64,000 bases of DNA from Egibacteraceae bacterium (lineage in GTDB: Bacteria; Actinomycetota; Nitriliruptoria; Euzebyales; Egibacteraceae): positions 1-64,000 of the forward strand of contig JAUJMQ010000009.1 of the NCBI GenBank assembly GCA_030446775.1, read 5' to 3'. The notes beneath the pieces were generated by a model, which was not told the DNA's origin, did no database searches, and was given only the letters and a program-made list of their open reading frames with translations. Shown here in pieces: positions 1 to 64,000 of the stretch. The translations under genes and the position numbers were made by a program. Every line of letters begins with the position of its first letter. Position 1 is the stretch's first letter.

Positions 1-172
1 CTCGCCGCATCTCGTCGGTCGGCCGGGTGACGGTGTCGCTGCGCAGGTCGATCAACGAACGGCTCCTGGCCGGCGCGGGCGGGGCGCGGGAAGGCTACCG
101 GCGCGCGTCAGTCGCGCAGGAGCCGCCGCGCCATGCCTCGTGCCGCCCGCGGGTCGGCGCAGGTGGGACAGC
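1..172. other. Window edge, no gene recognised
   Basis: No reading frame in this stretch resembles a protein I know. It lies downstream of the stop codon of the minus-strand acyltransferase gene and has no obvious hairpin with a U-tract. Confidence 0.4.
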
Positions 173-928
173 TCAGCTGGCGCGGCGCAGGGGCACCGGG
201 TCGTCGAGCATCCCGCCGAGCTCGTCGAAGTCGCCCGAGCCGATCGCCACCTCGCCGGACTTGACCCGGGCGGCGTACTCGTCGACGTACTCCTGCCCGG
301 TGAGCATCATGAGCTCGTACATCAGCTCGTCGGTGGCGCTGCGGAACAGAAAGCCGTCGGCGCTGCGGCCCCGGTAGCGGGTCGCGAAGTCCAGCGGCCG
401 GCCGATGCGCAGCTTCACGTGTCCGGGTCGCGGCAGCTTGGCGCCGGTCGGCAGCACCTTGGCGGTGCCGATGATGCCGACCGGGATGATCGGCGCGCCG
501 GTGCGCAGCGCCAGCCGGACCGGTCCCGTCTTGCCGCGGTACAGCCGCCCGTCGGGTGAGCGGGTGCCCTCCGGGTAGATGCCCAGCACCCGCCCGCTGC
601 GCAGGACCTCCTCGCCCTTGCGCAGGCTCGCCTCCCCCGCGTCGCCGCCCTGCCGGGCGACCGGCATCACGCCGACTCCCTCGAAGAAGAAGCGCTGCAG
701 CCCCGAGAAGTAGTCGGCCTTACCCAGGTAGAACACGGGCCGGTCCAGCGCCGCCGGCAGGAAGAACGAGTCCAGGAACGACAGGTGATTCGCGGCGAGG
801 ATGGCCGGGCCCGACGCCGGCACGTTCTCCAGCCCCTCCACCGACGGGCGCCACAGCGCGTTGACGATCGGGGGCAGCAGCCCGTGCATGAAGCGGTACA
901 GCGCCGGTGCGCGGTCACCTCGTCGCAC
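173..928 (-). CDS. 1-acyl-sn-glycerol-3-phosphate acyltransferase (PlsC family)
   Basis: A 251-residue lysophospholipid acyltransferase expected to acylate lysophosphatidic acid at the membrane in phospholipid synthesis. The family's catalytic H-x4-D box is seen as NHLSFLDS (His48, Asp53) and the substrate-binding EGTR box lies at residues 120-123, in the usual order and spacing. A hydrophobic patch (FFLPAALDRPVFYLG) follows the first box. I chose the GTG at 928 because GGAG lies just upstream and translation then begins shortly before the first conserved region; the frame stays open much further upstream but that part is antisense to the next gene. It is divergent from the ornithine cyclodeaminase-like gene with about 90 bp between starts. 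The exact acyl acceptor cannot be read from sequence. Confidence 0.88.
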   Translation of the reverse strand: MRRGDRAPALYRFMHGLLPPIVNALWRPSVEGLENVPASGPAILAANHLSFLDSFFLPAALDRPVFYLGKADYFSGLQRFFFEGVGVMPVARQGGDAGEASLRKGEEVLRSGRVLGIYPEGTRSPDGRLYRGKTGPVRLALRTGAPIIPVGIIGTAKVLPTGAKLPRPGHVKLRIGRPLDFATRYRGRSADGFLFRSATDELMYELMMLTGQEYVDEYAARVKSGEVAIGSGDFDELGGMLDDPVPLRRAS

Positions 929-1001
929 GACGTCTCCTGTTGGCCGTCCCGACCGCCGTCGCGGGCTCGCGTGGCGGCAGTCTACGCGCGCAGGTGGCGG
1001 G

Positions 1002-1007
1002 TACCCT
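1002..1007 (+). promoter_or_regulatory. Predicted -10 box (TACCCT), leaderless start
   Basis: TACCCT ends 8 nt before the ATG at 1016 and no Shine-Dalgarno sequence is present, so transcription probably starts at or next to the start codon. Confidence 0.4.
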
Positions 1008-1015
1008 GCGCGCCC

Positions 1016-2299
1016 ATGAACGACTCCTCCCCCGAGGCCGCCGCGTCCGAGGTCGTGGAGCTGCGCGGCCACGTCCTGGACTCGGGCCTGTTGGGCCGGA
1101 TCCTCGACGAGATCATGGAGCGCGGCGCCGACTACGAGATGGTCCGCTTCGACGTCGGCAAGCGCCACGAGGACGTCTCCTACCTCGCGCTGCGCGTCTC
1201 CGCGGGCTCCCCCGACGAGCTCACGTCGCTGCTGGAGCGGCTGCAGTCCTACGGCGCGAACCCGGCCACCGACGAGGACGTGACGCTGGAGACCGTCGAG
1301 CGCGACGGCGTCCTGCCCGAGGGCTTCTACTCGACGACGAACCTGCCGACCCGCATCCGCGTCGAGCGGCGCTGGGTCGACGTCGACCACCCGGAGATGG
1401 ACTGCGCGATCGTGTTCGACGCCGAGGCGCTGCGGGCCCGCACCATCCCGATGGACGACGTGCGACGCGGGATGCGGATCGTCTGCGGGGTCGGCGGTGT
1501 GAAGGTCACGCCGCGTCAGAAGCCCCGGGTCGACGCCGGCGACGTGACGTTCGAGTTCATGTCGTCGGAGATCTCCTCGGAGAAGCCCCAGGCCCTGCTC
1601 GTGGACAAGGTCGCGCAGGGGATGCGCGAGGCGAAGGCGTCGGGCGGGAGGATCCTGTGGGTTGCGGGTCCCGCCCTCGTGCACACCGGCAGCGTCGAGC
1701 CGACCTGCGCGCTGATCCGCGCCGGTTACATGGACATCCTGTTCGCCGGCAACGCCCTGGCGACCCACGACATCGAGGGCAACTTCTACGGGACTTCGCT
1801 GGGGGTGTCGCTGTCCCACGGCATCCCCACCGAGCACGGCCACGAGCACCACGTCCGGGCGATCAACCGGGTGCGGCGCTCCGGCTCCATCCGCGCCGCC
1901 GTCGACGACGGGACGATCACCGACGGGATCATGTACCACGCGGTGAAGCACGGCGTGGACTACGTCCTGGCCGCCAGCGTCCGCGACGACGGGCCGCTGC
2001 CCGACGTGATCCGCGACGCGATCGAGGCCCAGGGGGAGATGCGCAAGCGCATCCCCGAGGTCGGCTTCGCGTTGATGGTCGCGACGCTGCTGCACTCGAT
2101 CGCCACCGGGAACATGCTGCCGGCGCACGTTCCGCTCGTGTGCGTCGACATCAACCCCGCCTCGGTCACCAAGCTCGTCGACCGTGGCTCGGTGCAGAGC
2201 GCCGGCATCGTCACCGACGTGGGCCTGTTCCTGCGCGAGCTCGCCAGCCAGCTCGCCCCCGCGGAGCTCGAAGCGATCCGCGCCGGGCACGCCGCCTGA
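1016..2299 (+). CDS. Ornithine cyclodeaminase-like LOR/SDH-domain protein (TIGR00300 family)
   Basis: This 427-residue protein matches the LOR/SDH conserved-region family across its whole length. Hallmarks include VELRGHVLDSG near the N-terminus, GFYSTTNLPT, the stretch around FEFMSSEISSEKP, GPALVHTG, LFAGNALATHDIE, an AINRVRRSGSI segment, RDDGPLPDVI and VCVDINPASVTKLVDRGS. Members in methanogens, and the C-terminal half of cyanobacterial ArgZ/AgrE, convert ornithine to proline plus ammonia with bound NAD. This copy lacks the N-terminal arginine dihydrolase domain of the cyanobacterial fusion. It ends 112 bp from the convergent carbamate kinase gene, which fits ornithine or arginine catabolism. 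ATG at 1016 fits the family N-terminus. The activity is inferred from homology. Confidence 0.82.
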   Translation: MNDSSPEAAASEVVELRGHVLDSGLLGRILDEIMERGADYEMVRFDVGKRHEDVSYLALRVSAGSPDELTSLLERLQSYGANPATDEDVTLETVERDGVLPEGFYSTTNLPTRIRVERRWVDVDHPEMDCAIVFDAEALRARTIPMDDVRRGMRIVCGVGGVKVTPRQKPRVDAGDVTFEFMSSEISSEKPQALLVDKVAQGMREAKASGGRILWVAGPALVHTGSVEPTCALIRAGYMDILFAGNALATHDIEGNFYGTSLGVSLSHGIPTEHGHEHHVRAINRVRRSGSIRAAVDDGTITDGIMYHAVKHGVDYVLAASVRDDGPLPDVIRDAIEAQGEMRKRIPEVGFALMVATLLHSIATGNMLPAHVPLVCVDINPASVTKLVDRGSVQSAGIVTDVGLFLRELASQLAPAELEAIRAGHAA

Positions 2300-2339
2300 C
2301 CCCAGGCCAACCTGGTTCCCCCGAGCCGACCCCCTGACC

Positions 2340-2386
2340 GGCTTGTTCGGATCGGGTTTCCCCCGGGAAACGGATCAGAACAAGCC
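2340..2386. terminator. Long hairpin between convergent genes
   Basis: GGCTTGTTC (2340-2348) pairs with GAACAAGCC (2378-2386); inside, GATC boxes and GTTTCCC/GGGAAAC continue the stem. There is no U-tract on either strand. Its position between two convergent stop codons suggests bidirectional termination or 3' protection. The right arm core GATCAGAACAAGC recurs at 38812-38824. Confidence 0.65.
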
Positions 2387-2410
2387 GGGACGGCGAGGCC
2401 GGGCGGTCAG

Positions 2411-3394
2411 TCAGCCGGGGACCACCCGGGTGCCGGCGGCGCCGCGCAGGGCGTCGTCGGCGCGCGCCAGGCTCGTGATGACCGCCCGCCCGCCCGCCTC
2501 GGCCACCGCGACGGCGGCGGCCACCGTGGGGCCCATCGAGCCGGCCGGGAACTGCCCGTCGTCGAGCAGCCGGCGCGCGTCGCCGGCGGTGACCTCCTCC
2601 AACGGCCGCTGGCGGTCGGTGCCGTAGTCGAGCAGCACCGCGTCGACGTCGGTGAGGATGAGCAGCGCCTCGGCGTCGACGAGCCGCGCGAGCAACGCGG
2701 CGGTGGGCTCCTGGTCGATGACCGCCCCGCCGCCGCCGAGGTCGCCACCGGCCCGGGTGACCGGGCAGCCGCCCCCGCCGCCGCACACCGCCACGCCGCC
2801 GGACTCCAGCAGCGACCGGACGGCCGCGATCTCGACGACGTCGACGGGCAGCGGGCTGGGCACGACGCGGCGCCAGGTGCCGCCCTCGACCTTGCGGTAC
2901 GCCTCGCCGTCGATGACCCGGTCCGCCGCCAGGGGGTCGTGCTCGGCCTGGTCGCCCTCGGCGCGCTGCGAGCGGAACTCCAGCTCGGTCTCGGTGTAGT
3001 GGGGCCCGACGGGCTTGTCGGGCGCGTCGAACGCCGGGTCGCCGGGGTCGACGACGACCTGGGTGAGCAGCGCGACCACCGGCCGGGTCACCCCCCGCGC
3101 GCGCAGGGCGTTGCCGAGCTGCTGGGTCAGCAGGTAGCCGATCTGGCCCTGGGTCTGGGCGTCGAGAACGTCCAGGGGCATCGGCGGGACCTCGAGCGCG
3201 GCGGCGCGCTGCTGGATGAGCATGCGCCCGACCTGCGGTCCGTTGCCGTGGGTGATGACGAGCTCGTGGCCGGCGGCGACGAGGTCAACGAGCTGCTCGC
3301 AGGCGGCACGGACGGTCTCGCGCTGCTCGGATGCCAGACCCTCGGTGCCCCTGGCGAGGATCGCGTTGCCGCCGAGCGCCACGACGACGCGCAC
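2411..3394 (-). CDS. arcC: Carbamate kinase
   Basis: A 327-residue amino-acid-kinase-fold enzyme that reversibly makes ATP and carbamate from carbamoyl phosphate and ADP in the cytosol, usually the last step of the arginine deiminase route. The N-terminal phosphate loop VALGGNAIL, the THGNGPQVG loop, the CGGGGGCPV motif near residue 207 and the nucleotide-site stretch TDVDAVLLDYG are all in family order, and the length is typical. GTG at 3394 starts 3 nt after the stop codon of the ROK kinase, so the two are co-transcribed. Its convergent neighbour is an ornithine cyclodeaminase-like gene, so both ornithine and carbamoyl phosphate handling are present; arginine deiminase and carbamoyltransferase genes are not in the window. 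Confidence 0.92.
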   Translation of the reverse strand: MRVVVALGGNAILARGTEGLASEQRETVRAACEQLVDLVAAGHELVITHGNGPQVGRMLIQQRAAALEVPPMPLDVLDAQTQGQIGYLLTQQLGNALRARGVTRPVVALLTQVVVDPGDPAFDAPDKPVGPHYTETELEFRSQRAEGDQAEHDPLAADRVIDGEAYRKVEGGTWRRVVPSPLPVDVVEIAAVRSLLESGGVAVCGGGGGCPVTRAGGDLGGGGAVIDQEPTAALLARLVDAEALLILTDVDAVLLDYGTDRQRPLEEVTAGDARRLLDDGQFPAGSMGPTVAAAVAVAEAGGRAVITSLARADDALRGAAGTRVVPG

Positions 3395-3397
3395 GTG

Positions 3398-4363
3398 TCA
3401 GCTGCCCGCCGCGAGTGCGAGCAGCGCGGCGCCGACGAGCCCGGCGTCATCGGCCAGCTGCGCCCGCACGATCGGTGCGACGGTGCGGTGACGCCGGCCG
3501 AGGATGCGCTCGGCGGCGGCGGCGCGAGCCGGTTCGAGCAGCAACTCGCCGGCCTGGATCGCCCCGCCGCCGACGACGACGAGCGCGGGATCGAGGGCGT
3601 CGACGAGCGAGGAGATCCCGACACCGAGCCAGAAGCCGGCGGTGGCGAGCACCGACGCCGCGTACGCGTCGCCGGCGTGCGCTGCGACGGTGACGCTCTT
3701 GCCGGTGACCTCGTCGCGCGGGACGGCCCGCAGCGTGCTGCCGGCGGGCGCCGACCCGTCGGCCAGACCCACGCGGGCGATCCGTCCGATCGCCGTGCCG
3801 CTCGCGAGCGGCTCCAGGCAGCCGCGGTTGCCGCACGAGCACCGCGGACCCCCCTCGTCCACGATGACGTGGCCGAACTCCGCGGCCAGGCCGTTCGCCC
3901 CCCGCATGAGCGCGCCCTCGAGCACGAGGCCCCCGCCGACCCCCGTCCCGAGGGTGAGCATGACCAGGGAGTCGCCCGCGGCGGTGCCCGCGCCGGCGCG
4001 GTACTCCCCCCAGGCGGCGACGTTCGCGTCGTTGTCCACGGTGACGGGACCGTCCAGGAGGGCCTGCAGCTCGGCACGCAGGGGGTAGTCCACCCAGGCG
4101 ATGTTCGGCGCGAACCGCACGGTTCCGTCGCGGTCGACCAGCCCCGCGGCGCCGACCCCCACCGGCACCCGCGACAGCCCGTGGCGGTCAACGAGGTCCC
4201 GCGCGACCTCGGCGATCAGCGGGACGATCGCGTCCCGCTCGTCGGCCGGCGTGTCGCGGCGCACCCGCTCGACCACCGACCCGTCCGCGGCCACCAGCCC
4301 GGCGGCCAGCTTCGTCCCCCCGACGTCCACGCCGACCGCCAACCCCCCGCCAGACCCCGTCAC
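3398..4363 (-). CDS. ROK-family sugar kinase (glucokinase-like)
   Basis: A 321-residue ROK kinase that phosphorylates a hexose, most likely glucose, with ATP. The N-terminal phosphate-binding motif VGVDVGGTK (residues 10-18), catalytic Asp112 in DNDANVAAWGEY, GTGVGGG (139-145), and the zinc site formed by His165 and CSCGNRGC (175-182) are intact. There is no N-terminal winged helix, so this is a kinase and not a ROK repressor. GTG at 4363 has a GAGG-like site upstream. The stop codon is 3 nt from the carbamate kinase start, an operon whose metabolic logic is not obvious. N-acetylglucosamine or mannose as substrate cannot be excluded. Confidence 0.88.
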   Translation of the reverse strand: MTGSGGGLAVGVDVGGTKLAAGLVAADGSVVERVRRDTPADERDAIVPLIAEVARDLVDRHGLSRVPVGVGAAGLVDRDGTVRFAPNIAWVDYPLRAELQALLDGPVTVDNDANVAAWGEYRAGAGTAAGDSLVMLTLGTGVGGGLVLEGALMRGANGLAAEFGHVIVDEGGPRCSCGNRGCLEPLASGTAIGRIARVGLADGSAPAGSTLRAVPRDEVTGKSVTVAAHAGDAYAASVLATAGFWLGVGISSLVDALDPALVVVGGGAIQAGELLLEPARAAAAERILGRRHRTVAPIVRAQLADDAGLVGAALLALAAGS

Positions 4364-4507
4364 GCCCCAGCCCCCTCAGCCCAGCGGCGCCCACCCACCC
4401 CGGCCGCACCGGCGTGGAGTGTCATCCCATTGCGACGTCCGTCGCCCCGGCCAACACCGACCGGCGGGGCGGGAACGAGGCTGCCGGGCACGGCCGGAAA
4501 GGCGGGT

Positions 4508-4561
4508 GCGTTCCTCGCGGAGGGGGCTAAAAGGGGTTTCCGCCCCCGGAGCGAGGAACGC
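4508..4561. terminator. Large imperfect hairpin in the gap between two minus-strand genes
   Basis: GCGTTCCTCGC (4508-4518) and GCGAGGAACGC (4551-4561) form an 11-bp outer stem; GGGGGC/GCCCCC add an inner stem around a TAAAAGGGG loop. It lies downstream of the eRF1-like gene and upstream of the ROK kinase on the minus strand. No U-tract follows either arm. It may end the upstream transcript or be a palindromic repeat; the rest of the 255-bp gap shows nothing else. Confidence 0.55.
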
Positions 4562-4618
4562 ATCCGCCGACCACCGATCCACGATGCCCGCCGAAGACGA
4601 GCCACCAACCGACGCGCG

Positions 4619-5737
4619 CTAGAACCGCAGGAGGGCGGCCACCGGGTGGCCGTCGAGGCGCACCTCGTCGCGGAACAGCTCGATGTGGGCGCCGCTGCGG
4701 ACCGCCTCTTCGATCACCTCGTCGATGAGGTCCTCCACCGGCTCGACCGGCTCGCCGTAGGCCGCCGCCTCGCCCTCGTGCAGCGCCAGCGCCCCGCTGG
4801 ACGCCCGGTAGCCGGGCGATCCGGCTCCCTCGACGACGAACAGCACCTCGACACGCTTGCCGTTGACCGCCTCCAGGACGTGGCGCAGGCCGCGCGCGGC
4901 CTTCTCCGCCTGGCCCTGCGCGGCGGCCAGGCGCTGCAGCAGCCCGCTGCGGCGGGTCGACACCAGCGACTGCTCGACGACCTGCATCCGCTCGCGCAGG
5001 TCGTCGGCGGTCACGTGCAGCGGGATGGAGATCGGGTCACCGTGGACGACCTCCTGCAGGTAGGGGTGGAGCTGCTTGACGAGCTCCTTGGCCTCGGCCT
5101 GCGGGCCGGCGACGACGAGCGCGTCGATGCGCTGCTCGGCGTGGAGCAGGCGCAGCACCTCCACGACGTCCTTCATGTGGTGCAGGACCTCGTGCTCGAT
5201 GCCCTGCTCGAAGGATCGCTGCGACCAGCCGCCCTGCTTGTGCTGGCCGTGGACGTCCGAGGCGATCCGCAGGTGCTCCTCGACGCGGCCCAGCTGGTAG
5301 CGGAAGATCCGCGCCTTGTCGCGCTCGACGATGACCAGGGACACGTGGTGGGAGCGGCCGAGCAGCGCCTCGAGCGGCACGACGTAGGGACGGTCGGAGA
5401 CGCGGGCGATGTTGCGGACCCCGATCGCGACCTGGACGGTCTCGAAGACCTCGCCTGCGGCGGCGAACACGGCGATGCCGCGGACGTCGCCGCGCCGGAA
5501 GTCGTTGCGGACCCAACGGCTGATCGCGTCGGCGTCGGCGGCGACGGCGTCGCGCGCCGCCGGCTTCAGGCCGTCGCCCTGCTTGCGGACGTCGCGCAGC
5601 AGCCCGTCCAGGCGCGCCTCGTAGTCACCGGCCTTCGGGAAGCGCGCCCCGTCGGTGTTGAGGTACACGCTGGTCACCGGCACCTCGCCGACGGGTCGGT
5701 CCACGAGCTTGCGGATCTCGCCGGTGGTCACGTCCAC
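4619..5737 (-). CDS. Bacterial eRF1/Vms1-like protein (baeRF family)
   Basis: A 372-residue protein with the layout of bacterial archaeo-eukaryotic release-factor homologues: an N-terminal domain opening with TSVYLNTDG, a central VLF1-type domain and a C-terminal L7Ae-like domain (HVLEAVNGKRVEVLFVVEG). A conserved loop HKQGGWSQRSFEQ (Gly169, Gly170, Gln173) resembles the GGQ/GxxQ loops that hydrolyse peptidyl-tRNA in eRF1 and Vms1, so a role in clearing stalled nascent chains or cutting tRNA is plausible. GTG at 5737 is preceded by AGGAG at good spacing. A large hairpin lies beyond its stop. Family assignment is fairly secure; the reaction is inferred. Confidence 0.75.
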   Translation of the reverse strand: MDVTTGEIRKLVDRPVGEVPVTSVYLNTDGARFPKAGDYEARLDGLLRDVRKQGDGLKPAARDAVAADADAISRWVRNDFRRGDVRGIAVFAAAGEVFETVQVAIGVRNIARVSDRPYVVPLEALLGRSHHVSLVIVERDKARIFRYQLGRVEEHLRIASDVHGQHKQGGWSQRSFEQGIEHEVLHHMKDVVEVLRLLHAEQRIDALVVAGPQAEAKELVKQLHPYLQEVVHGDPISIPLHVTADDLRERMQVVEQSLVSTRRSGLLQRLAAAQGQAEKAARGLRHVLEAVNGKRVEVLFVVEGAGSPGYRASSGALALHEGEAAAYGEPVEPVEDLIDEVIEEAVRSGAHIELFRDEVRLDGHPVAALLRF

Positions 5738-5861
5738 GCCTGGCTCCTGTTCGTCGGGGGTTCGTCGGGCCGGGGGGTGCGACGGCCGCGGGGCGCCGCG
5801 GGGCTGGACCGCAGGCTAGTCGACGTCCCGGCGGGGCGGCCAAGCCGAGCCGGCCCGCCCG

Positions 5862-6299
5862 TCAGGCGTCGGACTCGATGCGGCGTTTGAGGCCTTTCAG
5901 GGCGGTGTCGATGACGCGCCTCGCGACCTGGCGCCGGAACAGGGCAGGCACCGCCATCGTCGTCTCGATGGCGAGCTCGTAGGTCACCAGCGTCGTCCCG
6001 TCGCCCTGGTCGGTGAGCAGGTAGGCACCGTCGTTGCGGCGCAGCATGTCGCTCTCGACGAGGGTCCAGCGCATCTCGGTGTCGCCGTAGGTGTAGTCCA
6101 GCACGTAGGTGGTGCGCACGACCCGCGCGTCGACGTCGAAGCGGACGCGCGTGCCCCAGCCGTCGGCGTCCGTGTCGAGGATCTCGACGCCCCGCACCTC
6201 GTCCTGCCACTCCGGGTAGGCCCCGAAGTCGGCGACGACGTCGAGGACCGCGTCGGGGTCGGCGGCCACGACGATGCTGTCGCGAAGGACGTCGCTCAC
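5862..6299 (-). CDS. SRPBCC (START-like) family protein
   Basis: A 145-residue single-domain protein of the polyketide cyclase/START-like superfamily. It begins with RDSIVVAADPDAVLDVVADFGAYPEW, the usual first strand, helix and DFxxYPEW signature, and continues with alternating hydrophobic strands and a long amphipathic C-terminal helix (PALFRRQVARRVIDTALKGLKRRIE). Such proteins form a helix-grip pocket for lipids or polyketides; many actinobacterial copies are of unknown ligand. GTG at 6299 has GGGAGGGAG upstream. Next to a zinc-ribbon membrane protein on the same strand. No specific ligand can be inferred. Confidence 0.8.
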   Translation of the reverse strand: MSDVLRDSIVVAADPDAVLDVVADFGAYPEWQDEVRGVEILDTDADGWGTRVRFDVDARVVRTTYVLDYTYGDTEMRWTLVESDMLRRNDGAYLLTDQGDGTTLVTYELAIETTMAVPALFRRQVARRVIDTALKGLKRRIESDA

Positions 6300-6371
6300 G
6301 AGCTCCCTCCCGGTGGTCGAAACGCGGCCGGCATGTCGTCGGCCGGGCGGCGGTGGCGATGGTAGTGCGGG

Positions 6372-7055
6372 TCAGATCCGCAGCGCGGCGACGGTCGCGG
6401 CGACGCCGGCCATCGTCAGCCCGAGGACCGCGACCACGAGCCACAGCAGGGCCCGGCCGCCGAGCAGGTCGGGCTCGCCGCGCGACAGCCGGTGGACGTC
6501 GAGCAGGCTGGTGGCCCACAGCACCGCGGCTCCCAGCAGCAGCGGGGCGGCGGCCGGCGCGGTCGACGGGCCGCCGCCGCGCAGCAGGAACACGCCTCCC
6601 GCGGCCCAGGTGAAAAACAGCAGCAGTCGTGCCAGCCCCGTCCCGGTGCGGCGGGCGGCGATGTGCCCTGCGCCCGGCGCCACCGCGGTCACCGCCAGCG
6701 CGGCGCTCCAGCTCGGCGGTGCGGTCGCCGGGGCGCCGGAGGTGAAGCCGGCGGTGAAGGGGGTGGCGCACACCCGGCAGCGCGTCTCGTCCAGCGACGA
6801 GTAGCTGCCGCACGTCGGACAGGCCCACTCCAGCCCCGCGTCGCCGTCGCGGAGCACCGGCGCGGCGGCGGGTCGCCGGTCGGAGGCCGGCAGCACCGGC
6901 GCCGGAGGGTTGGCCGGACGCAGCGCCACGGGGGGCTCGGGGTCGGCGACGGGACCCCGGGACGGTGCGGCGGGCGGCTCCAGGGTGGCGTAGCACTGGC
7001 CGCACCATGCCGCGTCCGGCGGGTTGCTCGCCCCGCAGGCGGGGCAGCGCCTCAT
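6372..7055 (-). CDS. Double zinc-ribbon membrane protein
   Basis: A 227-residue protein with two treble-clef-like zinc ribbons: Cys4/Cys7/Cys18/Cys21 at the N-terminus and Cys79/Cys82/Cys93/Cys96, joined by a Pro/Ala-rich linker, followed by three or four hydrophobic segments (around ALAVTAVAPGAGHIA, LLLFFTWAAGGVFLL, LLLGAAVLWATSLL and LLWLVVAVLGLTM). The ATG at 7055 is chosen because the first CxxC begins immediately after it; upstream codons look non-coding. Probably a membrane-anchored zinc-ribbon protein facing the cytosol. It lies just downstream of a rhomboid protease that also has an N-terminal zinc finger. Function unknown. Confidence 0.7.
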   Translation of the reverse strand: MRRCPACGASNPPDAAWCGQCYATLEPPAAPSRGPVADPEPPVALRPANPPAPVLPASDRRPAAAPVLRDGDAGLEWACPTCGSYSSLDETRCRVCATPFTAGFTSGAPATAPPSWSAALAVTAVAPGAGHIAARRTGTGLARLLLFFTWAAGGVFLLRGGGPSTAPAAAPLLLGAAVLWATSLLDVHRLSRGEPDLLGGRALLWLVVAVLGLTMAGVAATVAALRI

Positions 7056-7149
7056 CGTGGCCCCGGACTGAGCCCGTGCGGGCGCACGCGCAGGGTGCTC
7101 GAGCCCGAGCGCATGGCCGGCAGGCTGGGAGGCGAGCGGGTGGCGCTGC

Positions 7150-7992
7150 TCAGCCGAGCGCGCCCAGCGTGAGCGCCGCCACAAGAGCGACCGCACCGAC
7201 GCCGGCGGCCACCGTGGCGCGCAGGGCCGCCCGGCGCCGCACCACCGGCACGGTCCAGGCGAACGCGATCATGAAACCGGCGGCCAGCCCGCCGAGGTGG
7301 GCCTGCCAGGCGATGTTGGACCCGGGCAGCAGCGGCAGCGCGAGGTTGATGCCCAGCAGCACGAGCAGCTGGCGCAGGCTCGCCGCGCCCGCCAGGGTGT
7401 GGCGGGTCCGGTAGGAGGCCGCGAGCCAGGCGCCGAACAACCCGAAGATCGCGCCGGAGGCACCGACGGCTATCCCGAACGGCTGGGTGAGGTAGAAGGC
7501 CGCGCCACCGGCGAGCGCCGAGGCGACGTAGAGCGCGGCGAAGGGCACGGACCCCGCCTGGCGCTCGAGCTGCGGGCCGAAGATCGACAGCGCCCACATG
7601 TTGAACGCGATGTGAGTGATGCCGTCGTGGAAGAACGCCGCGGTCAGCAGGCGCCACCACTGCCCTTGGCGGACCAGCTCATTGGCCTGCACACCGAGTT
7701 GGGTCAGCGCCAAGCCGATCGCCGGGACAAACAGCTGCAGGGCGAACACCGCCACGGCGGCCCCCAGCACCGTCCAGGTGACGACCGCCGGGCGGGACTC
7801 CTCGCGGAGAAGGTCCTCGCGGTCCAGCACCCGGTTGTGCTCGTCGGGCGCGGCGCATTCCGGGCAGCGCTGACCCACCCGGGCCGTGTGCATGCAGTCC
7901 ACGCAGATCGGCCGGTCGCAGTTGGAGCACGCCAGGCGGGTCTCGCGGTCCGGATGGCGGTAGCAGGTGGGCAGCACCGGTTGGGCGGTCAC
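7150..7992 (-). CDS. Rhomboid-family intramembrane serine protease with N-terminal zinc finger
   Basis: A 280-residue rhomboid protease that cuts substrates inside the membrane. A cysteine-rich B-box-like segment comes first (Cys10, Cys22, Cys25, Cys30, Cys33, Cys43, Cys46), then six hydrophobic helices. The L1-loop WWR (112-114), the HIAFN motif (127-131), the catalytic serine in GASGAIFG (Ser179) and the catalytic His232 in AHLGG are all present, so it should be active. GTG at 7992 follows a TAGCGT box by 6 nt. The zinc-finger plus rhomboid arrangement is common in Actinomycetota. The next gene also encodes a zinc-ribbon membrane protein. Confidence 0.9.
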   Translation of the reverse strand: MTAQPVLPTCYRHPDRETRLACSNCDRPICVDCMHTARVGQRCPECAAPDEHNRVLDREDLLREESRPAVVTWTVLGAAVAVFALQLFVPAIGLALTQLGVQANELVRQGQWWRLLTAAFFHDGITHIAFNMWALSIFGPQLERQAGSVPFAALYVASALAGGAAFYLTQPFGIAVGASGAIFGLFGAWLAASYRTRHTLAGAASLRQLLVLLGINLALPLLPGSNIAWQAHLGGLAAGFMIAFAWTVPVVRRRAALRATVAAGVGAVALVAALTLGALG

Positions 7993-7998
7993 GGCGCC

Positions 7999-8004
7999 AC
8001 GCTA
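7999..8004 (-). promoter_or_regulatory. Predicted -10 box (TAGCGT), leaderless start
   Basis: TAGCGT on the minus strand ends 6 nt before the GTG start of the rhomboid gene; no ribosome-binding site is seen. Confidence 0.4.
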
Positions 8005-8064
8005 GCGTGACCCCCTGCCCGCGTGATCCGCGCGCGAAGGAGACCGGCCGCCGGCGCAGCGCCG

Positions 8065-9861
8065 CTACCGCGGGAACAACGCCTCGATCTCGCTGGCGAA
8101 GTTGGCCGCGACGTTGCGGCGGCGCAGCTTCAGCGACGGCGTCATCTCGTCATGCTCCAGGGTGAAGTCGCGCTCGAGCACCTTGAACTTGCGGATCGAC
8201 TCCGCGCGGGAGACCGTGGCGTTGGTCTCCGCGACGGCGGCGCGCATCTCGGCCTGCACGGCGTCGGCATCGGCCAGCGCCGCCGCGTCGCCCGACAGGC
8301 CCTTCTCGTCGGCGAAGGCGGCGAGCTCGTCGGGGTCCAGGGTGATCAGCGCCGCCACGTACGGCTTGTCGTCGCCGACGACCATCGCCTGGGACACCAG
8401 GCGGTGCGCCTTGAGACGCTCCTCGAGGACCGCCGGCGCGACGTTCTTGCCGGTCGAGGTGACGATGATCTCCTTCTTGCGTCCGGTGATGCGGACGTAG
8501 CCGTCGGCGTCGATCTCGGCGAGGTCGCCCGTGTCGATCCACCCGTCGTCGGTGAGGATCTCGCGGGTCGCCGGCTCGTTCTCCCAGTAGCCCGCAAAGA
8601 CGTTGCCGCCCCTGAGCAGCAGCTCGCCGGCGTCGCCGACGCGCGCCTCGACGCCGGGCAGCGGACGACCGCAGGTGCCGATCCGGAACTCGTCGGGGGT
8701 GTTGACGCACGCCGGCGCCGTCGTCTCGGTCATGCCGTAGCCCTCGAGGAGCGGGATGCCGGCGGCGTAGAAGAACTTCGACAGGTGCGGGCTGAGCGGC
8801 GCCCCTCCGCTGATCACGTACTTCAGGCGCCCACCGAGGGCCTCGCGGATCTTGCTGTAGACGAGCCGATCGGCGACGGCGTGGCCGGCCGACACGATCG
8901 GTCCCGCTCTGCGGCCCGCGGCCACCTTCGACGACCAGGCGGCGGCGTTGGACACGGCGAAGTCGAACACGCGCCGCTTGGAGCCCTGCGCCTTGCGCTG
9001 GGCGCCGTTGAACACCTTGTCCATCACCCGCGGCACGGCGAACAGGAACGTCGGGCGGAACGACGCGATGTCGGCCTGCAGCGTCCCCAGGGAGCGGGCG
9101 AAGCCGGTCGAGACATCCGCCTCGAGCACCATCAACTGCACGAGGCGCGCGAAGACGAGGGCGAGCGGCAGGAACAGCAGCGTCGCCTCGTCGGGCCCGG
9201 AGAGGATCTTGCGGAGCTGGACGGCGGCCTGCCGGACCGTCCACAGCACGTTGCCGTGCGTGAGCATGCAGCCCTTGGGGTTGCCCGTCGTCCCCGAGGT
9301 GTAGACGATCGACGCGAGGTCGGTCGGTCGGGTCGCGCGGGCACGCTCGTCGACCTCGGTGCGGTGCTCGTCGCCGGCACGGTCGGCCAGCGCGTCGAGC
9401 CCGCCGTCGTCGAAGACGAAGACCTCGCCCAGCGCCGGAGCCTGAGCCCGCGCCGCGTCGAGGTTCTTGGCGTGGTCGGCGGTCCCCGCCAACGCCAGCA
9501 CCGCCCCGGAGTCGGTCAGGATCCACGCGGACTGGCTCTGCGAGGACGTCTCGTAGATCGGCACGGTGACCGCGCCCGCCGCGAGGATGGCGAGGTCGGC
9601 GACCGTCCACTCCGGGCGCGTGCCGCTCATCAACGCGACGCGGTCGCCCGGCTCGACGCCCGCCGCGACGAGGCCGGCGGCGACGGCGCGTACCCGTTGC
9701 GCCAGCTCGCCCCAGGTGATGCCCTGCCAGCCTCCGTCGGCCCAGACCCGCAGGATCGCGGTGGAGCCCGCGGACTCGGCGCGCTCCCACAGCCGCGTCG
9801 TCAGGTTCTCGTCGGGACCGACCTCGACGGGCGGGTCGCCCTTCGCGTGTTGCACCGCCAT
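8065..9861 (-). CDS. fadD: Long-chain fatty acid-CoA ligase (AMP-dependent synthetase)
   Basis: A 598-residue ANL-superfamily enzyme activating long-chain fatty acids to acyl-CoA through an acyl-adenylate. The P-loop-like motif VYTSGTTGNPKG lies at about residues 186-197, the GYGMTETT adenine motif near residue 378, and the GDLAEIDADGYVRITGRKKE hinge with the conserved TGRKKE further on, followed by GKNVAP. Length and order fit the actinobacterial FadD15-like group. ATG at 9861 is preceded by AAGGAG. It is transcribed toward the rhomboid gene. Exact chain-length preference is unknown. Confidence 0.92.
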   Translation of the reverse strand: MAVQHAKGDPPVEVGPDENLTTRLWERAESAGSTAILRVWADGGWQGITWGELAQRVRAVAAGLVAAGVEPGDRVALMSGTRPEWTVADLAILAAGAVTVPIYETSSQSQSAWILTDSGAVLALAGTADHAKNLDAARAQAPALGEVFVFDDGGLDALADRAGDEHRTEVDERARATRPTDLASIVYTSGTTGNPKGCMLTHGNVLWTVRQAAVQLRKILSGPDEATLLFLPLALVFARLVQLMVLEADVSTGFARSLGTLQADIASFRPTFLFAVPRVMDKVFNGAQRKAQGSKRRVFDFAVSNAAAWSSKVAAGRRAGPIVSAGHAVADRLVYSKIREALGGRLKYVISGGAPLSPHLSKFFYAAGIPLLEGYGMTETTAPACVNTPDEFRIGTCGRPLPGVEARVGDAGELLLRGGNVFAGYWENEPATREILTDDGWIDTGDLAEIDADGYVRITGRKKEIIVTSTGKNVAPAVLEERLKAHRLVSQAMVVGDDKPYVAALITLDPDELAAFADEKGLSGDAAALADADAVQAEMRAAVAETNATVSRAESIRKFKVLERDFTLEHDEMTPSLKLRRRNVAANFASEIEALFPR

Positions 9862-10009
9862 CGTGGCTCCTTCGCCGCGGCTCGGTGGCGCCTGGCACTC
9901 CCCCGTGGCGCCGCATCGTACCCAGCGGGTCCGCGTTGCGGTGCGGCAGCCCGCAGCGGACCTGTGACGCGCTGGCAGCAGCGCCGACGGGGGCCGGCGG
10001 CGGCCACGG

Positions 10010-10821
10010 TCAGCGTCGGGCGTCGGCTCGCTGCAAGAAGTCGTCGACGACAGCCAGCCAGGCCGACGGGTTCTCCAGCTGCGGAGAGTGGACCGCGTCG
10101 GGCACGACCGCGAGCTCGGCGCCCGCGGCGGTGCGCGCGAGCAGGGCCTGCTCGGCGGGAAGCCAGGCGTCGTCGTGCTCGCCGTGGATCACCAGGACGG
10201 GGATGTCGACGCCTCGCAGGAACGCCCCGAGGGGCGCCGCCGCCATGAGGTTGCGGGCGAATCCCACGACCGCCGCGGGGTTCAGCGCCAGGAACCGCCG
10301 CCGCACGAACGCCTCGCGGACGGGGTCGGCGCGGATGCCGTCGCGCGCCCCCGGCCGGTCGCGGCTGACGAGGTAGGCCTTCTCCATGCTCTCGTCGCGG
10401 GCGGCCACCGCGATGCGCACGCAGTGCTCGGCCGCCTCGTCGCGCAGCGCGCCCATCCCCGTGGCCATCAGCACGAGCGAACCCAGCCGCTGGCTGGCTG
10501 CCGACGCGACCCGCTGGACGACGAGCCCACCGTGGGAGTGGCCCAGCAGGTGGAACTCTCCCAGCCCCACGGCATCGGCGGCACGCAGGATCCAGCCGGC
10601 GGTGGGCGCGAGACCGTAGGCCGCCGGGTCGTCGGGCCCGGGGGAGCCGCCGTGGCCGGGCAGGTCCAGGGCGACGACCCGGCGGCGCTCGGCGAGGGCG
10701 TCGACGACCGGGTCGAAGTCCTCCTTGGACCCGGTGAACCCGTGGACGAGCAGCAGCGGCGCGCCGGGCCGCCGCCCGCGTCGCGCAGGGCGACCGGCCG
10801 GCCGTCGATCGTGAGCGTCAT
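10010..10821 (-). CDS. Alpha/beta hydrolase, reading frame disrupted near the N-terminus
   Basis: The body encodes a typical serine hydrolase: LLLVHGFTGSKEDFDPV with the HG oxyanion motif, nucleophile elbow GHSHGG, an acid in IHGEHDD and a terminal His in DAVHSPQLE. The expected first residues MTLTIDGRPVALRDAGGG are encoded from the ATG at 10821 but in a different frame from the rest; the shift lies near 10770 in a GC-rich run. Reading either frame alone gives a truncated or wrong N-terminus. I treat it as one gene with a one-base indel. A TACCCT box ends 8 nt upstream of the ATG. It is divergent from hemQ. Substrate unknown. Confidence 0.75.
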
Positions 10822-10829
10822 GGCCGCCG

Positions 10830-10835
10830 AGGGTA
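10830..10835 (-). promoter_or_regulatory. Predicted -10 box (TACCCT), leaderless start
   Basis: On the minus strand, TACCCT lies 8 nt upstream of the ATG of the alpha/beta hydrolase gene. Confidence 0.35.
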
Positions 10836-10914
10836 GCGGGGGGCGCCGGCATCCCGGAGCGCCGGCCACCCGCGGCCGGGTTGCGGGCCGCCCCTGGCCC
10901 ATCAGATCCCTGGC

Positions 10915-10920
10915 TACGCT
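10915..10920 (+). promoter_or_regulatory. Predicted -10 box (TACGCT), leaderless start
   Basis: TACGCT ends 6 nt before the hemQ ATG at 10927, with no Shine-Dalgarno sequence between. Confidence 0.45.
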
Positions 10921-10926
10921 GGGCCG

Positions 10927-11732
10927 ATGCCGACATCACCCGTCTCCCCGTCCGAGGGCTGGGGCGTCCTGCACCTGTTCTTCCACCTGCGCCGCGACCT
11001 GCTGGAGGACTCCACCGCCGCGGCGAAGGACTTCGCGGGACGGCTGCAGGCCTTCGACGCCCGCGACGACTACCAGGTGCTCGCGTTCAGCGTGCTCGGA
11101 CAGAAGGCCGACATCGGCGTGATGGCGCTGGGCCCGGACCTCGCCGAGCTCGACTCGCTGTCGGTCGAGCTGGCCGCCTCGCCGCTGGGCGCGCGGGGCT
11201 GCTGCCGGCGGCGTCCTACGTGTCACTGACCGAGCTCAGCGAGTACACCGCCACCGAGGACGACGAGCGCGAGCGCCTCGCCGCCGAGGACGGGCTGGCG
11301 CCGGGGTCGCCGGAGCTCGAGGCGAAGCTGGCCGAGTTCCGGACGCGCATGGCCGAGTACCGGCGACACCGCCTGCACCCGAAGCTGCCGGCCCGCAAGG
11401 TGCTCGCCTTCTACCCGATGAGCAAGCGACGGGCCGCCGGCGACAACTGGTACACGCTGGACTTCGGCGAGCGCAAGCGGCTCATGGCCGGGCACGCCCG
11501 CGTGGGGCGGACCTACCGGGGGCGGGTGCTGCAGCTCATCACCGGGTCGGTCGGGCTGGACGACTGGGAGTGGGGCGTCACCCTGCTCGCCGACGATCCC
11601 AAGGCCGTCCGCGACATCGTCTACGAGATGCGCTTCGACGAGGTCAGCGCCCGCTTCGGCGACTTCGGCCCGTTCGTCACCGGGCTGGTGATGGAGCCGG
11701 CGGCGCTCATGACCCACGTCGGCCTGCTGTAG
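10927..11732 (+). CDS. hemQ: Coproheme decarboxylase HemQ (chlorite-dismutase family), frame disrupted
   Basis: HemQ carries out the last step of the coproporphyrin-dependent heme pathway of Gram-positive bacteria, peroxide-dependent decarboxylation of coproheme. The N-terminal part (VLHLFFHLRRDLL...LAFSVLGQKADIGVM) starts at the ATG 10927. The rest (SYVSLTELSEY, YPMSKRR, NWYTLDFGERKRLMAGHA, GRTYRG, WEWGVTL, MRFDEVSARFGDFGPF) is encoded one frame over, with the shift around 11186-11200 in CGCGCGGGG. The Tyr in NWYTLDF is the catalytic tyrosine position of the actinobacterial clade. Joined, the product would be about 267 residues, normal for HemQ. Loss of an essential heme enzyme is unlikely, so an indel error is probable. 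Confidence 0.85.
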
Positions 11733-11835
11733 CGACGTCGCGCGCGCGCATGCGCGGCGCCGGGCTGTGGTTTCCTGGGGGCCGCGGAGCCGGGCGGCCG
11801 GGTTCCGGGCGTCGCGGAGCGGATGGAGAGTGACC

Positions 11836-12993
11836 GTGAGGGGTGTGCGCCTCGGACGCCCGGTCACCGCCGCGCTGCCGCTGCTGGTCTCGGCGGCGCT
11901 GTTCACCGTCGTCGCGCTGCTGGCCGCCGCGGGTGTGGGCGGGGGCGCCAACGCCGTGGAGCTGCGACCGCAACTGCCGGTGCCGGGTCCCGGCGGCGCG
12001 ATCGCCACGGTGCTCCCGGACGGGGCGCCGGTGTTCGTCATCCGCCACGACGACGCCTCGGTCAGCGTCGTGTCGGCCGTCGACACGCACCTCAACAACC
12101 TGGTCGTGTGGTGCCCGGACAGCGGCGGATTCGTCGAGCCGGGTCCCGCGTCCCGTTGGGATGGGCGCGGCCGCTACGTGTTCGGACCGGCGCCGACGGG
12201 GTTGTCGGCGTACGAGGCCGAGCTCACGGCCGGCGGGAGGGTGCGCGTCGGCCGGCGGCTCGACCCGCCGGCCCGCAGCGTCGACGCGACCCCTCTCGCG
12301 ACCGACGCGTGTGTCGACGCGGAGGGCGCGGGGGGCATCAGCCCCGACGAGTCGCTCCTGCCCCCGGTCCAGGCACCCGAGGAGGTCCGCGGCTCCGGGC
12401 AGTTCGTCCGCGTGCGAGGACGGCTGTCGGTGCCGCGGGACGGGACCCCGCGGCTGTGCTCGATCCCCAGCGACGGGGTCGAGTGCCCGACGTCCGCGGC
12501 CGAGGTCGAGTCGCGGTTCTACGAGCGGGTCGGGCTGGGTGAACTGGTCGGCCACGCCGACGGGGTGTTCCTCGCGCGCGCCCTTCCGGGCCGCCGCTTC
12601 GCCGAGGTCGCCGGTCCCATGGGCGTCGTGCCCGACCAGCTGGTGTTTGGCGACCCTCCACCGCCGGACGTCGAGGCGATGCTGGAAGGGCACCTCGCGG
12701 ACCTCGACGTCGACGGAGACGCGGCCACGCTGGTGTTCGTCGATCCTGTGGCGCCGTCGGCGTCGGGCGCGGATCCACCGGCGACCTCCCGGCCGGCGCG
12801 CGCGTGGCCGCTGCGCTCCGACGCGCAGGTGTTCGACCCCAACGACACCAACCCCTCGGGGGTGATCTCGGTGGCCGAGCTGCACGACGACCTTCGACGC
12901 AACGGACCGCTGCAGGTCATCGCCAACCTCGACATCGAGGGCCGGGTCACCGCCGTCTTCGTCGACCCCGACCGGCCCCCCGAGCCACCGTAG
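11836..12993 (+). CDS. Exported protein with degenerate Rieske-like domain
   Basis: About 385 residues. A basic start followed by a hydrophobic stretch (ALPLLVSAALFTVVALLAAAGV) predicts a signal anchor. The first extracellular part contains WCPDSGGFVEPG then GRGRYVFGPAPTGLSAYEAEL and GRVRVG, a pattern like Rieske [2Fe-2S] proteins, but the CxH pairs are incomplete: only one Cys and no ligand His is present, so no cluster is expected. The remainder repeats VRGRL-type and ITAVFVDP beta motifs suggestive of OB-like folds. I chose GTG 11836 because GGAGAG lies 5 nt upstream; GTG 11830 is an alternative. No close family recognised. Confidence 0.55.
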   Translation: MRGVRLGRPVTAALPLLVSAALFTVVALLAAAGVGGGANAVELRPQLPVPGPGGAIATVLPDGAPVFVIRHDDASVSVVSAVDTHLNNLVVWCPDSGGFVEPGPASRWDGRGRYVFGPAPTGLSAYEAELTAGGRVRVGRRLDPPARSVDATPLATDACVDAEGAGGISPDESLLPPVQAPEEVRGSGQFVRVRGRLSVPRDGTPRLCSIPSDGVECPTSAAEVESRFYERVGLGELVGHADGVFLARALPGRRFAEVAGPMGVVPDQLVFGDPPPPDVEAMLEGHLADLDVDGDAATLVFVDPVAPSASGADPPATSRPARAWPLRSDAQVFDPNDTNPSGVISVAELHDDLRRNGPLQVIANLDIEGRVTAVFVDPDRPPEPP

Positions 12994-13511
12994 CCGGCGG
13001 GCAGAGCCGGGGGCGGCGTCGCAAACGTCGGTCCCTCACGGCCAGCGCGGGCCTCTGGGCGGGAGGACACATGTCACCTCCCGGAGCCGAGCCGCCCGGG
13101 ACTACGCGGGCGCCCCGCCGGAGACCTCGGCAGACACCCCTCGTCAGGCTGGCGTGAGCCGGGCGGCGTGGTGCTCCTTGGCCGAGACACGCGGCCATGC
13201 GGCGACCGCGCAGACGAGCGCCTCCTGCGCGAGCTCGGCGGCGACGTGCCGTCCCCGCAGTACAGCGTCAGGGCGCCACGAGCCGAGGGTGCTCGCTGCG
13301 ACTGAAGGCGTCCAGCCGCGCCTGATCGGTCGCCTCACCCCGTCGCGTCACCGCGCTTCGGTCTCGTCCACACCGCAAAGACGCACGACGAGCATCACTC
13401 ATGACACGCCGGCTCGAGAAGCGCTGCGTGAGCGCGGGAAGGAAGGTGACCCCGATCCGCAGCACGCCGCGAACAGCATGCAGCCACGGGCGACGACACC
13501 AGCATGAAGGT
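12994..13511. other. 518-bp stretch without a convincing gene
   Basis: Short open frames exist on both strands but none shows a recognisable family. The only structured site is the inverted repeat at 13060-13083. A frame on the minus strand ending near 13144 gives HVAAELAQEALVCAVAAWPR, which could be a remnant, but support is weak. Confidence 0.4.
13060..13083 (+). terminator. Hairpin downstream of the exported-protein gene
   Basis: CGGGAGG (13060-13066) pairs with CCTCCCG (13077-13083) around a 10-nt loop, 67 bp after the stop codon. There is no U-tract, in keeping with other hairpins in this window. Confidence 0.4.
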
Positions 13512-14012
13512 TCAGCGGCGTCGAGAGCGTCGAGCTGCATCAACACGGGTGGCGAATTCGGCGGGCCGCACCACCGGCCGGCCTCTCCACGGCGACATTG
13601 CCGTCAGGTCGACGTCGTCGGTGACAATGATGTCCGCCTCCGACTCCAGGGCGAGTTCGAGGATGCGGTTGTCCTCCCAGTCCGGGCAGTCGTCGACGCG
13701 CACCGTCGGTTGGACCACACCACCGCCAGACGCCTCGGCGATGTCGATGATCGTCTCGACGTACTCGCGGGCGGGACCGGTTTCCCACCCCAACCCGTCA
13801 GGCGACACGAGCACGCGGACGAGGTTTGTGAGCACGTGATCGCTCACGAACAGCGCGACATCCACGGCGTCGTTCGCGATCCCGACGCAGTCGGCGGATC
13901 GGTTGTCGCTGACGGGCGGGGGGTTGGGCCACACAAGGAACGGAGAGTTGCCGCCGGCCACCGCGCCGACGAGGACGTTGATGTCGTAGACCGCCCGAAT
14001 GCGGTCGGTCAC
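13512..14012 (-). CDS. PIN-domain toxin (putative TA system ribonuclease)
   Basis: A 166-residue PIN-domain protein of the COG1569 type, a metal-dependent RNase. The first acidic residue is Asp10 in AVYDINVLVGA, and the distal acidic cluster is DWEDNRILELALESEADIIVTDD, where active-site aspartates hold Mg. A helix between them (VLTNLVRVLVSP) is typical. GTG at 14012 overlaps the stop codon of the upstream RHH gene by 4 nt (GTGA), the classic antitoxin-toxin overlap. The C-terminus is arginine-rich. In toxin-antitoxin pairs such proteins cut tRNA or rRNA when freed of the antitoxin. Confidence 0.82.
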   Translation of the reverse strand: MTDRIRAVYDINVLVGAVAGGNSPFLVWPNPPPVSDNRSADCVGIANDAVDVALFVSDHVLTNLVRVLVSPDGLGWETGPAREYVETIIDIAEASGGGVVQPTVRVDDCPDWEDNRILELALESEADIIVTDDVDLTAMSPWRGRPVVRPAEFATRVDAARRSRRR

Positions 14013-14272
14013 GCGTCAGCGCGCTCCCTGAGGACCCGCTTGACCAGCGCGGCGGCATCCTGTGGCGCCAGCCCACGCTCTGCGGCGCGTGCCGCACCGT
14101 ACCGCTGCAGCCGCTGAAGCCGCTCGGCGCGGGCGGCGGCCTCCATGTGGCGCATGGCACGCCGGAGAAATGCGCTGCGGCTGCCGTCGCCGAACGTCTT
14201 GACCAACACATCGAGGCGCTCAATGTCGGGCTCTTCCAGGGAGAAGCCAACACTTCGGGCGCGTCTCGCCAT
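14009..14272 (-). CDS. Ribbon-helix-helix-type antitoxin
   Basis: An 87-residue small basic protein: SVGFSLEEPDIERLDVLVKTFG then SRSAFLRRAMRHMEAA, the strand-helix-helix pattern of MetJ/Arc repressors, followed by a long charged helix likely to wrap the toxin. It is translationally coupled to the PIN toxin and comes first, as antitoxins normally do. The start ATG at 14272 has a GGAAGGGGGG site upstream. A perfect 8-bp palindrome 36 bp upstream is a good candidate for autoregulation by the antitoxin or the complex. Confidence 0.75.
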   Translation of the reverse strand: MARRARSVGFSLEEPDIERLDVLVKTFGDGSRSAFLRRAMRHMEAAARAERLQRLQRYGAARAAERGLAPQDAAALVKRVLRERADA

Positions 14273-14284
14273 GATCCCCCCCTT

Positions 14285-14314
14285 CCACTAGGGTCACCGA
14301 CTGTGCATTGTGAA
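14285..14314 (-). promoter_or_regulatory. Candidate promoter of the TA operon
   Basis: On the minus strand TTCACA (14314-14309) and TAGTGG (14290-14285) are separated by 18 nt, a plausible -35/-10 pair. The -35 lies inside the TTGTGAAC/GTTCACAA palindrome, so a bound protein would block RNA polymerase. Confidence 0.4.
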
Positions 14315-14324
14315 CCGTTCACAA
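14308..14324. promoter_or_regulatory. Palindromic operator candidate of the TA operon
   Basis: TTGTGAAC, one base, then GTTCACAA: a perfect 8-bp inverted repeat, AT-richer than its surroundings, 36 bp upstream of the antitoxin start. This is the size of site bound by RHH or GntR-like dimers. Confidence 0.55.
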
Positions 14325-14483
14325 CGGGAAGTCAACGTCTGTGGTCGGACGGGCTTGCGCTAGGTCGTCCAGGTGTCGCTAACGCCCACGGCCGGTGTCC
14401 ATTGCATGCGTGCGGTCTTGCCGATGATTGCCGGCGGATCCAGCTGGTACGGCGCATGACCCGTTCGGCGACCGTGACAGGGG

Positions 14484-15043
14484 CTACACGTCCGCGGAGT
14501 CGTCCTGGCGGACCGACAGACGAGCCTGCTGGGAGGCGGCGGTGGGCAGCCCGGAGGCTGCTCCGTCTGCTGGGAGTCGGACGATCACCGACGGGTGAGC
14601 GCGGTACCGGCGCACGTGCGCGCGCGCTACCAACCGTGGTGCGAGGGCGAGAGCGAGCCTGCGCGCGCGACGCGACCAGGCAGCTCGCGCCTGGCACGCT
14701 CGGTCAGTCGCTGGAGGGCGTGCGGGTCGGCGTCGAGCAGCAGAAGGCCCGCCCAGGTGACTCCGGGGAGTCAGTGCCGCCGGGGCGGTGGGGCGGTCGG
14801 CCTCGCGCAGCAGCTCGTCCTCGTCAAGAGCAGTGGGGGCTGCGCCAGCGCGGCGTTCGCTCGCGCCGTCGAGTCGGCGTCCTCGCCGAGCTGGTCGGGG
14901 ATGAGCACCGTCGTCGCGTCGAGACGATTCGGGCGCAGTGGAGGCGTTCCGGCGATGGCCTGGCGTCGGCCCGCGGCTGATCGCGGCTCCGCAACCGACG
15001 CAGCAGGTTGAGCCGACCTCGTAGCAGGGGTCGGCGTCGGCAT
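14484..15043 (-). pseudogene. Decayed coding remnant, product not recognised
   Basis: Protein-like segments follow each other in different minus-strand frames: LDATTVLIPDQLGEDADSTA, DELLREADRPTAPAAL, WAGLLLLDADPHALQRLTER and HVRRYRAHPSVIVRLPADG, ending at a stop near 14484. Joined they would form roughly 185 residues. At least three frame changes are needed, and an in-frame stop interrupts one segment. I cannot name the family. It may be an old gene in decay next to the TA pair, or a gene broken by indel errors. The remaining 14330-15214 sequence shows no RNA gene I recognise. Confidence 0.35.
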
Positions 15044-15214
15044 GCTGTCGGGGCGTCCTGGTGCGTGCTGTGGTGGGTGCGGACGTGAGGGGGCACGGTC
15101 GTGCCGTGGGCGCCCTCACTGTGGTCTTGGTGGTGCTACCTCCGGTTCATCGCGGTTCGGGCCGACTTGGCTGGGGTTTCGGGATGTCGGCGGGTGGGGT
15201 TACGTGTTGTGGCC

Positions 15215-15490
15215 TTAGCTGTTGATGGCGTCCTTGAAGCCTTTGCCCGGCTTGAAGGCGGGGGCCTTGGAGGCCGCGACCTGCATCTCCTCACCGGTCT
15301 GGGGGTTGCGGCCGGTGCGGGCGGCCCGCTCGCGCACCTCGAACGTACCGAAGCCGGTCAGCGACACCTTCTCGCCACTCCCCAGCGCACCCTGGATGGA
15401 CTCCAGGACCGCGTCGAGCGCCGTGCTCATCTGCTTCTTGTCGAGGCCCGCCTTGGTCGCGGCGGCGTCGGCGAGCTGGCTCTTGTTCAT
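15215..15490 (-). CDS. hup: DNA-binding protein HU
   Basis: A 91-residue HU/IHF-family nucleoid protein. It begins MNKSQLADAAATKAGLDKKQ, with the helical dimerisation core, and has GFGTFEVRERAARTGRNPQTGE with the DNA-intercalating loop proline in RNPQTGE, ending KPGKGFKDAIN. It lacks the long Lys/Ala-rich C-terminal tail of mycobacterial and streptomycete HupB/HupS, so it is the short, general bacterial type. ATG at 15490 has a GGAGC site 5-9 nt upstream. It is monocistronic and divergent from a HAD hydrolase. Confidence 0.95.
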   Translation of the reverse strand: MNKSQLADAAATKAGLDKKQMSTALDAVLESIQGALGSGEKVSLTGFGTFEVRERAARTGRNPQTGEEMQVAASKAPAFKPGKGFKDAINS

Positions 15491-15730
15491 GTCTGCTCCT
15501 GTGCGTGGGCGTCGGTCTGGCGGTCGGGGACAAGGAGCGCCCGCGGATGTTCCGCGGCCGGCAGCAGTGCTCGGGTGCGGTGGCTGGCGGGCGCCACGCC
15601 GGGCGAAGCGGGTGCCGTCCGGCGGCCGCAGCGGGCTACGTTGCACGGAAATCCGCGCCACTGCAAGCACCCGGCCCCGCGGTACCGTCCCGGGATACCC
15701 GGGTCGCCTCGCCTCGAAAGGTGCCAACGC

Positions 15731-16384
15731 GTGTCCGGACGGCCCAGGTTGCGTCGGTGGGTGTGCCTCGACGTCGGTGAAGTCCTGGTCGACGAGACCC
15801 GCCTGTGGTCGACGTGGGCTGCCACCCTCGACGTTCCGCGCCTCACGTTCCTGGCGCTGCTCGGCGGTGCCATCGAGCGCTGGGGTGACCACACGCGCGC
15901 GTTCGACCTGCTCGGTGTGCCAGGTTGGCGAGACACCGAGCCGGAGGTGAAGCGGGCGTTCGGGGCCCTCCGTGCCGACGACCTGTACGTCGACGCCCGG
16001 TCCGCGCTCGTCGGGCTTCGGGAGGCGGGCATGGGCGTGGCCGTCGTCGCCAACCAGCCCGCGGACCGCCACGCTGAGCTTCTGGCTCTCGGCATCCAAC
16101 CGGACGTGATGGCGATGAGCGGCGCGCTCGGGGTCGCCAAGCCCGACCCCGGCTTCTTCGCCCGCATCCTGTCACTGCTCGGTAACCCGCCGCCCGGCGA
16201 GGTGGCCTACGTCGGCGACCGGATCGACAACGATGTCGTCCCTTCCCGCGCCGCCGGCATGCGTGCCGTGTGGCTGCGGCGAGGGCCGTGGAGCCTGCTC
16301 GCCGAGGACACCGGCGGCGCGGCGCATCTGGTCGTCACCTCGCTGGCCGAGCTCGCCGCCGATCCCGACGCCGCCTGGCGCTGA
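15731..16384 (+). CDS. HAD-superfamily hydrolase
   Basis: A 217-residue haloacid dehalogenase-type phosphohydrolase. Motif I is CLDVGEVLVDET (the second acidic residue of the usual DxD is Gly), motif II VAVVANQ, motif III KPDPGFFARIL and motif IV VGDRIDNDVVPSRAAGM. An alpha-helical cap lies between motifs I and II. GTG at 15731 has GAAAGG 8 nt upstream and starts just before motif I. The missing second Asp of motif I weakens phosphatase activity in some HADs, so dehalogenase-like or non-catalytic roles are possible. The substrate is unknown. It ends 42 bp before the convergent ArsC-like gene. Confidence 0.8.
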   Translation: MSGRPRLRRWVCLDVGEVLVDETRLWSTWAATLDVPRLTFLALLGGAIERWGDHTRAFDLLGVPGWRDTEPEVKRAFGALRADDLYVDARSALVGLREAGMGVAVVANQPADRHAELLALGIQPDVMAMSGALGVAKPDPGFFARILSLLGNPPPGEVAYVGDRIDNDVVPSRAAGMRAVWLRRGPWSLLAEDTGGAAHLVVTSLAELAADPDAAWR

Positions 16385-16425
16385 GCCACTGCCGCATCGT
16401 GGACCGCTCGTGCAACCGGTGCGGG

Positions 16426-16785
16426 TCAGCCGCTCTTCGCGCGCTGGGCGAACGCCGTCCAGGAGGCCTCGTCGTCGCCGACGGCCAGGTCCTTGCCGCA
16501 CCGCACGAGGGGCAGGCGCAGCATCGTCGGGTCGGCGGCCATCCGGGCGAGCCAGTCGTCGTCGGAAGCCGAGACGTAGCGCAGGCCCTGGTCGACGTAG
16601 GTCCTGGAGTCCGGGTCGAGGAGGCGTTCGACGCCGAATCGCTGCACGAACCGCTTGAGCTCGCCCGGGGACGGCGGCCGCTTGCGCACGTCCACGAAGT
16701 GCACCGCCACCCGCCGCTCGCTGAACCACCGCTGAGCCTTGCGGGTGGCCTTGGAGCCGGCGTGCCCGAACAGCTGCACGTCCAT
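16426..16785 (-). CDS. ArsC/Spx-like protein lacking the active-site cysteine
   Basis: A 119-residue thioredoxin-fold protein of the ArsC family. The opening MDVQLFGHAGSKATRKAQRW aligns with the family CxTxRKA loop, but the expected Cys is Gly/Ser, so arsenate reduction is not possible by the usual mechanism. Other family marks are FVDVRKRPPSPGELKRFVQRFG and LRLPLVRCGKDLAVG, with one distal Cys. Many Gram-positive paralogues of this type are uncharacterised. A TAGCAT box ends 8 nt before the ATG. Divergent from the amidase gene, whose start is only 20 bp away. Confidence 0.7.
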   Translation of the reverse strand: MDVQLFGHAGSKATRKAQRWFSERRVAVHFVDVRKRPPSPGELKRFVQRFGVERLLDPDSRTYVDQGLRYVSASDDDWLARMAADPTMLRLPLVRCGKDLAVGDDEASWTAFAQRAKSG

Positions 16786-16793
16786 CGTCGGGC

Positions 16794-16799
16794 ATGCTA
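16794..16799 (-). promoter_or_regulatory. Predicted -10 box (TAGCAT), leaderless start
   Basis: TAGCAT on the minus strand lies 8 nt before the ATG of the ArsC-like gene; it sits in the 20-bp gap to the divergent amidase start. Confidence 0.4.
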
Positions 16800-16805
16800 G
16801 CGGCG

Positions 16806-18212
16806 ATGTCCGACGTCCTGACCGGGTGCTCGGCGGTCGCGCTGGCCGAGCGGGTCCGCCGCCGGAAGCTGTCCCCGGTGGAGCTCGTCGAGGCGACGCT
16901 GGACCGGATCGAGCGCTGCGACGGGCCGCTCAACAGCGTCGTCACCGTCGACGCCGAGGGAGCATTGCGCGCCGCCCGCCAGGCCGCGGACCGCGCCGGG
17001 ACCGACGGGGCGCCACCGCTGCTGGGCGTGCCGGTCGCGATCAAGGACCTGTCGCTCACCCGAGGGCTGCGCACGACGTTCGGGACCGCGGCACTCGCCG
17101 ACTTCGTGCCCGACATCGACGACGAGGCGGTCGCCCGGCTGCGTGCCGCCGGGATGATCGTCGTCGGGAAGACCAACGTGCCCGAGCTGGGGACGCTGCC
17201 GTGGACGGAGTCGGCGCTGCTGGGTCCCTGTCGCAACCCGTGGGATCTTGGCCACACCCCGGGCGGGTCGTCGGGCGGCGCGGCGGCGGCGCTGGCAGCC
17301 CGGCTGGTGCCGGCCGTGCACGGCTCGGACGGCGCCGGCTCGCTGCGCATCCCGGCCGCCAACTGCGGGCTGTTCGGCCTCAAGCCGTCACGGGGACGGG
17401 TGTCCAACGCACCGCTCGGGGACGGCGCCGGCGGGTTCTCGACCTCGGGGCCGCTCGCGGTGCACGTCGCCGACGCGGCGGCGCTGCTCGACGCCATGCG
17501 CGGCCCGGCGCCGGGGGACCCGCACTGGGCGCCCGAGCCCGCCCGCCCCTACACCGTCGACGCCGGCACCGACCCGCCGGCGCTGCGCGTCGGGCTGGTC
17601 ACGACCTCCCCGCTGGGGTCGTTCTCGCCGGAGACCATCGCCGCGGCCGAGGACGCCGGCCGGCTGCTCGAGGGGCTCGGGCACGCCGTCGAGCCGGCGA
17701 CGCTGCCGGTCACCGAGCAGTTCAAGACCGACTTCACGACGCTGTGGACCGCCAACCTCGCGGCGCTGCCGCTGCCGCCCGCGACGCTGGAGCCGTTCAA
17801 CCGCCGTCTCGCCGAGCGGGGACTGGCCTGCTCCGCCGTGGACCTGCTGCGCGCCGCGACGAGCCTGGGACTCCAGGCCCGCCGGATCGTCGCCGCGACC
17901 GCCGCCTTCGACGTCATCGTCTGCCCGACGCTCATGCGAGCCCCGCTGAAGATCGGCGAGCTGGCGCACCTGCTCGACGACGCCCCCGCGATGCTCGACG
18001 CCCTCGCGAGCTACGTCGGCTTCGCGCCGGTCGCGAACGTGACCGGCCAGCCGTCAATGAACCTGCCGCTGGGCCGGTCGGCCGACGGCCTGCCGCTCGG
18101 CGTCATGGTGACCGGCCGCCCCGCCGACGAGGCGACGCTGTTCTCCCTCGCCGGGCAGGTGCAACGCGCCGCGGACTGGAGCGCGGACGTCCCGCCGATC
18201 CCGGAGCCGTGA
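16806..18212 (+). CDS. Amidase (amidase-signature family)
   Basis: A 468-residue amidase-signature hydrolase. The Ser-cisSer-Lys triad is visible: Lys in VAIKDLSLT, the glycine/serine-rich box TPGGSSGGAAAAL, and the nucleophile in GSDGAGSLRIPAANCG. The C-terminal half has PTLMRAP and a TGQPSMNLPLG substrate-pocket motif. Length is normal. It is distinct from GatA, which would normally sit with gatB/gatC; neither is here. ATG at 16806 gives the natural N-terminus; one upstream ATG (16794) would add four residues. The stop codon overlaps the start of the SDR gene by 1 nt, so the two are coupled. Substrate unknown. Confidence 0.88.
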   Translation: MSDVLTGCSAVALAERVRRRKLSPVELVEATLDRIERCDGPLNSVVTVDAEGALRAARQAADRAGTDGAPPLLGVPVAIKDLSLTRGLRTTFGTAALADFVPDIDDEAVARLRAAGMIVVGKTNVPELGTLPWTESALLGPCRNPWDLGHTPGGSSGGAAAALAARLVPAVHGSDGAGSLRIPAANCGLFGLKPSRGRVSNAPLGDGAGGFSTSGPLAVHVADAAALLDAMRGPAPGDPHWAPEPARPYTVDAGTDPPALRVGLVTTSPLGSFSPETIAAAEDAGRLLEGLGHAVEPATLPVTEQFKTDFTTLWTANLAALPLPPATLEPFNRRLAERGLACSAVDLLRAATSLGLQARRIVAATAAFDVIVCPTLMRAPLKIGELAHLLDDAPAMLDALASYVGFAPVANVTGQPSMNLPLGRSADGLPLGVMVTGRPADEATLFSLAGQVQRAADWSADVPPIPEP

Positions 18213-18230
18213 TGCCGCCCGACCGCCTCG

Positions 18231-18372
18231 TCCTCGTCACCGGCGCCACGAGCGGCATCGGCCGCGCCTGCGCGATCGCCTTCGCCCGCACCGGCGCGCG
18301 CCTGGTCGTGTGCGGCCCGCGGACCGACCGCCTCACGGCGCGCGCCGGCGCGGTCCGCCCCGAGCTGCACAC
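18231..18372 (+). repeat. Direct repeat, copy 1 (SDR nucleotide-binding region)
   Basis: First copy of a 143-bp direct repeat whose second copy is at 18445-18587. It encodes the canonical TGxxxGIG motif. Identity falls toward the 3' end. Confidence 0.8.
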
Positions 18373-18444
18373 CCCCGCCCAGGCCGCCCCCGCCCGGGCG
18401 GCCGGCGGGGGGAGGGTGGCCGGGCAGCCCCAGGGCGGGCGTCG

Positions 18445-18587
18445 TCCTCGTCACCGGCGCCACGAGCGGCAGCGGCCGCGCCTGCGCGCTCGCCTTCGCC
18501 CGCACCGGCGCGCGCCGGGTCGTGTGCGGCCGGCGGACCGACCGCCTCACGGAGCTCGCCGGCGAGCTCCGCACCGACGTCCACACC
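18445..18587 (+). repeat. Direct repeat, copy 2 (SDR nucleotide-binding region)
   Basis: Second copy, in frame with the SDR body. The motif reads TGATSGSGRA, with Ser in place of the usual Ile. Confidence 0.8.
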
Positions 18588-19200
18588 GCGACCGTCGACG
18601 TCCGCGACCGGGCGGCGGTCGAGGCGATGGTCGCCGGGCTGCCCGACGGCTGGCGCGACATCGACGTGCTGGTCAACAACGCCGGCCTCGCGGCCGGCCA
18701 CGAGCCGCTGCACGAGGGCGACCCCGACGACTGGCAGCGGATGATCGACACGAACGTCACCGGGCTGCTGTCGGTCACCCGCGCGGTGCTGCCGGGGATG
18801 GTCGCGCGCGGTCGCGGGCACGTCGTGAACATGGGCTCGATCGCGGGGCGCCAGGCCTACCCCAACGGTGCCGTCTACTGCGCGACGAAGGCGGCCGTCG
18901 CCCGCATCACCGAGGGCATCCGCCGCGACGTCCTCGGCTCGGGGGTGCGGGTGTCCCTCATCGAGCCGGGGCTGGTGGAGACGGAGTTCTCGGTGGTCCG
19001 CTTCGGCGGCGACCGGGACCGCGCCGACGCCGTCTACGCCGGCCTGACGCCGCTGACCGCCACCGACGTCGCCGAGACGGTCCTGTGGGTCGTCGACCGG
19101 CCGCCGCACGTGCTCGTCGCCGAGGTGCTGCTGCTCGCCACCGACCAGGCGACCGCGACCGAAGTCGCCCGCCGCGGCAGACCCTGACCCCGACGGGCGC

Positions 19201-19206
19201 TACCGT
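19201..19206 (+). promoter_or_regulatory. Predicted -10 box (TACCGT), leaderless start
   Basis: TACCGT ends 6 nt before the GTG of the histidine kinase gene, suggesting its own promoter within the amidase-SDR-kinase gene row. Confidence 0.4.
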
Positions 19207-19212
19207 ACGGGC

Positions 19213-20364
19213 GTGACCAGCACCGACGACCGTCGCGCACGGGCGCCGGACGCCGCGTTCGCGGCGCTGTCCGACGTGGTGCTCGCACTGGCGTCGGCGC
19301 GCACCGTCGAGCCGGTCCTCCAGCGCCTCGTGCACGCCGCCCGCGAGCTCGTCGGCGCGCGCTACGCCGCCCTCGGGACCCCCGACGGCGCCGGCGGGTT
19401 CTCGCGCTTCCTCACCTCCGGCCTGTCGCCGCGGGAGCAGGCGGCGATCGGGCCGCTGCCGCGCACCCACGGTCTGCTGGGCGCCATGCTGGCCGACAGC
19501 GCCTCCTACCGCACCGACGACATCACCGCCGACCCCCGCTTCTGGGGCTGGCCGGCCCGGCATCCGTCGATGCGCTCGTTCCTCGGCGTCCCGGTCGTCG
19601 CACGGGACGAGGTCGTCGGTGCGCTCTATCTCACCGACAAGGTCGACGGGGCGACCTTCGACGACGCCGACCAGCGCGTCGTCGAGCTGCTCGCGGCCCA
19701 CGCCGCGATCGCGATCGACAACGCCCGGCTGGCCGAGCGCAGCCGCGAGCTCACCGTCGCCGAGGAGCGCGACCGCCTCGCCCGCGAGCTCCACGACGCG
19801 ATGACCCAGACGCTGTTCAGCCTGTCGCTCACCGCCGAGGCGGGCGCCGCGGCGGGCGGCGACGCCCCGGCGGCGGCGCGGGCCCCCCGCGCCACGGGCC
19901 CGCGGCGGGGCCGCGAGTCCGGGGCGGGGCGGCGGGGCCTGATCGTGGGGCTGCGGGCGGCGGCCCACGCCGCCGACGGGCTGGCGGCGACGCTCCGCAA
20001 GGACGTCGAGGTGCTGGGACGCGCGCAGCCCGTGGCCCTGCGGCTGCGCGCCGGCTCCGAGCGCCGGCTGCCCCCCGAGGTGGAGCGGGAGCTGTACCGG
20101 ATCGTGCAGGAGGCGCTCCACAACGCGCTGCGCCACGCCCGCGCCGCCAACGTCGACGTCAGCGTCGACCTGGCAGCCGGCCGCTGTGTCGTGGAGGTCC
20201 GCGACGACGGCGTCGGCTTCGACCCGGACGACGCCTGCGTCACGACGGCGCACCTGGGGCTGTCGTCGATGCGGGCGCGGGCGGCCGCGCTCGGTGCCGC
20301 GCTGACGATCACGTCCGCGCCCGGCGCCGGGACCGGTGTGCGCGTGGAGCTGCCCGGTGACTGA
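19213..20364 (+). CDS. GAF-domain sensor histidine kinase (NarL-type partner)
   Basis: A 383-residue cytosolic histidine kinase. An N-terminal GAF domain (about 25-175, ending AHAAIAIDNARLAERS) precedes a HisKA_3 phospho-acceptor box ERDRLARELHDA with His194, then an ATPase domain with the N-box EALHNALRHA and G-box VRDDGVGFDPDD and GLSSMRARA. No membrane segment is seen. The linker between the H-box and GLIVGLR is unusually Arg/Gly-rich compared with the usual EALxEMR helix, which could reflect two compensating indels. It overlaps the response regulator start by 8 nt. The GAF ligand is unknown; DevS-like redox or gas sensing is one option. Confidence 0.82.
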   Translation: MTSTDDRRARAPDAAFAALSDVVLALASARTVEPVLQRLVHAARELVGARYAALGTPDGAGGFSRFLTSGLSPREQAAIGPLPRTHGLLGAMLADSASYRTDDITADPRFWGWPARHPSMRSFLGVPVVARDEVVGALYLTDKVDGATFDDADQRVVELLAAHAAIAIDNARLAERSRELTVAEERDRLARELHDAMTQTLFSLSLTAEAGAAAGGDAPAAARAPRATGPRRGRESGAGRRGLIVGLRAAAHAADGLAATLRKDVEVLGRAQPVALRLRAGSERRLPPEVERELYRIVQEALHNALRHARAANVDVSVDLAAGRCVVEVRDDGVGFDPDDACVTTAHLGLSSMRARAAALGAALTITSAPGAGTGVRVELPGD

Positions 20365-20893
20365 GGCGGTGCGGGTACTCGTCGTCGACGACCATCCGGT
20401 CGTGCGCGAGGGTTTGCGTGCCTTCCTGGCGTCCCGCGACGGGATCACGGTCGTGGGTGAAGCCGGCGACGGGGAGGAGGCGGTCACCCGCGCGCGCACG
20501 ACCAAGCCTGACGTCGTGCTGCTCGACCTCGTCATGCCGGGCGGAGGGGGCGTGGCCGCCATCCGGGCGCTGCGAGCGGTGGACCCCCGGTTGAAGGTCC
20601 TGGTGCTGACCAGCTTCGCCGGCGACGACCAGGTGCTGCCCGCGGTGCGCGCCGGCGCGGTCGGCTACCTGCTCAAGGACGTCGAGCCGGCCGAGCTCGA
20701 GCGCGCCGTCCGCGCCGCGGCGCGGGGCGAGTCGCTGCTCAACCCGCAGGTCGCCGCGCTGGTCCTCGACGCGGTGGCGGGCAGCGCTCCGGACCCGGCC
20801 ACGGCGCTGACCCCACGGGAGCGGGAGGTGCTGGCGCTGCTCGCCGAGGGGCTCACCAACCGGCTGATCGCGCGGCGGCTCGTCGGGGCCTAG
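20357..20893 (+). CDS. NarL/LuxR-type response regulator, C-terminally truncated
   Basis: A 178-residue partner of the preceding kinase. The receiver domain has Asp11/Asp12, phospho-acceptor Asp57 in DVVLLDLVMPG and the Lys in LLKDVEP. The LuxR HTH begins normally (LTPREREVLALLAEGLTNRLIARRL) but stops after VGA, in the middle of the helix-turn-helix, so the recognition helix and the last 30-40 residues are missing. The stop codon is the first part of a 63-bp element also found at 48298-48360. No missing C-terminus is encoded downstream. DNA binding by this form is not expected. Start GTG 20357 gives the family N-terminus. Confidence 0.85.
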   Translation: MTEAVRVLVVDDHPVVREGLRAFLASRDGITVVGEAGDGEEAVTRARTTKPDVVLLDLVMPGGGGVAAIRALRAVDPRLKVLVLTSFAGDDQVLPAVRAGAVGYLLKDVEPAELERAVRAAARGESLLNPQVAALVLDAVAGSAPDPATALTPREREVLALLAEGLTNRLIARRLVGA

Positions 20894-20954
20894 CACGCAC
20901 CTCAGACGCCGGGCGGCTCATGTCCAACGACTCCCTTGGGGAGACAGGGCCTAG
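20892..20954 (+). repeat. 63-bp dispersed element, copy 1
   Basis: Starts AGCACGCACCTCA, ends GACAGGGCCTAG; 55 of 63 bases match the copy at 48298-48360. Contains an internal stem CTCCC/GGGAG. GGGCCTAG occurs at both edges (20886-20893 and 20947-20954), like a target duplication. It interrupts the LuxR-type gene. It may be a non-autonomous mobile element or an insertion-sequence scar. Confidence 0.65.
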
Positions 20955-21012
20955 GACCAGCGGACCAGGCGGGTCCGGTCTCCAGCGGGAGGTCGCGGCG
21001 ACCGGCCGCACC

Positions 21013-21018
21013 TACCGT
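21013..21018 (+). promoter_or_regulatory. Predicted -10 box (TACCGT), leaderless start
   Basis: TACCGT ends 6 nt before the ATG at 21025 of the second SDR gene. Confidence 0.4.
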
Positions 21019-21024
21019 CGGCGC

Positions 21025-21804
21025 ATGACCAGCTCCCCGGCCACCGCCGCCACCGCTCCCCTCACCGCCGCCCCCGCCGACCGCCCGGTCGACCGCCCGC
21101 CGGTCGCCGTGGTCACCGGCGCATCTCGCGGGCTGGGCCGGGCCCTGCTGTCCGGCCTCGTCGACGCCGGCTGGTCGGTCGCGGTCGACGCCCGCAACGC
21201 CGAGGATCTGCACGCCGCCGTCGCGGCGCTGCCGCCCGGCGCCCGCGTCCGGGCCGTCCCCGGCGACATCACCGACCGGACCCACCGCCAGGCGCTGCTG
21301 GACGCCGCCGACGAGCTCGGCGGGCTCGACCTGCTCGTCAACAACGCCGGCGTCCTGGGACCCAGCCCCCAGCCCGCTCTCGCCGACCACCCGCTCGACG
21401 CCCTCCGGCGGGTCCTCGAGGTCTACGTCGTCGCGCCGCTCGCGCTGGTGCAGCTTGCCCTGCCGCGCCTGCGACCGGGCGCGCGGATCGTGTCGATCAC
21501 GTCTGACGCCGCGGTGGAGGCCTACCCCGGCTGGGGCGGCTACGGCGCGGCCAAGGCGGCGCTGGAGCAGCTCACCGCGGTCCTCGCCGCCGAGCACCCC
21601 GACCTGCGCGTCTACACCGCCGATCCGGGGGACATGCGCACCCGGATGCACCAGGAAGCGTTCCCCGGCGAGGACATCAGCGACCGGCCGGACCCGGCCG
21701 AGCGGGTGCCCGCCCTGCTGCGCCTCACCGTCGAGGACCTGCCCAGCGGCCGGTACACCGCCGAGGGGCTCGCCGCGGCCCTCACGGCGGCGGGTCGACG
21801 GTGA
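21025..21804 (+). CDS. Short-chain dehydrogenase/reductase
   Basis: A 259-residue classical SDR. Cofactor motif VVTGASRGLGRALL (near residue 30), NNAGVLG, and the active-site segment SDAAVEAYPGWGGYGAAKAALEQL with the YxxxK pair (Tyr, Lys in YGAAK). Arg following the second Gly of the motif and D in ARNAED leave NADH/NADPH preference open. The ATG at 21025 is chosen because a TACCGT box lies 6 nt upstream; a long low-complexity N-terminus precedes the Rossmann strand. The stop overlaps the queA-like start by 4 nt. Substrate unknown. Confidence 0.85.
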   Translation: MTSSPATAATAPLTAAPADRPVDRPPVAVVTGASRGLGRALLSGLVDAGWSVAVDARNAEDLHAAVAALPPGARVRAVPGDITDRTHRQALLDAADELGGLDLLVNNAGVLGPSPQPALADHPLDALRRVLEVYVVAPLALVQLALPRLRPGARIVSITSDAAVEAYPGWGGYGAAKAALEQLTAVLAAEHPDLRVYTADPGDMRTRMHQEAFPGEDISDRPDPAERVPALLRLTVEDLPSGRYTAEGLAAALTAAGRR

Positions 21805-22880
21805 GTGCCGCGCTGCCGCTGACGGTCGCCGGCGGCCTGGACTTTGCGCTGCCGGCCGAGCTCGAGGCGACCGCCCCGGCGGAGGCGCGGGGGTTGGCCC
21901 GCGACGCGGTCCGGTTGCTCGTGGCCGCCGGCGAGGCGCCGCCTGTCTCGGTCCGGTTCGCCGACCTGCCGGCGCACCTGCGTCCCGGCGACCTGCTCGT
22001 CGTCAACTCCTCGGCGACGCTGCCCGCGGCCCTGGAAGCCCGCGCCGGCGACCGGATCCTGCGCCTGCACCTGTCGTCACGGCGCCCCGACGGGCGCTGG
22101 GTCGTCGAGCTCCGCGTTCCCGACGGGCCGGCGAGCCTGCGGTCGGACGCCGGCCGCCGGGGCCTGCGCCTGTCGCTGCCAGAGGGGGGCGAGGCGGTCC
22201 TGCTGCGCCTGCTGGCGGGCGCCGGGACGCCCGGAGCGGGCCGGCTGTGGGTCGCCGAGGTGGCGCTGCCGGTGTCGCCGGTGACCTACCTGAGCCGCCA
22301 CGGATCGCCGATCCGCTACGGCAAACCCGGCCGCGCGTGGCCCCTGTCGGCCTACCAGACGATGTTCGCGACGGAGCCGGGCAGCGCGGAGATGCCCAGC
22401 GCCGGGCGCCCCTTCACTCCGGCGGTCGTGCGGTCTCTGGCCGAGCGAGGGGTGGCGGTCGCCTCGATCCTGCTCCACACCGGCGTGTCGTCGCAGGACG
22501 ACGGCGAGGAGCCCTACCCCGAGCCGTACACGGTGTCCGCGGCCGCCGCGGCGCGGGTCAACGCCACCCGGGACCGGGGCGGGCGCGTCGTCGCGGTCGG
22601 CACCACCGTGACCCGCGCGCTGGAGACCGTCGCCGACCGGTCCCGTCGGGTGCGTGCCGGCGCCGGCTGGACCGACCTCGTGGTGACCCCCGAGCGCGGC
22701 GTGCGCGTCGTCGACGGGCTGATCACCGGCTGGCACGCCCCGGGGGCCTCGCACCTGCGGCTGCTCGAGGCCGTGGCCGGGCGCCCGCTGCTCGAGCGGG
22801 CCTACGCCGCGGCGCTCGCCGAGGGCTACCTGTGGCACGAGTTCGGCGACAGCTGCCTGCTGCTCCCCTCGCCGCGGTGA
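21801..22880 (+). CDS. queA: QueA-family S-adenosylmethionine:tRNA ribosyltransferase-isomerase
   Basis: A 359-residue protein matching QueA: LRPGDLLVVNSSATLPA near the N-terminus, YQTMFATEPGSAEMPSAGRPFT, the HTGVSS motif, and WTDLVVTPERG to the C-terminal FGDSCLLL. QueA transfers the ribosyl part of SAM to preQ1 at tRNA position 34 to give epoxyqueuosine. No other queuosine genes are present here, and in actinobacteria such proteins often occur without Tgt, so the substrate may differ. GTG at 21801 overlaps the SDR stop (GTGA), so the pair is translated together. Confidence 0.8.
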   Translation: MSAALPLTVAGGLDFALPAELEATAPAEARGLARDAVRLLVAAGEAPPVSVRFADLPAHLRPGDLLVVNSSATLPAALEARAGDRILRLHLSSRRPDGRWVVELRVPDGPASLRSDAGRRGLRLSLPEGGEAVLLRLLAGAGTPGAGRLWVAEVALPVSPVTYLSRHGSPIRYGKPGRAWPLSAYQTMFATEPGSAEMPSAGRPFTPAVVRSLAERGVAVASILLHTGVSSQDDGEEPYPEPYTVSAAAAARVNATRDRGGRVVAVGTTVTRALETVADRSRRVRAGAGWTDLVVTPERGVRVVDGLITGWHAPGASHLRLLEAVAGRPLLERAYAAALAEGYLWHEFGDSCLLLPSPR

Positions 22881-22946
22881 CGGCGCGGCCGGCGCGCGAG
22901 CCGGGTCGACCGCGGTGCCTCCCCATGGTGTCGTGGATGCCGGCGG

Positions 22947-23705
22947 CTACAGCGGGAGGCGGCGGAACAGCGCGCGCGGCAGGTGGCGCAGGACGACCAT
23001 GACCGGCCGGAGCACGGCGGGCACCCACACGACCTCGCGGCCGCGGCGGATCGCCGCATCGACCGCGGCGGCGACCTCCTCGGCGGTGGAGCTAAACGGC
23101 ACGGCGGCGCGGCCGGCGGTCATCTTCGTCGTCACGAACCCGGGCCGGACGACGACGACCCGCGCCCCCGAGCCGACCAGGCTGTCGCCGAGGGCGAGCG
23201 CGAAGCCGTCGAGGCCCGCCTTTGAGGCCCCGTAGACGAAGTTGGAGCGCCGCACCCGCTCCCCCGCCACCGACGACAGCACCACGAGGGTGCCGTGCCC
23301 CTGGGCGCGCAGCCGCCGGGCGACGCACAGCGCCGCCGACGCGCAACCGGTGAAGTTCGTGTGCAGGACGTCCACCGCGACGCGCGGGTCGCGTTCGGCG
23401 GCCTCCTGGTCGCCGAGGACGCCAGCCGCGAGCACGGCGACGTCGAGGTCACCTCCGGCGAACAGCGCATCGATGGCGCCGGGGTGGGTGTCGGTGTCGT
23501 CGGCGTCGAACAACGCGGTCTCCACCGTCCCCGCCCCGGCGGCGCGCAGGGCCTCCGCCGGCTCGTGCAGCCGGTGCGGGTCGCGGCCGGCGAGGACGAC
23601 CCGGCCGCGCCGGGGCGCGGCCAGCCGCCGGGCGATCGCCAGCCCGATGTCGGACCCGCCGCCCAGGACGAGGACCGACGACACCGTGCCCAGGCCGTCA
23701 CGCAC
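22947..23705 (-). CDS. dprE2: Decaprenylphosphoryl-2-keto-ribose reductase DprE2
   Basis: A 252-residue SDR that completes epimerisation of decaprenylphosphoryl-ribose to decaprenylphosphoryl-arabinose, the donor for cell-wall arabinans. It shows [53 protein letters not shown] with the YxxxK pair, and the diagnostic C-terminus [21 protein letters not shown], closely resembling the mycobacterial protein. GTG at 23705 reproduces the family N-terminus and overlaps the dprE1 stop by 8 nt. Last gene of the ubiA-dprE1-dprE2 operon. It works with DprE1 at the membrane face. Confidence 0.9.
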
Positions 23706-25164
23706 GCGCTGGTCCCACCGGTCGGACGGAAGCGCCGCGGGCGGACCCGTCCCGTCGCCGCCGGGGCCGCTCGGGCCGGGCATCCGGTCGCAACCCCAGC
23801 CGCCGCGACAGGTCGGACTGCACGACCCCGTCGGGATCGAGCCGGGCGCAGATCTCACGCCACTCGTCCAGGCGCGGGTACATCGCCGCCACGAGCTCGG
23901 GTCGCAGCCGCGAGTCCTTGGCGAGGTAGACCCGACCGCCGGCGGCCACGACCAGCTCGTCGAGCTCGTCGAGCAGGCCGGGCAACGCCGGTGGCCCCAC
24001 CGGCAGGTCCAGCGCGAGCGTCCAGCCCGGCCGGGGGAACGACAGGTGGCCCGGCGTGGCGTCGCCGAAGCGCTTGACGACCGCGAGAACCGACGGGCAG
24101 CGCGCGGCGGTGAGCCGCTCGAGGGCGGTGCGCACGACCTCGCCGGCGGCGGGCGGCACGACGAACTGGTACTGGACGAACCCGCGGACCCCGTACATCC
24201 GGTTCCAGTCCCGCACGCCGTCCAACGGGTGGAAGAACGACGGGATCGAGTGCAGCTCCCCGTGCCGGCTGCGGGGGCTCTTGCGGAACCAGGCTTCGTT
24301 GAGCAGCCGTGCGGTGAGCGGGCGGACCAGGCCCGACGGCATCCATCCGGGCGCGGCGAGCCGGACGTGGGGGTCGTAGCCGAGCAGGTCGCCGCGGCCC
24401 GGACGACGTCGCTTCGCCGGCAGGTCGTCGGGCTCGGCGTGGTCGCCGCGGGTCAGCACCGCCCGTCCCAGCGACCGGCCGCGGGTGACGCAGTCGATCC
24501 AGGCGACGGAGTAGCGGTAGCGCGCGTCCCCGGCGACCATGCGGGCCATGAGGTCGTCGAGGTCGTCGGCGCGCTCGGTGTCCACCCGAACCAGCGACGT
24601 GCGGATCGCCAGCAGCCGCAGGGTGACCTCGGTGACGACCCCGGTCAGCCCCATGCCGCCGGCGGTCGCCCAGAAGACGTCGGCGTCGCGGTCGGGAGCG
24701 ACGGTCCGCGCACCCAGCGGGGTGTCGAGGCGGAGCTGGGTCACGTGACGGGCGATGCTGCCGTCGTGGTGGTGGTTCTTGCCGTGGACGTCGGCGGCGA
24801 CCGCGCCGCCGACGGTGACGAAGCGGGTGCCAGGCGTCACGGGGACGAACCAGCCGAGCGGCACGAGGGCCCGCAGCAGCGCGTCGATGCTCGTGCCGGC
24901 CGCGACGGTGGCGAGGCCGGAGTCGCCGTCGAAGGCACGCAGCCCGACCAGGCCCGTCATGTCCACCACGGTGCCGCCGGCGTTCTGCGCGGCGTCGCCG
25001 TAGGAGCGGCCCAGGCCCCTGGCTACCAGTCCTCGCCGGTCGGCGCCGGCGACGGCGGTGCCCACCTCGGCGGCCCGCCGGGGGGTGACGACGTCGGCGG
25101 CGGTGGCGGGTGTCCGGCCCCAGCCGGCGAGCAGCCGCCGGTCGGCGCCGCCGTCAGCCGGCAT
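23698..25164 (-). CDS. dprE1: Decaprenylphosphoryl-beta-D-ribose 2-oxidase DprE1
   Basis: A 488-residue FAD enzyme oxidising the 2-OH of decaprenylphosphoryl-ribose. An N-terminal FAD-binding PCMH fold carries [38 protein letters not shown] and [14 protein letters not shown]; the C-terminal substrate domain has YVQYQF-like FVQYQFVVP and YLAKDSRL with the catalytic Lys. The position of the benzothiazinone-reactive cysteine of the mycobacterial enzyme (GWNICVDFP) reads GWTLALDLP here, so Cys is replaced by Ala. The C-terminal tail beyond SDLSRRLGL is longer and Arg/Pro-rich. Start ATG 25164 overlaps the end of ubiA by 11 nt. Confidence 0.92.
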
Positions 25165-26089
25165 GGACGCCGGCGGCGTAGCAGGCGGCCCACAGGACCC
25201 CGAGGACCTGCAGCGTGCGGTCGGCGAGGAAGACCTCCTCGGGCGCGCCCGCGTGCCCCTTGGCCGCCAGCAGCGCGTAGCGCAGGATCGCCAGCGTGAA
25301 CGGGATGATGGACAGCTCGAACCACACCTCGCCGCTGGCGACCTGGATGAGCGACCACAGGCAGTAGGCGATGATCGCGACGGCGGCGCTGACGGCGCCG
25401 ACGTACTGCAGGAAGCCGGGCGGGTACTCCGCGAGCGCGGGCCGGTGGCGGATCGCCTCCTCGCCGAGGGTCAGGTGCTCGGCGTGGCGCTTGCCCACGA
25501 CGATGAACAGCGACGCGAACGACGTGACGATGAGGAACCACGTCGACACCGCGACCCCGGTCGCGACGCCGCCCGCGATCGCGCGCATCACGAACCCCGA
25601 TGACACGATCGCCAGCTCGATGACCGCCAGCCGCTTGAACACCAGGGTGTAGCCCTGCATGAGCGCGACGTAGACGGCCAGGACGATGGCCAGGCGCCCG
25701 TCGCCGACGAGTGCGCCGAGCGCCACGCCGCCGGCGAGCAGCCCCAGCCCCAGCCCCTGCGCGAGCGCCACCGGGACCGTCCCGTCGGCGATCGGCCGCA
25801 ACCGCTTGTCCGGATGCAGCCGGTCGGCGGTCACGTCGAGCGCGTCGTTGAGCAGGTACGTGCCGCTGGCGACGAGACAGAAGCAGGCGAACGCCGCGGC
25901 GGCGAGCAGCAGGACGGCGGGATCGAGCAGCACCCCGGCCGCGGCGGGCGCCGCCAGGACCAGGACGTTCTTGACCCACTGCTTGGGCCGGGCGGCGCGC
26001 ACGAGCCCGCGCACCACGGCGCCTGTTCCGCGCGGCACAGGGATCGTGCCGGGCGGCGGCTCCACCCGGGTCCGCACGTCGTCGCTCAT
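25154..26089 (-). CDS. Decaprenyl-phosphate phosphoribosyltransferase (UbiA family)
   Basis: A 311-residue integral membrane prenyltransferase-fold protein with about eight to nine hydrophobic helices. The first Asp-rich motif is [23 protein letters not shown] and the second region is [28 protein letters not shown], both as in mycobacterial Rv3806c, which joins phosphoribosyl pyrophosphate to decaprenyl phosphate. First gene of the operon leading to DprE1 and DprE2, which supports this substrate over quinone or heme side chains. ATG at 26089 is used because the frame upstream is non-coding and a TAGGCT box lies 8 nt before it. Confidence 0.9.
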
Positions 26090-26097
26090 GGTGCGCC

Positions 26098-26103
26098 AGC
26101 CTA
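26098..26103 (-). promoter_or_regulatory. Predicted -10 box (TAGGCT) of the DPA operon, leaderless
   Basis: TAGGCT on the minus strand ends 8 nt before the ATG of the ubiA-like gene and is the likely promoter of ubiA-dprE1-dprE2. Confidence 0.4.
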
Positions 26104-26310
26104 CGCGGCGGCCCGGCCAGGGCCGTCCCGGGGCCCGACGAGGCGGTGCCCGCCTCGTCCGCACGCCGCGATCGCCGCCGGCGTCATGATCGCCTGGGCC
26201 GGCGCGCTGTGGCCCTAGGCTGGACCCCGCTGCGCACGTCGGTGCCTTCGACGAGAGGTGAGGCACGTCGGATGCCGGCGCAACCCAGCTCAGGACCGTT
26301 GTCGTGACCC

Positions 26311-27060
26311 GATGAGGTCGACGAGATCCTCACCGGCGACCTCGTTGTCGCAGTCGGGGTCGCCGACCCCAGAGGCGCGTCGTCTTGGACAGCGTCACGC
26401 CCATCGGCCTGCGGGATCGGACCGCCGGCACGATCACGATCACCACGTCTGTCGGGTTCGCCCGGAAGCACGGCCACTGCGATCGGCCGAGCTTCCCGCG
26501 GGTCTGTGGCGATGCGCTCGAGCTACGAAGACCGCGTGGGCGTGGAGGTGCAGGCACGACGCATCCTGTGGTGGCCCGACGGCTCACTGCGCGAGGACCC
26601 GGTCGTGCCCGGCGAGCCACGGCCCGACACCCCCTCCCCGGCACAGCAGCCGCCACGTGACCCGCTGACTCCGCGAGTTCCGATCAGGACGGTCGCCCGC
26701 GCGGCGGCCATGGAGCATCGACTCCGCGGTGTGGTGCAGGGCGACGGCATGCCGCTGATCCTGCCGGTGACCGTCAGCTCGACGACGGAGAACGCGCTCA
26801 CTCTGACGTGCGACTCGGACATGTTGCCGTCCGGCGGGCGGCGTGCCGGGTTCCTCGCCCACCGGTTCCGTCCCAAGCTCGTCGGGCTGTCGACGGCGCG
26901 ACCCACACCGGTTGGCTGCAGGTCGACCGGACTGCGTCGTGGACCCCCCACACCCGACACGGGTTCACCGCGCCGCCGAACAAGACCCTCCTTCTGCTCG
27001 AACGGCGTCGCGGCGCGCTGGGGCTATCGCAAGCGCTCAGACAGGGTGGCGCGTCTCGGA
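26311..27060 (+). pseudogene. Disrupted pyridoxamine 5'-phosphate oxidase-like (PPOX) protein
   Basis: Family-like blocks follow in order but in changing frames: EILTGDLVVAVGVADPRG; DSVTPIGLRDRTAGTITITT; RVGVEVQARRILWWPDG; MPLILPVTVSS and GGRRAGFLAHRFRPKLVGL; then TGWLQVDRTASWTPHTRHGF and APPNKTLLLL. This order matches actinobacterial two-half PPOX proteins of flavin or F420 split-barrel type, of about 240-270 residues. Shifts are needed near 26372, 26490 and 26908, and the frame around the expected start is also broken. Its end overlaps the convergent CPBP gene. Either a pseudogene or a gene with several sequence errors. Confidence 0.55.
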
Positions 27061-27854
27061 CCCGGGAGGACGCTCCGGCGGCGGAGGTCGGTCAAGGCCG
27101 AGCACGATGCCCGGTGCGCTCGCAGAGCAGGTGCGTGCCGGGCGGCCAGGAAGGCCGCCACGTTCAGCGTGGCGTGCGCGACGACGGCGGGGGCGACACT
27201 GCCGGTGCGGCGGCGCAGCAGGGCGAAGCCGGCACCCGCCGCTGCCGTCGCGGTGACGGACCCGGCGACCGCCCGGCGTTGCCACCCACCGGCGAGGGCG
27301 GTGCGCCCCAACGGGTTCTTGGGGAGCGTGTCGATCGTCGGCAGGACGTGCCACGCGCCGAACAGCGCCGACGTCCACGCCACCGACGCGGGCCACGACC
27401 GCCGGCGCAGCGACAGGCCCAGCAGGGCGCCGCGGAACACCAGCTCCTCGCACAGGGCGGTGCCGACGGGGATGCGCACGAGCGCCTGGTACGCGGCGGT
27501 GCGCGGCGTGAGCGACAGGACCCGGTCGTCGGCGAACAACCCGCGCGTCGGCACCGCCACCGCCGCGGCTGACACCACCGCGAGGATCGCAGCCGCGACG
27601 CCACCGGCGGCCGGCAGCCCGGCCGCGACGTGCCCGCGCCCGAGTCCCAGGTCCGACCAGGAGACGCCTGCCCACCGCGCGACGGCAAGCACGGCGCCGG
27701 CGACCGTGAGGTTGGCCGGGACGTACACGGCCGCCGGCAACCGGCGGTTGGACAACCAGTTGTGCATGGCGACCAGCGCCACCACGGCGGCCTCGGCCTC
27801 ATGCCGCCGGGCGACGGTCGCGATGCCCCGGTAATCGTGTCTCGCGGTCGTCAC
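27024..27854 (-). CDS. CPBP family intramembrane metalloprotease
   Basis: A 276-residue membrane protein of the CAAX protease and bacteriocin-processing (ABI) family. Its glutamate motif is LCEELVFRGALLG (EExxxR), followed by FGAWHVL and VAHATLN, the His motifs that complete the membrane-embedded active site. About seven hydrophobic segments are visible. Start GTG 27854; several alternatives lie near. The last 30 residues after LAARHAP are not family-like and may be shifted. Roles of such proteins range from prenyl-protein processing to bacteriocin immunity; none can be chosen here. Confidence 0.8.
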   Translation of the reverse strand: MTTARHDYRGIATVARRHEAEAAVVALVAMHNWLSNRRLPAAVYVPANLTVAGAVLAVARWAGVSWSDLGLGRGHVAAGLPAAGGVAAAILAVVSAAAVAVPTRGLFADDRVLSLTPRTAAYQALVRIPVGTALCEELVFRGALLGLSLRRRSWPASVAWTSALFGAWHVLPTIDTLPKNPLGRTALAGGWQRRAVAGSVTATAAAGAGFALLRRRTGSVAPAVVAHATLNVAAFLAARHAPALRAHRASCSALTDLRRRSVLPGPRRATLSERLR

Positions 27855-27978
27855 ACTGCCCCTTGGCCGTGGTGACGCCGATGGTCGGCCACGTCACCCG
27901 CGATCATGTCCGCTCGCCGGCCGGCAGCCGCGCCGGTGAGCCGGCACACCTCGGGCAGGTACCCCGCCAGCGTCGTGG

Positions 27979-28767
27979 TCACCTCGACGGTCGACCCCGG
28001 AAGCGGCGGGTGAGGTCGGCGTAGAGCGCGGCGACGCGCGGCCCGCTGCCGACCTTGCTGCGCCGCTCGCGCAGCTCCGTCTCGAGCCCCGCCAGCCTTT
28101 GCGAGGTCTCGGCCAGCTCACGGGCGAGATCGCGCACCTGCGCCTCGAGTGCCGCCGCGCGCTCGGCCGGGGACGACCCCCGCCCGTCGGCCGCTGCCGA
28201 CTGGGACCCGCCGTCGCCGCCCCCGGGGCGCCGGTGTGCTGCTCCGCGGTTCCCCGCCGCAGCCTCGCCGGGCCTGGGGATGCTCCGCAGGACCCGGGCG
28301 GGGTTGCCGGCGACCACCGTGTAGGCATCGACGTCGCGCAGCACCAGCGAGCCGACACCGACCACCGCGTGTGCTCCGATACGGCAGGGCGCGACGACGA
28401 TGGCATTGCTGGACACCCAGACCCCCTCCTCGATGACGACGTCGCGCCCCGACTTCGGCACGGCCACCTGACGTTCGGCACCGAACGTCGTCCAGTCGTG
28501 CGTGCCGGTGAGCACCGAGACGTTGTGGCCGAAGAAGGCGTACTCGCCCACGGTGACCTCCCCCGACGAGAGGTTGAACAGGGCGTTGTTGACCACCGCG
28601 GTGGCGGCGATGTGCAGCCGCGCGGGATCGCCGTACACGAGGGGACGGAACAGCGCCGGGTCCTCGGTCTCCCGCGCTCCCCCCGGCCGCCCGACCGCCG
28701 ACGTCGCACGCCGATGCGCGCCCGCCAGCGCGCCGACGCCCTGCACCGCCCGCTCACGCAGTGACAT
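27979..28767 (-). CDS. Left-handed beta-helix (hexapeptide) O-acyltransferase with C-terminal coiled coil
   Basis: A 262-residue protein. Residues about 50-160 are hexapeptide repeats (VTVGEYAFFGHNVSVLTGTHD, VVIEEGVWVSSNAIVVAPCRIGAHAVVGVGSLV, then YTVVAGNPARVLR), typical of CoA-dependent sugar O-acetyltransferases; the His in TGTHD is the likely catalytic base. A Gly/Ala-rich linker leads to a heptad helix (AALEAQVRDLARELAETSQRLAGLETEL) and a basic tail. The coiled coil suggests oligomerisation or binding to a glycosyltransferase. ATG at 28767 is chosen because the upstream frame is antisense to the kinase gene. Probably modifies surface polysaccharide. Confidence 0.8.
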   Translation of the reverse strand: MSLRERAVQGVGALAGAHRRATSAVGRPGGARETEDPALFRPLVYGDPARLHIAATAVVNNALFNLSSGEVTVGEYAFFGHNVSVLTGTHDWTTFGAERQVAVPKSGRDVVIEEGVWVSSNAIVVAPCRIGAHAVVGVGSLVLRDVDAYTVVAGNPARVLRSIPRPGEAAAGNRGAAHRRPGGGDGGSQSAAADGRGSSPAERAAALEAQVRDLARELAETSQRLAGLETELRERRSKVGSGPRVAALYADLTRRFRGRPSR

Positions 28768-28959
28768 CCGCGTCCCCTTGCACCGCTGGCCTGGGCCCTG
28801 ACCGGCCCGAGTATGCAGCCGTCCGCGGTGCGGCGGGCCGATCGCCCGCGACGTCACCGCTGTCGGCAGCCGCTCGTGGCACAACACCTGGCGCTGGGCG
28901 CTGGCCCCCGATCGGCATCCGGGGAGGTCCCTTGCGCCGGTACGGGACAATCGGCGCCC

Positions 28960-29502
28960 ATGGGATCGCTCCTTCTGCTCGTCACCGGGCCGCCGGGTGC
29001 GGGGAAGTCGACGGTCGCGCGGTTCCTCGCCGGCAGGTTCGAACGGAGCGTGGTCGTGGAGGGCGACGCGTTCTTCGGTTTCCTCGCTCGCGGCGCCATC
29101 GCGCCCTGGCTGCCCGAGGCGGACCACCAGAACGAGGTGGTCACTCGAGCGGCGGGGTGCGCGGCAGGTCGGTACGTGTCCGCCGGGTACGCCACGGTGT
29201 TCGACGGCGTAGTCGGACCCTGGTTTCTTCCCAGCTTCATGCAGGCCACCGGCCTTGGTCACCTGCACTACGTCATTCTGATGCCGGCCCTCGAGCGGTG
29301 CGTGGCACGCGTCGCGACGCGACTCGGGCACGGGTTCGCCGACGAAGACGCGACGCGACGGATGCATCAGCAATTCGCCCGCGCCGCCATCGACCGACGG
29401 CACCTGCTGTTGGATCCGCCCGAAGAGGTCGAGGCCGTCGCCGAGCGAATCCTGGCGGCCGTCGCCGGCGGAGAACTGAGGTATCGCAGCTCGTCGCCGT
29501 AG
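28960..29502 (+). CDS. P-loop ATPase/kinase
   Basis: A 180-residue AAA_33-type P-loop protein, similar in layout to small-molecule kinases such as adenylylsulfate or shikimate-like kinases and chloramphenicol phosphotransferase. Walker A is VTGPPGAGKSTVARFLA (residues 8-24); a Walker B-like EGDAFFGFL and a lid segment VARVATRLGHGFADEDATRRMHQQF follow. ATG at 28960 has GACAAT 8 nt upstream as a possible -10. Its neighbours are a sugar acyltransferase and a membrane mannosyltransferase. Substrate unknown. Confidence 0.72.
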   Translation: MGSLLLLVTGPPGAGKSTVARFLAGRFERSVVVEGDAFFGFLARGAIAPWLPEADHQNEVVTRAAGCAAGRYVSAGYATVFDGVVGPWFLPSFMQATGLGHLHYVILMPALERCVARVATRLGHGFADEDATRRMHQQFARAAIDRRHLLLDPPEEVEAVAERILAAVAGGELRYRSSSP

Positions 29503-29613
29503 CGCAGATCCGAGCACCCGACCCGTCGCCCGAGTGGAGCCACGGTGCACGACCGACGAGGGGATCCTGCCGGCTGCCGGCAGGGGCTCCCGCAGGACCG
29601 GCTTCGGCCGTGA

Positions 29614-30786
29614 CTAGGGCGCCACGACCCCCGGGGTCGTGTAGATCACGGCCGCCACGCACGACAGGCCCGCCGAGAGGGCCAGCGCCACCTCGAAGGC
29701 GCGGCCCCGCAGCGCCCACGCGAGGGCGGCGACCAGCGGGAAGGCGGTCGTCACGAAGCGCGGGCGGGCGCCGAGGGTGACCGACAGCAGCGACAGGGCC
29801 AGAACCCCGGCGGTGTAGACGACGAGCACCGCGGGGGGCCGCCAGCGCGCCAGCGCCAGGAGCGCCACGGCGACCACCACGAGCCCGGCGACGCGCAGCA
29901 GCGTCGCCATGGGCAGGTCCGCCAGGTTGAGGTCGTCGGCGAGGCGCGACACGGTCACGATGTCGCGCATCGTCGAGCGCCCGAAGTCCACGCCCTCACC
30001 CCAACCCTGGCGCTGCACCCGCAGCCACATCAGCGGCTCGCCGGTGCGCCACCACAGCCAACCGAGCCACGTGACCGCGCCGAGCGGCGCGAGCGCGGGC
30101 GCGACGAACACCCGCCAATCCCGCTGGGAGCGGAACACCGCCAGCGCAGCCCAGGCGCAGCAGGCGGCCAGGACGAGACCGTTGGGCCGGGCGGCCGACG
30201 CGAGGGCGCCGAGCAGCCCGGCGGCCAGCCACCGTTGCGAGAGCAGCGCCAGCAGGCACCCGGCCGCGGCGGCGAGCATGACGGACTCGCTGTAGACCAT
30301 CGAGAAGACGACGGTCCCGGGGAAGAACGCGAGCAGCAGCGCGGCGCGGTCGGCGACCTCGTCGTCGGCGACCCGACGCACGAGCAGCCACACCGCGACG
30401 ACGGCGAGCGCCCCGAAGACCCAGGTCAGGGCGATCGCGGCCGCCAGCGGGGTCACTTCCGTCGCCCCGGACGCCCAGCGGATGAGCAGCGGGTAGGCCG
30501 GAAAGAACGCAATGTTGACCTGACCCACGTCGGCGCCGGGCGGCAGCTGCGGGTAGACGTAGCCGGCGGCCGCGGACAGGTACCAGTTGCCGTCCCACAG
30601 GTGCAGCGAGTCACGGACCAGGTCGCGGGCGCCGCGAAGGTGGTTGCCCGCCGCGATCGCGGCCAGGACGAGGACCCTGGAGGCGACGAACGCGCCCACC
30701 GGGAGCGCGAGCCTGCGCAACGCCGGCGGCCGCGACGCCCCCCGCGTCATCAATCCGCGGCCGCGCGGACGGACGAGGGTGGTCAT
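29614..30786 (-). CDS. PIG-V-like membrane mannosyltransferase
   Basis: A 390-residue multi-pass GT-C glycosyltransferase. After the first helix comes SLHLWDGNWYLSAA, the acidic WDGxxY loop typical of PIG-V and related actinobacterial polyprenol-dependent mannosyltransferases. About ten hydrophobic helices follow, with conserved FFPAYPLL, LLLAFFPGTVVFSMVYSES and ASAARPNGLVL segments. It probably uses polyprenyl-phosphate-mannose outside the cytoplasmic membrane. ATG at 30786 is preferred because MTTLVRPRGRG gives a basic N-terminus; a GATACT hexamer lies 6 nt upstream. Acceptor unknown. Confidence 0.82.
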   Translation of the reverse strand: MTTLVRPRGRGLMTRGASRPPALRRLALPVGAFVASRVLVLAAIAAGNHLRGARDLVRDSLHLWDGNWYLSAAAGYVYPQLPPGADVGQVNIAFFPAYPLLIRWASGATEVTPLAAAIALTWVFGALAVVAVWLLVRRVADDEVADRAALLLAFFPGTVVFSMVYSESVMLAAAAGCLLALLSQRWLAAGLLGALASAARPNGLVLAACCAWAALAVFRSQRDWRVFVAPALAPLGAVTWLGWLWWRTGEPLMWLRVQRQGWGEGVDFGRSTMRDIVTVSRLADDLNLADLPMATLLRVAGLVVVAVALLALARWRPPAVLVVYTAGVLALSLLSVTLGARPRFVTTAFPLVAALAWALRGRAFEVALALSAGLSCVAAVIYTTPGVVAP

Positions 30787-30851
30787 GGCGCCAGTATCGC
30801 CGCCGCCTGGCGCCAGCCGCCCCAGCCTCGCCGGAGCCACCCACCGCTCAA

Positions 30852-30887
30852 AGCAGGGTTGGTCACGATGGCGTGACCAACCCTGCT
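30852..30887. terminator. Perfect 15-bp hairpin downstream of the glutaredoxin gene
   Basis: AGCAGGGTTGGTCAC (30852-30866) and GTGACCAACCCTGCT (30873-30887) pair perfectly around GATGGC. There is no U-tract. It lies between the glutaredoxin stop and the mannosyltransferase start on the minus strand. Confidence 0.65.
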
Positions 30888-30947
30888 ACGCGCCGGTTGG
30901 GGCCGCCGACCGCCCGCCGGTCCGAACGGTCCGAAGCCCGGGCCGGG

Positions 30948-31187
30948 TCAGGCGGCGCGCGCCTCCGCCACGACCTCATCGGCCGAGGGGTTGATCAGGA
31001 AGCGGTCGCCGATCTGCACGGTCGGGACGATCTCGTGGCCTCCGGTCGCCGCGCGGACGATCTCGGCCTTGGACCGGTCGGCCCAGATGTCGACCGTCTC
31101 GTAGTCGACGCCGTGCGCGGTGAGGTCGCCCTTGAGCGTCTCGCAGTAGCCGCACATCGGTCGCCAGTAGATCGTCACGGGTGGCAC
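30948..31187 (-). CDS. Glutaredoxin-like protein (mycoredoxin type)
   Basis: A 79-residue thioredoxin-fold protein with the redox motif CGYC in YWRPMCGYCETLK (residues 11-14), the cis-proline in IVPTVQIGD and the C-terminal NPSADEV segment. Its short size fits actinobacterial mycoredoxins, which reduce mycothiol mixed disulfides. GTG at 31187 is chosen because GAGGAG lies 9 nt upstream; an ATG at 31217 would add 10 residues without family similarity. It precedes a perfect hairpin and lies next to gltB, which is on the same strand upstream. Confidence 0.85.
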   Translation of the reverse strand: MPPVTIYWRPMCGYCETLKGDLTAHGVDYETVDIWADRSKAEIVRAATGGHEIVPTVQIGDRFLINPSADEVVAEARAA

Positions 31188-31260
31188 GGGACAGGGCTCC
31201 TCGCCGGCTCGTCGCATTGGACTGATGGTTCCAACGCGCCGGGCTGCCCAACCCTTCCCG

Positions 31261-34200
31261 TCACACCGCGGCGCCGACGCTCCCCTCGCCGACGACCTCC
31301 ATGCGCGACAGCTCCCCGCGGGGGGCGATCCGCCAGAAGGCACCACCGGCGGCCTCCCAGTCGTCCAGCAGCGCCGTCGCCCGCAGCGAGCCGGTGACGC
31401 GCACGTGATGCTCGAGCAGCCCGCGCAGCCGGCGCAGCTGCGCGCCGTCGGGGCGCCGCGCCTCCACGAGCCCGGCGTTGACGCGGGCCAGGACCTCCGC
31501 GTGGCCGTCGCAGACGTAGCACTCGCCGCCGGTCATCCCGGCGCCGAGGTTCACGCCCGTGGGGCCGAGGACGACCACGACCCCGCCGGTCATGTACTCG
31601 CAGGCGTGGTCGCCCACCCCCTCGACCACCGCGGTCGCGCCGGAGTTGCGCACGGCGAAGCGCTCGCCCGCCCGGCCGGCGACGAACAGCTCGCCTCCGG
31701 TGGCCCCGTACAGCACCGTGTTGCCCACCAGCACAGGCCGCGGCGCGTCCCGGCCGTCAGCACCCACCGCGCCGGCGCCGGCGTCGTCGGCGGGCGGCCG
31801 CACGACGATCCGGCCGCCCGCCATCCCCTTGCCGACGTAGTCGTTCGCCTCCCCGGTCAGCACGAACTCCACGCCGCCGGACAGGAACGCGCCGAAGCTC
31901 TGCCCCGCCTCGCCGGTGAAGCGCACCGACACCCGCCCACGGTCGTCGCCGTCGATGTCGCCGAACTCCAGCCCGACCGCTCCCCCGAGCCGCGCGCCGA
32001 CCGCGCGGTCGGTGTTGCGGATGTCGTACTTGAGGTGCTGCACCGTCCCGCCGTACAGCGCCTGGAACGCGTCGTCGCAGACCCGGTCTCCGAGCGCGTC
32101 GCGGGGTGCCTGGATCGCCAGGCTGCCGGAGTAGCCGCGCGGCCCGTCGCCGGCCGGAACGGCGAGCAACGCGCTGACGTCGAGGGTGCCGGCACGACCG
32201 GCGCGCCCGGCGCCGTCGGGACCGGCGCCCTCGGGACCGGACACGCCGGAGCCCCTATCGCGGCGCCGGCGCAGCAGCTCCACGCGGCCCACCGCCTCGT
32301 CGAGCGAACGCAGCCCCAGCGCCGCCAGCCGGCGGCGCACGTCGTCGGCGACGAACAGCAGGTAGGCGGCGACCATCGCAGCGGTGCCGCGGTAGCGCTC
32401 GCGCAGCTCGGGCCGCTGCGTCGCGACGCCGACGGGGCAGGTGTCGCGGTGGCAGGCGCGCACGAGGATGCAGCCCTCGGCGAGCAGGGCGGCAGTGCCG
32501 AAGCCGTACTCGTCCGCGCCGAGCAGCGCCGCGACGAGCACGTCGCGGCCGGTCTTGAAGCCGCCGTCGACCTGCAGCCGCATGCGCCCGCGCAGGCCGT
32601 TGGCGACGAGCGTCTGCTGCGTCTCGGCCAGCCCCAGCTCCCACGGCAGCCCCGCGTGCTTCACGCTCGACAGCGGCGACGCCCCGGTGCCGCCGTCGGC
32701 GCCCGCGATCTGCACCGCGTCCGCGAGGCCCTTGACGACCCCCGCCGCGACGGTGCCCACGCCGGCGCACGACACGAGCTTGACGCTGACCGCCGCGAAC
32801 GGGTTCACCTGCTTGAGGTCGTAGATCAGCTGGGCGAGGTCCTCGATGGAGTAGATGTCGTGGTGCGGGGGTGGGCTGATCAGCGCCACCCCGGGCTGGG
32901 TGTGGCGCAGGCGCGCGATGAGGTCGGAGACCTTGTGGCCGGGCAGCTGCCCGCCCTCGCCCGGCTTGGAGCCCTGCGCCATCTTGATCTGGATCTCATC
33001 GGCGTAGGCGAGGTACGACGGCGTCACGCCGAACCGTCCCGAGGCGACCTGCTTGACCTTGGAGTTGCGGTCCCGGGCGGTGCCGCGGGTGCGGAAGCGG
33101 CGGGGATCCTCCCCGCCCTCGCCGCAGTTGGAGGCGCCGCCGAGCATGTTCATCGCCTCGGCGAGCGTCTCATGCGCCTCGGGTGACAGCGCCCCCAGCG
33201 ACATCGCGCCGGTGAAGAAGCGCTGGACGATCGACGTCGCCGGCTCGACCTCGGCGACATCGACGGGCGCGGCGCCGCGGTCGGCGGCGGGCACCGCCTC
33301 GAGCAGGTCGCGCGGTTCGCTCGGCGGCCGGCTGTCCACCAGCTCGGCGAAGCGGTCGTAGTGCTCGCGGCGGCCGTCGCGCACGGCGACCTGCAGCAGG
33401 TGGGCGGCCCGCATCCCGGCGGTCGTCGCCAGCGGCGCGAGGTCGCCCTCCAGGCCCACGGCCCGGTGGAGAGCGCCGACGACGTCGGGGTTCGTCGCGT
33501 GGTAGTCGCCGCCGGGCTTGTACTTGTAGAACCCGGGGCTGGCCAGCTTGGGCTTGGCGCCGAAGGCGGCGGCGTGGCGGGCCAGGACGTCGTCGGCGAG
33601 ATCGACAAGCCCGATCCCCCCGAGCCGCGACGGCGTGCCGCGCAGGGCGGCGTCGACGACGTCGGCGCCCAGCCCGACCGCCTCGAACACCTGCGCGCCG
33701 CGGTAGGAGTCCAGCGTCGAGATGCCCGCCTTGGACAGGATCTTGAGGACCCCGTCGGCGACGGCGTGCCGGTAGGTCTCCTGGGCCTGGCCGGCGGAGG
33801 CGCCGTCGCCACCCAGCCGGCCGTTGTCGGCCAGCTCGGCGATCGACTCCAACGCCAAGCGGGGGCACACGACGTCCGCGCCGTAGCCGAGCAGGCAGGC
33901 GTAGACGTGGGTCTCGCGCGCGTCGTCGGTCTCGCACACGACGCTGGTGCGGGTCCGCAGGCCGGCGGTCACGAGGCGGTGGTGCACCGCCCCCACCGCG
34001 AGCACCGCCGGGACGGGCGCGCGCTCGGCGTCGACGCCACGGTCGGAGCACACGAGGATGCCGGCGCCGTCGCCCGCCGCTCGGACGGCCTCGTCGCCGA
34101 GGGTCCGCAGCCGCTCGGCGAGCCCCTCGCGCCCATCGGCGACCGCGAACGTCGCGTCCAGTCCCGCCACCGCGAACGGGATCCCGGGGGACAACACGAG

Positions 34201-35926
34201 CTCCTGCAGCCCCGCCGGCGTCATCACGAAGCCGTCGAGCTCCAGCAGCCGGGCCGCGCCGGGGTCCTCGCCGAGCAGAGACGCACGCGGGCCGAGCTGG
34301 GTGCGCAGGCTCATGACCGAGAACTCGCGCAGGTGGTCGATCGGCGGGTTCGTCACCTGCGCGAAGCGCTGCTTGAGGTAGTGCGCGACGGTGCGCGGGC
34401 GCCGGGCGAGGACCGCCAGGGCGGTGTCGTCGCCCATCGAGGAGATCGGCTCCTTGCCGTCGTTGGCCATCGGCCGCACGACGGTGGTCTCCTCCTCCTT
34501 GGTGTAGCCCGCCGCGACCTGCCGGGCCAGCAGATCGGTCCCGACCGCGGTGACGGGCGCGCCGGGAGCGACCCGGCGCTGGGAGGACCGAAGCCAGTCT
34601 CCGTACGGCCGGCGGTCCGCCAGGCGCCGCTTGAGCTCGTCGTCCTCGACGAGGTTGGCGCCGGGGTCCGGACCGCTGGGGTCGACGAGCAGCATCTGAC
34701 CGGGGCCGAGCCGCTCGCGGCGGACGGTGCCGGCGCCGGCGGTGCGCACCGCGCCGACCTCCGACGCGCACACCACCGTCGCGTCGTCGCACACGACGTA
34801 GCGCAGCGGGCGCAGGCCGTTGCGATCCAGTCCCGCGACGACGCGCTCGCCGTCGGCGAGGACGAGCGCCGCGGGCCCGTCCCACGGCTCGGCCAGCGCC
34901 GCGTGGTAGCGGAAGAAGTCCACCACCGCAGGCGGCAGGTCGCGGCGGCCCTCCCACACCTGCGGGGTCAGCATCGCCAGGGCGTGCGGCAGGTCGCGAC
35001 CGCCGGCCACGAGCAGCTCGAGCGCGGCGTCGAGCATCCCGGAGTCCGACGTCGTCTCGTCCAGCAGCGGCGACAGCAGCGCCTCGCCCTCGCCCCCCAG
35101 CTCGGGCCAGTCGGCGCCGAACCGCCCCTGGCGGGCGCGCATGAGGTTGGCGTTGCCGGCGATGGTGTTGATCTCGCCGTTGTGGCACAGCAACCGGAAC
35201 GGCTGGGCGCGCTCCCACGTCGGCATGGTGTTCGTCGAGTAGCGCTGGTGGAACACCGCGAACCAGCCGCCGACGTCGCGGCGGGCGAGGTCTGGGTAGA
35301 AGTCGGCGAGCGCGTCCGCCGCGACGAGCGCCTTGTACACGACGGTCCGAAAGCCGCACGACGCCATGTACAGGTGCGCCCCGGCGTCGCGGCAGGTCCG
35401 CTCGGCCCGGCGTCTGGCGACATAGGCCCGCCGCTCCCCCGCCGCCGGGCCGACGTCGGCGGGGCGCGTGAACAGCGCCTGCTCGACGACCGGCATGCAG
35501 CCGCGCGCGGCCTCGCCGAGCGCGGCGGGGTCGACGGGCACCGATCGCCATCCGGCCGGGTCCAACCCCGAGGCGACGAGCGCCGACTCCAGCGCCGTCC
35601 GCGCGTCGGCGCGGTTGCGGTCGCCGTGGGCATCGCCGCGGCCATCCAGGAAGCACATCGCCGCGCCGAGCCGGGCGGGGTCGACCGGCCGGGCGCAGGC
35701 CCCCGCGCGGTCCCCCCGCCGCCGCGGCCGCCGCCCGCCCGCCCCCCAGCAGGCCAGCCCCGTCGCCGGACCGCTCGTCGGCGGCGACCGCGCCGCGGTG
35801 CTTGACGCCCTCCAGCCCCTCCCGCGCCGCCTCGACGATCCGTCGCGACGGCCTGCCGGCGAGGTCGGCGACGAAGCCGATGCCGCACGCGTCACGGTCG
35901 AACCGGGGGTCGTGGAGCCCGTCCAT
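31261..35926 (-). CDS. gltB: Glutamate synthase large subunit, frame disrupted near the N-terminus
   Basis: Converts glutamine and 2-oxoglutarate to two glutamates. The class II amidotransferase domain opens with RDACGIGFVADLAG, whose Cys is the nucleophile after Met removal or processing. Then come the central domain, the FMN domain with QIKMAQGSKPGEGGQLPG, the [3Fe-4S] ligands in CHRDTCPVGVATQ and the C-terminal GXGXG barrel, about 1,550 residues in all. The first 90 or so codons from ATG 35926 are in one frame and the remainder in another; the change lies in a G/C run near 35690-35780, where the usual residues before MCFLDG are also missing. The small subunit gltD is not in the window. A terminator-like hairpin precedes the gene. 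Confidence 0.88.
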
Positions 35927-35949
35927 GCGCCTCCCTGGGACGTCGGGGG

Positions 35950-35989
35950 AAACAAAAGACGGCGCCCGCCGTGGTGGCGGAGCGCCGTC
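35950..35989 (-). terminator. Leader hairpin with U-tract upstream of gltB (candidate attenuator)
   Basis: Reading the minus strand: GACGGCGC, then CCGCC/GGCGG inner arms, GCGCCGTC, and directly after it TTTTGTTT. This is the only textbook intrinsic terminator in the window. It lies 24 bp before the gltB start with no gene upstream on that strand, so it can only act on gltB transcription itself. Confidence 0.65.
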
Positions 35990-36000
35990 GCTCTGGCCGC

Positions 36001-36010
36001 AGACTACACA
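36001..36010 (-). promoter_or_regulatory. Candidate extended -10 of gltB (TGTG-TAGTCT)
   Basis: TAGTCT preceded by TGTG on the minus strand lies just upstream of the leader hairpin; a transcript would begin within a few bases of the stem. No good -35 is seen. Confidence 0.35.
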
Positions 36011-36047
36011 ACCTGCCGGCGCCCATCCGGCCGGCTCCTGTGGCCGA

Positions 36048-36071
36048 ACGTTTCAACGACGGTTGAAACGT
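36048..36071. promoter_or_regulatory. Perfect palindrome, candidate regulator operator
   Basis: ACGTTTCAAC, GACG, GTTGAAACGT: a 10-bp perfect inverted repeat in the divergent region between gltB and the NitT/TauT-type transporter, AT-rich for this genome. A TetR- or LacI-type dimer site is the likely reading; it could control either gene set. Confidence 0.6.
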
Positions 36072-36134
36072 GCGCGCCCGGGACAGGAGTGCGCGGCTGC
36101 CCCCGACGAAGCTCCTGCGACGAAAGCCCCCTTC

Positions 36135-37163
36135 GTGAACCCTCCCCTCGCGCTCTCCCGGCGTCGCTTCCTGACCGGCGTGGCCGTCGCCGGCGCCGGC
36201 GTCGCCCTCGGCGCCTGCGCTCGCGGCACCGACACCACCGCGACCCCCGCGGTGCCGGCGGCGGCGGCCGCCGCGGCGGCCGACGGCCGCACCATCCGGG
36301 TGGCGACGTTCACCAACAGCCACGCGGCGTCACCGCTGTACTGGGCGCAGTTCGCACCCGACGGGCTGACCGTGGAGACGACGACGCTCACATCCGGCAC
36401 GGACATGAACCAGGCCCTGGAACGCGACGAGCTGGACTTCGCGCTGTTCGGCATCGTGAACGGCTTCGTCGAGGCCGAGCAGGGGCTCGGCTCCGGGATC
36501 ATCGCCATGGCGGCTCGCAAGGGCGCCGGCCTGATCGTCGGTGCCGATGCCGCCTTCGAGACGCTTACAGACCTGCGGGGGGAGCGGATCGCGTTCAAAG
36601 GCCCGTCGATGCAGTCCCTGGTGCTCAATGCCCTGCTCGACGAGGCCGGCATGGACCCGGCGACCGACGTCGAGCTCGTGCCGGTCGAGTACAACGACAT
36701 GCCGGGGGCGCTGTCACGGGGCGACGTCGCGGCCTTCATGGGCACCGAACCCAACCCCAGCACGTCTGTCGCGACGGGCGACGGCCGCCGGCTGGTCGAC
36801 CCGTACACCACCCGCATCGGCGAGCTGAACTCCTGCATCTGGGCGTCCCCGCGGATGCTCGCCGAGGAGCCGGACCTGTGCCGGGCGGCGGTCGAGCTGC
36901 AGCGCAGCGCCGCCGAGCACCTGTCGCCGGGCGGGGAGAACGACGAAGAAGTGTGGCGCGACCTGATCGTGGACCAGTACGGGCTGGCCGAGGACGTCTT
37001 CCGGGAGCTCCTCACGAACGTCGGCGCGGTGTGGGAGCTCGACGAGCGCTGGATCGATCAGGCGAAGGCCGGCGGCGCCGACATGGTCGACCTCGGGATC
37101 CTGCAGTCCGAGCCGGACTACGACGACCTGCTGCGCACCGAGTTCCAGCCTTCCTCCGGCTGA
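36135..37163 (+). CDS. NitT/TauT-type ABC transporter substrate-binding lipoprotein (Tat)
   Basis: A 342-residue periplasmic-type binding protein exported by the Tat path and lipid-anchored: SRRRFLTGVAVAGAGVALGAC has twin Arg, a hydrophobic core and a lipobox Cys. The mature part fits the NMT1/SsuA-like fold (VATFTNSHAASPLYWAQ, FALFGIVNGFVEAEQGLG, LRGERIAFKGPSMQSLVLNALL). Such proteins bind nitrate, taurine, sulfonates or pyrimidine precursors. GTG 36135 gives the signal peptide a proper N-region. First of three genes; the permease starts 12 nt after its stop. Confidence 0.85.
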   Translation: MNPPLALSRRRFLTGVAVAGAGVALGACARGTDTTATPAVPAAAAAAAADGRTIRVATFTNSHAASPLYWAQFAPDGLTVETTTLTSGTDMNQALERDELDFALFGIVNGFVEAEQGLGSGIIAMAARKGAGLIVGADAAFETLTDLRGERIAFKGPSMQSLVLNALLDEAGMDPATDVELVPVEYNDMPGALSRGDVAAFMGTEPNPSTSVATGDGRRLVDPYTTRIGELNSCIWASPRMLAEEPDLCRAAVELQRSAAEHLSPGGENDEEVWRDLIVDQYGLAEDVFRELLTNVGAVWELDERWIDQAKAGGADMVDLGILQSEPDYDDLLRTEFQPSSG

Positions 37164-37174
37164 GGCCGGCGACC

Positions 37175-38026
37175 TTGCAGCCCGACGCCTCGGCCTCGCA
37201 GCAGCGGCTGCTGGCGCCCAGCGGCGCCCGTGCCCGCAGCGCGCCCCGCGGATGGCTCGGCCTGATCCCGCCGCTCGCCATCGTGGCGGTGTGGGCGGCG
37301 GTCACCGCGACGGGCATCATCTCCCCGCGGGTCCTGCCGACGCCTGCCGCCGTGGCCACCGCCGCCGCCGACTTTCTGTTCGGCACGAGCACGACCACGC
37401 TGCCGGGCGTGGTGCGCTTCGAGGGCGCGGGACCGTTCCACATCGCCGCGAGCCTGCGACGCCTGCTCGTCGCCTTCTCCCTGGCCGCCGCGGTCGGCGT
37501 GCCGTTGGGCCTGGCCCTGGGGCTGTCCCGGCGGGTGGCCCTGCTGCTGGACCCGCTCGTCCAGGGGCTGCGCCCCATCCCGATCTACGCCTGGCTGCCG
37601 CTGGCGTTCGCCTGGTTCGGTCTGGGCGAGGGCTCGGCGCGGTTCCTGATCTTCATCGGGGCGCTGTTTCCGATCGTCGTCGCAACCGGCGACGGCGCCG
37701 CACGGGTGCCGCGGGCGTGGGTCGAGACCGCGGTGATGCTGGGGACGCGCCGCTCGGACCTGGCACGCAGGGTGTACGTGCCCGCGACGCTGCCGAGCAT
37801 CGTGACGGGCCTGCGCCTGGGCCTGACGCTGGGCTGGATGAGCGTCATCGTCGGCGAGCTGACCGGGACCCGCCGCGGCATCGGGGCGATGATGTTCGCC
37901 GCTCGGGAGGTCGGCCGGCTCGACCGGGTGATCGTCGGCATGGCCTGCTTCGCGCTGCTCGGCCTGGGCACCGATCTCCTCGTTCGTCGGCTCACCCAGC
38001 GCTTCACGCGCTGGGCGCTGACGTGA
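37175..38026 (+). CDS. ABC transporter permease (NitT/TauT type)
   Basis: A 283-residue permease with about six helices and the EAA-type cytoplasmic loop: VETAVMLGTRRSDLARRVYVPATLPSIVTGLRLGL. The central segment RPIPIYAWLPLAFAWFGLGEGS is typical for SsuC/TauC. No ATG or GTG is available near the natural start; TTG at 37175 gives the expected short basic N-terminus, and its ribosome site is weak, so coupling to the upstream gene is likely. The stop overlaps the ATPase start by 4 nt. Confidence 0.85.
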   Translation: MQPDASASQQRLLAPSGARARSAPRGWLGLIPPLAIVAVWAAVTATGIISPRVLPTPAAVATAAADFLFGTSTTTLPGVVRFEGAGPFHIAASLRRLLVAFSLAAAVGVPLGLALGLSRRVALLLDPLVQGLRPIPIYAWLPLAFAWFGLGEGSARFLIFIGALFPIVVATGDGAARVPRAWVETAVMLGTRRSDLARRVYVPATLPSIVTGLRLGLTLGWMSVIVGELTGTRRGIGAMMFAAREVGRLDRVIVGMACFALLGLGTDLLVRRLTQRFTRWALT

Positions 38027-38754
38027 TCACCGTCGCCGGCGTCGTCAAGCGCTTCGGCAGCGTCGGCGTCCTCGACGGCATCGACTTCGCCGCCGAGGCC
38101 GGAGAGGTCGTCGCCGTCCTGGGGCCCAGCGGCTGCGGCAAGTCGACGCTGCTGCGGCTGCTGGCCGGCTTCGAGCGTCCCGACGCCGGGGAGATCCTCG
38201 TGGGCGGCCGACCGGTGGGGGCTCCGGGACCGGACCGCGCGATGGTCGACCAGTCCTCCACGCTGTTTCCCTGGCTGCGGCTGCGCGACAACGTCGCGTG
38301 GGCACCGCGAGCCGCGGGCGCCGCCGACCCGCTGGCGGAAGCCGACCGGCTGCTGGAGGCGACCGGCCTGTCGGACTTCGCCGACGCGCTGCCCGCGACC
38401 CTGTCGGGCGGCATGCGCCAACGGGGCGCGATCGCGCAGGTGCTGGCCACCGGCGCCCCCGTGCTGCTGCTCGACGAGCCCTTCGGCGCGCTCGACGCGC
38501 AGACGCGCCTGGCGATGCACGTGTGGCTGCGCGACATCCTCGCACGCACCCGCCCGACCGTCGTGCTGGTGACCCACGACATCGACGAGGCGCTGCTGCT
38601 CGGCGACCGCCTCGTCGTGCTGAGCCGCCGGCCGGCGCGCGTGGCGGCCCGAGTGGCGGTGGAGCTCGGCCGGGACCGGGGGCGCCACACGACGACCGAC
38701 CCGGTGTTCACCGGGCTCAAGGACCGCATCCTGGATCTGCTCACCCCCGCCTGA
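38023..38754 (+). CDS. ABC transporter ATP-binding protein (NitT/TauT type)
   Basis: A 243-residue ATPase with Walker A GPSGCGKST, Q-loop VDQSSTLFPW, signature LSGGMRQRGAIA, Walker B VLLLDEPFGALD, D-loop and the H-loop His in VTHDIDEALLLGD. It powers the transporter formed with the two upstream genes. GTG 38023 overlaps the permease stop (GTGA). Size and sequence fit SsuB/TauB-like proteins; the substrate cannot be read from it. Confidence 0.9.
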   Translation: MITVAGVVKRFGSVGVLDGIDFAAEAGEVVAVLGPSGCGKSTLLRLLAGFERPDAGEILVGGRPVGAPGPDRAMVDQSSTLFPWLRLRDNVAWAPRAAGAADPLAEADRLLEATGLSDFADALPATLSGGMRQRGAIAQVLATGAPVLLLDEPFGALDAQTRLAMHVWLRDILARTRPTVVLVTHDIDEALLLGDRLVVLSRRPARVAARVAVELGRDRGRHTTTDPVFTGLKDRILDLLTPA

Positions 38755-38784
38755 CCCCCGAACCCACCCTCCTCCGCCGCGTTC

Positions 38785-38820
38785 GTTCTGATTTCCGCGG
38801 CCGGCCAAGGCGATCAGAAC
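38785..38820. terminator. Hairpin between convergent genes (shares arm with 2340-2386)
   Basis: GTTCTGAT (38785-38792) pairs with ATCAGAAC (38813-38820) around a GC-rich CGCGGCCGGCC loop. No U-tract. GATCAGAACAAGC at 38812-38824 is identical to 2373-2385. Confidence 0.6.
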
Positions 38821-38858
38821 AAGCAGTCCAGGGGCCGCGCGGCGGGGGCGCGGGCCGG

Positions 38859-40744
38859 TCAGGTGTGGGCGAACTGGGTCCGGTACAGGTCGGCGTACAG
38901 GCCCTCGGCCCGCACGAGCTCGTCGTGGGCGCCTCGCTGGACGATCCGGCCGTCGGCGACGACGAGGATCTGGTCGGCCCGCACGATGGTCGACAGGCGG
39001 TGGGCGATGACGAGCGACGTGCGGCCGGCCAGCGCGGTGGCGAGCGCCTCCTGCAGGAGCGACTCCGACTCGCTGTCGAGGTGCGCGGTGGCCTCGTCGA
39101 GCACGACGATGGCGGGATCCTTCAGTAGCACACGCGCGATCGCCAGGCGCTGCTTCTCGCCGCCGGATCCCCGACGACGGTGTCGTAGCCGTCGGCCAGC
39201 GCCGCGATGACCGTATGGATCTGCGCGGCGCGGCACGCGGCCTCGATCTGGGCGTCGGTGGCCTCCGGCCGGGCGTAGCGCAGGTTCTCGCGGATGGTGT
39301 CGTGGAACAGGTGGGGGTCCTGGCTGACCACGCCGACCGCCGCCGACAGCGAGGCCAGCGTGACGTCGCGCACGTCGTGGCCGTCGAGGCGTACCGCTCC
39401 CGACGTCACGTCGTACAGGCGCGACACGAGGCCGATGATCGTCGACTTGCCGGCGCCGGAGGGCCCGACGAGCGCGACCGTCTGCCCGGGCTCGGCCACG
39501 AAGCTGACGCCGTGGAGGACCTCGGCGCCGGGCGTGGCGTCCAGGACCGCGCCGAACCCCCGCTCCAGGGAGGCCAGCGACGAGTCCGCCGCCGAGGGAT
39601 AGGCGAAGCGGACGTCGTCGAAGACGATCTCGCCCCGCGGTGCCGCAAGGGCGACGGCGCCCTCGGCGTCGGCGATGGGGTGGCGCAGGTCCAGGATCTC
39701 GAACACCCGGTCGAAGCTGACCAGGGCGGTCAGCACCTCCACCGGCGCGTTCGTGAGCGCGGCGAGCGGCTGGTAGGCCTGGGTGACCAGGGCGGCGAAG
39801 GCGACGACCGCACCGGGGCTCATCTGCCCCGACAGGGCCAGGCGCCCCCCGATGAGGTACACCGCCGCGGTGCCCAGCGCCCCGACCAGCGACAGGATCA
39901 CGAAGAACAGCCGTCCGACGACCGCGCTGCGGATGCCCACGTCCGCCACCCGCTGTGCGCTGCCCGCGAACGTGCCGGTCTCCTGGACGGGGCGTCCGAA
40001 GAGCTTCACCAGGAGCGCGCCCGACACGTTGAACCGCTCCGTCATGACGGTGTTCATCTCGGCGTTGAGCTGCATCGACTCCCGCGTGAGCGCCTGCAGC
40101 TTCTTGCCGACGTTCTTGGCCAGGACCACGAACAGCGGCAGGACAGACAGCGTGAGCAGCGTCAGGCGCCACTCGATGGCGAACATCGTGCCGACGGCGG
40201 CGACGACCTGGACGATGTTGGCGGTCAACGTGCCGAACGTCCCCGTCAGCGCCCGCTGGGCACCGATGACGTCGTTGTTCAGCCGCGAGATCAGCGCACC
40301 GGTCTGCGTGCGGGTGAAGAAGGCCAGCGGCATCCGTTGCACGTGGTCGTACAGCATCCGCCGCAGGTCGAAGATGAGCTGCTCGCCGATCCACGACGAC
40401 AGGTAGCGCTGCCACAGCGAGAACGCCGACGCCGCGATCGCGACGCCGAACAGCGCCAACGCGTAGACGGTGACGATCCGTGCGGCGCCTGGCGGCTGGG
40501 AGGAGATGGCGTTGACGATCGGTTGGATCAGCAGCGCCGGGACGACGACGAGCGCCGACGCAGCCGAGATCGCCACGAGGAGCTGCACGAGCTTGCCGCG
40601 GTACGGCCTGGCGAACTGCCGCCACACCCGCCGGATCAGCCCCTTGGGGAGCCGCTGCGTGGTGGCGGGGTCCTGCCCGTTTCGCACGAGGCTCGTCCCG
40701 GGCCGCATCCCGCGCCCGCCGCCCAGCCCGGGTCCCATGCTCAT
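38859..40744 (-). CDS. ABC exporter (fused membrane and ATPase domains), disrupted at the signature motif
   Basis: A half-size type IV ABC exporter of the MsbA/lipid-multidrug group. Six-helix membrane domain ([16 protein letters not shown] to [11 protein letters not shown]), then Walker [11 protein letters not shown]-loop [16 protein letters not shown], Walker [17 protein letters not shown] and H-loop IAHRLSTI. Near 39165 the frame changes and the family sequence between VVG and [13 protein letters not shown] is missing about five residues, including the L of LSGGE, so a small deletion of about 16 nt is implied. ATG at 40744 follows GGGCGGCGTGGG. Single half-transporter, probably a homodimer if intact. 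Confidence 0.82.
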
Positions 40745-40845
40745 GCCCACGCCGCCCAGGATGTCACGCGGGTGTGACAGGCGGCGCGGCGCTCGCGCCG
40801 CGACCGGAGCCGCACAGCGCGGGCCGGTCGCGACGCCGGTCGCGC

Positions 40846-41406
40846 TCAGCTGTCCTGGCGTACGAGGGCGACGTCGATGTCGACGGTGACCTTGTCGCCG
40901 ACGAGCACACCGCCCGTCTCCAGGGCGGCGTTCCACGTCAGGCCGAAGTCCTTGCGGTTCAGCTGGGTCGTTGCGCTGAACCCGGCGCGGGTGTTGCCGA
41001 ACGGGTCGCGCGCGACACCGTTGAACTCCAGTGCCAGCTCGACGGTCTTCGTCACGCCGTGGAGCTCGAGGTCGCCGACGAGCAGCCAGCCGTCCCCGTC
41101 GGCGCGGATGCTGCGCGAGGTGAACACCATCGCGGGGAAGCGCTCGACGTCGAAGAACTCCGCAGAGCGCAGGTGCGTGTCGCGGGCCTCGTCACCGGTG
41201 CGGATCGAGGCGAGATCGATCTCGGCGCGGACCTCGGACGCGGCCAGGTCCTCGGCGACGATGACCGTGCCGGACACGCCTTCGAAGCGGCCGCGCACCT
41301 TGGAGATCATCGCGTGCCGGACGGTGAAGCCCGCTGCGGAGTGCGACGGGTCGATCGCCCAGGTGCCGGCGTCGAGCTCGGTCTTGGGGGTGATGGTCGT
41401 GCTCAA
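40846..41406 (-). CDS. YceI family protein
   Basis: A 186-residue lipocalin-like YceI protein: GTWAIDPSHSAAGFTVRHAMISKVRGRFEGVSG, the SIRTGDEARDTHLRSAEFFDVERFPAMVFTS core and the terminal VTVDIDVALVRQ. It has no signal peptide, so it is cytosolic, unlike the E. coli member. YceI proteins bind isoprenoid lipids and often respond to stress. The start is TTG at 41406, set by AGGAGG 5 nt upstream. It is divergent from a MarR regulator across 98 bp with two small palindromes, so MarR control is likely. Confidence 0.88.
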   Translation of the reverse strand: MSTTITPKTELDAGTWAIDPSHSAAGFTVRHAMISKVRGRFEGVSGTVIVAEDLAASEVRAEIDLASIRTGDEARDTHLRSAEFFDVERFPAMVFTSRSIRADGDGWLLVGDLELHGVTKTVELALEFNGVARDPFGNTRAGFSATTQLNRKDFGLTWNAALETGGVLVGDKVTVDIDVALVRQDS

Positions 41407-41433
41407 GGGGTCCTCCTGCGGGATGGCAGTTCG

Positions 41434-41458
41434 CTTGCTATCGCAAGTATAAGGATCC
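41434..41458. promoter_or_regulatory. Putative yceI promoter and MarR operator region
   Basis: CTTGC/GCAAG (41434-41447) and the GGATCC palindrome (41453-41458) flank a TATACT hexamer (minus strand, 41451-41446) suited as the yceI -10. This AT-rich patch between the divergent yceI and marR genes is the most likely MarR site. Confidence 0.45.
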
Positions 41459-41492
41459 TAACGGTATCGGATGCGGGCGGTATTCCCCGCCC

Positions 41493-41498
41493 TACGCT
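41493..41498 (+). promoter_or_regulatory. Predicted -10 box (TACGCT), leaderless start
   Basis: TACGCT ends 6 nt before the GTG of the marR gene. Confidence 0.4.
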
Positions 41499-41504
41499 GG
41501 TCAG

Positions 41505-41990
41505 GTGACGACGACGCGCTGGCTGGACTCCACCGAGCAGAACGCCTGGCGGGCGCTGCTGGCGGCCCACGCCACGCTCGTCGCGGTCCTCGACCGTGAG
41601 CTGCGCGCCGAGCAGGGCATGGCGCTCGCCGAGTACGAGGCGCTGGCGGTCTTGTCCGAGACGCCGGGCGGCTACCTGCCGATGGCGCAGCTCGCCGAGC
41701 GCCTCCACGTCTCCCCCAGCGCGCTGACGCGGCGGATCGACCGGCTCAGCGCCCGGCAGCTGGTGTGCCGCCGGGCCTGTCCCACCGACGCGCGCGTCTG
41801 GCACGCGGTGCTGACCGACACGGGACGGCGCCGCCTGGAGGCCGCCGCCCCGACGCACGTCCGCGGCGTCCGCGAGCATTTCGTCGACCGGCTGACGCGC
41901 GCCGAGCTCGAGGCGCTCAGCGTGGCGCTGCAGGCCGCCCTCGACCCTGCGACCGGCTCGCCCGACCCCGCGCCACCCCGCGCGCGCTGA
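41505..41990 (+). CDS. MarR-family transcriptional regulator
   Basis: A 161-residue winged-helix repressor. Helical dimer region (WRALLAAHATLVAVLDRELRAEQGM), then MAQLAERLHVSPSALTRRIDRLSARQLV as recognition helices and the wing with CPTDARVWHAVLTDTGRRRLE. Two cysteines (CRRACPTD) in the wing might allow oxidation sensing, which would suit control of a stress-type YceI. GTG at 41505 is preceded by a TACGCT box. The stop codon lies inside a hairpin shared with the convergent ABC-F gene. Confidence 0.88.
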   Translation: MTTTRWLDSTEQNAWRALLAAHATLVAVLDRELRAEQGMALAEYEALAVLSETPGGYLPMAQLAERLHVSPSALTRRIDRLSARQLVCRRACPTDARVWHAVLTDTGRRRLEAAAPTHVRGVREHFVDRLTRAELEALSVALQAALDPATGSPDPAPPRAR

Positions 41991-42011
41991 CGCTGCCGGT
42001 GCCGCGTCAGC
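41986..42011. terminator. Hairpin overlapping the marR stop codon
   Basis: GCTGACGC (41986-41993) pairs with GCGTCAGC (42004-42011) around TGCCGGTGCC. It lies between convergent genes and has no U-tract. Confidence 0.5.
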
Positions 42012-42093
42012 GGCTGGCCAGCTCGCGGGCGGTGATTGGCTCGAGCTCCGACTCCCGCCTGGCCCCCTCGTCGAACAGCGCGCCTGCGCGGTC

Positions 42094-43989
<1,896 letters not shown>

Positions 43990-43997
43990 GGCTGCCG

Positions 43998-44003
43998 AGA
44001 GTA
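43998..44003 (-). promoter_or_regulatory. Predicted -10 box (TACTCT), leaderless start
   Basis: On the minus strand TACTCT lies 8 nt upstream of the ATG of the ABC-F gene. Confidence 0.35.
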
Positions 44004-44124
44004 CGACCCCGCCGACCGGGTGCAGTCGCGGGCGCACACGCACGAAACCGCACCCGCTCCCGGCTCCCGCCAGCCGGCCCGCGGGGACAGGGCCGCGTCG
44101 CGCCGGGCGCGGCCATGCGGCGGG

Positions 44125-44130
44125 TACGCT
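44125..44130 (+). promoter_or_regulatory. Predicted -10 box (TACGCT), leaderless start
   Basis: TACGCT ends 6 nt before the ATG at 44137. Confidence 0.4.
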
Positions 44131-44136
44131 GCGCTC

Positions 44137-44540
44137 ATGAGCCTGACGGCGGTGCACGGCTACGCCTTGGGGTTCGTGCTCATCGGCGCGTGGGCGACGG
44201 TGTGCGGCTGGGCGCTGGCGCTGCGCTTCACGCGGTACGCGCAGACGCCGACGTTCTGGCGCGTCGTGTCGGTGGCCCAGATCCTGCTCGGCCTGCAGAT
44301 CCTCGTCGGGCTCGTCCTGCTCGTCCTCGGGCGGCGCCCGGGTCCGGCCGGCGCCGGCGGCGCCACCCTCGCGTTCCACCTCGGCTACGGGGTGGTGTTC
44401 CCCCTCATCACCCTCGTCGTCGGCCACCGCGTCGCGCGCGCGAGGGCCGCTACAACCCGCACGGGGTCTTCGCCGTCGTGGGCCTGGTCATCTTCGGCCT
44501 CACGGCGCGGGCCTGGATGGTGGGCGTCGCGGGCGCCTGA
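44137..44540 (+). CDS. Small four-helix membrane protein, frame disrupted
   Basis: About 134 residues once the frames are joined: [67 protein letters not shown] and, in the next frame, [26 protein letters not shown]. The four hydrophobic stretches and their loops are typical of small actinobacterial membrane proteins of unknown role. The frame change lies around 44440 in an alternating CG run. It probably forms an operon with the next small gene and the 7TMR-HD gene. Confidence 0.6.
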
Positions 44541-44562
44541 CGCGGCGCGACAAGGAGCGAGC

Positions 44563-44775
44563 ATGACCGACGACGACCACGCCACCCACGCCGCGCTCGC
44601 CGAGGAGCTCGTGTCGAGCATCGCGCGTCTGCGCTCGGACCTCGCGGCCCGCAGCGACCCGATGCTCGATGAGATCGCCCATGCGATGGAGCTGCTGCTG
44701 GGCCTGACCACCCACGCCCACGACCACTCGGTGACCAACAGCGAGCGCCTCACCCGGCTCGAGCGGGAGCGCTGA
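44563..44775 (+). CDS. Small acidic/helical protein, function unknown
   Basis: A 70-residue protein (MTDDDHATHAALAEELVSSI to ERLTRLERER) predicted as two helices with a His-rich middle (THAHDHS). It has AAGGAG 7 nt upstream of ATG 44563. It precedes the 7TMR-HD gene by 5 nt, so they are co-transcribed. No family recognised. Confidence 0.6.
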   Translation: MTDDDHATHAALAEELVSSIARLRSDLAARSDPMLDEIAHAMELLLGLTTHAHDHSVTNSERLTRLERER

Positions 44776-44780
44776 CGCCG

Positions 44781-46946
44781 GTGGCGGCGTCGGCCCGTCG
44801 CGCGCTGGCGCAGCGTCTGCTCGCGCTGACGCTGGCGCTCGTCGGCGTGCCCGCCGCGCTGTCGGTGTCGCTGTTCCTGATGGACGCGCCGATCGTTGCC
44901 GGCGAGACGTCGCCGCGCACCGTCGTGGCCCCCGACCTCATCCGCGTCACCGACCCGGTCGCCACCGCCCGGGCCCGCCGCCTGGCCGCGCAGGAGGCCG
45001 GCGAGGTCGTCGTCACCGACCCCGACGCCACGGCGGCCGTCGTCCAGCAGGTCCGTGACGCGTTCGCCGCCGCCCGTGACGTCCGCGCCCCCGGCGCCGA
45101 CGGCAGCAGCGCCCGTCCCGCCGACCAGCAGGCGGCGCTCGCCGAGTCGCTGACGATGCTCGACGAGCGCGGCGTGCGTCTCCTGCTCGCCCTGGACGAC
45201 GACGACCTCGCCGCGGTCGCCGCGGAGGCGCTGTCAGTCGCCCAGCAGTTCGCCCGCCAGCGGGTCACCGCCGCGCGCCTGCAGGACGCCACCGACGAGC
45301 TGCTCGGCACCGAGCTCGCGCTGCGGTCGTTTCCTCCCGGGGTCGCCGAGGCGGTGATCGACCCGATTATCCGCGACGCCGTGCGCCCTACGGTCCGCAT
45401 CGACGAGGCCGCCACGCAGGCCGCCCGGGAGGAAGCAGCCGCCGAGGTCGACGACGTCGTGCGGACGTTCCCGCCCTCGGCGGTCATCGTGGACGCCGGC
45501 GAAGTCGTCGACGAGGTGCAGTTCGCCGCCTTGCAGGCCCGCGGCCTGGAGGGCGCCGAGCCGTGGCGCGCCGCGCTGCGTGCCGTCGCGCTTGTCGCCG
45601 TCGCGACGGCGGCGATGTGCGCGTACCTGCGCGCCTACCGCCGCAAGGTGTGGCGCTCCACCCGCCGGCTGCTGCTGCTGGCGACGCTGTTCACCGGCTT
45701 CGCGCTCGTCTTGGAGGCGGTGACGCTGCTGGCGCCCAGCGCCGCGTCCGGGTGGCGCTACCTCATCCCCGCGGGCGCCGTGGCGATGCTCGCCACGGTC
45801 CTGTTCGACCCGCCGATCGGGGTGCTCACGATCATCCCGGTCACCGCGCTGGTGGCCTTCAAGGTGCCCGGCGAGTCCGGCGTGATCGCCTTCGCAGCGG
45901 TCGCGTCGCTGCTGTCGGTGCCGCTCGTGTCGCGGCTGTCAGCCCGCAGCGACCTGCGCCGGGCGGCCTGGCAGTGCACGCTGCTGTACACCGCACTCGC
46001 GGGGCTGTTCGCCGCCGTGTTCGGCGACGTCGCGTCGGCCCGCCTGGCGTTGCTCGCCGGCCTGCTCAACGGCGTGGCGACGGCCATGCTGGTCACCACG
46101 AGCCTGCCGTTCCTCGAGTCGCTGTTCCGCATCGTCACCGCCGCGGGGCTGCTCGACCTCGCCGACCGCAACCACCCGCTGCTGCGCGAGCTGGAGTCAA
46201 GGGCGCTCGGCAGCTACAACCACTCGATCGTCGTCGCGACGATGGTCGACCGGGCGGCGCGTGCGATCGGCGCCGACCCGCTGCTGGGCAGCGTCGCGGC
46301 GCTCTACCACGACATCGGCAAGGTGCGCCGCCCCTGGTTCTTCGTGGAGAACCAGTTCGGGATCGCCAATCCCCACGACGAGCTCGAGCCCGATGTGTCG
46401 GCGATCATCATCCAAGAGCACGTCACCGACGGGATCACGATGGCCCGCACCTACCGGCTGCCACCCGAGGTCGTCGAGGGGATCGCCACCCACCACGGCA
46501 CGACGCTGGTGACCTACTTCCACCGCAAGGCGCTCGCCTCGGCCCCGCCCGGCGCGCAGATCGACGACGACCACTACCGCTACAAGGGCCGCAAGCCGGC
46601 GAGCCGGGAGATGGCGGTGCTCATGCTCGCCGACTGCTGCGAGGGGGCGAGCCGCGCCGCCGCCCAGAACAACCGCAACCTGACCCGGGCCGACCTCGAG
46701 CTGCTCGTGCGCAGCCTTGTCGCCGACCGGGTCGACGACGGCCAGCTCGACGAGTCGGCGCTGACGTTCGCCGACCGCAAGGCCGTCACCGAGTCGTTCA
46801 TCGAGACGCTCGTGGGCGTCTACCACCCGCGGATCGCCTACCCACCGGCGGTCGACCGCGGCGCCCGGACCGCGCCGGGGCCGCAGTTGCCGCCCGGCCC
46901 GGACCCGCTGTCCGCCCCCGGCGACGCCGCCCGGGCCGAGCGCTGA
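44781..46946 (+). CDS. 7TMR-HD family phosphodiesterase (PgpH-like)
   Basis: A 721-residue membrane protein. An N-terminal helix precedes a long extracytoplasmic domain ([25 protein letters not shown] and following), then seven membrane helices from about residue 265 to 455, and a cytosolic HD domain: [39 protein letters not shown] and [12 protein letters not shown], holding the metal site. Firmicute PgpH degrades c-di-AMP, and this is the likely role here. Start GTG 44781. A 44-bp tandem copy of the last 13 codons and stop lies directly after the gene. The C-terminal tail is Pro/Arg-rich. Confidence 0.88.
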
Positions 46947-46991
46947 CCCCGCTGTCCGCCCCCGGCTACGCCGCCCGGGCCGAGCGCTGAC
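46904..46991 (+). repeat. 44-bp tandem duplication across the 7TMR-HD stop codon
   Basis: Two copies (46904-46947 and 46948-46991) differing at one base, each containing the same 13 codons and TGA. Part of a third, decayed copy may follow (GCCCGGGCCGGGCGCTG). Confidence 0.85.
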
Positions 46992-47046
46992 CCCGCCCGA
47001 CCCCCTGGCGCCCGGGCCGGGCGCTGCGCTGCTGGGCGGGGTACGG

Positions 47047-48218
47047 GTGCTCGACCTGTCGCGCGTCCTGGCCGGGCCGTTGGCGACGATGATCCTCGGC
47101 GACCTCGGCGCCGACGTCATCAAGGTCGAGCGACCCGCCGGCGGCGACGACACGCGAGCGTGGGGACCACCGTTTCTCACCGGCCCCGACGGCGAGCGCG
47201 GCGACGCCGCGTACTTCCTCGCCGTCAACCGTAACGACCGGTCGCTCACCCTGGACCTCGCCGACCCCGAGGGGCCGCGGTCGTCAGCGGCCTGGCGGCG
47301 GCGGCCGACGTCGTCGTCGAGAACTTCTTGCCGCGCCACCTGACGTCGCTGGGGCTGGAGGCGGTCCGCGAGGCGACGCCTGGAACCGTGTGGGTGTCGG
47401 TGCGGGGTGCGGGCGGTGACGGGCCGGCCGGCGCGCTGCCGGGCTACGACGCGATGGCGCAGGCCCGCGCAGGACTCATGGGCATCACCGGCCACCCGGA
47501 AACCGGACCGGTGAAGGTCGGCGTGGCGATCACCGACGTCGTCACCGGCCTGTACGCGGCGGTGGCGGCGCTCGCGGGGCTGTTGCGCCGCGGGGGTGAG
47601 GGCCACCGGGCTCCCCGGCTGGAGGTCGGGCTGCTCGAGGCGGCGGTCTCCACGCTGGTCAACCAGGCCGCGAACCACCTCGTCGGCGGCATCGTGCCGG
47701 GGCCGGCCGGCAACGAGCACCCGAACATCGCCCCCTACGGGCCGGTGCGGTGCGCCGACCGCGACCTCGTCGTCGGAGCCGGCAACGACCGGCAGTTCGC
47801 CGCGCTGTGCCGGGCAGTCGGCCTCGCCCGTCTCTGCGACGACGGGCGGTTCGCGAGCAACGCCGGGCGCGTCGAGCACCGCGACGCGCTCGCGGCCGAG
47901 CTCGCCGCGGTGTTCACGGAGCGGACCGCCGACGCGTGGCGGACGGTGCTCGAAGACGCCGGCGTCCCCTGCGCGCCCGTCAACGCCGTGGACGAAGTCT
48001 TCGCCGACCCGCACGTCCGGGCGGTGGACCTCGTCTCGACCGTCGAGCATCCGCTCGGAACGCTGCCGCTCGTCGGCTCGCCGCTGCGGGTCGACTCCCG
48101 GCGCCTGCAGGTGCGGCGCCCGCCTCCGACCCTGGGCCAGCACACCGGCGAGATCCTCCGCACGCTGGGCTTCGACGACACGCGGATCGCGGCCATGCGC
48201 GCTCGCGGCGCCTGCTGA
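47047..48218 (+). CDS. CaiB/BaiF family CoA-transferase, frame disrupted
   Basis: A class III CoA-transferase, about 390 residues when joined. The N-terminal part [28 protein letters not shown] and [12 protein letters not shown] is in one frame; [19 protein letters not shown] and everything after ([34 protein letters not shown], the C-terminal [17 protein letters not shown]) is in another. The change is near 47276 in GAGGGGCCGCGG. The Asp of GYDAMAQA is the usual nucleophile position. These enzymes move CoA between carboxylic acids. No ATG is available; GTG 47047 or an upstream alternative in the duplicated tail region. Confidence 0.82.
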
Positions 48219-48297
48219 TGCCGGCGGGCGTGGCCGGCCCGGCCCCCGAGAGCCGGGGGCGACCGAACACGGCCGCCCCCGAGCCCGTCGGCGAGCC

Positions 48298-48360
48298 AGC
48301 ACGCACCTCACACGCCGGGCGGCCTACCTCCAACGACTCCGTTCGGGAGACAGGCCCTAG
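48298..48360 (+). repeat. 63-bp dispersed element, copy 2
   Basis: 55 of 63 bases match 20892-20954. The central CTTG/GTTC difference keeps complementarity. Its right end CCCTAG supplies the stop codon of the minus-strand exported protein. Confidence 0.65.
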
Positions 48361-48923
48361 TCCACGAGGTGGAACACGAACACGACGTCGGTGTCCTCGG
48401 GGTCGTCGCTGAACACCAGGTGCACCTCGCCCTCGGCGTCCTCGAACTCCCCCGTCCCGCCGGTGATCGCGAGCACCGAGCCGCCCGGCCCGTTCGGGAA
48501 CGTCAGCGTGCCGGCGACCTCGATGTTGCCGCGACGGCGCAGCGTGAAGGTCGCGTCGCAGCGGAACCGCTCGAAGATGTCGGTGCAGCGGACGGTGTCG
48601 TAGCCGAGCGGCCGGCGGCCGTCCCGGCTGCGCAGCCGCTCGGTGAACACGACGTAGTCGCCAGGGCTGAGGCCCGGCTCACCGGTGTCGACCTCCTCGA
48701 ACTGGTCCTCACGGCCGACCACGATCAGCCTGCGCGCCCCGTCGGGGGCCGCCGCAGCCGCCGCCCTGACGCTCGCCGCGGCGCTGCGCTGCGACGCCCC
48801 GCCGGCCGCCGGCTGCCCCCACCGGCCCTTGGTCGACTGCTGCGGCGCCGCCGTCGCCACGCTGCCCACAGCCATGCCGAGCACGGCCCCCACGGCGACG
48901 ACCCATACCACTGTCTTGCGCAT
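48357..48923 (-). CDS. Exported AOC-barrel-like protein
   Basis: A 188-residue protein with a signal peptide (MRKTVVWVVAVGAVLGMAVG, then ATAAPQQ cleavage-type site) and a low-complexity Ala/Gln linker. The mature part has the pattern of allene-oxide-cyclase or dirigent-like barrels in bacteria: GEPGLSPGDYVVFTERLRSRDG, CTDIFERFRCDATFTL, GNIEVAGTLTF and AITGGTGEFEDAEGEV. Bacterial members are secreted and of unknown function. The two cysteines (CTDIFERFRC) may form a disulfide. Its stop codon lies within the 63-bp dispersed element, so the last residues could have been altered by it. Confidence 0.7.
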   Translation of the reverse strand: MRKTVVWVVAVGAVLGMAVGSVATAAPQQSTKGRWGQPAAGGASQRSAAASVRAAAAAAPDGARRLIVVGREDQFEEVDTGEPGLSPGDYVVFTERLRSRDGRRPLGYDTVRCTDIFERFRCDATFTLRRRGNIEVAGTLTFPNGPGGSVLAITGGTGEFEDAEGEVHLVFSDDPEDTDVVFVFHLVD

Positions 48924-49077
48924 CCCGTCCCCTTTCGACGTTCACGTTCGAAGCGTCGGCCGCCGGCGCAGGATGCACGGCCGACAGCAACGTGCCCCGG
49001 TATCCCGCCTGCGCCGCCAGCAGCGTCGGCCCTGCGCGCACCGACGGCAAGGGGCAATCTCACCGCACGCCGGGCGA

Positions 49078-49083
49078 TAGCCT
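49078..49083 (+). promoter_or_regulatory. Predicted -10 box (TAGCCT), leaderless start
   Basis: TAGCCT ends 7 nt before the GTG at 49091 of the E1 gene. Confidence 0.4.
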
Positions 49084-49090
49084 CGCCCCC

Positions 49091-51334
49091 GTGGCGCACA
49101 ACCGGGTCGACGTCGTCGAGGGCAACCTCGACGCCTGCCTGGACGAGCTCCGGCCGGCGGAGCGCCGGCTCGCGCCCGGCGAGCCGCTGACCTCCGCCAC
49201 CCGGCTGACCGCCGGCGACGCCGTGGCGCTGTTCACCGACCAGGTCCGCTCGCGCGTCCTCGACGTGGTCGCGCGCGAGCTCAAGGCCCGCGGCGAGAGC
49301 TACTACACGATCTCCAGCGCCGGCCACGAGAACAACGCAGTCATCGGCGCACTGCTGCGCACGACCGACCCCTGCTTCCTGCACTACCGCTCCGGCGCGT
49401 TGATGATGGCCCGCTCACGCCAGGCGCCGCGGGTCGACGGGGTACGCGACACGCTGCTGTCGTTGACCGCGTCCGCCGACGACCCGATCTCCCAGGGGCG
49501 CCACAAGGTCTGGGGCAGCGTCGAGCTGTGGGTGCCGCCGCAGACGAGCACGATCGCGTCGCACCTGCCCAAGGCGGTCGGTGCAGCCTTCGCGCACGCG
49601 CGGATGCGCCGGCTGGGGCTGCCCCGGCGGCTCCCCGACGACACCGTGTTCTGCTGCTCGTTCGGCGACGCCTCCGTCAACCACGCCACCGCGCTGTCGG
49701 GCATCAACGCCGCCCGTTACGCGTTTCGCCGCGGCAACCCCGTGCCGGTGCTGTTCGTCTGCGAGGACAACGGGGTCGGGATCTCGGTCGACACCCCGCG
49801 CAGCTGGGTGGCCGCGACGTTCCGGGCGCTGCCCAACCTGCACTACGTCCGTGCCGACGGTGAGCTCGACGAGGTCTACGACGCCGTCGCCGGCGCGATC
49901 GACCGCTGCCGGACCGCGCGCGCCCCCGTGTTCGTGCACCTGCCGACGGTGCGGCTGTGGGGCCACGCCGGCAGCGACGTGGAGACGACCTACCGGAGCC
50001 TGGCCGAAGTCTGCGCCGACGAGGCGCGCGACCCGATCGCACGCAACGCCCGGCGGCTGGTCGCCACGGGAGCCGCGACCCCCGGGCAGCTGCGCGACAT
50101 CGTCGCCCGCACCCGCGCCGAGGTGCGCGCGGCCGCACCAGCGGCCGCGGCGACCCCCACGCTGAGCACCCGCGCTCAGGTCGTCGCGCCGCTCGCGCCC
50201 TACACCGAGGACCGTTGCCGCGCCGACGCCACCGCCACCGCGCCATCCGACGAGCGCGCCCGCCACTTCTCCGGCAACCTGCCCGAGCATGCGGCCGCCG
50301 CCCCACGGCGGACGCTCGCAGCCGCCATCAACGCGGCGCTGCGCGACGAGATGCTGCGCCGGCCCGAGATGGTGCTGTTCGGCGAGGACGTCGGCCGCAA
50401 GGGTGGCGTGTACCACGTCACCGCCGGGCTGCAGCAGGCGTTCGGAGCCGGGCGCGTGTTCGACACGCTGCTCGACGAGACGACCATCCTCGGCGTCGCG
50501 CAGGGCGCCGGGCTGCTGGGCCTGCTCCCGGTGCCCGAGATCCAGTACCTCGCCTACATCCACAACGCTCTGGACCAGCTGCGCGGCGAGGCCTGCTCGC
50601 TGTCGTTCTTCTCCAGCGGCCAGTTCACGAACCCGATGGTGGTGCGCGTCGCCGGCCTGGCCTACCAGAAGGGCTTCGGCGGGCACTTCCACAACGACAA
50701 CTCGATCGGGGCGTTGCGCGACATCCCCGGGCTGGTGCTGGCGGTGCCGTCGCGCGGCGACGACGCGGCGCGGATGCTGCGCGGCGCGCTCGCGCTGGCC
50801 AAGGTAGACGGGCGCGTCGTGTGCTTCCTGGATCCGATCGCGCTGTACCACGAGAAGGACCTGCACACCGCCGGCGACGGCGGCTGGCTGTGCGACTACC
50901 CGCCGCCGGGGTCGGCGCTGCTGCCCGGCGAGGTCGGCGTCCACGGCGGCGAGCCGGGCGCGGCCGCCGACCTGCTCGTCGTCACCTACGGCAACGGCGT
51001 GCGGATGTCGCTGCAGGCCGCGAGGCTGCTCGCGGAAGACCACGACGTCGCCGTGCGGGTGCTCGACCTGCGCTGGCTCAACCCGCTGCCGCTCGAGCAG
51101 GTCCGCGCGCACGCCGCCGACTGCGGGCGCGTGCTCGTCGCCGACGAGGCCCGCGCGACCGGCGGCGGGATCGCCGACGCAGTCGTCGCCGACCTCGTCG
51201 AGCACGGCTTCCGAGGACCGGTCGGCTCGGTCCGTTCGGCCGTCAGCTACGTGCCGCTGGGGCCGGCCGGCGGCACGGTCCTGCTGTCGACCGGCGACAT
51301 CCGTGACGCGGCGATCCACCGCGTCAAGGCCTGA
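49091..51334 (+). CDS. 2-oxoacid dehydrogenase E1, alpha and beta subunits fused
   Basis: A 747-residue thiamine-diphosphate enzyme of the branched-chain 2-oxoacid (2-oxoisovalerate) group. Residues about 60-370 form the alpha part, with SSAGHENNAVIGALL, HYRSGALMM, GSDVETTYRS and the cofactor motif GDASVNHATALSGIN; a short linker leads to the beta part (LFGEDVGRKGGVYHVT, DTLLDETTILGVAQGAGLLG, YGNGVRMSLQAARLL, VADEARATGGG). It decarboxylates the oxoacid and passes the acyl group to a lipoyl E2. No E2 or E3 gene is nearby, so it must use a complex encoded elsewhere. GTG 49091 is preceded by TAGCCT and gives a family-like start. Confidence 0.88.
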   Translation: MAHNRVDVVEGNLDACLDELRPAERRLAPGEPLTSATRLTAGDAVALFTDQVRSRVLDVVARELKARGESYYTISSAGHENNAVIGALLRTTDPCFLHYRSGALMMARSRQAPRVDGVRDTLLSLTASADDPISQGRHKVWGSVELWVPPQTSTIASHLPKAVGAAFAHARMRRLGLPRRLPDDTVFCCSFGDASVNHATALSGINAARYAFRRGNPVPVLFVCEDNGVGISVDTPRSWVAATFRALPNLHYVRADGELDEVYDAVAGAIDRCRTARAPVFVHLPTVRLWGHAGSDVETTYRSLAEVCADEARDPIARNARRLVATGAATPGQLRDIVARTRAEVRAAAPAAAATPTLSTRAQVVAPLAPYTEDRCRADATATAPSDERARHFSGNLPEHAAAAPRRTLAAAINAALRDEMLRRPEMVLFGEDVGRKGGVYHVTAGLQQAFGAGRVFDTLLDETTILGVAQGAGLLGLLPVPEIQYLAYIHNALDQLRGEACSLSFFSSGQFTNPMVVRVAGLAYQKGFGGHFHNDNSIGALRDIPGLVLAVPSRGDDAARMLRGALALAKVDGRVVCFLDPIALYHEKDLHTAGDGGWLCDYPPPGSALLPGEVGVHGGEPGAAADLLVVTYGNGVRMSLQAARLLAEDHDVAVRVLDLRWLNPLPLEQVRAHAADCGRVLVADEARATGGGIADAVVADLVEHGFRGPVGSVRSAVSYVPLGPAGGTVLLSTGDIRDAAIHRVKA

Positions 51335-51339
51335 TCGCC

Positions 51340-51903
51340 TCAGTCCTCGAGCGGTCCGAGCACATCGTCGACCGGCAGGCTCAGGCCGGGCACCTCGGGC
51401 GACTCCAGCGTCTCGCCCCGGCGCAGCAGCCGCGGCGCCGGGTAGCGCCCGGACTCCAGGCGGTGGACCTCGATCCGGTCGGCGTCGAGGTCGACGTACC
51501 AGTACTCGGGCACCCCGAAGCGCTCGTAGACCTCCCGCTTGCGCACGAGCTCGAGCCGGCGCGTCGAGGGCGACGACACCTCGACGACGACGTCAGGCGC
51601 CGAACGCACGAACTTCTCGGTGAGCTTGGCTGCGTGCTCGCTGCGCACGAGCAGGACGTCGGGCTTGAGGACGGTGCGGTCGTCGAAGTAGACGTCGGTC
51701 GGTGCCGGGTAGACCTTGCCGCCGTGCTCCTCGACCCAGGCGAACAGCCGAGCCGACACGCGCATCACGACGTCCTGGTGGCGCAGCCGGGGCGCGGGCG
51801 TCACGATGAGCTCGCCGTCGATGAGCTCGCGACGCAGGTTGTCGTCCGGGAACCGCGCGAGGTCGTCGTAGGTGTAGAGCGGGACCGGAGCCTGCGTCGC
51901 CAT
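51340..51903 (-). CDS. Uma2 family (PD-(D/E)XK-like) putative nuclease
   Basis: A 187-residue Uma2 (DUF820) protein. Typical marks: YTYDDLARFPDDNLRRELIDGELIVTPAP, the restriction-like core with VYPAPTDVYFDDRTVLKPDVLLV and DVVVEVSSPSTRRLELVRKREVYERFGVPEYWYVDL, which supplies the D..ExE/K residues. Uma2 proteins are widespread and mostly uncharacterised; proposed as nucleases. ATG at 51903 starts just before the family N-terminus. It converges with the E1 gene, 5 bp apart. Confidence 0.85.
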   Translation of the reverse strand: MATQAPVPLYTYDDLARFPDDNLRRELIDGELIVTPAPRLRHQDVVMRVSARLFAWVEEHGGKVYPAPTDVYFDDRTVLKPDVLLVRSEHAAKLTEKFVRSAPDVVVEVSSPSTRRLELVRKREVYERFGVPEYWYVDLDADRIEVHRLESGRYPAPRLLRRGETLESPEVPGLSLPVDDVLGPLED

Positions 51904-52090
51904 GGAAGGCCTCCTTGCCGCCGATGTGAGGACGAACCGTCTCCATCGTGCGCCATGCCCTGCAGGATGCGGGCACGCCGGCCGGCAACGGTGGCCGGGA
52001 CGACGTGCCCTGTGGAACCGCGATGCCTGCGCTACCTGCGCCGACCGGGCCTGGCGAGACACCGGTCGGGATCGCCCGGCCCGCCGGGGG

Positions 52091-52288
52091 TTACGAGGCG
52101 TCGGCGCCGCGGTCCACGACGCGCACCATCCCGCCGGCAGGGTAGATGTTGGACTCGTGGCCGTCGTCCCAGGCCACAGCCAGCTCCAGCGGCTGCTCGC
52201 TGAGCAGGGCCTTCACCGATCCCCTGCGAACCTGCGCCCCGACCTGGTTGCTGTTGATCTCGATCACGTCACCGACGTGGATGTCCAT
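52091..52288 (-). CDS. DUF1918 domain protein
   Basis: A 65-residue protein with the SH3-like DUF1918 pattern, GDVIEINSNQVGAQVRRGSV and LAVAWDDGHESNIYPAGGMVRV. It is a common short protein of Actinomycetota of unknown function. ATG at 52288 has AAAGGAGGCC upstream. Confidence 0.85.
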   Translation of the reverse strand: MDIHVGDVIEINSNQVGAQVRRGSVKALLSEQPLELAVAWDDGHESNIYPAGGMVRVVDRGADAS

Positions 52289-52395
52289 TGTCCTTGGCCT
52301 CCTTTCGCGCGCGCGAACCCGACGGTACCCCTTGGCGGCCCGCTCTCATCGGGCACGCCTGACGCGTGTCACCGTCGAACGGCACCGCATCCGAC

Positions 52396-53283
52396 TCAAT
52401 CGTCGTCGTTGTCGTCATTGCCGTCGTCGCCGACGTTCACGCCTCCCATCAGGGCGTTGACGCTGACGTTGACGACGGGCGCGTCCTCGGCGACGTCCGC
52501 GGCGCGGATGGTGTCGTCCACCCCCCGGCCGCCCATGATCGCGAGCCCGCCGAGGTTCACGTCCGTCCCGGGCCGCACCAGGATGTCGACCCCGCCCATG
52601 ACGGCCACCCCGTCGATGGTGACCTCGTCGCCCGGCCGCAGGTCGCGCAGGTCGATCTCGGCTCCCCCCATGAGCGTCGCCACGTCGACCTCTCCACCGG
52701 CGTCGCGTACCTGCTGGGTGCTGATCTCGGTGCCGCCCATGACGGCGCCGGCGTCGGGAACCCCGCCGACGCCCATGACGAGGAAGCCGAGCGCCACCGC
52801 GAGGCCGACCGCCGGGCGCGGCACGCGGCGCCACGGGGACGGCCGCGTCGCGGCGGGCTCGGTCGAGCGCGGCGGCTGCGGGGGCGGCTCGGACTGCTCG
52901 ACCTCCGGCAGGTCGGCGACGACCGCATCGAGCTCTTCCCGCGTCCGGGCGTCCAGCGCCAAGGCCAGCCGCTCGCCGAACTCCTCCAGTGTCAGCGTGT
53001 CGTCGACCACCGCCTGGCGCAGGCGGTCTTGGACCTGGTTCCGCTCGGCGTCGCCGATGCGCTGGCCGGCCGGCACGGCGGCGGCCCGCGCCCCGGCCCG
53101 CGGCGCTGCGGAGGGAGGCCGGCCCGCGCGAGGGTGCCCCTGGGTGTCCGCCGGGGTGGCGGGCCGCTGCGCCGGCAGCGGCCGGGCCGCCGCCGGGGCG
53201 TCGGTCAGCGGCGGCAGCGGACCGGCCCGCTCGCCGTCCAAGACCCTCCCCCGGGGGTCGTCACGGCCATCGCGCCCGCCCAT
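52396..53283 (-). CDS. DUF1707/LiaF-like membrane protein
   Basis: A 295-residue protein. After a Pro/Arg-rich cytosolic start comes the DUF1707 helix-turn segment IGDAERNQVQDRLRQAVVDDTLTLEEFGERL, one membrane helix (VGLAVALGFLVMGVGGV) and an extracytoplasmic beta-helix-like region with repeated MGG turns (VMGGTEIS, LMGGAEIDL, VMGGVDILV, IMGGRGVDD, LMGGVNVGD), as in LiaF C-terminal (cell wall-active antibiotic response) domains. Such proteins adjust envelope-stress two-component systems, but no kinase is adjacent. The acidic end DDGNDDNDDD is unusual. GACAAT lies 7 nt before the ATG. Confidence 0.78.
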   Translation of the reverse strand: MGGRDGRDDPRGRVLDGERAGPLPPLTDAPAAARPLPAQRPATPADTQGHPRAGRPPSAAPRAGARAAAVPAGQRIGDAERNQVQDRLRQAVVDDTLTLEEFGERLALALDARTREELDAVVADLPEVEQSEPPPQPPRSTEPAATRPSPWRRVPRPAVGLAVALGFLVMGVGGVPDAGAVMGGTEISTQQVRDAGGEVDVATLMGGAEIDLRDLRPGDEVTIDGVAVMGGVDILVRPGTDVNLGGLAIMGGRGVDDTIRAADVAEDAPVVNVSVNALMGGVNVGDDGNDDNDDD

Positions 53284-53351
53284 GGGAGTGATTGTCGCAG
53301 ACCCGACGTCGCGTGTGGGTCCGTCCCCGGCGTCCGCCACGTGCGGTGGTG

Positions 53352-54920
53352 TCACCCGGGCAGGCGGAAGTCCAGGTCCGCGGCCACGTCGTCGACGTCC
53401 ATCTGCGCCTTCTGCAGCTTCCCGGCGTAGTCCCAGTTCATGGCCTGCCAGCGGGTGAACTGGTCGAGGACCCAGATCCCCGACTGGCGGCTGCCGTTGC
53501 CCGACTTGCCGTTGCCGCCGAAGGGCAGGTGCGCCTCCGCGCCGGACGTCGAGTTGTTGACGCTGACCATCCCCGCGGTGACCCGCTCCCGGAAGCGGAA
53601 CGCGTGCCTGGGGTCGTTGGTGTAGATCGACGACGACAGCCCGTAGCCGTGCCCGTTGGCGAGCTCCATCGCCTCGTCGAAGTCGCCGAACGACGCGACG
53701 CCGACGATCGGCCCGAACGTCTCCGTGCGGTACAGCTCGTCCTTGGCCGTGACCCCGTCGACGATGGTCGGGTGGTAGTACAGGCCCTTCGCGGGGTCGC
53801 CGACGAACCCGTGGCGCGGGTTGTCGGGGGTGATGCGGCCGCGCCCCGTCGAGCCGTGGACGGTGTGGTGGCCTTCGATCAGGCCGAGCCAGTCGACGAA
53901 GCGGTCGGCGAACTTCTCCGAGATCATCGGCCCGTACAGGACGTCGGTGGTCGGGTCGCCGATCGCGGCGGCCTCGGTTCGCGCGACGAAGCGCGCCAAG
54001 AAGTCGTCGTGGACCGACTCGGCCACGATGACGGTGCCCAGCGACGTGCAGCGCTGGCCGGCGGTGCCGAAGCCGGAGAACAGCGCCCCCTCCGCGGCGA
54101 GGTCGAGGTCGGCGTCGGGCATGACGACGAGCGGGTTCTTGCCGCCGAGCTCCAGGCACGGCTGCTGCAGGTGGCGGCCGCACAGCTCGCCGATCTTCGC
54201 GCCCACCGCGGAGGACCCGGTGAACCCCACCTTGTCGACCAGCCCCGCCTCGATCGCCTGCTCGAGGCCGGCGAAGGTGGTCGAGCCGTCGGCCTGGACG
54301 GTGTTGAGCACGCCGTCGGGCAGCCCGCCGGCGCAGAACAGCTCGGTGAGCGCGTCACCGAGCGCGGGCGCGTAGTCGGCCGGCTTCCACACCACGGCGT
54401 TGCCGCACAGCAGCGCCGGCACGAGGTACCACGACGGCACGGCGACGGGGAAGTTGCCGGCGGTGATGATGGCGGCGACCCCCACGGGGGTGCGGAACGT
54501 GAACAGCTGCTTGTCGCGCATCTCGCTGGGGACGGTCTGGCCGTACAGCCGCCGGCCCTCACCGAGGAAGAAGTTGCAGGTGTCGATGATCTCCTGCACC
54601 TCGCCGAGCGACTCGGCGTACGGCTTGCCGATCTCGCGGGTCACGAGCCGGGCCAGCGCCTCGGCGTTGGACTCGACCAGCCGTCCGATCTGCTGGATCG
54701 CGCGGCCGCGCACCGGCGCGGGGGTCGCGGCCCAGCCCGCCTGCGCCCGCCTGGCGGCGCGGCAGGCCTCGACGAAGGTCGGCGCGTCTGCCAGGGCCAC
54801 CTCCGCGACGACGTCGTCGAGGTCGGCGGGGTTGGTCGACGTCAGCCGCCCACCGGGCCCCGGGGCTCCGGGAGCGGTAGTCGGGCGCCCGTCGATCAGG
54901 GAGGCGATGGTGCGGCTCAT
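53352..54920 (-). CDS. Aldehyde dehydrogenase, probable 2-aminoadipate-6-semialdehyde dehydrogenase
   Basis: A 522-residue NAD(P)-dependent dehydrogenase with the general ALDH marks: ITAGNFPVAVPSW, GFTGSSAVGAKI, catalytic Glu in LELGGKNP and nucleophile Cys in FGTAGQRCTSLG. Similarity to the ALDH7 group fits oxidation of 2-aminoadipate semialdehyde to 2-aminoadipate, the step after lysine 6-transamination; the gene directly upstream is lysine aminotransferase, 33 bp away. ATG at 54920 has GAAAGAG upstream. Confidence 0.88.
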   Translation of the reverse strand: MSRTIASLIDGRPTTAPGAPGPGGRLTSTNPADLDDVVAEVALADAPTFVEACRAARRAQAGWAATPAPVRGRAIQQIGRLVESNAEALARLVTREIGKPYAESLGEVQEIIDTCNFFLGEGRRLYGQTVPSEMRDKQLFTFRTPVGVAAIITAGNFPVAVPSWYLVPALLCGNAVVWKPADYAPALGDALTELFCAGGLPDGVLNTVQADGSTTFAGLEQAIEAGLVDKVGFTGSSAVGAKIGELCGRHLQQPCLELGGKNPLVVMPDADLDLAAEGALFSGFGTAGQRCTSLGTVIVAESVHDDFLARFVARTEAAAIGDPTTDVLYGPMISEKFADRFVDWLGLIEGHHTVHGSTGRGRITPDNPRHGFVGDPAKGLYYHPTIVDGVTAKDELYRTETFGPIVGVASFGDFDEAMELANGHGYGLSSSIYTNDPRHAFRFRERVTAGMVSVNNSTSGAEAHLPFGGNGKSGNGSRQSGIWVLDQFTRWQAMNWDYAGKLQKAQMDVDDVAADLDFRLPG

Positions 54921-54953
54921 GGCGGCTCTTTCGGCTCGGTGCGGGGGAATCGT

Positions 54954-56300
54954 CTAGGCGGTGGCGAGGCCGGCGGGAGCGCGCGACAGCACCCGGTCCA
55001 GGGCGTCACACGCGGAGGCCAGCTCGTCTGCGGACACCGCAAGCGACGGCCGGAAGCGGATGCCGCGCTCACCGCAGGCGAGCATGAGCACCCCCTCGTC
55101 GGATCGCAAGCGCGCCTGCACGTCGTCCCGGACGGTTGCCGAGGGCAGGTCGATCGCGCACATCAGCCCGCGTCCGCGGGGGTTGGACACCAGGCCCGGG
55201 TACGTCGCCGCCAGGTCCTGCAGCCGCTCGACGAGCCGCGATCCCAGCCTGGCCGCCGCGACGACCAGGTCGTCGCCCTCGATGACCTCCAGGATGCGCC
55301 TCGCTCGCACCATGTCGGTGAGGTTGCCGCCCCACGTGGAGTTGATCCGCGACGACACGGCGAAGACGTTGTCCGTGACCTCGTCGACCCGGCCCCCGGC
55401 CATGATCCCGCAGACCTGGGTCTTCTTGCCGAACGCGACGACGTCGGGGGCGACCCCCAGCTGCTGGTAGGCCCAGGCCGTGCCCGTCAGACCCATGCCG
55501 GTCTGCACCTCGTCGAGGACGAACAGCGCGTCATGCTGCCGGCACAGGTCCTGCATGGCCTGGAGGAACTCGGCCCGCAGGTGGTTGTCGCCCCCCTCCC
55601 CCTGGATCGGCTCGGCCACGAAGCAGGCGATGTCGTCGGGGTGACGGGCGAAGGCCTCCCGGGCGGCGGCCAGCGCCCGCTCCTCGGCGGCCTGGACCTC
55701 GGTCATGTGCTCGTGCAACGGGTGGTGCACCGCCGGCACCGGGATGCGCGGCCAGTCGAAGACCGGGAACAGCGCGGTCTTGATCGGGTCGGTGTTGGTC
55801 AGCGACAGCGTGTAGCCGGTGCGGCCGTGGAAGGCGCGGGTCAGGTGCAGCACCTTGGTGCCGAGGGAGCCGTCGCGTCCGTGCGCCGCGTTGTGGCGGC
55901 GCTTCCAGTCGAATGCGACCTTCAGCGCGTTCTCCACGGCGGGCCCCCCGCCCTCGATGAAGAACAGGTGCGGCAGGGCCGGGTCCCCCAGCACCCGGCT
56001 GAAGACCTCGACGAACTCCGCGTAGTGCGTCGTGTAGACGTCGGTGGTCGCCGGCTTGTTCACCGCGACCTCGGTCAGGGTCGCCAGGAACCCGGCGTCT
56101 CCCACGAGGCCGGGATGGTTCATTCCCAGCGGCGAAGAGGCGTAGAAGGTGAACATATCGAGGTAGCGGGTGCCGTCGCGCGCGTCGACGAGGTACGAGC
56201 CGGACGACTTCGCCGTGTCCAGCACCATGTCGAGGCCGTCGACGAGGAGGTGGCGGCGCAGCACGTCGTGGACTGCAGCGGGCGGGATCGCGGCGCTCAT
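54954..56300 (-). CDS. lat: L-lysine 6-aminotransferase
   Basis: A 448-residue class III PLP aminotransferase that moves the epsilon-amino group of lysine to 2-oxoglutarate, giving 2-aminoadipate semialdehyde. Marks are DMFTFYASSPLGMNHP, FIEGGGPAVENALKVAF, RAFHGRTGYTLSLTNTDP, FVLDEVQTGMGLTG and the PLP lysine in VAFGKKTQVCGIM (residues 292-293). These match the mycobacterial Lat closely. ATG at 56300 has GGAGG upstream. It heads an operon with the aldehyde dehydrogenase and is divergent from an Lrp gene, the same arrangement of regulator and enzyme seen in mycobacteria. Confidence 0.93.
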   Translation of the reverse strand: MSAAIPPAAVHDVLRRHLLVDGLDMVLDTAKSSGSYLVDARDGTRYLDMFTFYASSPLGMNHPGLVGDAGFLATLTEVAVNKPATTDVYTTHYAEFVEVFSRVLGDPALPHLFFIEGGGPAVENALKVAFDWKRRHNAAHGRDGSLGTKVLHLTRAFHGRTGYTLSLTNTDPIKTALFPVFDWPRIPVPAVHHPLHEHMTEVQAAEERALAAAREAFARHPDDIACFVAEPIQGEGGDNHLRAEFLQAMQDLCRQHDALFVLDEVQTGMGLTGTAWAYQQLGVAPDVVAFGKKTQVCGIMAGGRVDEVTDNVFAVSSRINSTWGGNLTDMVRARRILEVIEGDDLVVAAARLGSRLVERLQDLAATYPGLVSNPRGRGLMCAIDLPSATVRDDVQARLRSDEGVLMLACGERGIRFRPSLAVSADELASACDALDRVLSRAPAGLATA

Positions 56301-56487
56301 CGGTCCTCCAGCGGCTCTGGGCGGGCACTCGGGCGGGGTTGCGAGGGCGCGGTAGCCGGCTGCTCAGTGTCGGCGTTGGACGCCGCCGGCGCACCGCGCG
56401 AACCGTCGATGCTCGCGCGTCGGGGGGACGGTCCGTGCACAATGACCGACGGTTCGTCGGTGACGCGAGCACGGAAGGCGGCGCAGC

Positions 56488-56915
56488 ATGGGCGGCATGG
56501 ACGGCATCGACGAGCGGCTGCTGGCGCTGCTGCGCGACGACGGGAGGGCGTCGATGGCCGCGCTCGGCCGGGCGGTCGGCCTGTCGCGCACGGCGACGCT
56601 CGCCGCGTCCGCCGCCTGGAGGACACGGGCGCCATCCGCGGCTACCACGCCGACGTCGCCGACCCGGCCGGGGTCGCCGAGCACGTGGCGCGGGTGGGGA
56701 TCGTCGTGCGCACACCCGACGTCGGCGCCTACGTGCGCCGGCTGGCGTCGCTGCCCGAGCTGCAGGAGGTCGAGACCGTTGCCGGCGAGTTCGACCTTCT
56801 CGTCAAGCTCGCCGCTGCCAGTGCCCCGCGCCTCGACGCCGTCCTGGACCGCGTCAACGGCTGGCGCGAGACCGTGTGCACGACCACGTTCGTCGTCCTG
56901 ACGCGCTACCGGTAG
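56488..56915 (+). CDS. Lrp/AsnC-family regulator, frame disrupted
   Basis: An Lrp-type regulator of about 142 residues when joined: IDERLLALLRDDGRASMAALGRAVGLSRTA (DNA-binding helices) from ATG 56488, then in another frame RRLEDTGAIRGYHADVADPAG, VGIVVRTPDVGAYVRRLASLPELQEVETVAGEFDLLVKLAA and VCTTTFVVLTRYR, the RAM effector domain. The change is near 56610. It likely controls the divergent lat operon in response to lysine or related amino acids. Confidence 0.8.
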
Positions 56916-57046
56916 CCCGGCTCGGCGGGCGAGCGCGCGGCATCCCGCGCGTAAAGAACCCGAGCCCGCTGCCGACCATTGAGGTTGCCGACCTCCGGAA
57001 AGCGCAAAGGAAACCTCGTGCTTCTCGCTCGCAGCCGCGCCTGTTC

Positions 57047-57804
57047 GTGGGCGTGTCCGCCGTCGTGCTCGTGCTTCTGTTCGGCGTGGCAGCCTTCGCC
57101 GTCAGCTCCGTCGTGGGCGCCGACGGCGTCATCCACGGTTGCTACTCCGACAAGGACGGCTCCGTGCGGGTGGTCCCCGCCGGCCGCGCCTGCAGGGCCG
57201 TCGAGACGCGACTCAAGTGGAGCCAGAAGGGCCCGGCCGGTCCTCGGGGCACGCGGGGGCTCCAGGGCCCGCGCGGCGTCGCCGGTCCCGAGGGCGTTCC
57301 CGGCCCGCGCAGGGCGTCCCCGGCGAGCGGGGCCCACAAGGTGCCCCCGGCGACGTCTCCAACCTGCCCTTCATGGCTCACATCGTGCTCTGACGCCTGG
57401 GGACGAACTTCACGCCGTGCGATGACGGAGAGTGGCATGTGCTCGCAAGTGGGCTGCGGCGACGCCGCCCAGGCTGGTGACGCCTACTCCGTGCCGATCG
57501 ACACCTCGGCCATCCCGCTGGCTCCATGGTCCGCGTCGCCTGGGGCATCCGCATCGGCTCTGCTGACACGACTCTGCGTTCGGCTCTACAACGCCAGCAC
57601 AAGCCTGCCCGTCGTGGGAAGCGAGGTCTGCGAGAGCTCCCCAGGGTCGACGCTGCGCCCGATCTGCGAATGACCCCCGAGCTTCAGCTCCGTGAGAACC
57701 TCGGCGAACATCTGTACGTCGTTCAGCAGAAGGGACCTTCACCTACACAGCCAACTTCGCTGCAGTCGGCGCGGATCATCGTCACGAAGGCCGCGGGGCA
57801 GTAG
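57047..57804 (+). pseudogene. Collagen-like membrane-anchored protein, several frameshifts
   Basis: A hydrophobic helix (VGVSAVVLVLLFGVAAFAVSSVV) is followed by GADGVIHGCYSDKDGSVRVV, KWSQKG and a short Gly-X-Y tract (GPAGPRGTRGLQGPRGVAGP), the layout of actinobacterial collagen-like surface proteins. The tract continues in another frame as GVPGERGPQGAPGDVSNL. Beyond it, plausible pieces of a C-terminal beta domain lie in several frames (VRVAWGIRIGSADTTL, TRLCVRLYNASTSLPVVGSEVCESSPG, SARIIVTKAAGQ). At least three shifts are needed. Start uncertain. Confidence 0.55.
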
Positions 57805-57817
57805 CGCCGGCGGTGGG

Positions 57818-59163
57818 TCACGTGGCGCCGTCGCCCCCGGGCTCCTCGTAGGACCAGTCGAGGCGCTTGCGGCGGTAGTCGGTGTCGAGCCGGACCTCGC
57901 CGGTGTCGTGGTCGAGCGACGTGATCTTGGGGACGTCCAGGACGTCGTCGTGGTCGCACGGCCCGTCGAGCCGGGCGGTGAACTCGTCGGCGAACGTCTC
58001 CAGCGCGCTGCCGACCACGAGGGCGTGGCCGACCGGCAGGTAGCAGCGGTTGCCCTCGGTGACCAGCGTGCAGCGCCGGCGCAGCTCCTGCAGGTCGGCG
58101 GGCGTGCCGCCCCGCCGGCACAGCGCCTCGAGCCGCTCGTGGAGCTCGACGCCGTGGAGCTTGCACGGCGGGCACTGCCCGCACGACTCGACCGCGAGGA
58201 ACCGCGACAGCGACGCGACGACCTGCACGATGCAGCGATGGGCCCGTACACGACGAACCCGCCGCTGCCCAGTCCGGTGCCGGCCTCGCGGAACGAGTCG
58301 AAGTCCATCGGCAGCTCGAGCAGGTCGGGGGTGACCACGGTGTTCGACGTCCCCGAGAAGATCGCCTTCATGTCGGTCGCGCCGGCGATGTCGACGAGCA
58401 GGGTCCGCAGCGACGTCCCCAGCGGGAGCTCGTAGACGCCGGGGCTGCCGACGTCACCGATGACGGTGAACAGCATGCTGCCGGGCGCCTCCACCGTCCC
58501 CTGCTGGCGGAAGCGCTCGGCGCCCTCGGCAAGGATCCCCGGCACGTGGGCCAGGGTCTCGACGTTGTTGACCACGGTCGGGTTGGGCGCGTGCATCGTC
58601 GCGTGGAGCCCGTACATATATGGCGGCAGGATGCGCGGCATGGGCAGCTTGCCCTCCACGACCTCCAGCAGCCCGGTCTCCTCGCCGTAGAGGTACTCGT
58701 CGGGGCCCAGGACGATGGCCACGCGCTCGGCGCCTGCCCAGCCGGCGGCCACCATCTCCGCGCGGGCGCTGCGCAGCCGCTCGGCCTCGTAGGGGTACCG
58801 GCGCTTCGTGGCGAGGACCACCTCCCGGGCGCCGACGGCGTAGGCGGCGATGAGCGCGCCCTCGATCACGCGGTACGGGTCGCGGCCGAGCAGCGTCCGG
58901 TCCTTGTAGGTGCCCGGCTCTCCCTCCGCGCCGTTGCACACCAGGTGCACCGCCGAGTCGGCCCCGGCCTCGGCGACCGACGCCCACTTCCGACCCGTCG
59001 GGAACCCGGCGCCGCCGCGCCCACGCAGCCCCGAGCGCTCGACCTCGGCGATCACGTCGGCCGGTTCCCGCTTCCACGCCGCCGCGAGCCCCGTGCCGCC
59101 GCCGCGGTCCAGGTGCTCCGACAGCGACATGACCGGGGTCTCGGGGAGCAGGGAGATGCGCAC
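57818..59163 (-). CDS. NuoF-like NADH dehydrogenase subunit, frame disrupted
   Basis: An NADH:quinone oxidoreductase 51-kDa-type flavoprotein, about 448 residues when joined. From GTG 59163: GLRGRGGAGFPTGRKW (NADH/FMN loop), NGAEGEPGTYKDRTLL, GEETGLLEVVEGKLPMPR and TVVNNVETLAHVPGI, a SLBB segment, then after a frame change near 58225 the [4Fe-4S] part with SCGQCPPCK and CYLPVGHAL. No NuoE, NuoG or hydrogenase gene is next to it, so the partner is unknown; other NAD-linked complexes (formate dehydrogenase, Hox) use the same module. A palindromic repeat array lies in its upstream region. Confidence 0.8.
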
Positions 59164-59301
59164 GGTGCCTCCGAGGCTGGGACGTCCCCGCAGCCTCTCA
59201 GCCGGCCCGGTCGAGGAAACGTCGCGCTCCAGATCGAGCACGCCGGCGCCCACGGACCTGGCCGGCATGACGGGCATCGCCGATACGCCGCTACAGGCCA
59301 T

Positions 59302-59564
59302 CCGGGTGCAGTTTCGTGCGCATACGCCCGCGGGGGCGCACCCGGTCGCGGGTCGGCACCTCCCGACAGACGTCCGGGGCGCCGCACGGCGGGCGGCGGG
59401 GCGTCGGCACCTCCCGACAGACGTCCGGGTGCAGTTTCGTGCGCATACGCCCGCATCCGCACCCGGTCGCCGGCGGGGGCGCCGGCGGGGCGGCGGGTCG
59501 GCACCTCCCGACAGACGTCCGGGTGCAGTCTCGTGCGCATACGCCCGCATCCGCACCCGGTCGC
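59302..59564. repeat. Palindromic repeat array
   Basis: Unit A, CCGGGTGCAGTTTCGTGCGC plus CATACGCCCGC..GCACCCGG, occurs at 59302, 59425 and 59519; its ends CCGGGTGC/GCACCCGG are inverted. Unit B, GTCGGCACCTCCCGACAGAC plus GTCCGGG, occurs at 59352, 59403 and 59498 and runs into A in the last two cases, giving 67-68 bp B-A blocks 95 bp apart. Spacers are GC-rich. This fills the 462-bp gap between the NuoF-like and GH13 genes, together with a low-complexity GGCGCCGG run at 59564-59625. Confidence 0.75.
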
Positions 59565-59625
59565 CGGCGGCGCCGGGCGCGCCGGCGGGGGCGCCGGCGG
59601 GGGGCGCCGGGGGCGCCGGCGCGCC

Positions 59626-61235
59626 TCAGCGCGCCAGCATCACCGCCTGGTACGGCGCCAACGGGAACGTGCCGTTCGCGGTGGCCCCTTCGCCCTCGCC
59701 CGTCGTGGAAAGGCAACGGTCCATTCACCGTCGGGAACGGCCAGGCTGCCCGCCGCGTCGCCGCAGTTCGCCGCGACGAGGACGCCACCCCGCTGGTAGG
59801 ACACGACCGGACCGTCTTCGCCGATCCAGTCCACGGGCTGTGCGTGGAGGTCGGGGTGTCGTTGCGCAGCGCGACGAGCCGCCGGTAGGTGTGCAGCGTC
59901 GACCCTGGATCGTCGCGCTGCACCGCGACGGTGTCCGCGTCCGTCCGCCCGCCCAGGGGCAGCCAGGGCTGCTCGGCGGTGGTGAAGCCCAGCCCCGGGG
60001 CCGGGAGCCCACGGCATCGGCGTGCGGGCGCCGTCGCGCCCCACGGACGCCGTGCGGCGGGCGACCGGGTCCTGCGCGTCCTCGCGCGGCACGACGCCGT
60101 TGTCGAGCCCGAGCTCCTCGCCCTGGTACAGGAACGGCGTCCCCGGCAGGCCGAACAGCAGCGTCGACAGCGCCAGCGCCCGCCGGCGGCCGATGTCGCC
60201 ACCGCCGAAGCGGCTCACGGCCCGGGACCGGTCGTGGCTGCCCGAGACCCACGCGAGCTGGTCGGGCGCGGCGTCGGCCGCCGCGCGAAGCACGCTGCGG
60301 ATCGTCGCCGGGTCCCAGTCCATGTGCAGCGGCTTGAACCAGAACGCCAGGTGCAGACCGTCCTCGGCGGCGACGTACCGGGCCAGCTGCTCGGCGGACA
60401 GCAGGTACACCTCCCCCAGCAGCAGACCGTCGTAGGGCTCGACGAGCCTGCGCCAGCGGCGGTAGACGTCGAGGACGCCCGGCTGGTTCGTGTCGTACAG
60501 GTGCTCGTAGTCCAACGCCTCGGCGGCGGTCGTGTCGGCGTCGCCCTTCTCGCTGGGCCGGGTGGCACGGGGGTTGTCGCGCGCTGCGGGTCCTTGACCA
60601 GGGCGTGCGCGACGTCGATGCGGAAGCCGTCGGCCCCCGGTCCAGCCAGAAGCGCAGGATCGCGTCGAACTCGTCGGCGACGGCCGGGTTCGCCCAGTTC
60701 AGGTCCGGCTGCTCGGGCAGGAACAGGTGGCACCAGTACTGCCCGGTGGCCTCGTCCAGCGTCCACGCCGGACCCCGAAGTTCGACACCCAGTTGTTGGG
60801 CGGTCCCCCGCCGGCGCCCGCGGCCGTTGCGGGTGCCGGGTCGCGCCAGATGTAGTAGTCGCGGTAGGGGTTGTCGCGCGACGACCGCGCCGCCCGGAAC
60901 CACGGATGGTCCGACGACGTGTGGTTGGGGACGAGGTCGACGACCTTCAGGTCGCGATCGTGGGCCGCGGCGACCAGGCCGTCGAAATCCTCGAGCGTCC
61001 CGAACAGGGGGTCGACGCCCCGGTAGTCGGCGACGTCGTAGCCGTGGTCGCGCATCGGTGACGGGTAGAACGGCGTCACCCACACGATCCCGACGCCGAG
61101 CCAGACGAGGTGGTCGAGCCGGTCGCAAAGGCCGCGCAGGTCCCCGACACCGTCGCCCGAGGCGTCGGCGAACGAGCGGAGGTAGACCTCGTAGCCGACG
61201 CGGCTGCTCCACCAGGGCAGGGTCGTGTCCGTCAT
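59626..61235 (-). pseudogene. GH13 alpha-glucosidase/amylase, multiple frameshifts
   Basis: From ATG 61235 the N-terminus is a clear GH13 oligo-glucosidase: VGYEVYLRSFADASGDGVGD, WLGVGIVWVTPFYPSP, HGYDVADYRGVDP, VDLVPNHTSS. Later blocks lie in other frames: LFLPEQPDLNWANP; DGFRIDVAHALVKD (nucleophile Asp); LLGEVYLL (acid Glu); WVSGSHDRSRAVSRFG; GTPFLYQGEELGL; and the end YQAVMLAR at 59626. About six changes are needed. If the frames are restored it would be a near full-length enzyme of about 530 residues. It starts 4 nt after the glycogen phosphorylase stop, so the two form an alpha-glucan operon. Confidence 0.75.
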
Positions 61236-61239
61236 CGCG

Positions 61240-63840
61240 TCAGCCTCCGTCGCCGGCGTCGCCCGGCACGTCGTCGCCGGCCCAGGCCACGAGCCCGGTG
61301 TCGGCCCACGAAAGCAGGTCGTCGTTCGCGGGCACGACGCGGACCGCGAAGCCGTACTCCCCGGACTCCGTGCAGGTGAAGGCGCCCCCGAAGACGTGCC
61401 CGCCGCCGGTCTCACCGTCCGGCTCCAGCTGCAGGATCTCCACGCGCTCCAGCGTCCCGTCGGCGCGCACAGGGCCGTGGAGCAGCTGGACGCAGACGTC
61501 GTCCCGGCCGAGCTTGCCCAGCCCCACGACGACGCGGACGTCGCGCCGCTCGCCGATCGTGGCGACGCCCTGGTCGCCGCTGGCCTCCAGGACGCCCACG
61601 TCGGCCCACGACACGCGCGCGTCGCCTCCCGCCAGCTCGCCAGCGTCTTGGCGCGGGCGTGGTCGTCGGCGTTGAGCCGCCGGGCCCGCACGGCCAGCGG
61701 CACGTACAGGTCGGTGACGTACTCGCGCACCATGCGCGTGGCCAGCACCCGCGGCCCGAGCGTCTCCAGCGAACGGTGGACCCGCGCCAGCCAGCGCCGC
61801 GGCAGCGGGCTCTCGGTGCGCTCGTAGAAGGTGGGGATCACGGTCCGCTCCAGCAGCTCGAACAGCGACTGCGCGTCGGCCGCGTCCTGCTGGCCGGTGT
61901 CGGGGTTGTCGTGGGCGGCGCCGATGGCGAAGCCGTTCTCGCCGTCGAACATCTCGTCCCACCAGCCGTCCAGCGTCGAGCAGTGCAGGGCGCCGTTGAG
62001 CACCGCCTTCTCACCGGACGTGCCGCACGCCTCGTGGGGGCGGCGCGGGTTGTTCAGCCACACGTCGACACCCTGGTACAGCACCCCGGCGAGGTCCATG
62101 TCGTAGTCCTCGACCATGACCAGGCGGGTGCGGATCGCCGGGTCGGACGAGAAGTGGACGAGCTGGCGGATGATGTCCTTGCCGACGTCGTCGCGGGGTG
62201 GGCCTTGCCCGCGAACACGAACTGCACCGGGCGGTCGGTCGCGGTCAGCAGCGCCTTGAGCCGCTCGGGCTGGCGCAGCAGGAGCGTGCCGCGCTTGTAC
62301 TCGGCGAAGCGGCGCGCGAAGCCGATCGTCAGCGCGTCCGGGTCGAAGACCTCGTCGGTCCAGGCCAGCGTCGCCGGCGACTCGCCGCGCCGCTCACGCG
62401 CCGCGCGGACCCATCCGCGGAGGCGCTGGACGAGCCGCTCCCGGGCGCGGGCGCGGGCGCGCCACAGCACGTCGTCGCCGATGTCGCCCACCCTGCGCCA
62501 CGCCGCGGGGTTGTGCGCCCAGTCCGGCGCCAGGTGGCGGTCGTAGACCGCGGTCATCTCCGGGCCCACCCAGGTGGCGGCGTGCACGCCGTTGGTGACC
62601 GAGGTGATCGGCACCTCGTCGGTGCCCACCCCGGCCACAGCCCGGCGAACATCCGCCGGCTGACCTGGCCGTGGAGCTGCGACACGCCGTTGGCGGCGGC
62701 CGACAGCCGCAGCCCCATGACCGCCATGTTGAAGCTGCCGTGCACGCCTCCCCCGTCGACCTGGCCCAGCGTCATCAGCCGGTCCAGCGCCACCCCGCAG
62801 TCGGCGGCGAAGTCGGAGAAGTAGCGCTGCATCAGGGCGCCGGGAAACACGTCGATGCCCGCCGGGACCGGCGTGTGGGTGGTGAACAGCACCGCCGCCC
62901 GGGCGCTCTCGATCGCCTGGTCGAAGTCGAGCCGGTCGACGTCGACCAGACGTCGGATGCGCTCGAGCTGGAGGAACCCCGCGTGGCCCTCGTTGGAGTG
63001 GTAGACCTCCGCACCGGACGCCCAGCCGTCGCCGAGCTCGCCGAGATCGCAGGCCAGATCCAGCGCCCGTACCCCACCGATGCCGAGGACGATCTCCTGG
63101 CGCAGCCGGTGCTCGACGTCACCGCCGTACAGCTTGTCGGTGACGACCCGGTCCTCGGGCGCGTTCGTCGGCAGGTCGGTGTCCAACAGCAGCAACGGCA
63201 CCCGACCGACCGACGCCTTCCACACCTGGCAGGCGACCATGCGGTCGGCCAGGCGCACCTCGATCATCGCCGGCGCACCGTCGCGCTCGAGCCGTTGCAG
63301 CGGCAGGCTGTAGGGGTTGAGGTCGGGGTAGTGCTCCTGCTGCCACCCGTCGGCGTCCAGGTGCTGGCGGAAGTAGCCGTGGCGGTACAGCAGCCCCACC
63401 CCGACCAGGTCAAGGCCCAGGTCGCTCGCGGCCTTGAGGTGGTCGCCGGCGAGCACGCCGAGCCCGCCGGAGTAGACCTGCATGACGTGGGTGATGCCGA
63501 ACTCGGGCGAGAAGTAGGCCACGCGCGGGGGGCGGCTCTTCTGCGACTGCGCCCAGCGCGGGGCGGTCAGGTAGCGGCGGAGGTGGGCGTGCACCTCCGC
63601 GAGGCTCGCCAGGAACGCCGCGTCGTCGGTGAGCGCCGCGGCACGGCCCGGCGACAGGCGGCCCAGCAGCGCCACGGGGTTGCCGCCCACCTCCTCCCAC
63701 GCGTCTGCGTCGGCCCAGCGAAACAGCTCCTCGGTCGGCTGGTTCCACGCCCAGCGCAGGTTGGCGGCGAGCTCGGTCAGCGGCTGCAGCTCCGGCGGCA
63801 GCGACGGGTGCACACGGAACGTGCGCAGGGCCTTGATCAC
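61240..63840 (-). pseudogene. glgP: Alpha-glucan (glycogen) phosphorylase, three frameshifts
   Basis: A GT35 phosphorylase of the short actinobacterial type, about 865 residues when joined. From GTG 63840 (GGAG upstream): LPPELQPLTELAANLRWAWN, AYFSPEFGI, YSGGLGVLAGDHLKAASDLG, HSNEGHAGFLQLERI. Frame changes near 62640, 62200 and 61625 separate TSVTNGVHAATW, FARRFAEYKRGTLLL and the PLP-site region PRRPHEACGTSGEKAVLNGA (PLP Lys) and DENGF-like GENGFAIG. It releases glucose-1-phosphate from glycogen. Three shifts in one conserved enzyme point to sequence errors. Confidence 0.82.
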
Positions 63841-64000
63841 GGGCTCTCCGGTCGGTGAGTTGCGGGCGATGGCGCTGGGTCGCGGTAGCGGCGACGGGGG
63901 TGTGTGTGGAACGACCCCCGGTGCCGCGCGACGCCGGCGCCGGTCGCCGGGGGGAGCGGCGAGACGATGGGACTGTCCAGCTCGGCGACCACCAGCCCGA
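63841..64000. other. Upstream region of glgP, window edge
   Basis: No coding frame recognised. Contains the glgP ribosome-binding site (GGAG next to the GTG at 63840). Confidence 0.4.

Follow-up and report, generated by a model that had tools for sequence, protein, structure and literature searches.

MIRUs, short mycobacterial repeats, are used worldwide to type tuberculosis strains, and we know of no clear answer to how they moved. The original MIRU paper, by Supply et al. in 1997, reportedly proposed insertion into DTGA sites; a literature text search for that DTGA wording found nothing. MIRUs are 46–101 bp long (PMC3914561), are apparently mobile, and insert at start codons; their internal ORF is coupled to the gene that follows, with a −4 nt spacing (PMC12548453). 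A long rnc–fpg1 gap is confined to cases in which it holds MIRU-VNTR repeats (PMC2734929). On our analysis, MIRUs are the closest known counterparts of the repeat family described here. Because its carriers are Egibacteraceae and were compared with MIRUs by layout rather than by sequence, we refer to the family as MIRU-like, not as MIRU. At a probability of about 0.78, we read it as a family of miniature, non-autonomous repeats that enter gene junctions of four nucleotides and duplicate these, presumably by transposition.

The repeat family and its two target classes

The analyzed window, a 64,000-nt stretch of an Egibacteraceae contig (JAUJMQ010000009.1), contains two 65-bp units that are 87.3% identical over 63 bp, matching the two-copy repeat of the initial annotation, which had also placed the end of copy 2 correctly at the stop codon of another gene. 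That gene is on the minus strand, and its stop is TAG.

19213–20364, plus strand: sensor histidine kinase upstream of the response regulator; the pair is kept in relatives
20358–20893, plus strand: response regulator with receiver and truncated LuxR HTH (GerE positions 2–27 of 57), ending LIARRLVGA*; start approximate
20890–20954, minus strand (sense strand, core TGAGCCGCCCGGCGTCTGAGGTGC): copy 1, a CTAG-ended 65-bp unit
20890–20893: left CTAG of copy 1, whose TAG is the response-regulator stop
20897–20917, minus strand: core of copy 1, GCCGCCCGGCGTCTGAGGTGC, common to all unit types
20930–20942: hairpin region of copy 1, CTCCCTTGGGGAG (consensus CTCCCTTCGGGAG)
20951–20954: right CTAG of copy 1, a putative duplicate of the left one
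21026–21804, plus strand: SDR-type oxidoreductase downstream of copy 1, its family assigned by sequence motif only; start approximate
48296–48360, minus strand: copy 2, with its outer end decayed to CCAG and its gene-side CTAG intact
48357–48923, minus strand: gene with its TAG stop inside the right CTAG of copy 2, a 194-aa open frame without a match in a Pfam search; start approximate

Copy 1 reads CTAG-CACGCACCTCAGACGCCGGGCGGCTCATGTCCAACGACTCCCTTGGGGAGACAGGGC-CTAG. A further window match, at 60037, is poor and was taken as chance.

The repeat is clearly not confined to two copies, an outcome that would have counted against the initial annotation, as BLAST returned 52 matches genome-wide, well above chance. 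Within the window's genome (G000, an Egibacteraceae-family MAG of 2.4 Mb and 60% completeness), the left module, or core, matched 153 times at up to 3 mismatches, compared with 0 for a reversed control pattern, and the right module occurred 70 times. Two family relatives, G016 and G005, gave 157 and 7 core matches, respectively, again with 0 for the reversed control. Three of 121 genomes searched matched, all from the same family and the window's own among them. Across 66 genomes of the class, several core matches were found only in G000 (147), G005 (6), and G016 (152), and two others had one two-mismatch hit apiece. The carriers are Egibacteraceae, with many copies in only two genera and few in a third. 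A single Synechococcaceae match (L078) lies within a coding frame and was taken as chance.

The consensus, CTAGGACGCACCTCAAACGCCGGGCGGCTCATGTCCAACGACTCCCTTCGGGAGACAGGCCCTAG, is found singly and in tandem arrays with a period of about 57–62, and many copies are decayed. One sense-strand core, GCCGCCCGGCGTYTGAGGTGC, is shared by two target classes. Units of the CTAG class (class 1), which includes both window copies, are CTAG-ended, about 57–65 bp long, and sit on natural TAG stop codons. Units of the ATGA class (class 2) are ATGA- or GTGA-ended, 29 or 65 bp long, and lie precisely at the junction where one gene stops and the next starts. Units of the CTAG class have an additional left arm, which carries the hairpin CTCCCGAAGGGAG in G000 and reads GTGTCTCCTGACTCC in G016, and the 65-bp ATGA-class units, as distinct from the 29-bp ones, contain a hairpin such as GGGCGAAGCCC. 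The inner ends of the element, GCC...GAGGTGCNNC, adjoin either ATGA or CTAG. In G016, the inner right end GAGGTGCACCC is followed by ATGA in one copy set and by CTAG in another, which argues that the outermost four nucleotides derive from the target. Core-only half-units of 27 nt, a length that is not 3k+2, run head-to-tail within CTAG arrays at L015, L034, L035, and L120. Other G016 arrays (the second array at L133 and those at L139 and L146) have a 30-bp period with CTGA or no stop between units, and some of the 30-bp arrays in G016 adjoin TGATG starts.

The hairpin had been described as carrying a paired C-G to G-C swap. Measured against the consensus, the change in copy 1 falls in the loop and that in copy 2 breaks the stem; the two mutations are unrelated. 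No compensatory pair change occurred among 75 CTAG-class units, and RNAalifold on 67 of this class gave no covariation support, the hairpin changes being one-sided or breaking. The stem differs between subfamilies (CTCCC/GGGAG, GGGC/GCCC, GGCC/GGCC) around a constant GAA loop, a weak hint that the hairpin is kept. The suggested structured DNA or RNA motif thus draws slight support from hairpin conservation and none from covariation within the genome; an Rfam search with six loci gave no match at E up to 0.1.

Start/stop overlaps and unoccupied sites

Placement was assessed by scoring the genes beside 123 arrays with a simple codon model, for which the window served as training set, genes being read only in stretches around the copies. 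Among confidently called genes, 24 of 38 convergent ones stop exactly at the element end, with CTAG as the stop site in 27 of the 38, and +4 is the exact start position for 23 of 43 co-directional genes downstream. The 68 upstream co-directional genes include 14 with their stop at −3 and 9 with it at −39, both DTGA positions, and 17 with it at a CTAG. A good part of the copies, mostly degraded ones, have one end without a confidently called gene. Occupied junctions include hisH–hisA (L136), gnd–zwf (L091), nifS/iscS–mnmA (L139), a histidine kinase–response regulator pair (L146), and a MoxR-like ATPase with its neighbor (L081), where gene names were read from the sequences unless Pfam is cited.

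At L137:1491–1511 of G016, a core copy lies in frame within a homoserine dehydrogenase-like ORF, adding ...RSRPASEVHTM... between the apparent catalytic and ACT regions, and does not stop the ORF. A sulfotransferase-like gene (L133:506–1435, minus strand) begins MSVAGRPLP..., with first codons that match the element, and may owe its start to an element copy.

Relatives provide unoccupied versions of two ATGA-class sites, the comparison of occupied and empty sites that the initial annotation had proposed. In 14 of 27 relatives, hisH and hisA share an overlap of exactly 4 nt (GTGA/ATGA), e.g., gccgcGTGAccttcacc, and the occupied junction in G016 reads GTGA-25 nt-GTGA, i.e., ggcgTGA-GCCGCCCGGCGTCTGAGGTGCAGGC-GTGAgcttcacg. 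Likewise, gnd and zwf overlap by 4 nt in 8 relatives, with two units in G005 and one diverged unit in G016. The relatives with empty sites are other genera rather than close strains. Since their 4-nt overlap equals the flanks of the element where it is present, insertion would duplicate the overlap and preserve both genes. Duplication on arrival is the simplest reading of these sequences. The unoccupied sites, seen for the ATGA class alone, are the strongest sign that the element is mobile. The two ends of class 2 arrays agree in A or G in only 15 of 22 cases overall.

The spacing of this class also follows a rule. Of 37 distinct intervals between DTGA sites, 33 are 3k+2 in length and open, the exceptions being frameshifted units or sub-intervals. 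The open intervals encode an in-frame mini-ORF, either the 10-codon M/V-SRPAxEVxx* or an extended form of about 21 codons, and the common form has a Shine-Dalgarno-like GAGGTG 5 nt before the next start. We propose that class 2 elements target DTGA (ATGA/GTGA) at the start/stop overlap of co-directional genes, where a 29- or 65-bp unit would place a mini-ORF overlapping the upstream and downstream genes by 4 nt each. As GAGGTG lies about 5 nt ahead of the following start, ribosomes would terminate, restart, and move on to the downstream gene; translational coupling would be kept in vivo, which may be why insertion is tolerated. Subsequent unit duplication would then yield the tandem arrays.

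Selection alone might produce the same placement if insertion were broad, by an enzyme with little or no target preference, and the survivors were those that keep both genes intact. We regard this as a possible account, though not the one we favor. Coupling-compatible lengths are confined to the ATGA class, one copy lies in frame in the homoserine dehydrogenase-like ORF and leaves it open, and RTGA is common in the window (105 ATGA and 188 GTGA), so that a pure RTGA enzyme would often strike genes. Longer intergenic gaps are on offer, however, and yet the ends match exact stops far above neutral landing. The conserved GAGGTG and mini-ORF of the ATGA class and the conserved hairpin of the CTAG class could also suit a functional regulatory cassette (a terminator, attenuator, or RBS) selected at gene ends and copied by recombination instead of transposition. 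That explanation is unlikely given a patchy distribution with virtually no copies elsewhere in the class, orthologous junctions in relatives that work without the element, many decayed copies, and a hairpin that is not followed by a T-run.

A sister family (f2; G021, G023, G025, and G027; L228–L247) has many copies of another repeat, approximately GAGTGCCTCATGTAGCGTCAGCGGTAGGCACACGTCATGA, that is unrelated in sequence. Its units are mostly 38 bp (3k+2), with an ATGA end exactly at gene starts. The genes concerned read like FabD, AroC, DHFR, and CoaD, and in G027 the repeat is also found at hisH–hisA.

CTAG sites, host proteins, and the shortened response regulator

CTAG is depleted in the window, with 12 occurrences seen against about 47 expected from trinucleotides and 147 from base composition. 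Five of the 12 serve as stops in coding frames, and two of these five are located at elements. As CTAG is scarce and often a stop, a mere preference for CTAG would already guide insertions to stops. We propose that class 1 elements target CTAG, which in a CTAG-poor, 74% GC genome would often provide the TAG stop for a single gene or for a convergent pair. The initial annotation had viewed the repeats GGGCCTAG flanking copy 1 as a target duplication. They are mostly element sequence; the flank common across copies is CTAG, probably the true 4-bp duplication. Because unoccupied sites were seen for the ATGA class only, CTAG could instead be part of the element. The CTAG-class periods, 57–62 and 75, are without phase.

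CTAG is a favored target of some IS families, and a MITE mobilized by a DDE transposase that chooses this site (IS5- or IS481-like) would account for CTAG at both ends and, given its depletion in the window, for landing on stops. Even so, we consider such an origin improbable: the aligned copies have no terminal inverted repeats within the CTAGs, only the palindromic CTAG itself, the same core is also found at ATGA and GTGA sites, and no long parent element was seen.

The element had further been proposed to supply stop codons and thereby truncate genes. The window itself offers one apparent case, as the response-regulator ORF does stop in the middle of the LuxR HTH at the left CTAG of copy 1, where the GerE match extends no further than position 27 of 57. 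As a general account this is wrong: the element lands on existing stops or stop/start overlaps and duplicates them. About 22 of 25 host proteins with Pfam matches have their last domain matched to at least ~94% of the profile end, and in the remaining testable proteins the domain ends far from the C-terminus. Domains intact just before CTAG units include AMP-binding_C (76/76), S-AdoMet_synt_C (138/138), MM_CoA_mutase (512/512), Dak1 (313/313), Sigma70_r4 (50/50), and others. One such unit lies on the stop of a primary-type sigma factor whose region 4 is complete (L147:8318–9217, minus strand). With C-termini complete in almost every testable host and no second truncated one among those tested, truncation by the element is very unlikely, and the clipped LuxR regulator is an exception.

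The short regulator is better explained by a separate event. Orthologous histidine kinase–response regulator pairs in relatives have full-length HTHs (about 210–219 aa), and the window DNA beyond copy 1 does not carry on the HTH. The ending ...LVGA* is similar to the way orthologues end naturally (REGLV*-CTAG in L214), so a better fit would be an independent in-frame deletion, or decay at a later stage, ahead of a natural CTAG stop. A deletion between GGCTCG-like repeats that left the natural ...LVGA* CTAG end would explain the length, and an assembly fault is possible. The histidine kinase (19213–20364) contains an odd stretch, RAPRATGPRRGRESGAGRRG, that resembles a local frameshift, so this pair may be decaying or misassembled.

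Mobility and comparison with known repeats

Overall, the initial annotation holds in part. Its miniature mobile element finds good support in the dispersal, the tandem arrays, and, for the ATGA class, unoccupied sites in relatives; its supply of stop codons is misleading. The search for a mobilizing enzyme gave no candidate that tracks with the repeat. Y1_Tnp was found in 0 of 21 genomes, which included two of the three carriers, G000 (60% complete) and G005, with positive controls. Reverse transcriptase was absent from all three carriers, G000 again being only 60% complete. IS110 transposase was absent from G005 and common in non-carriers. No similar DNA was found in the plasmids and phages searched, and viral contigs gave none. 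More speculatively, a previously undescribed mobile system might recognize gene junctions as such, a single core entering DTGA overlaps and CTAG stop or stop/stop sites. The 4-nt codon overlap would be duplicated by an enzyme with a possible link to translation termination or to an N-T-R-R target rule; we find this doubtful.

REP/BIME elements are likewise numerous, small, extragenic, hairpin-bearing repeats near gene ends, and a repeat of that type moved by a RAYT (Y1 HUH) transposase would share these traits. The present ends lie exactly on stop or start codons, however, there is neither a GTAG-type foot nor a paired inverted REP architecture, and no Y1 transposase was found in the 21 genomes, which makes this origin extremely improbable. 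Rickettsia palindromic elements resemble the in-frame L137 copy in a protein gene, which is a rare exception here. MITEs of CTAG-targeting IS families are alike in having CTAG at both ends, whereas our repeat lacks terminal inverted repeats and has a second target class.

The likeness to MIRUs lies in short dispersed and tandem repeats in gene junctions and, for the ATGA class only, in the start/stop overlap with −4 coupling and an internal ORF that reaches the downstream start codon (in the same 33 of 37 intervals). The window's two CTAG copies lack this overlap, and their class lacks phase. Termination and reinitiation through the mini-ORF would follow the course described for MIRUs (PMC12548453). 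The differences are the bacterial class and the unit length, 29 or 65 bp versus 46–101 bp.

Together, these findings reveal a pair of MIRU-like families, unrelated in sequence, in a class of actinobacteria distant from mycobacteria; for the first of them, relatives offer unoccupied sites. Their presence in Egibacteraceae and a sister family makes the mechanism accessible to comparison and to laboratory work without a pathogen, and the mini-ORF rule (3k+2, with a Shine-Dalgarno sequence before the next start) offers a testable account of how selfish DNA survives in tightly packed operons. The CTAG class shows that a repeat can colonize stop codons and convergent gene ends as well. As far as we could find, a class at such sites that shares its core with an ATGA class is new and has no counterpart among described repeats, MIRUs included.
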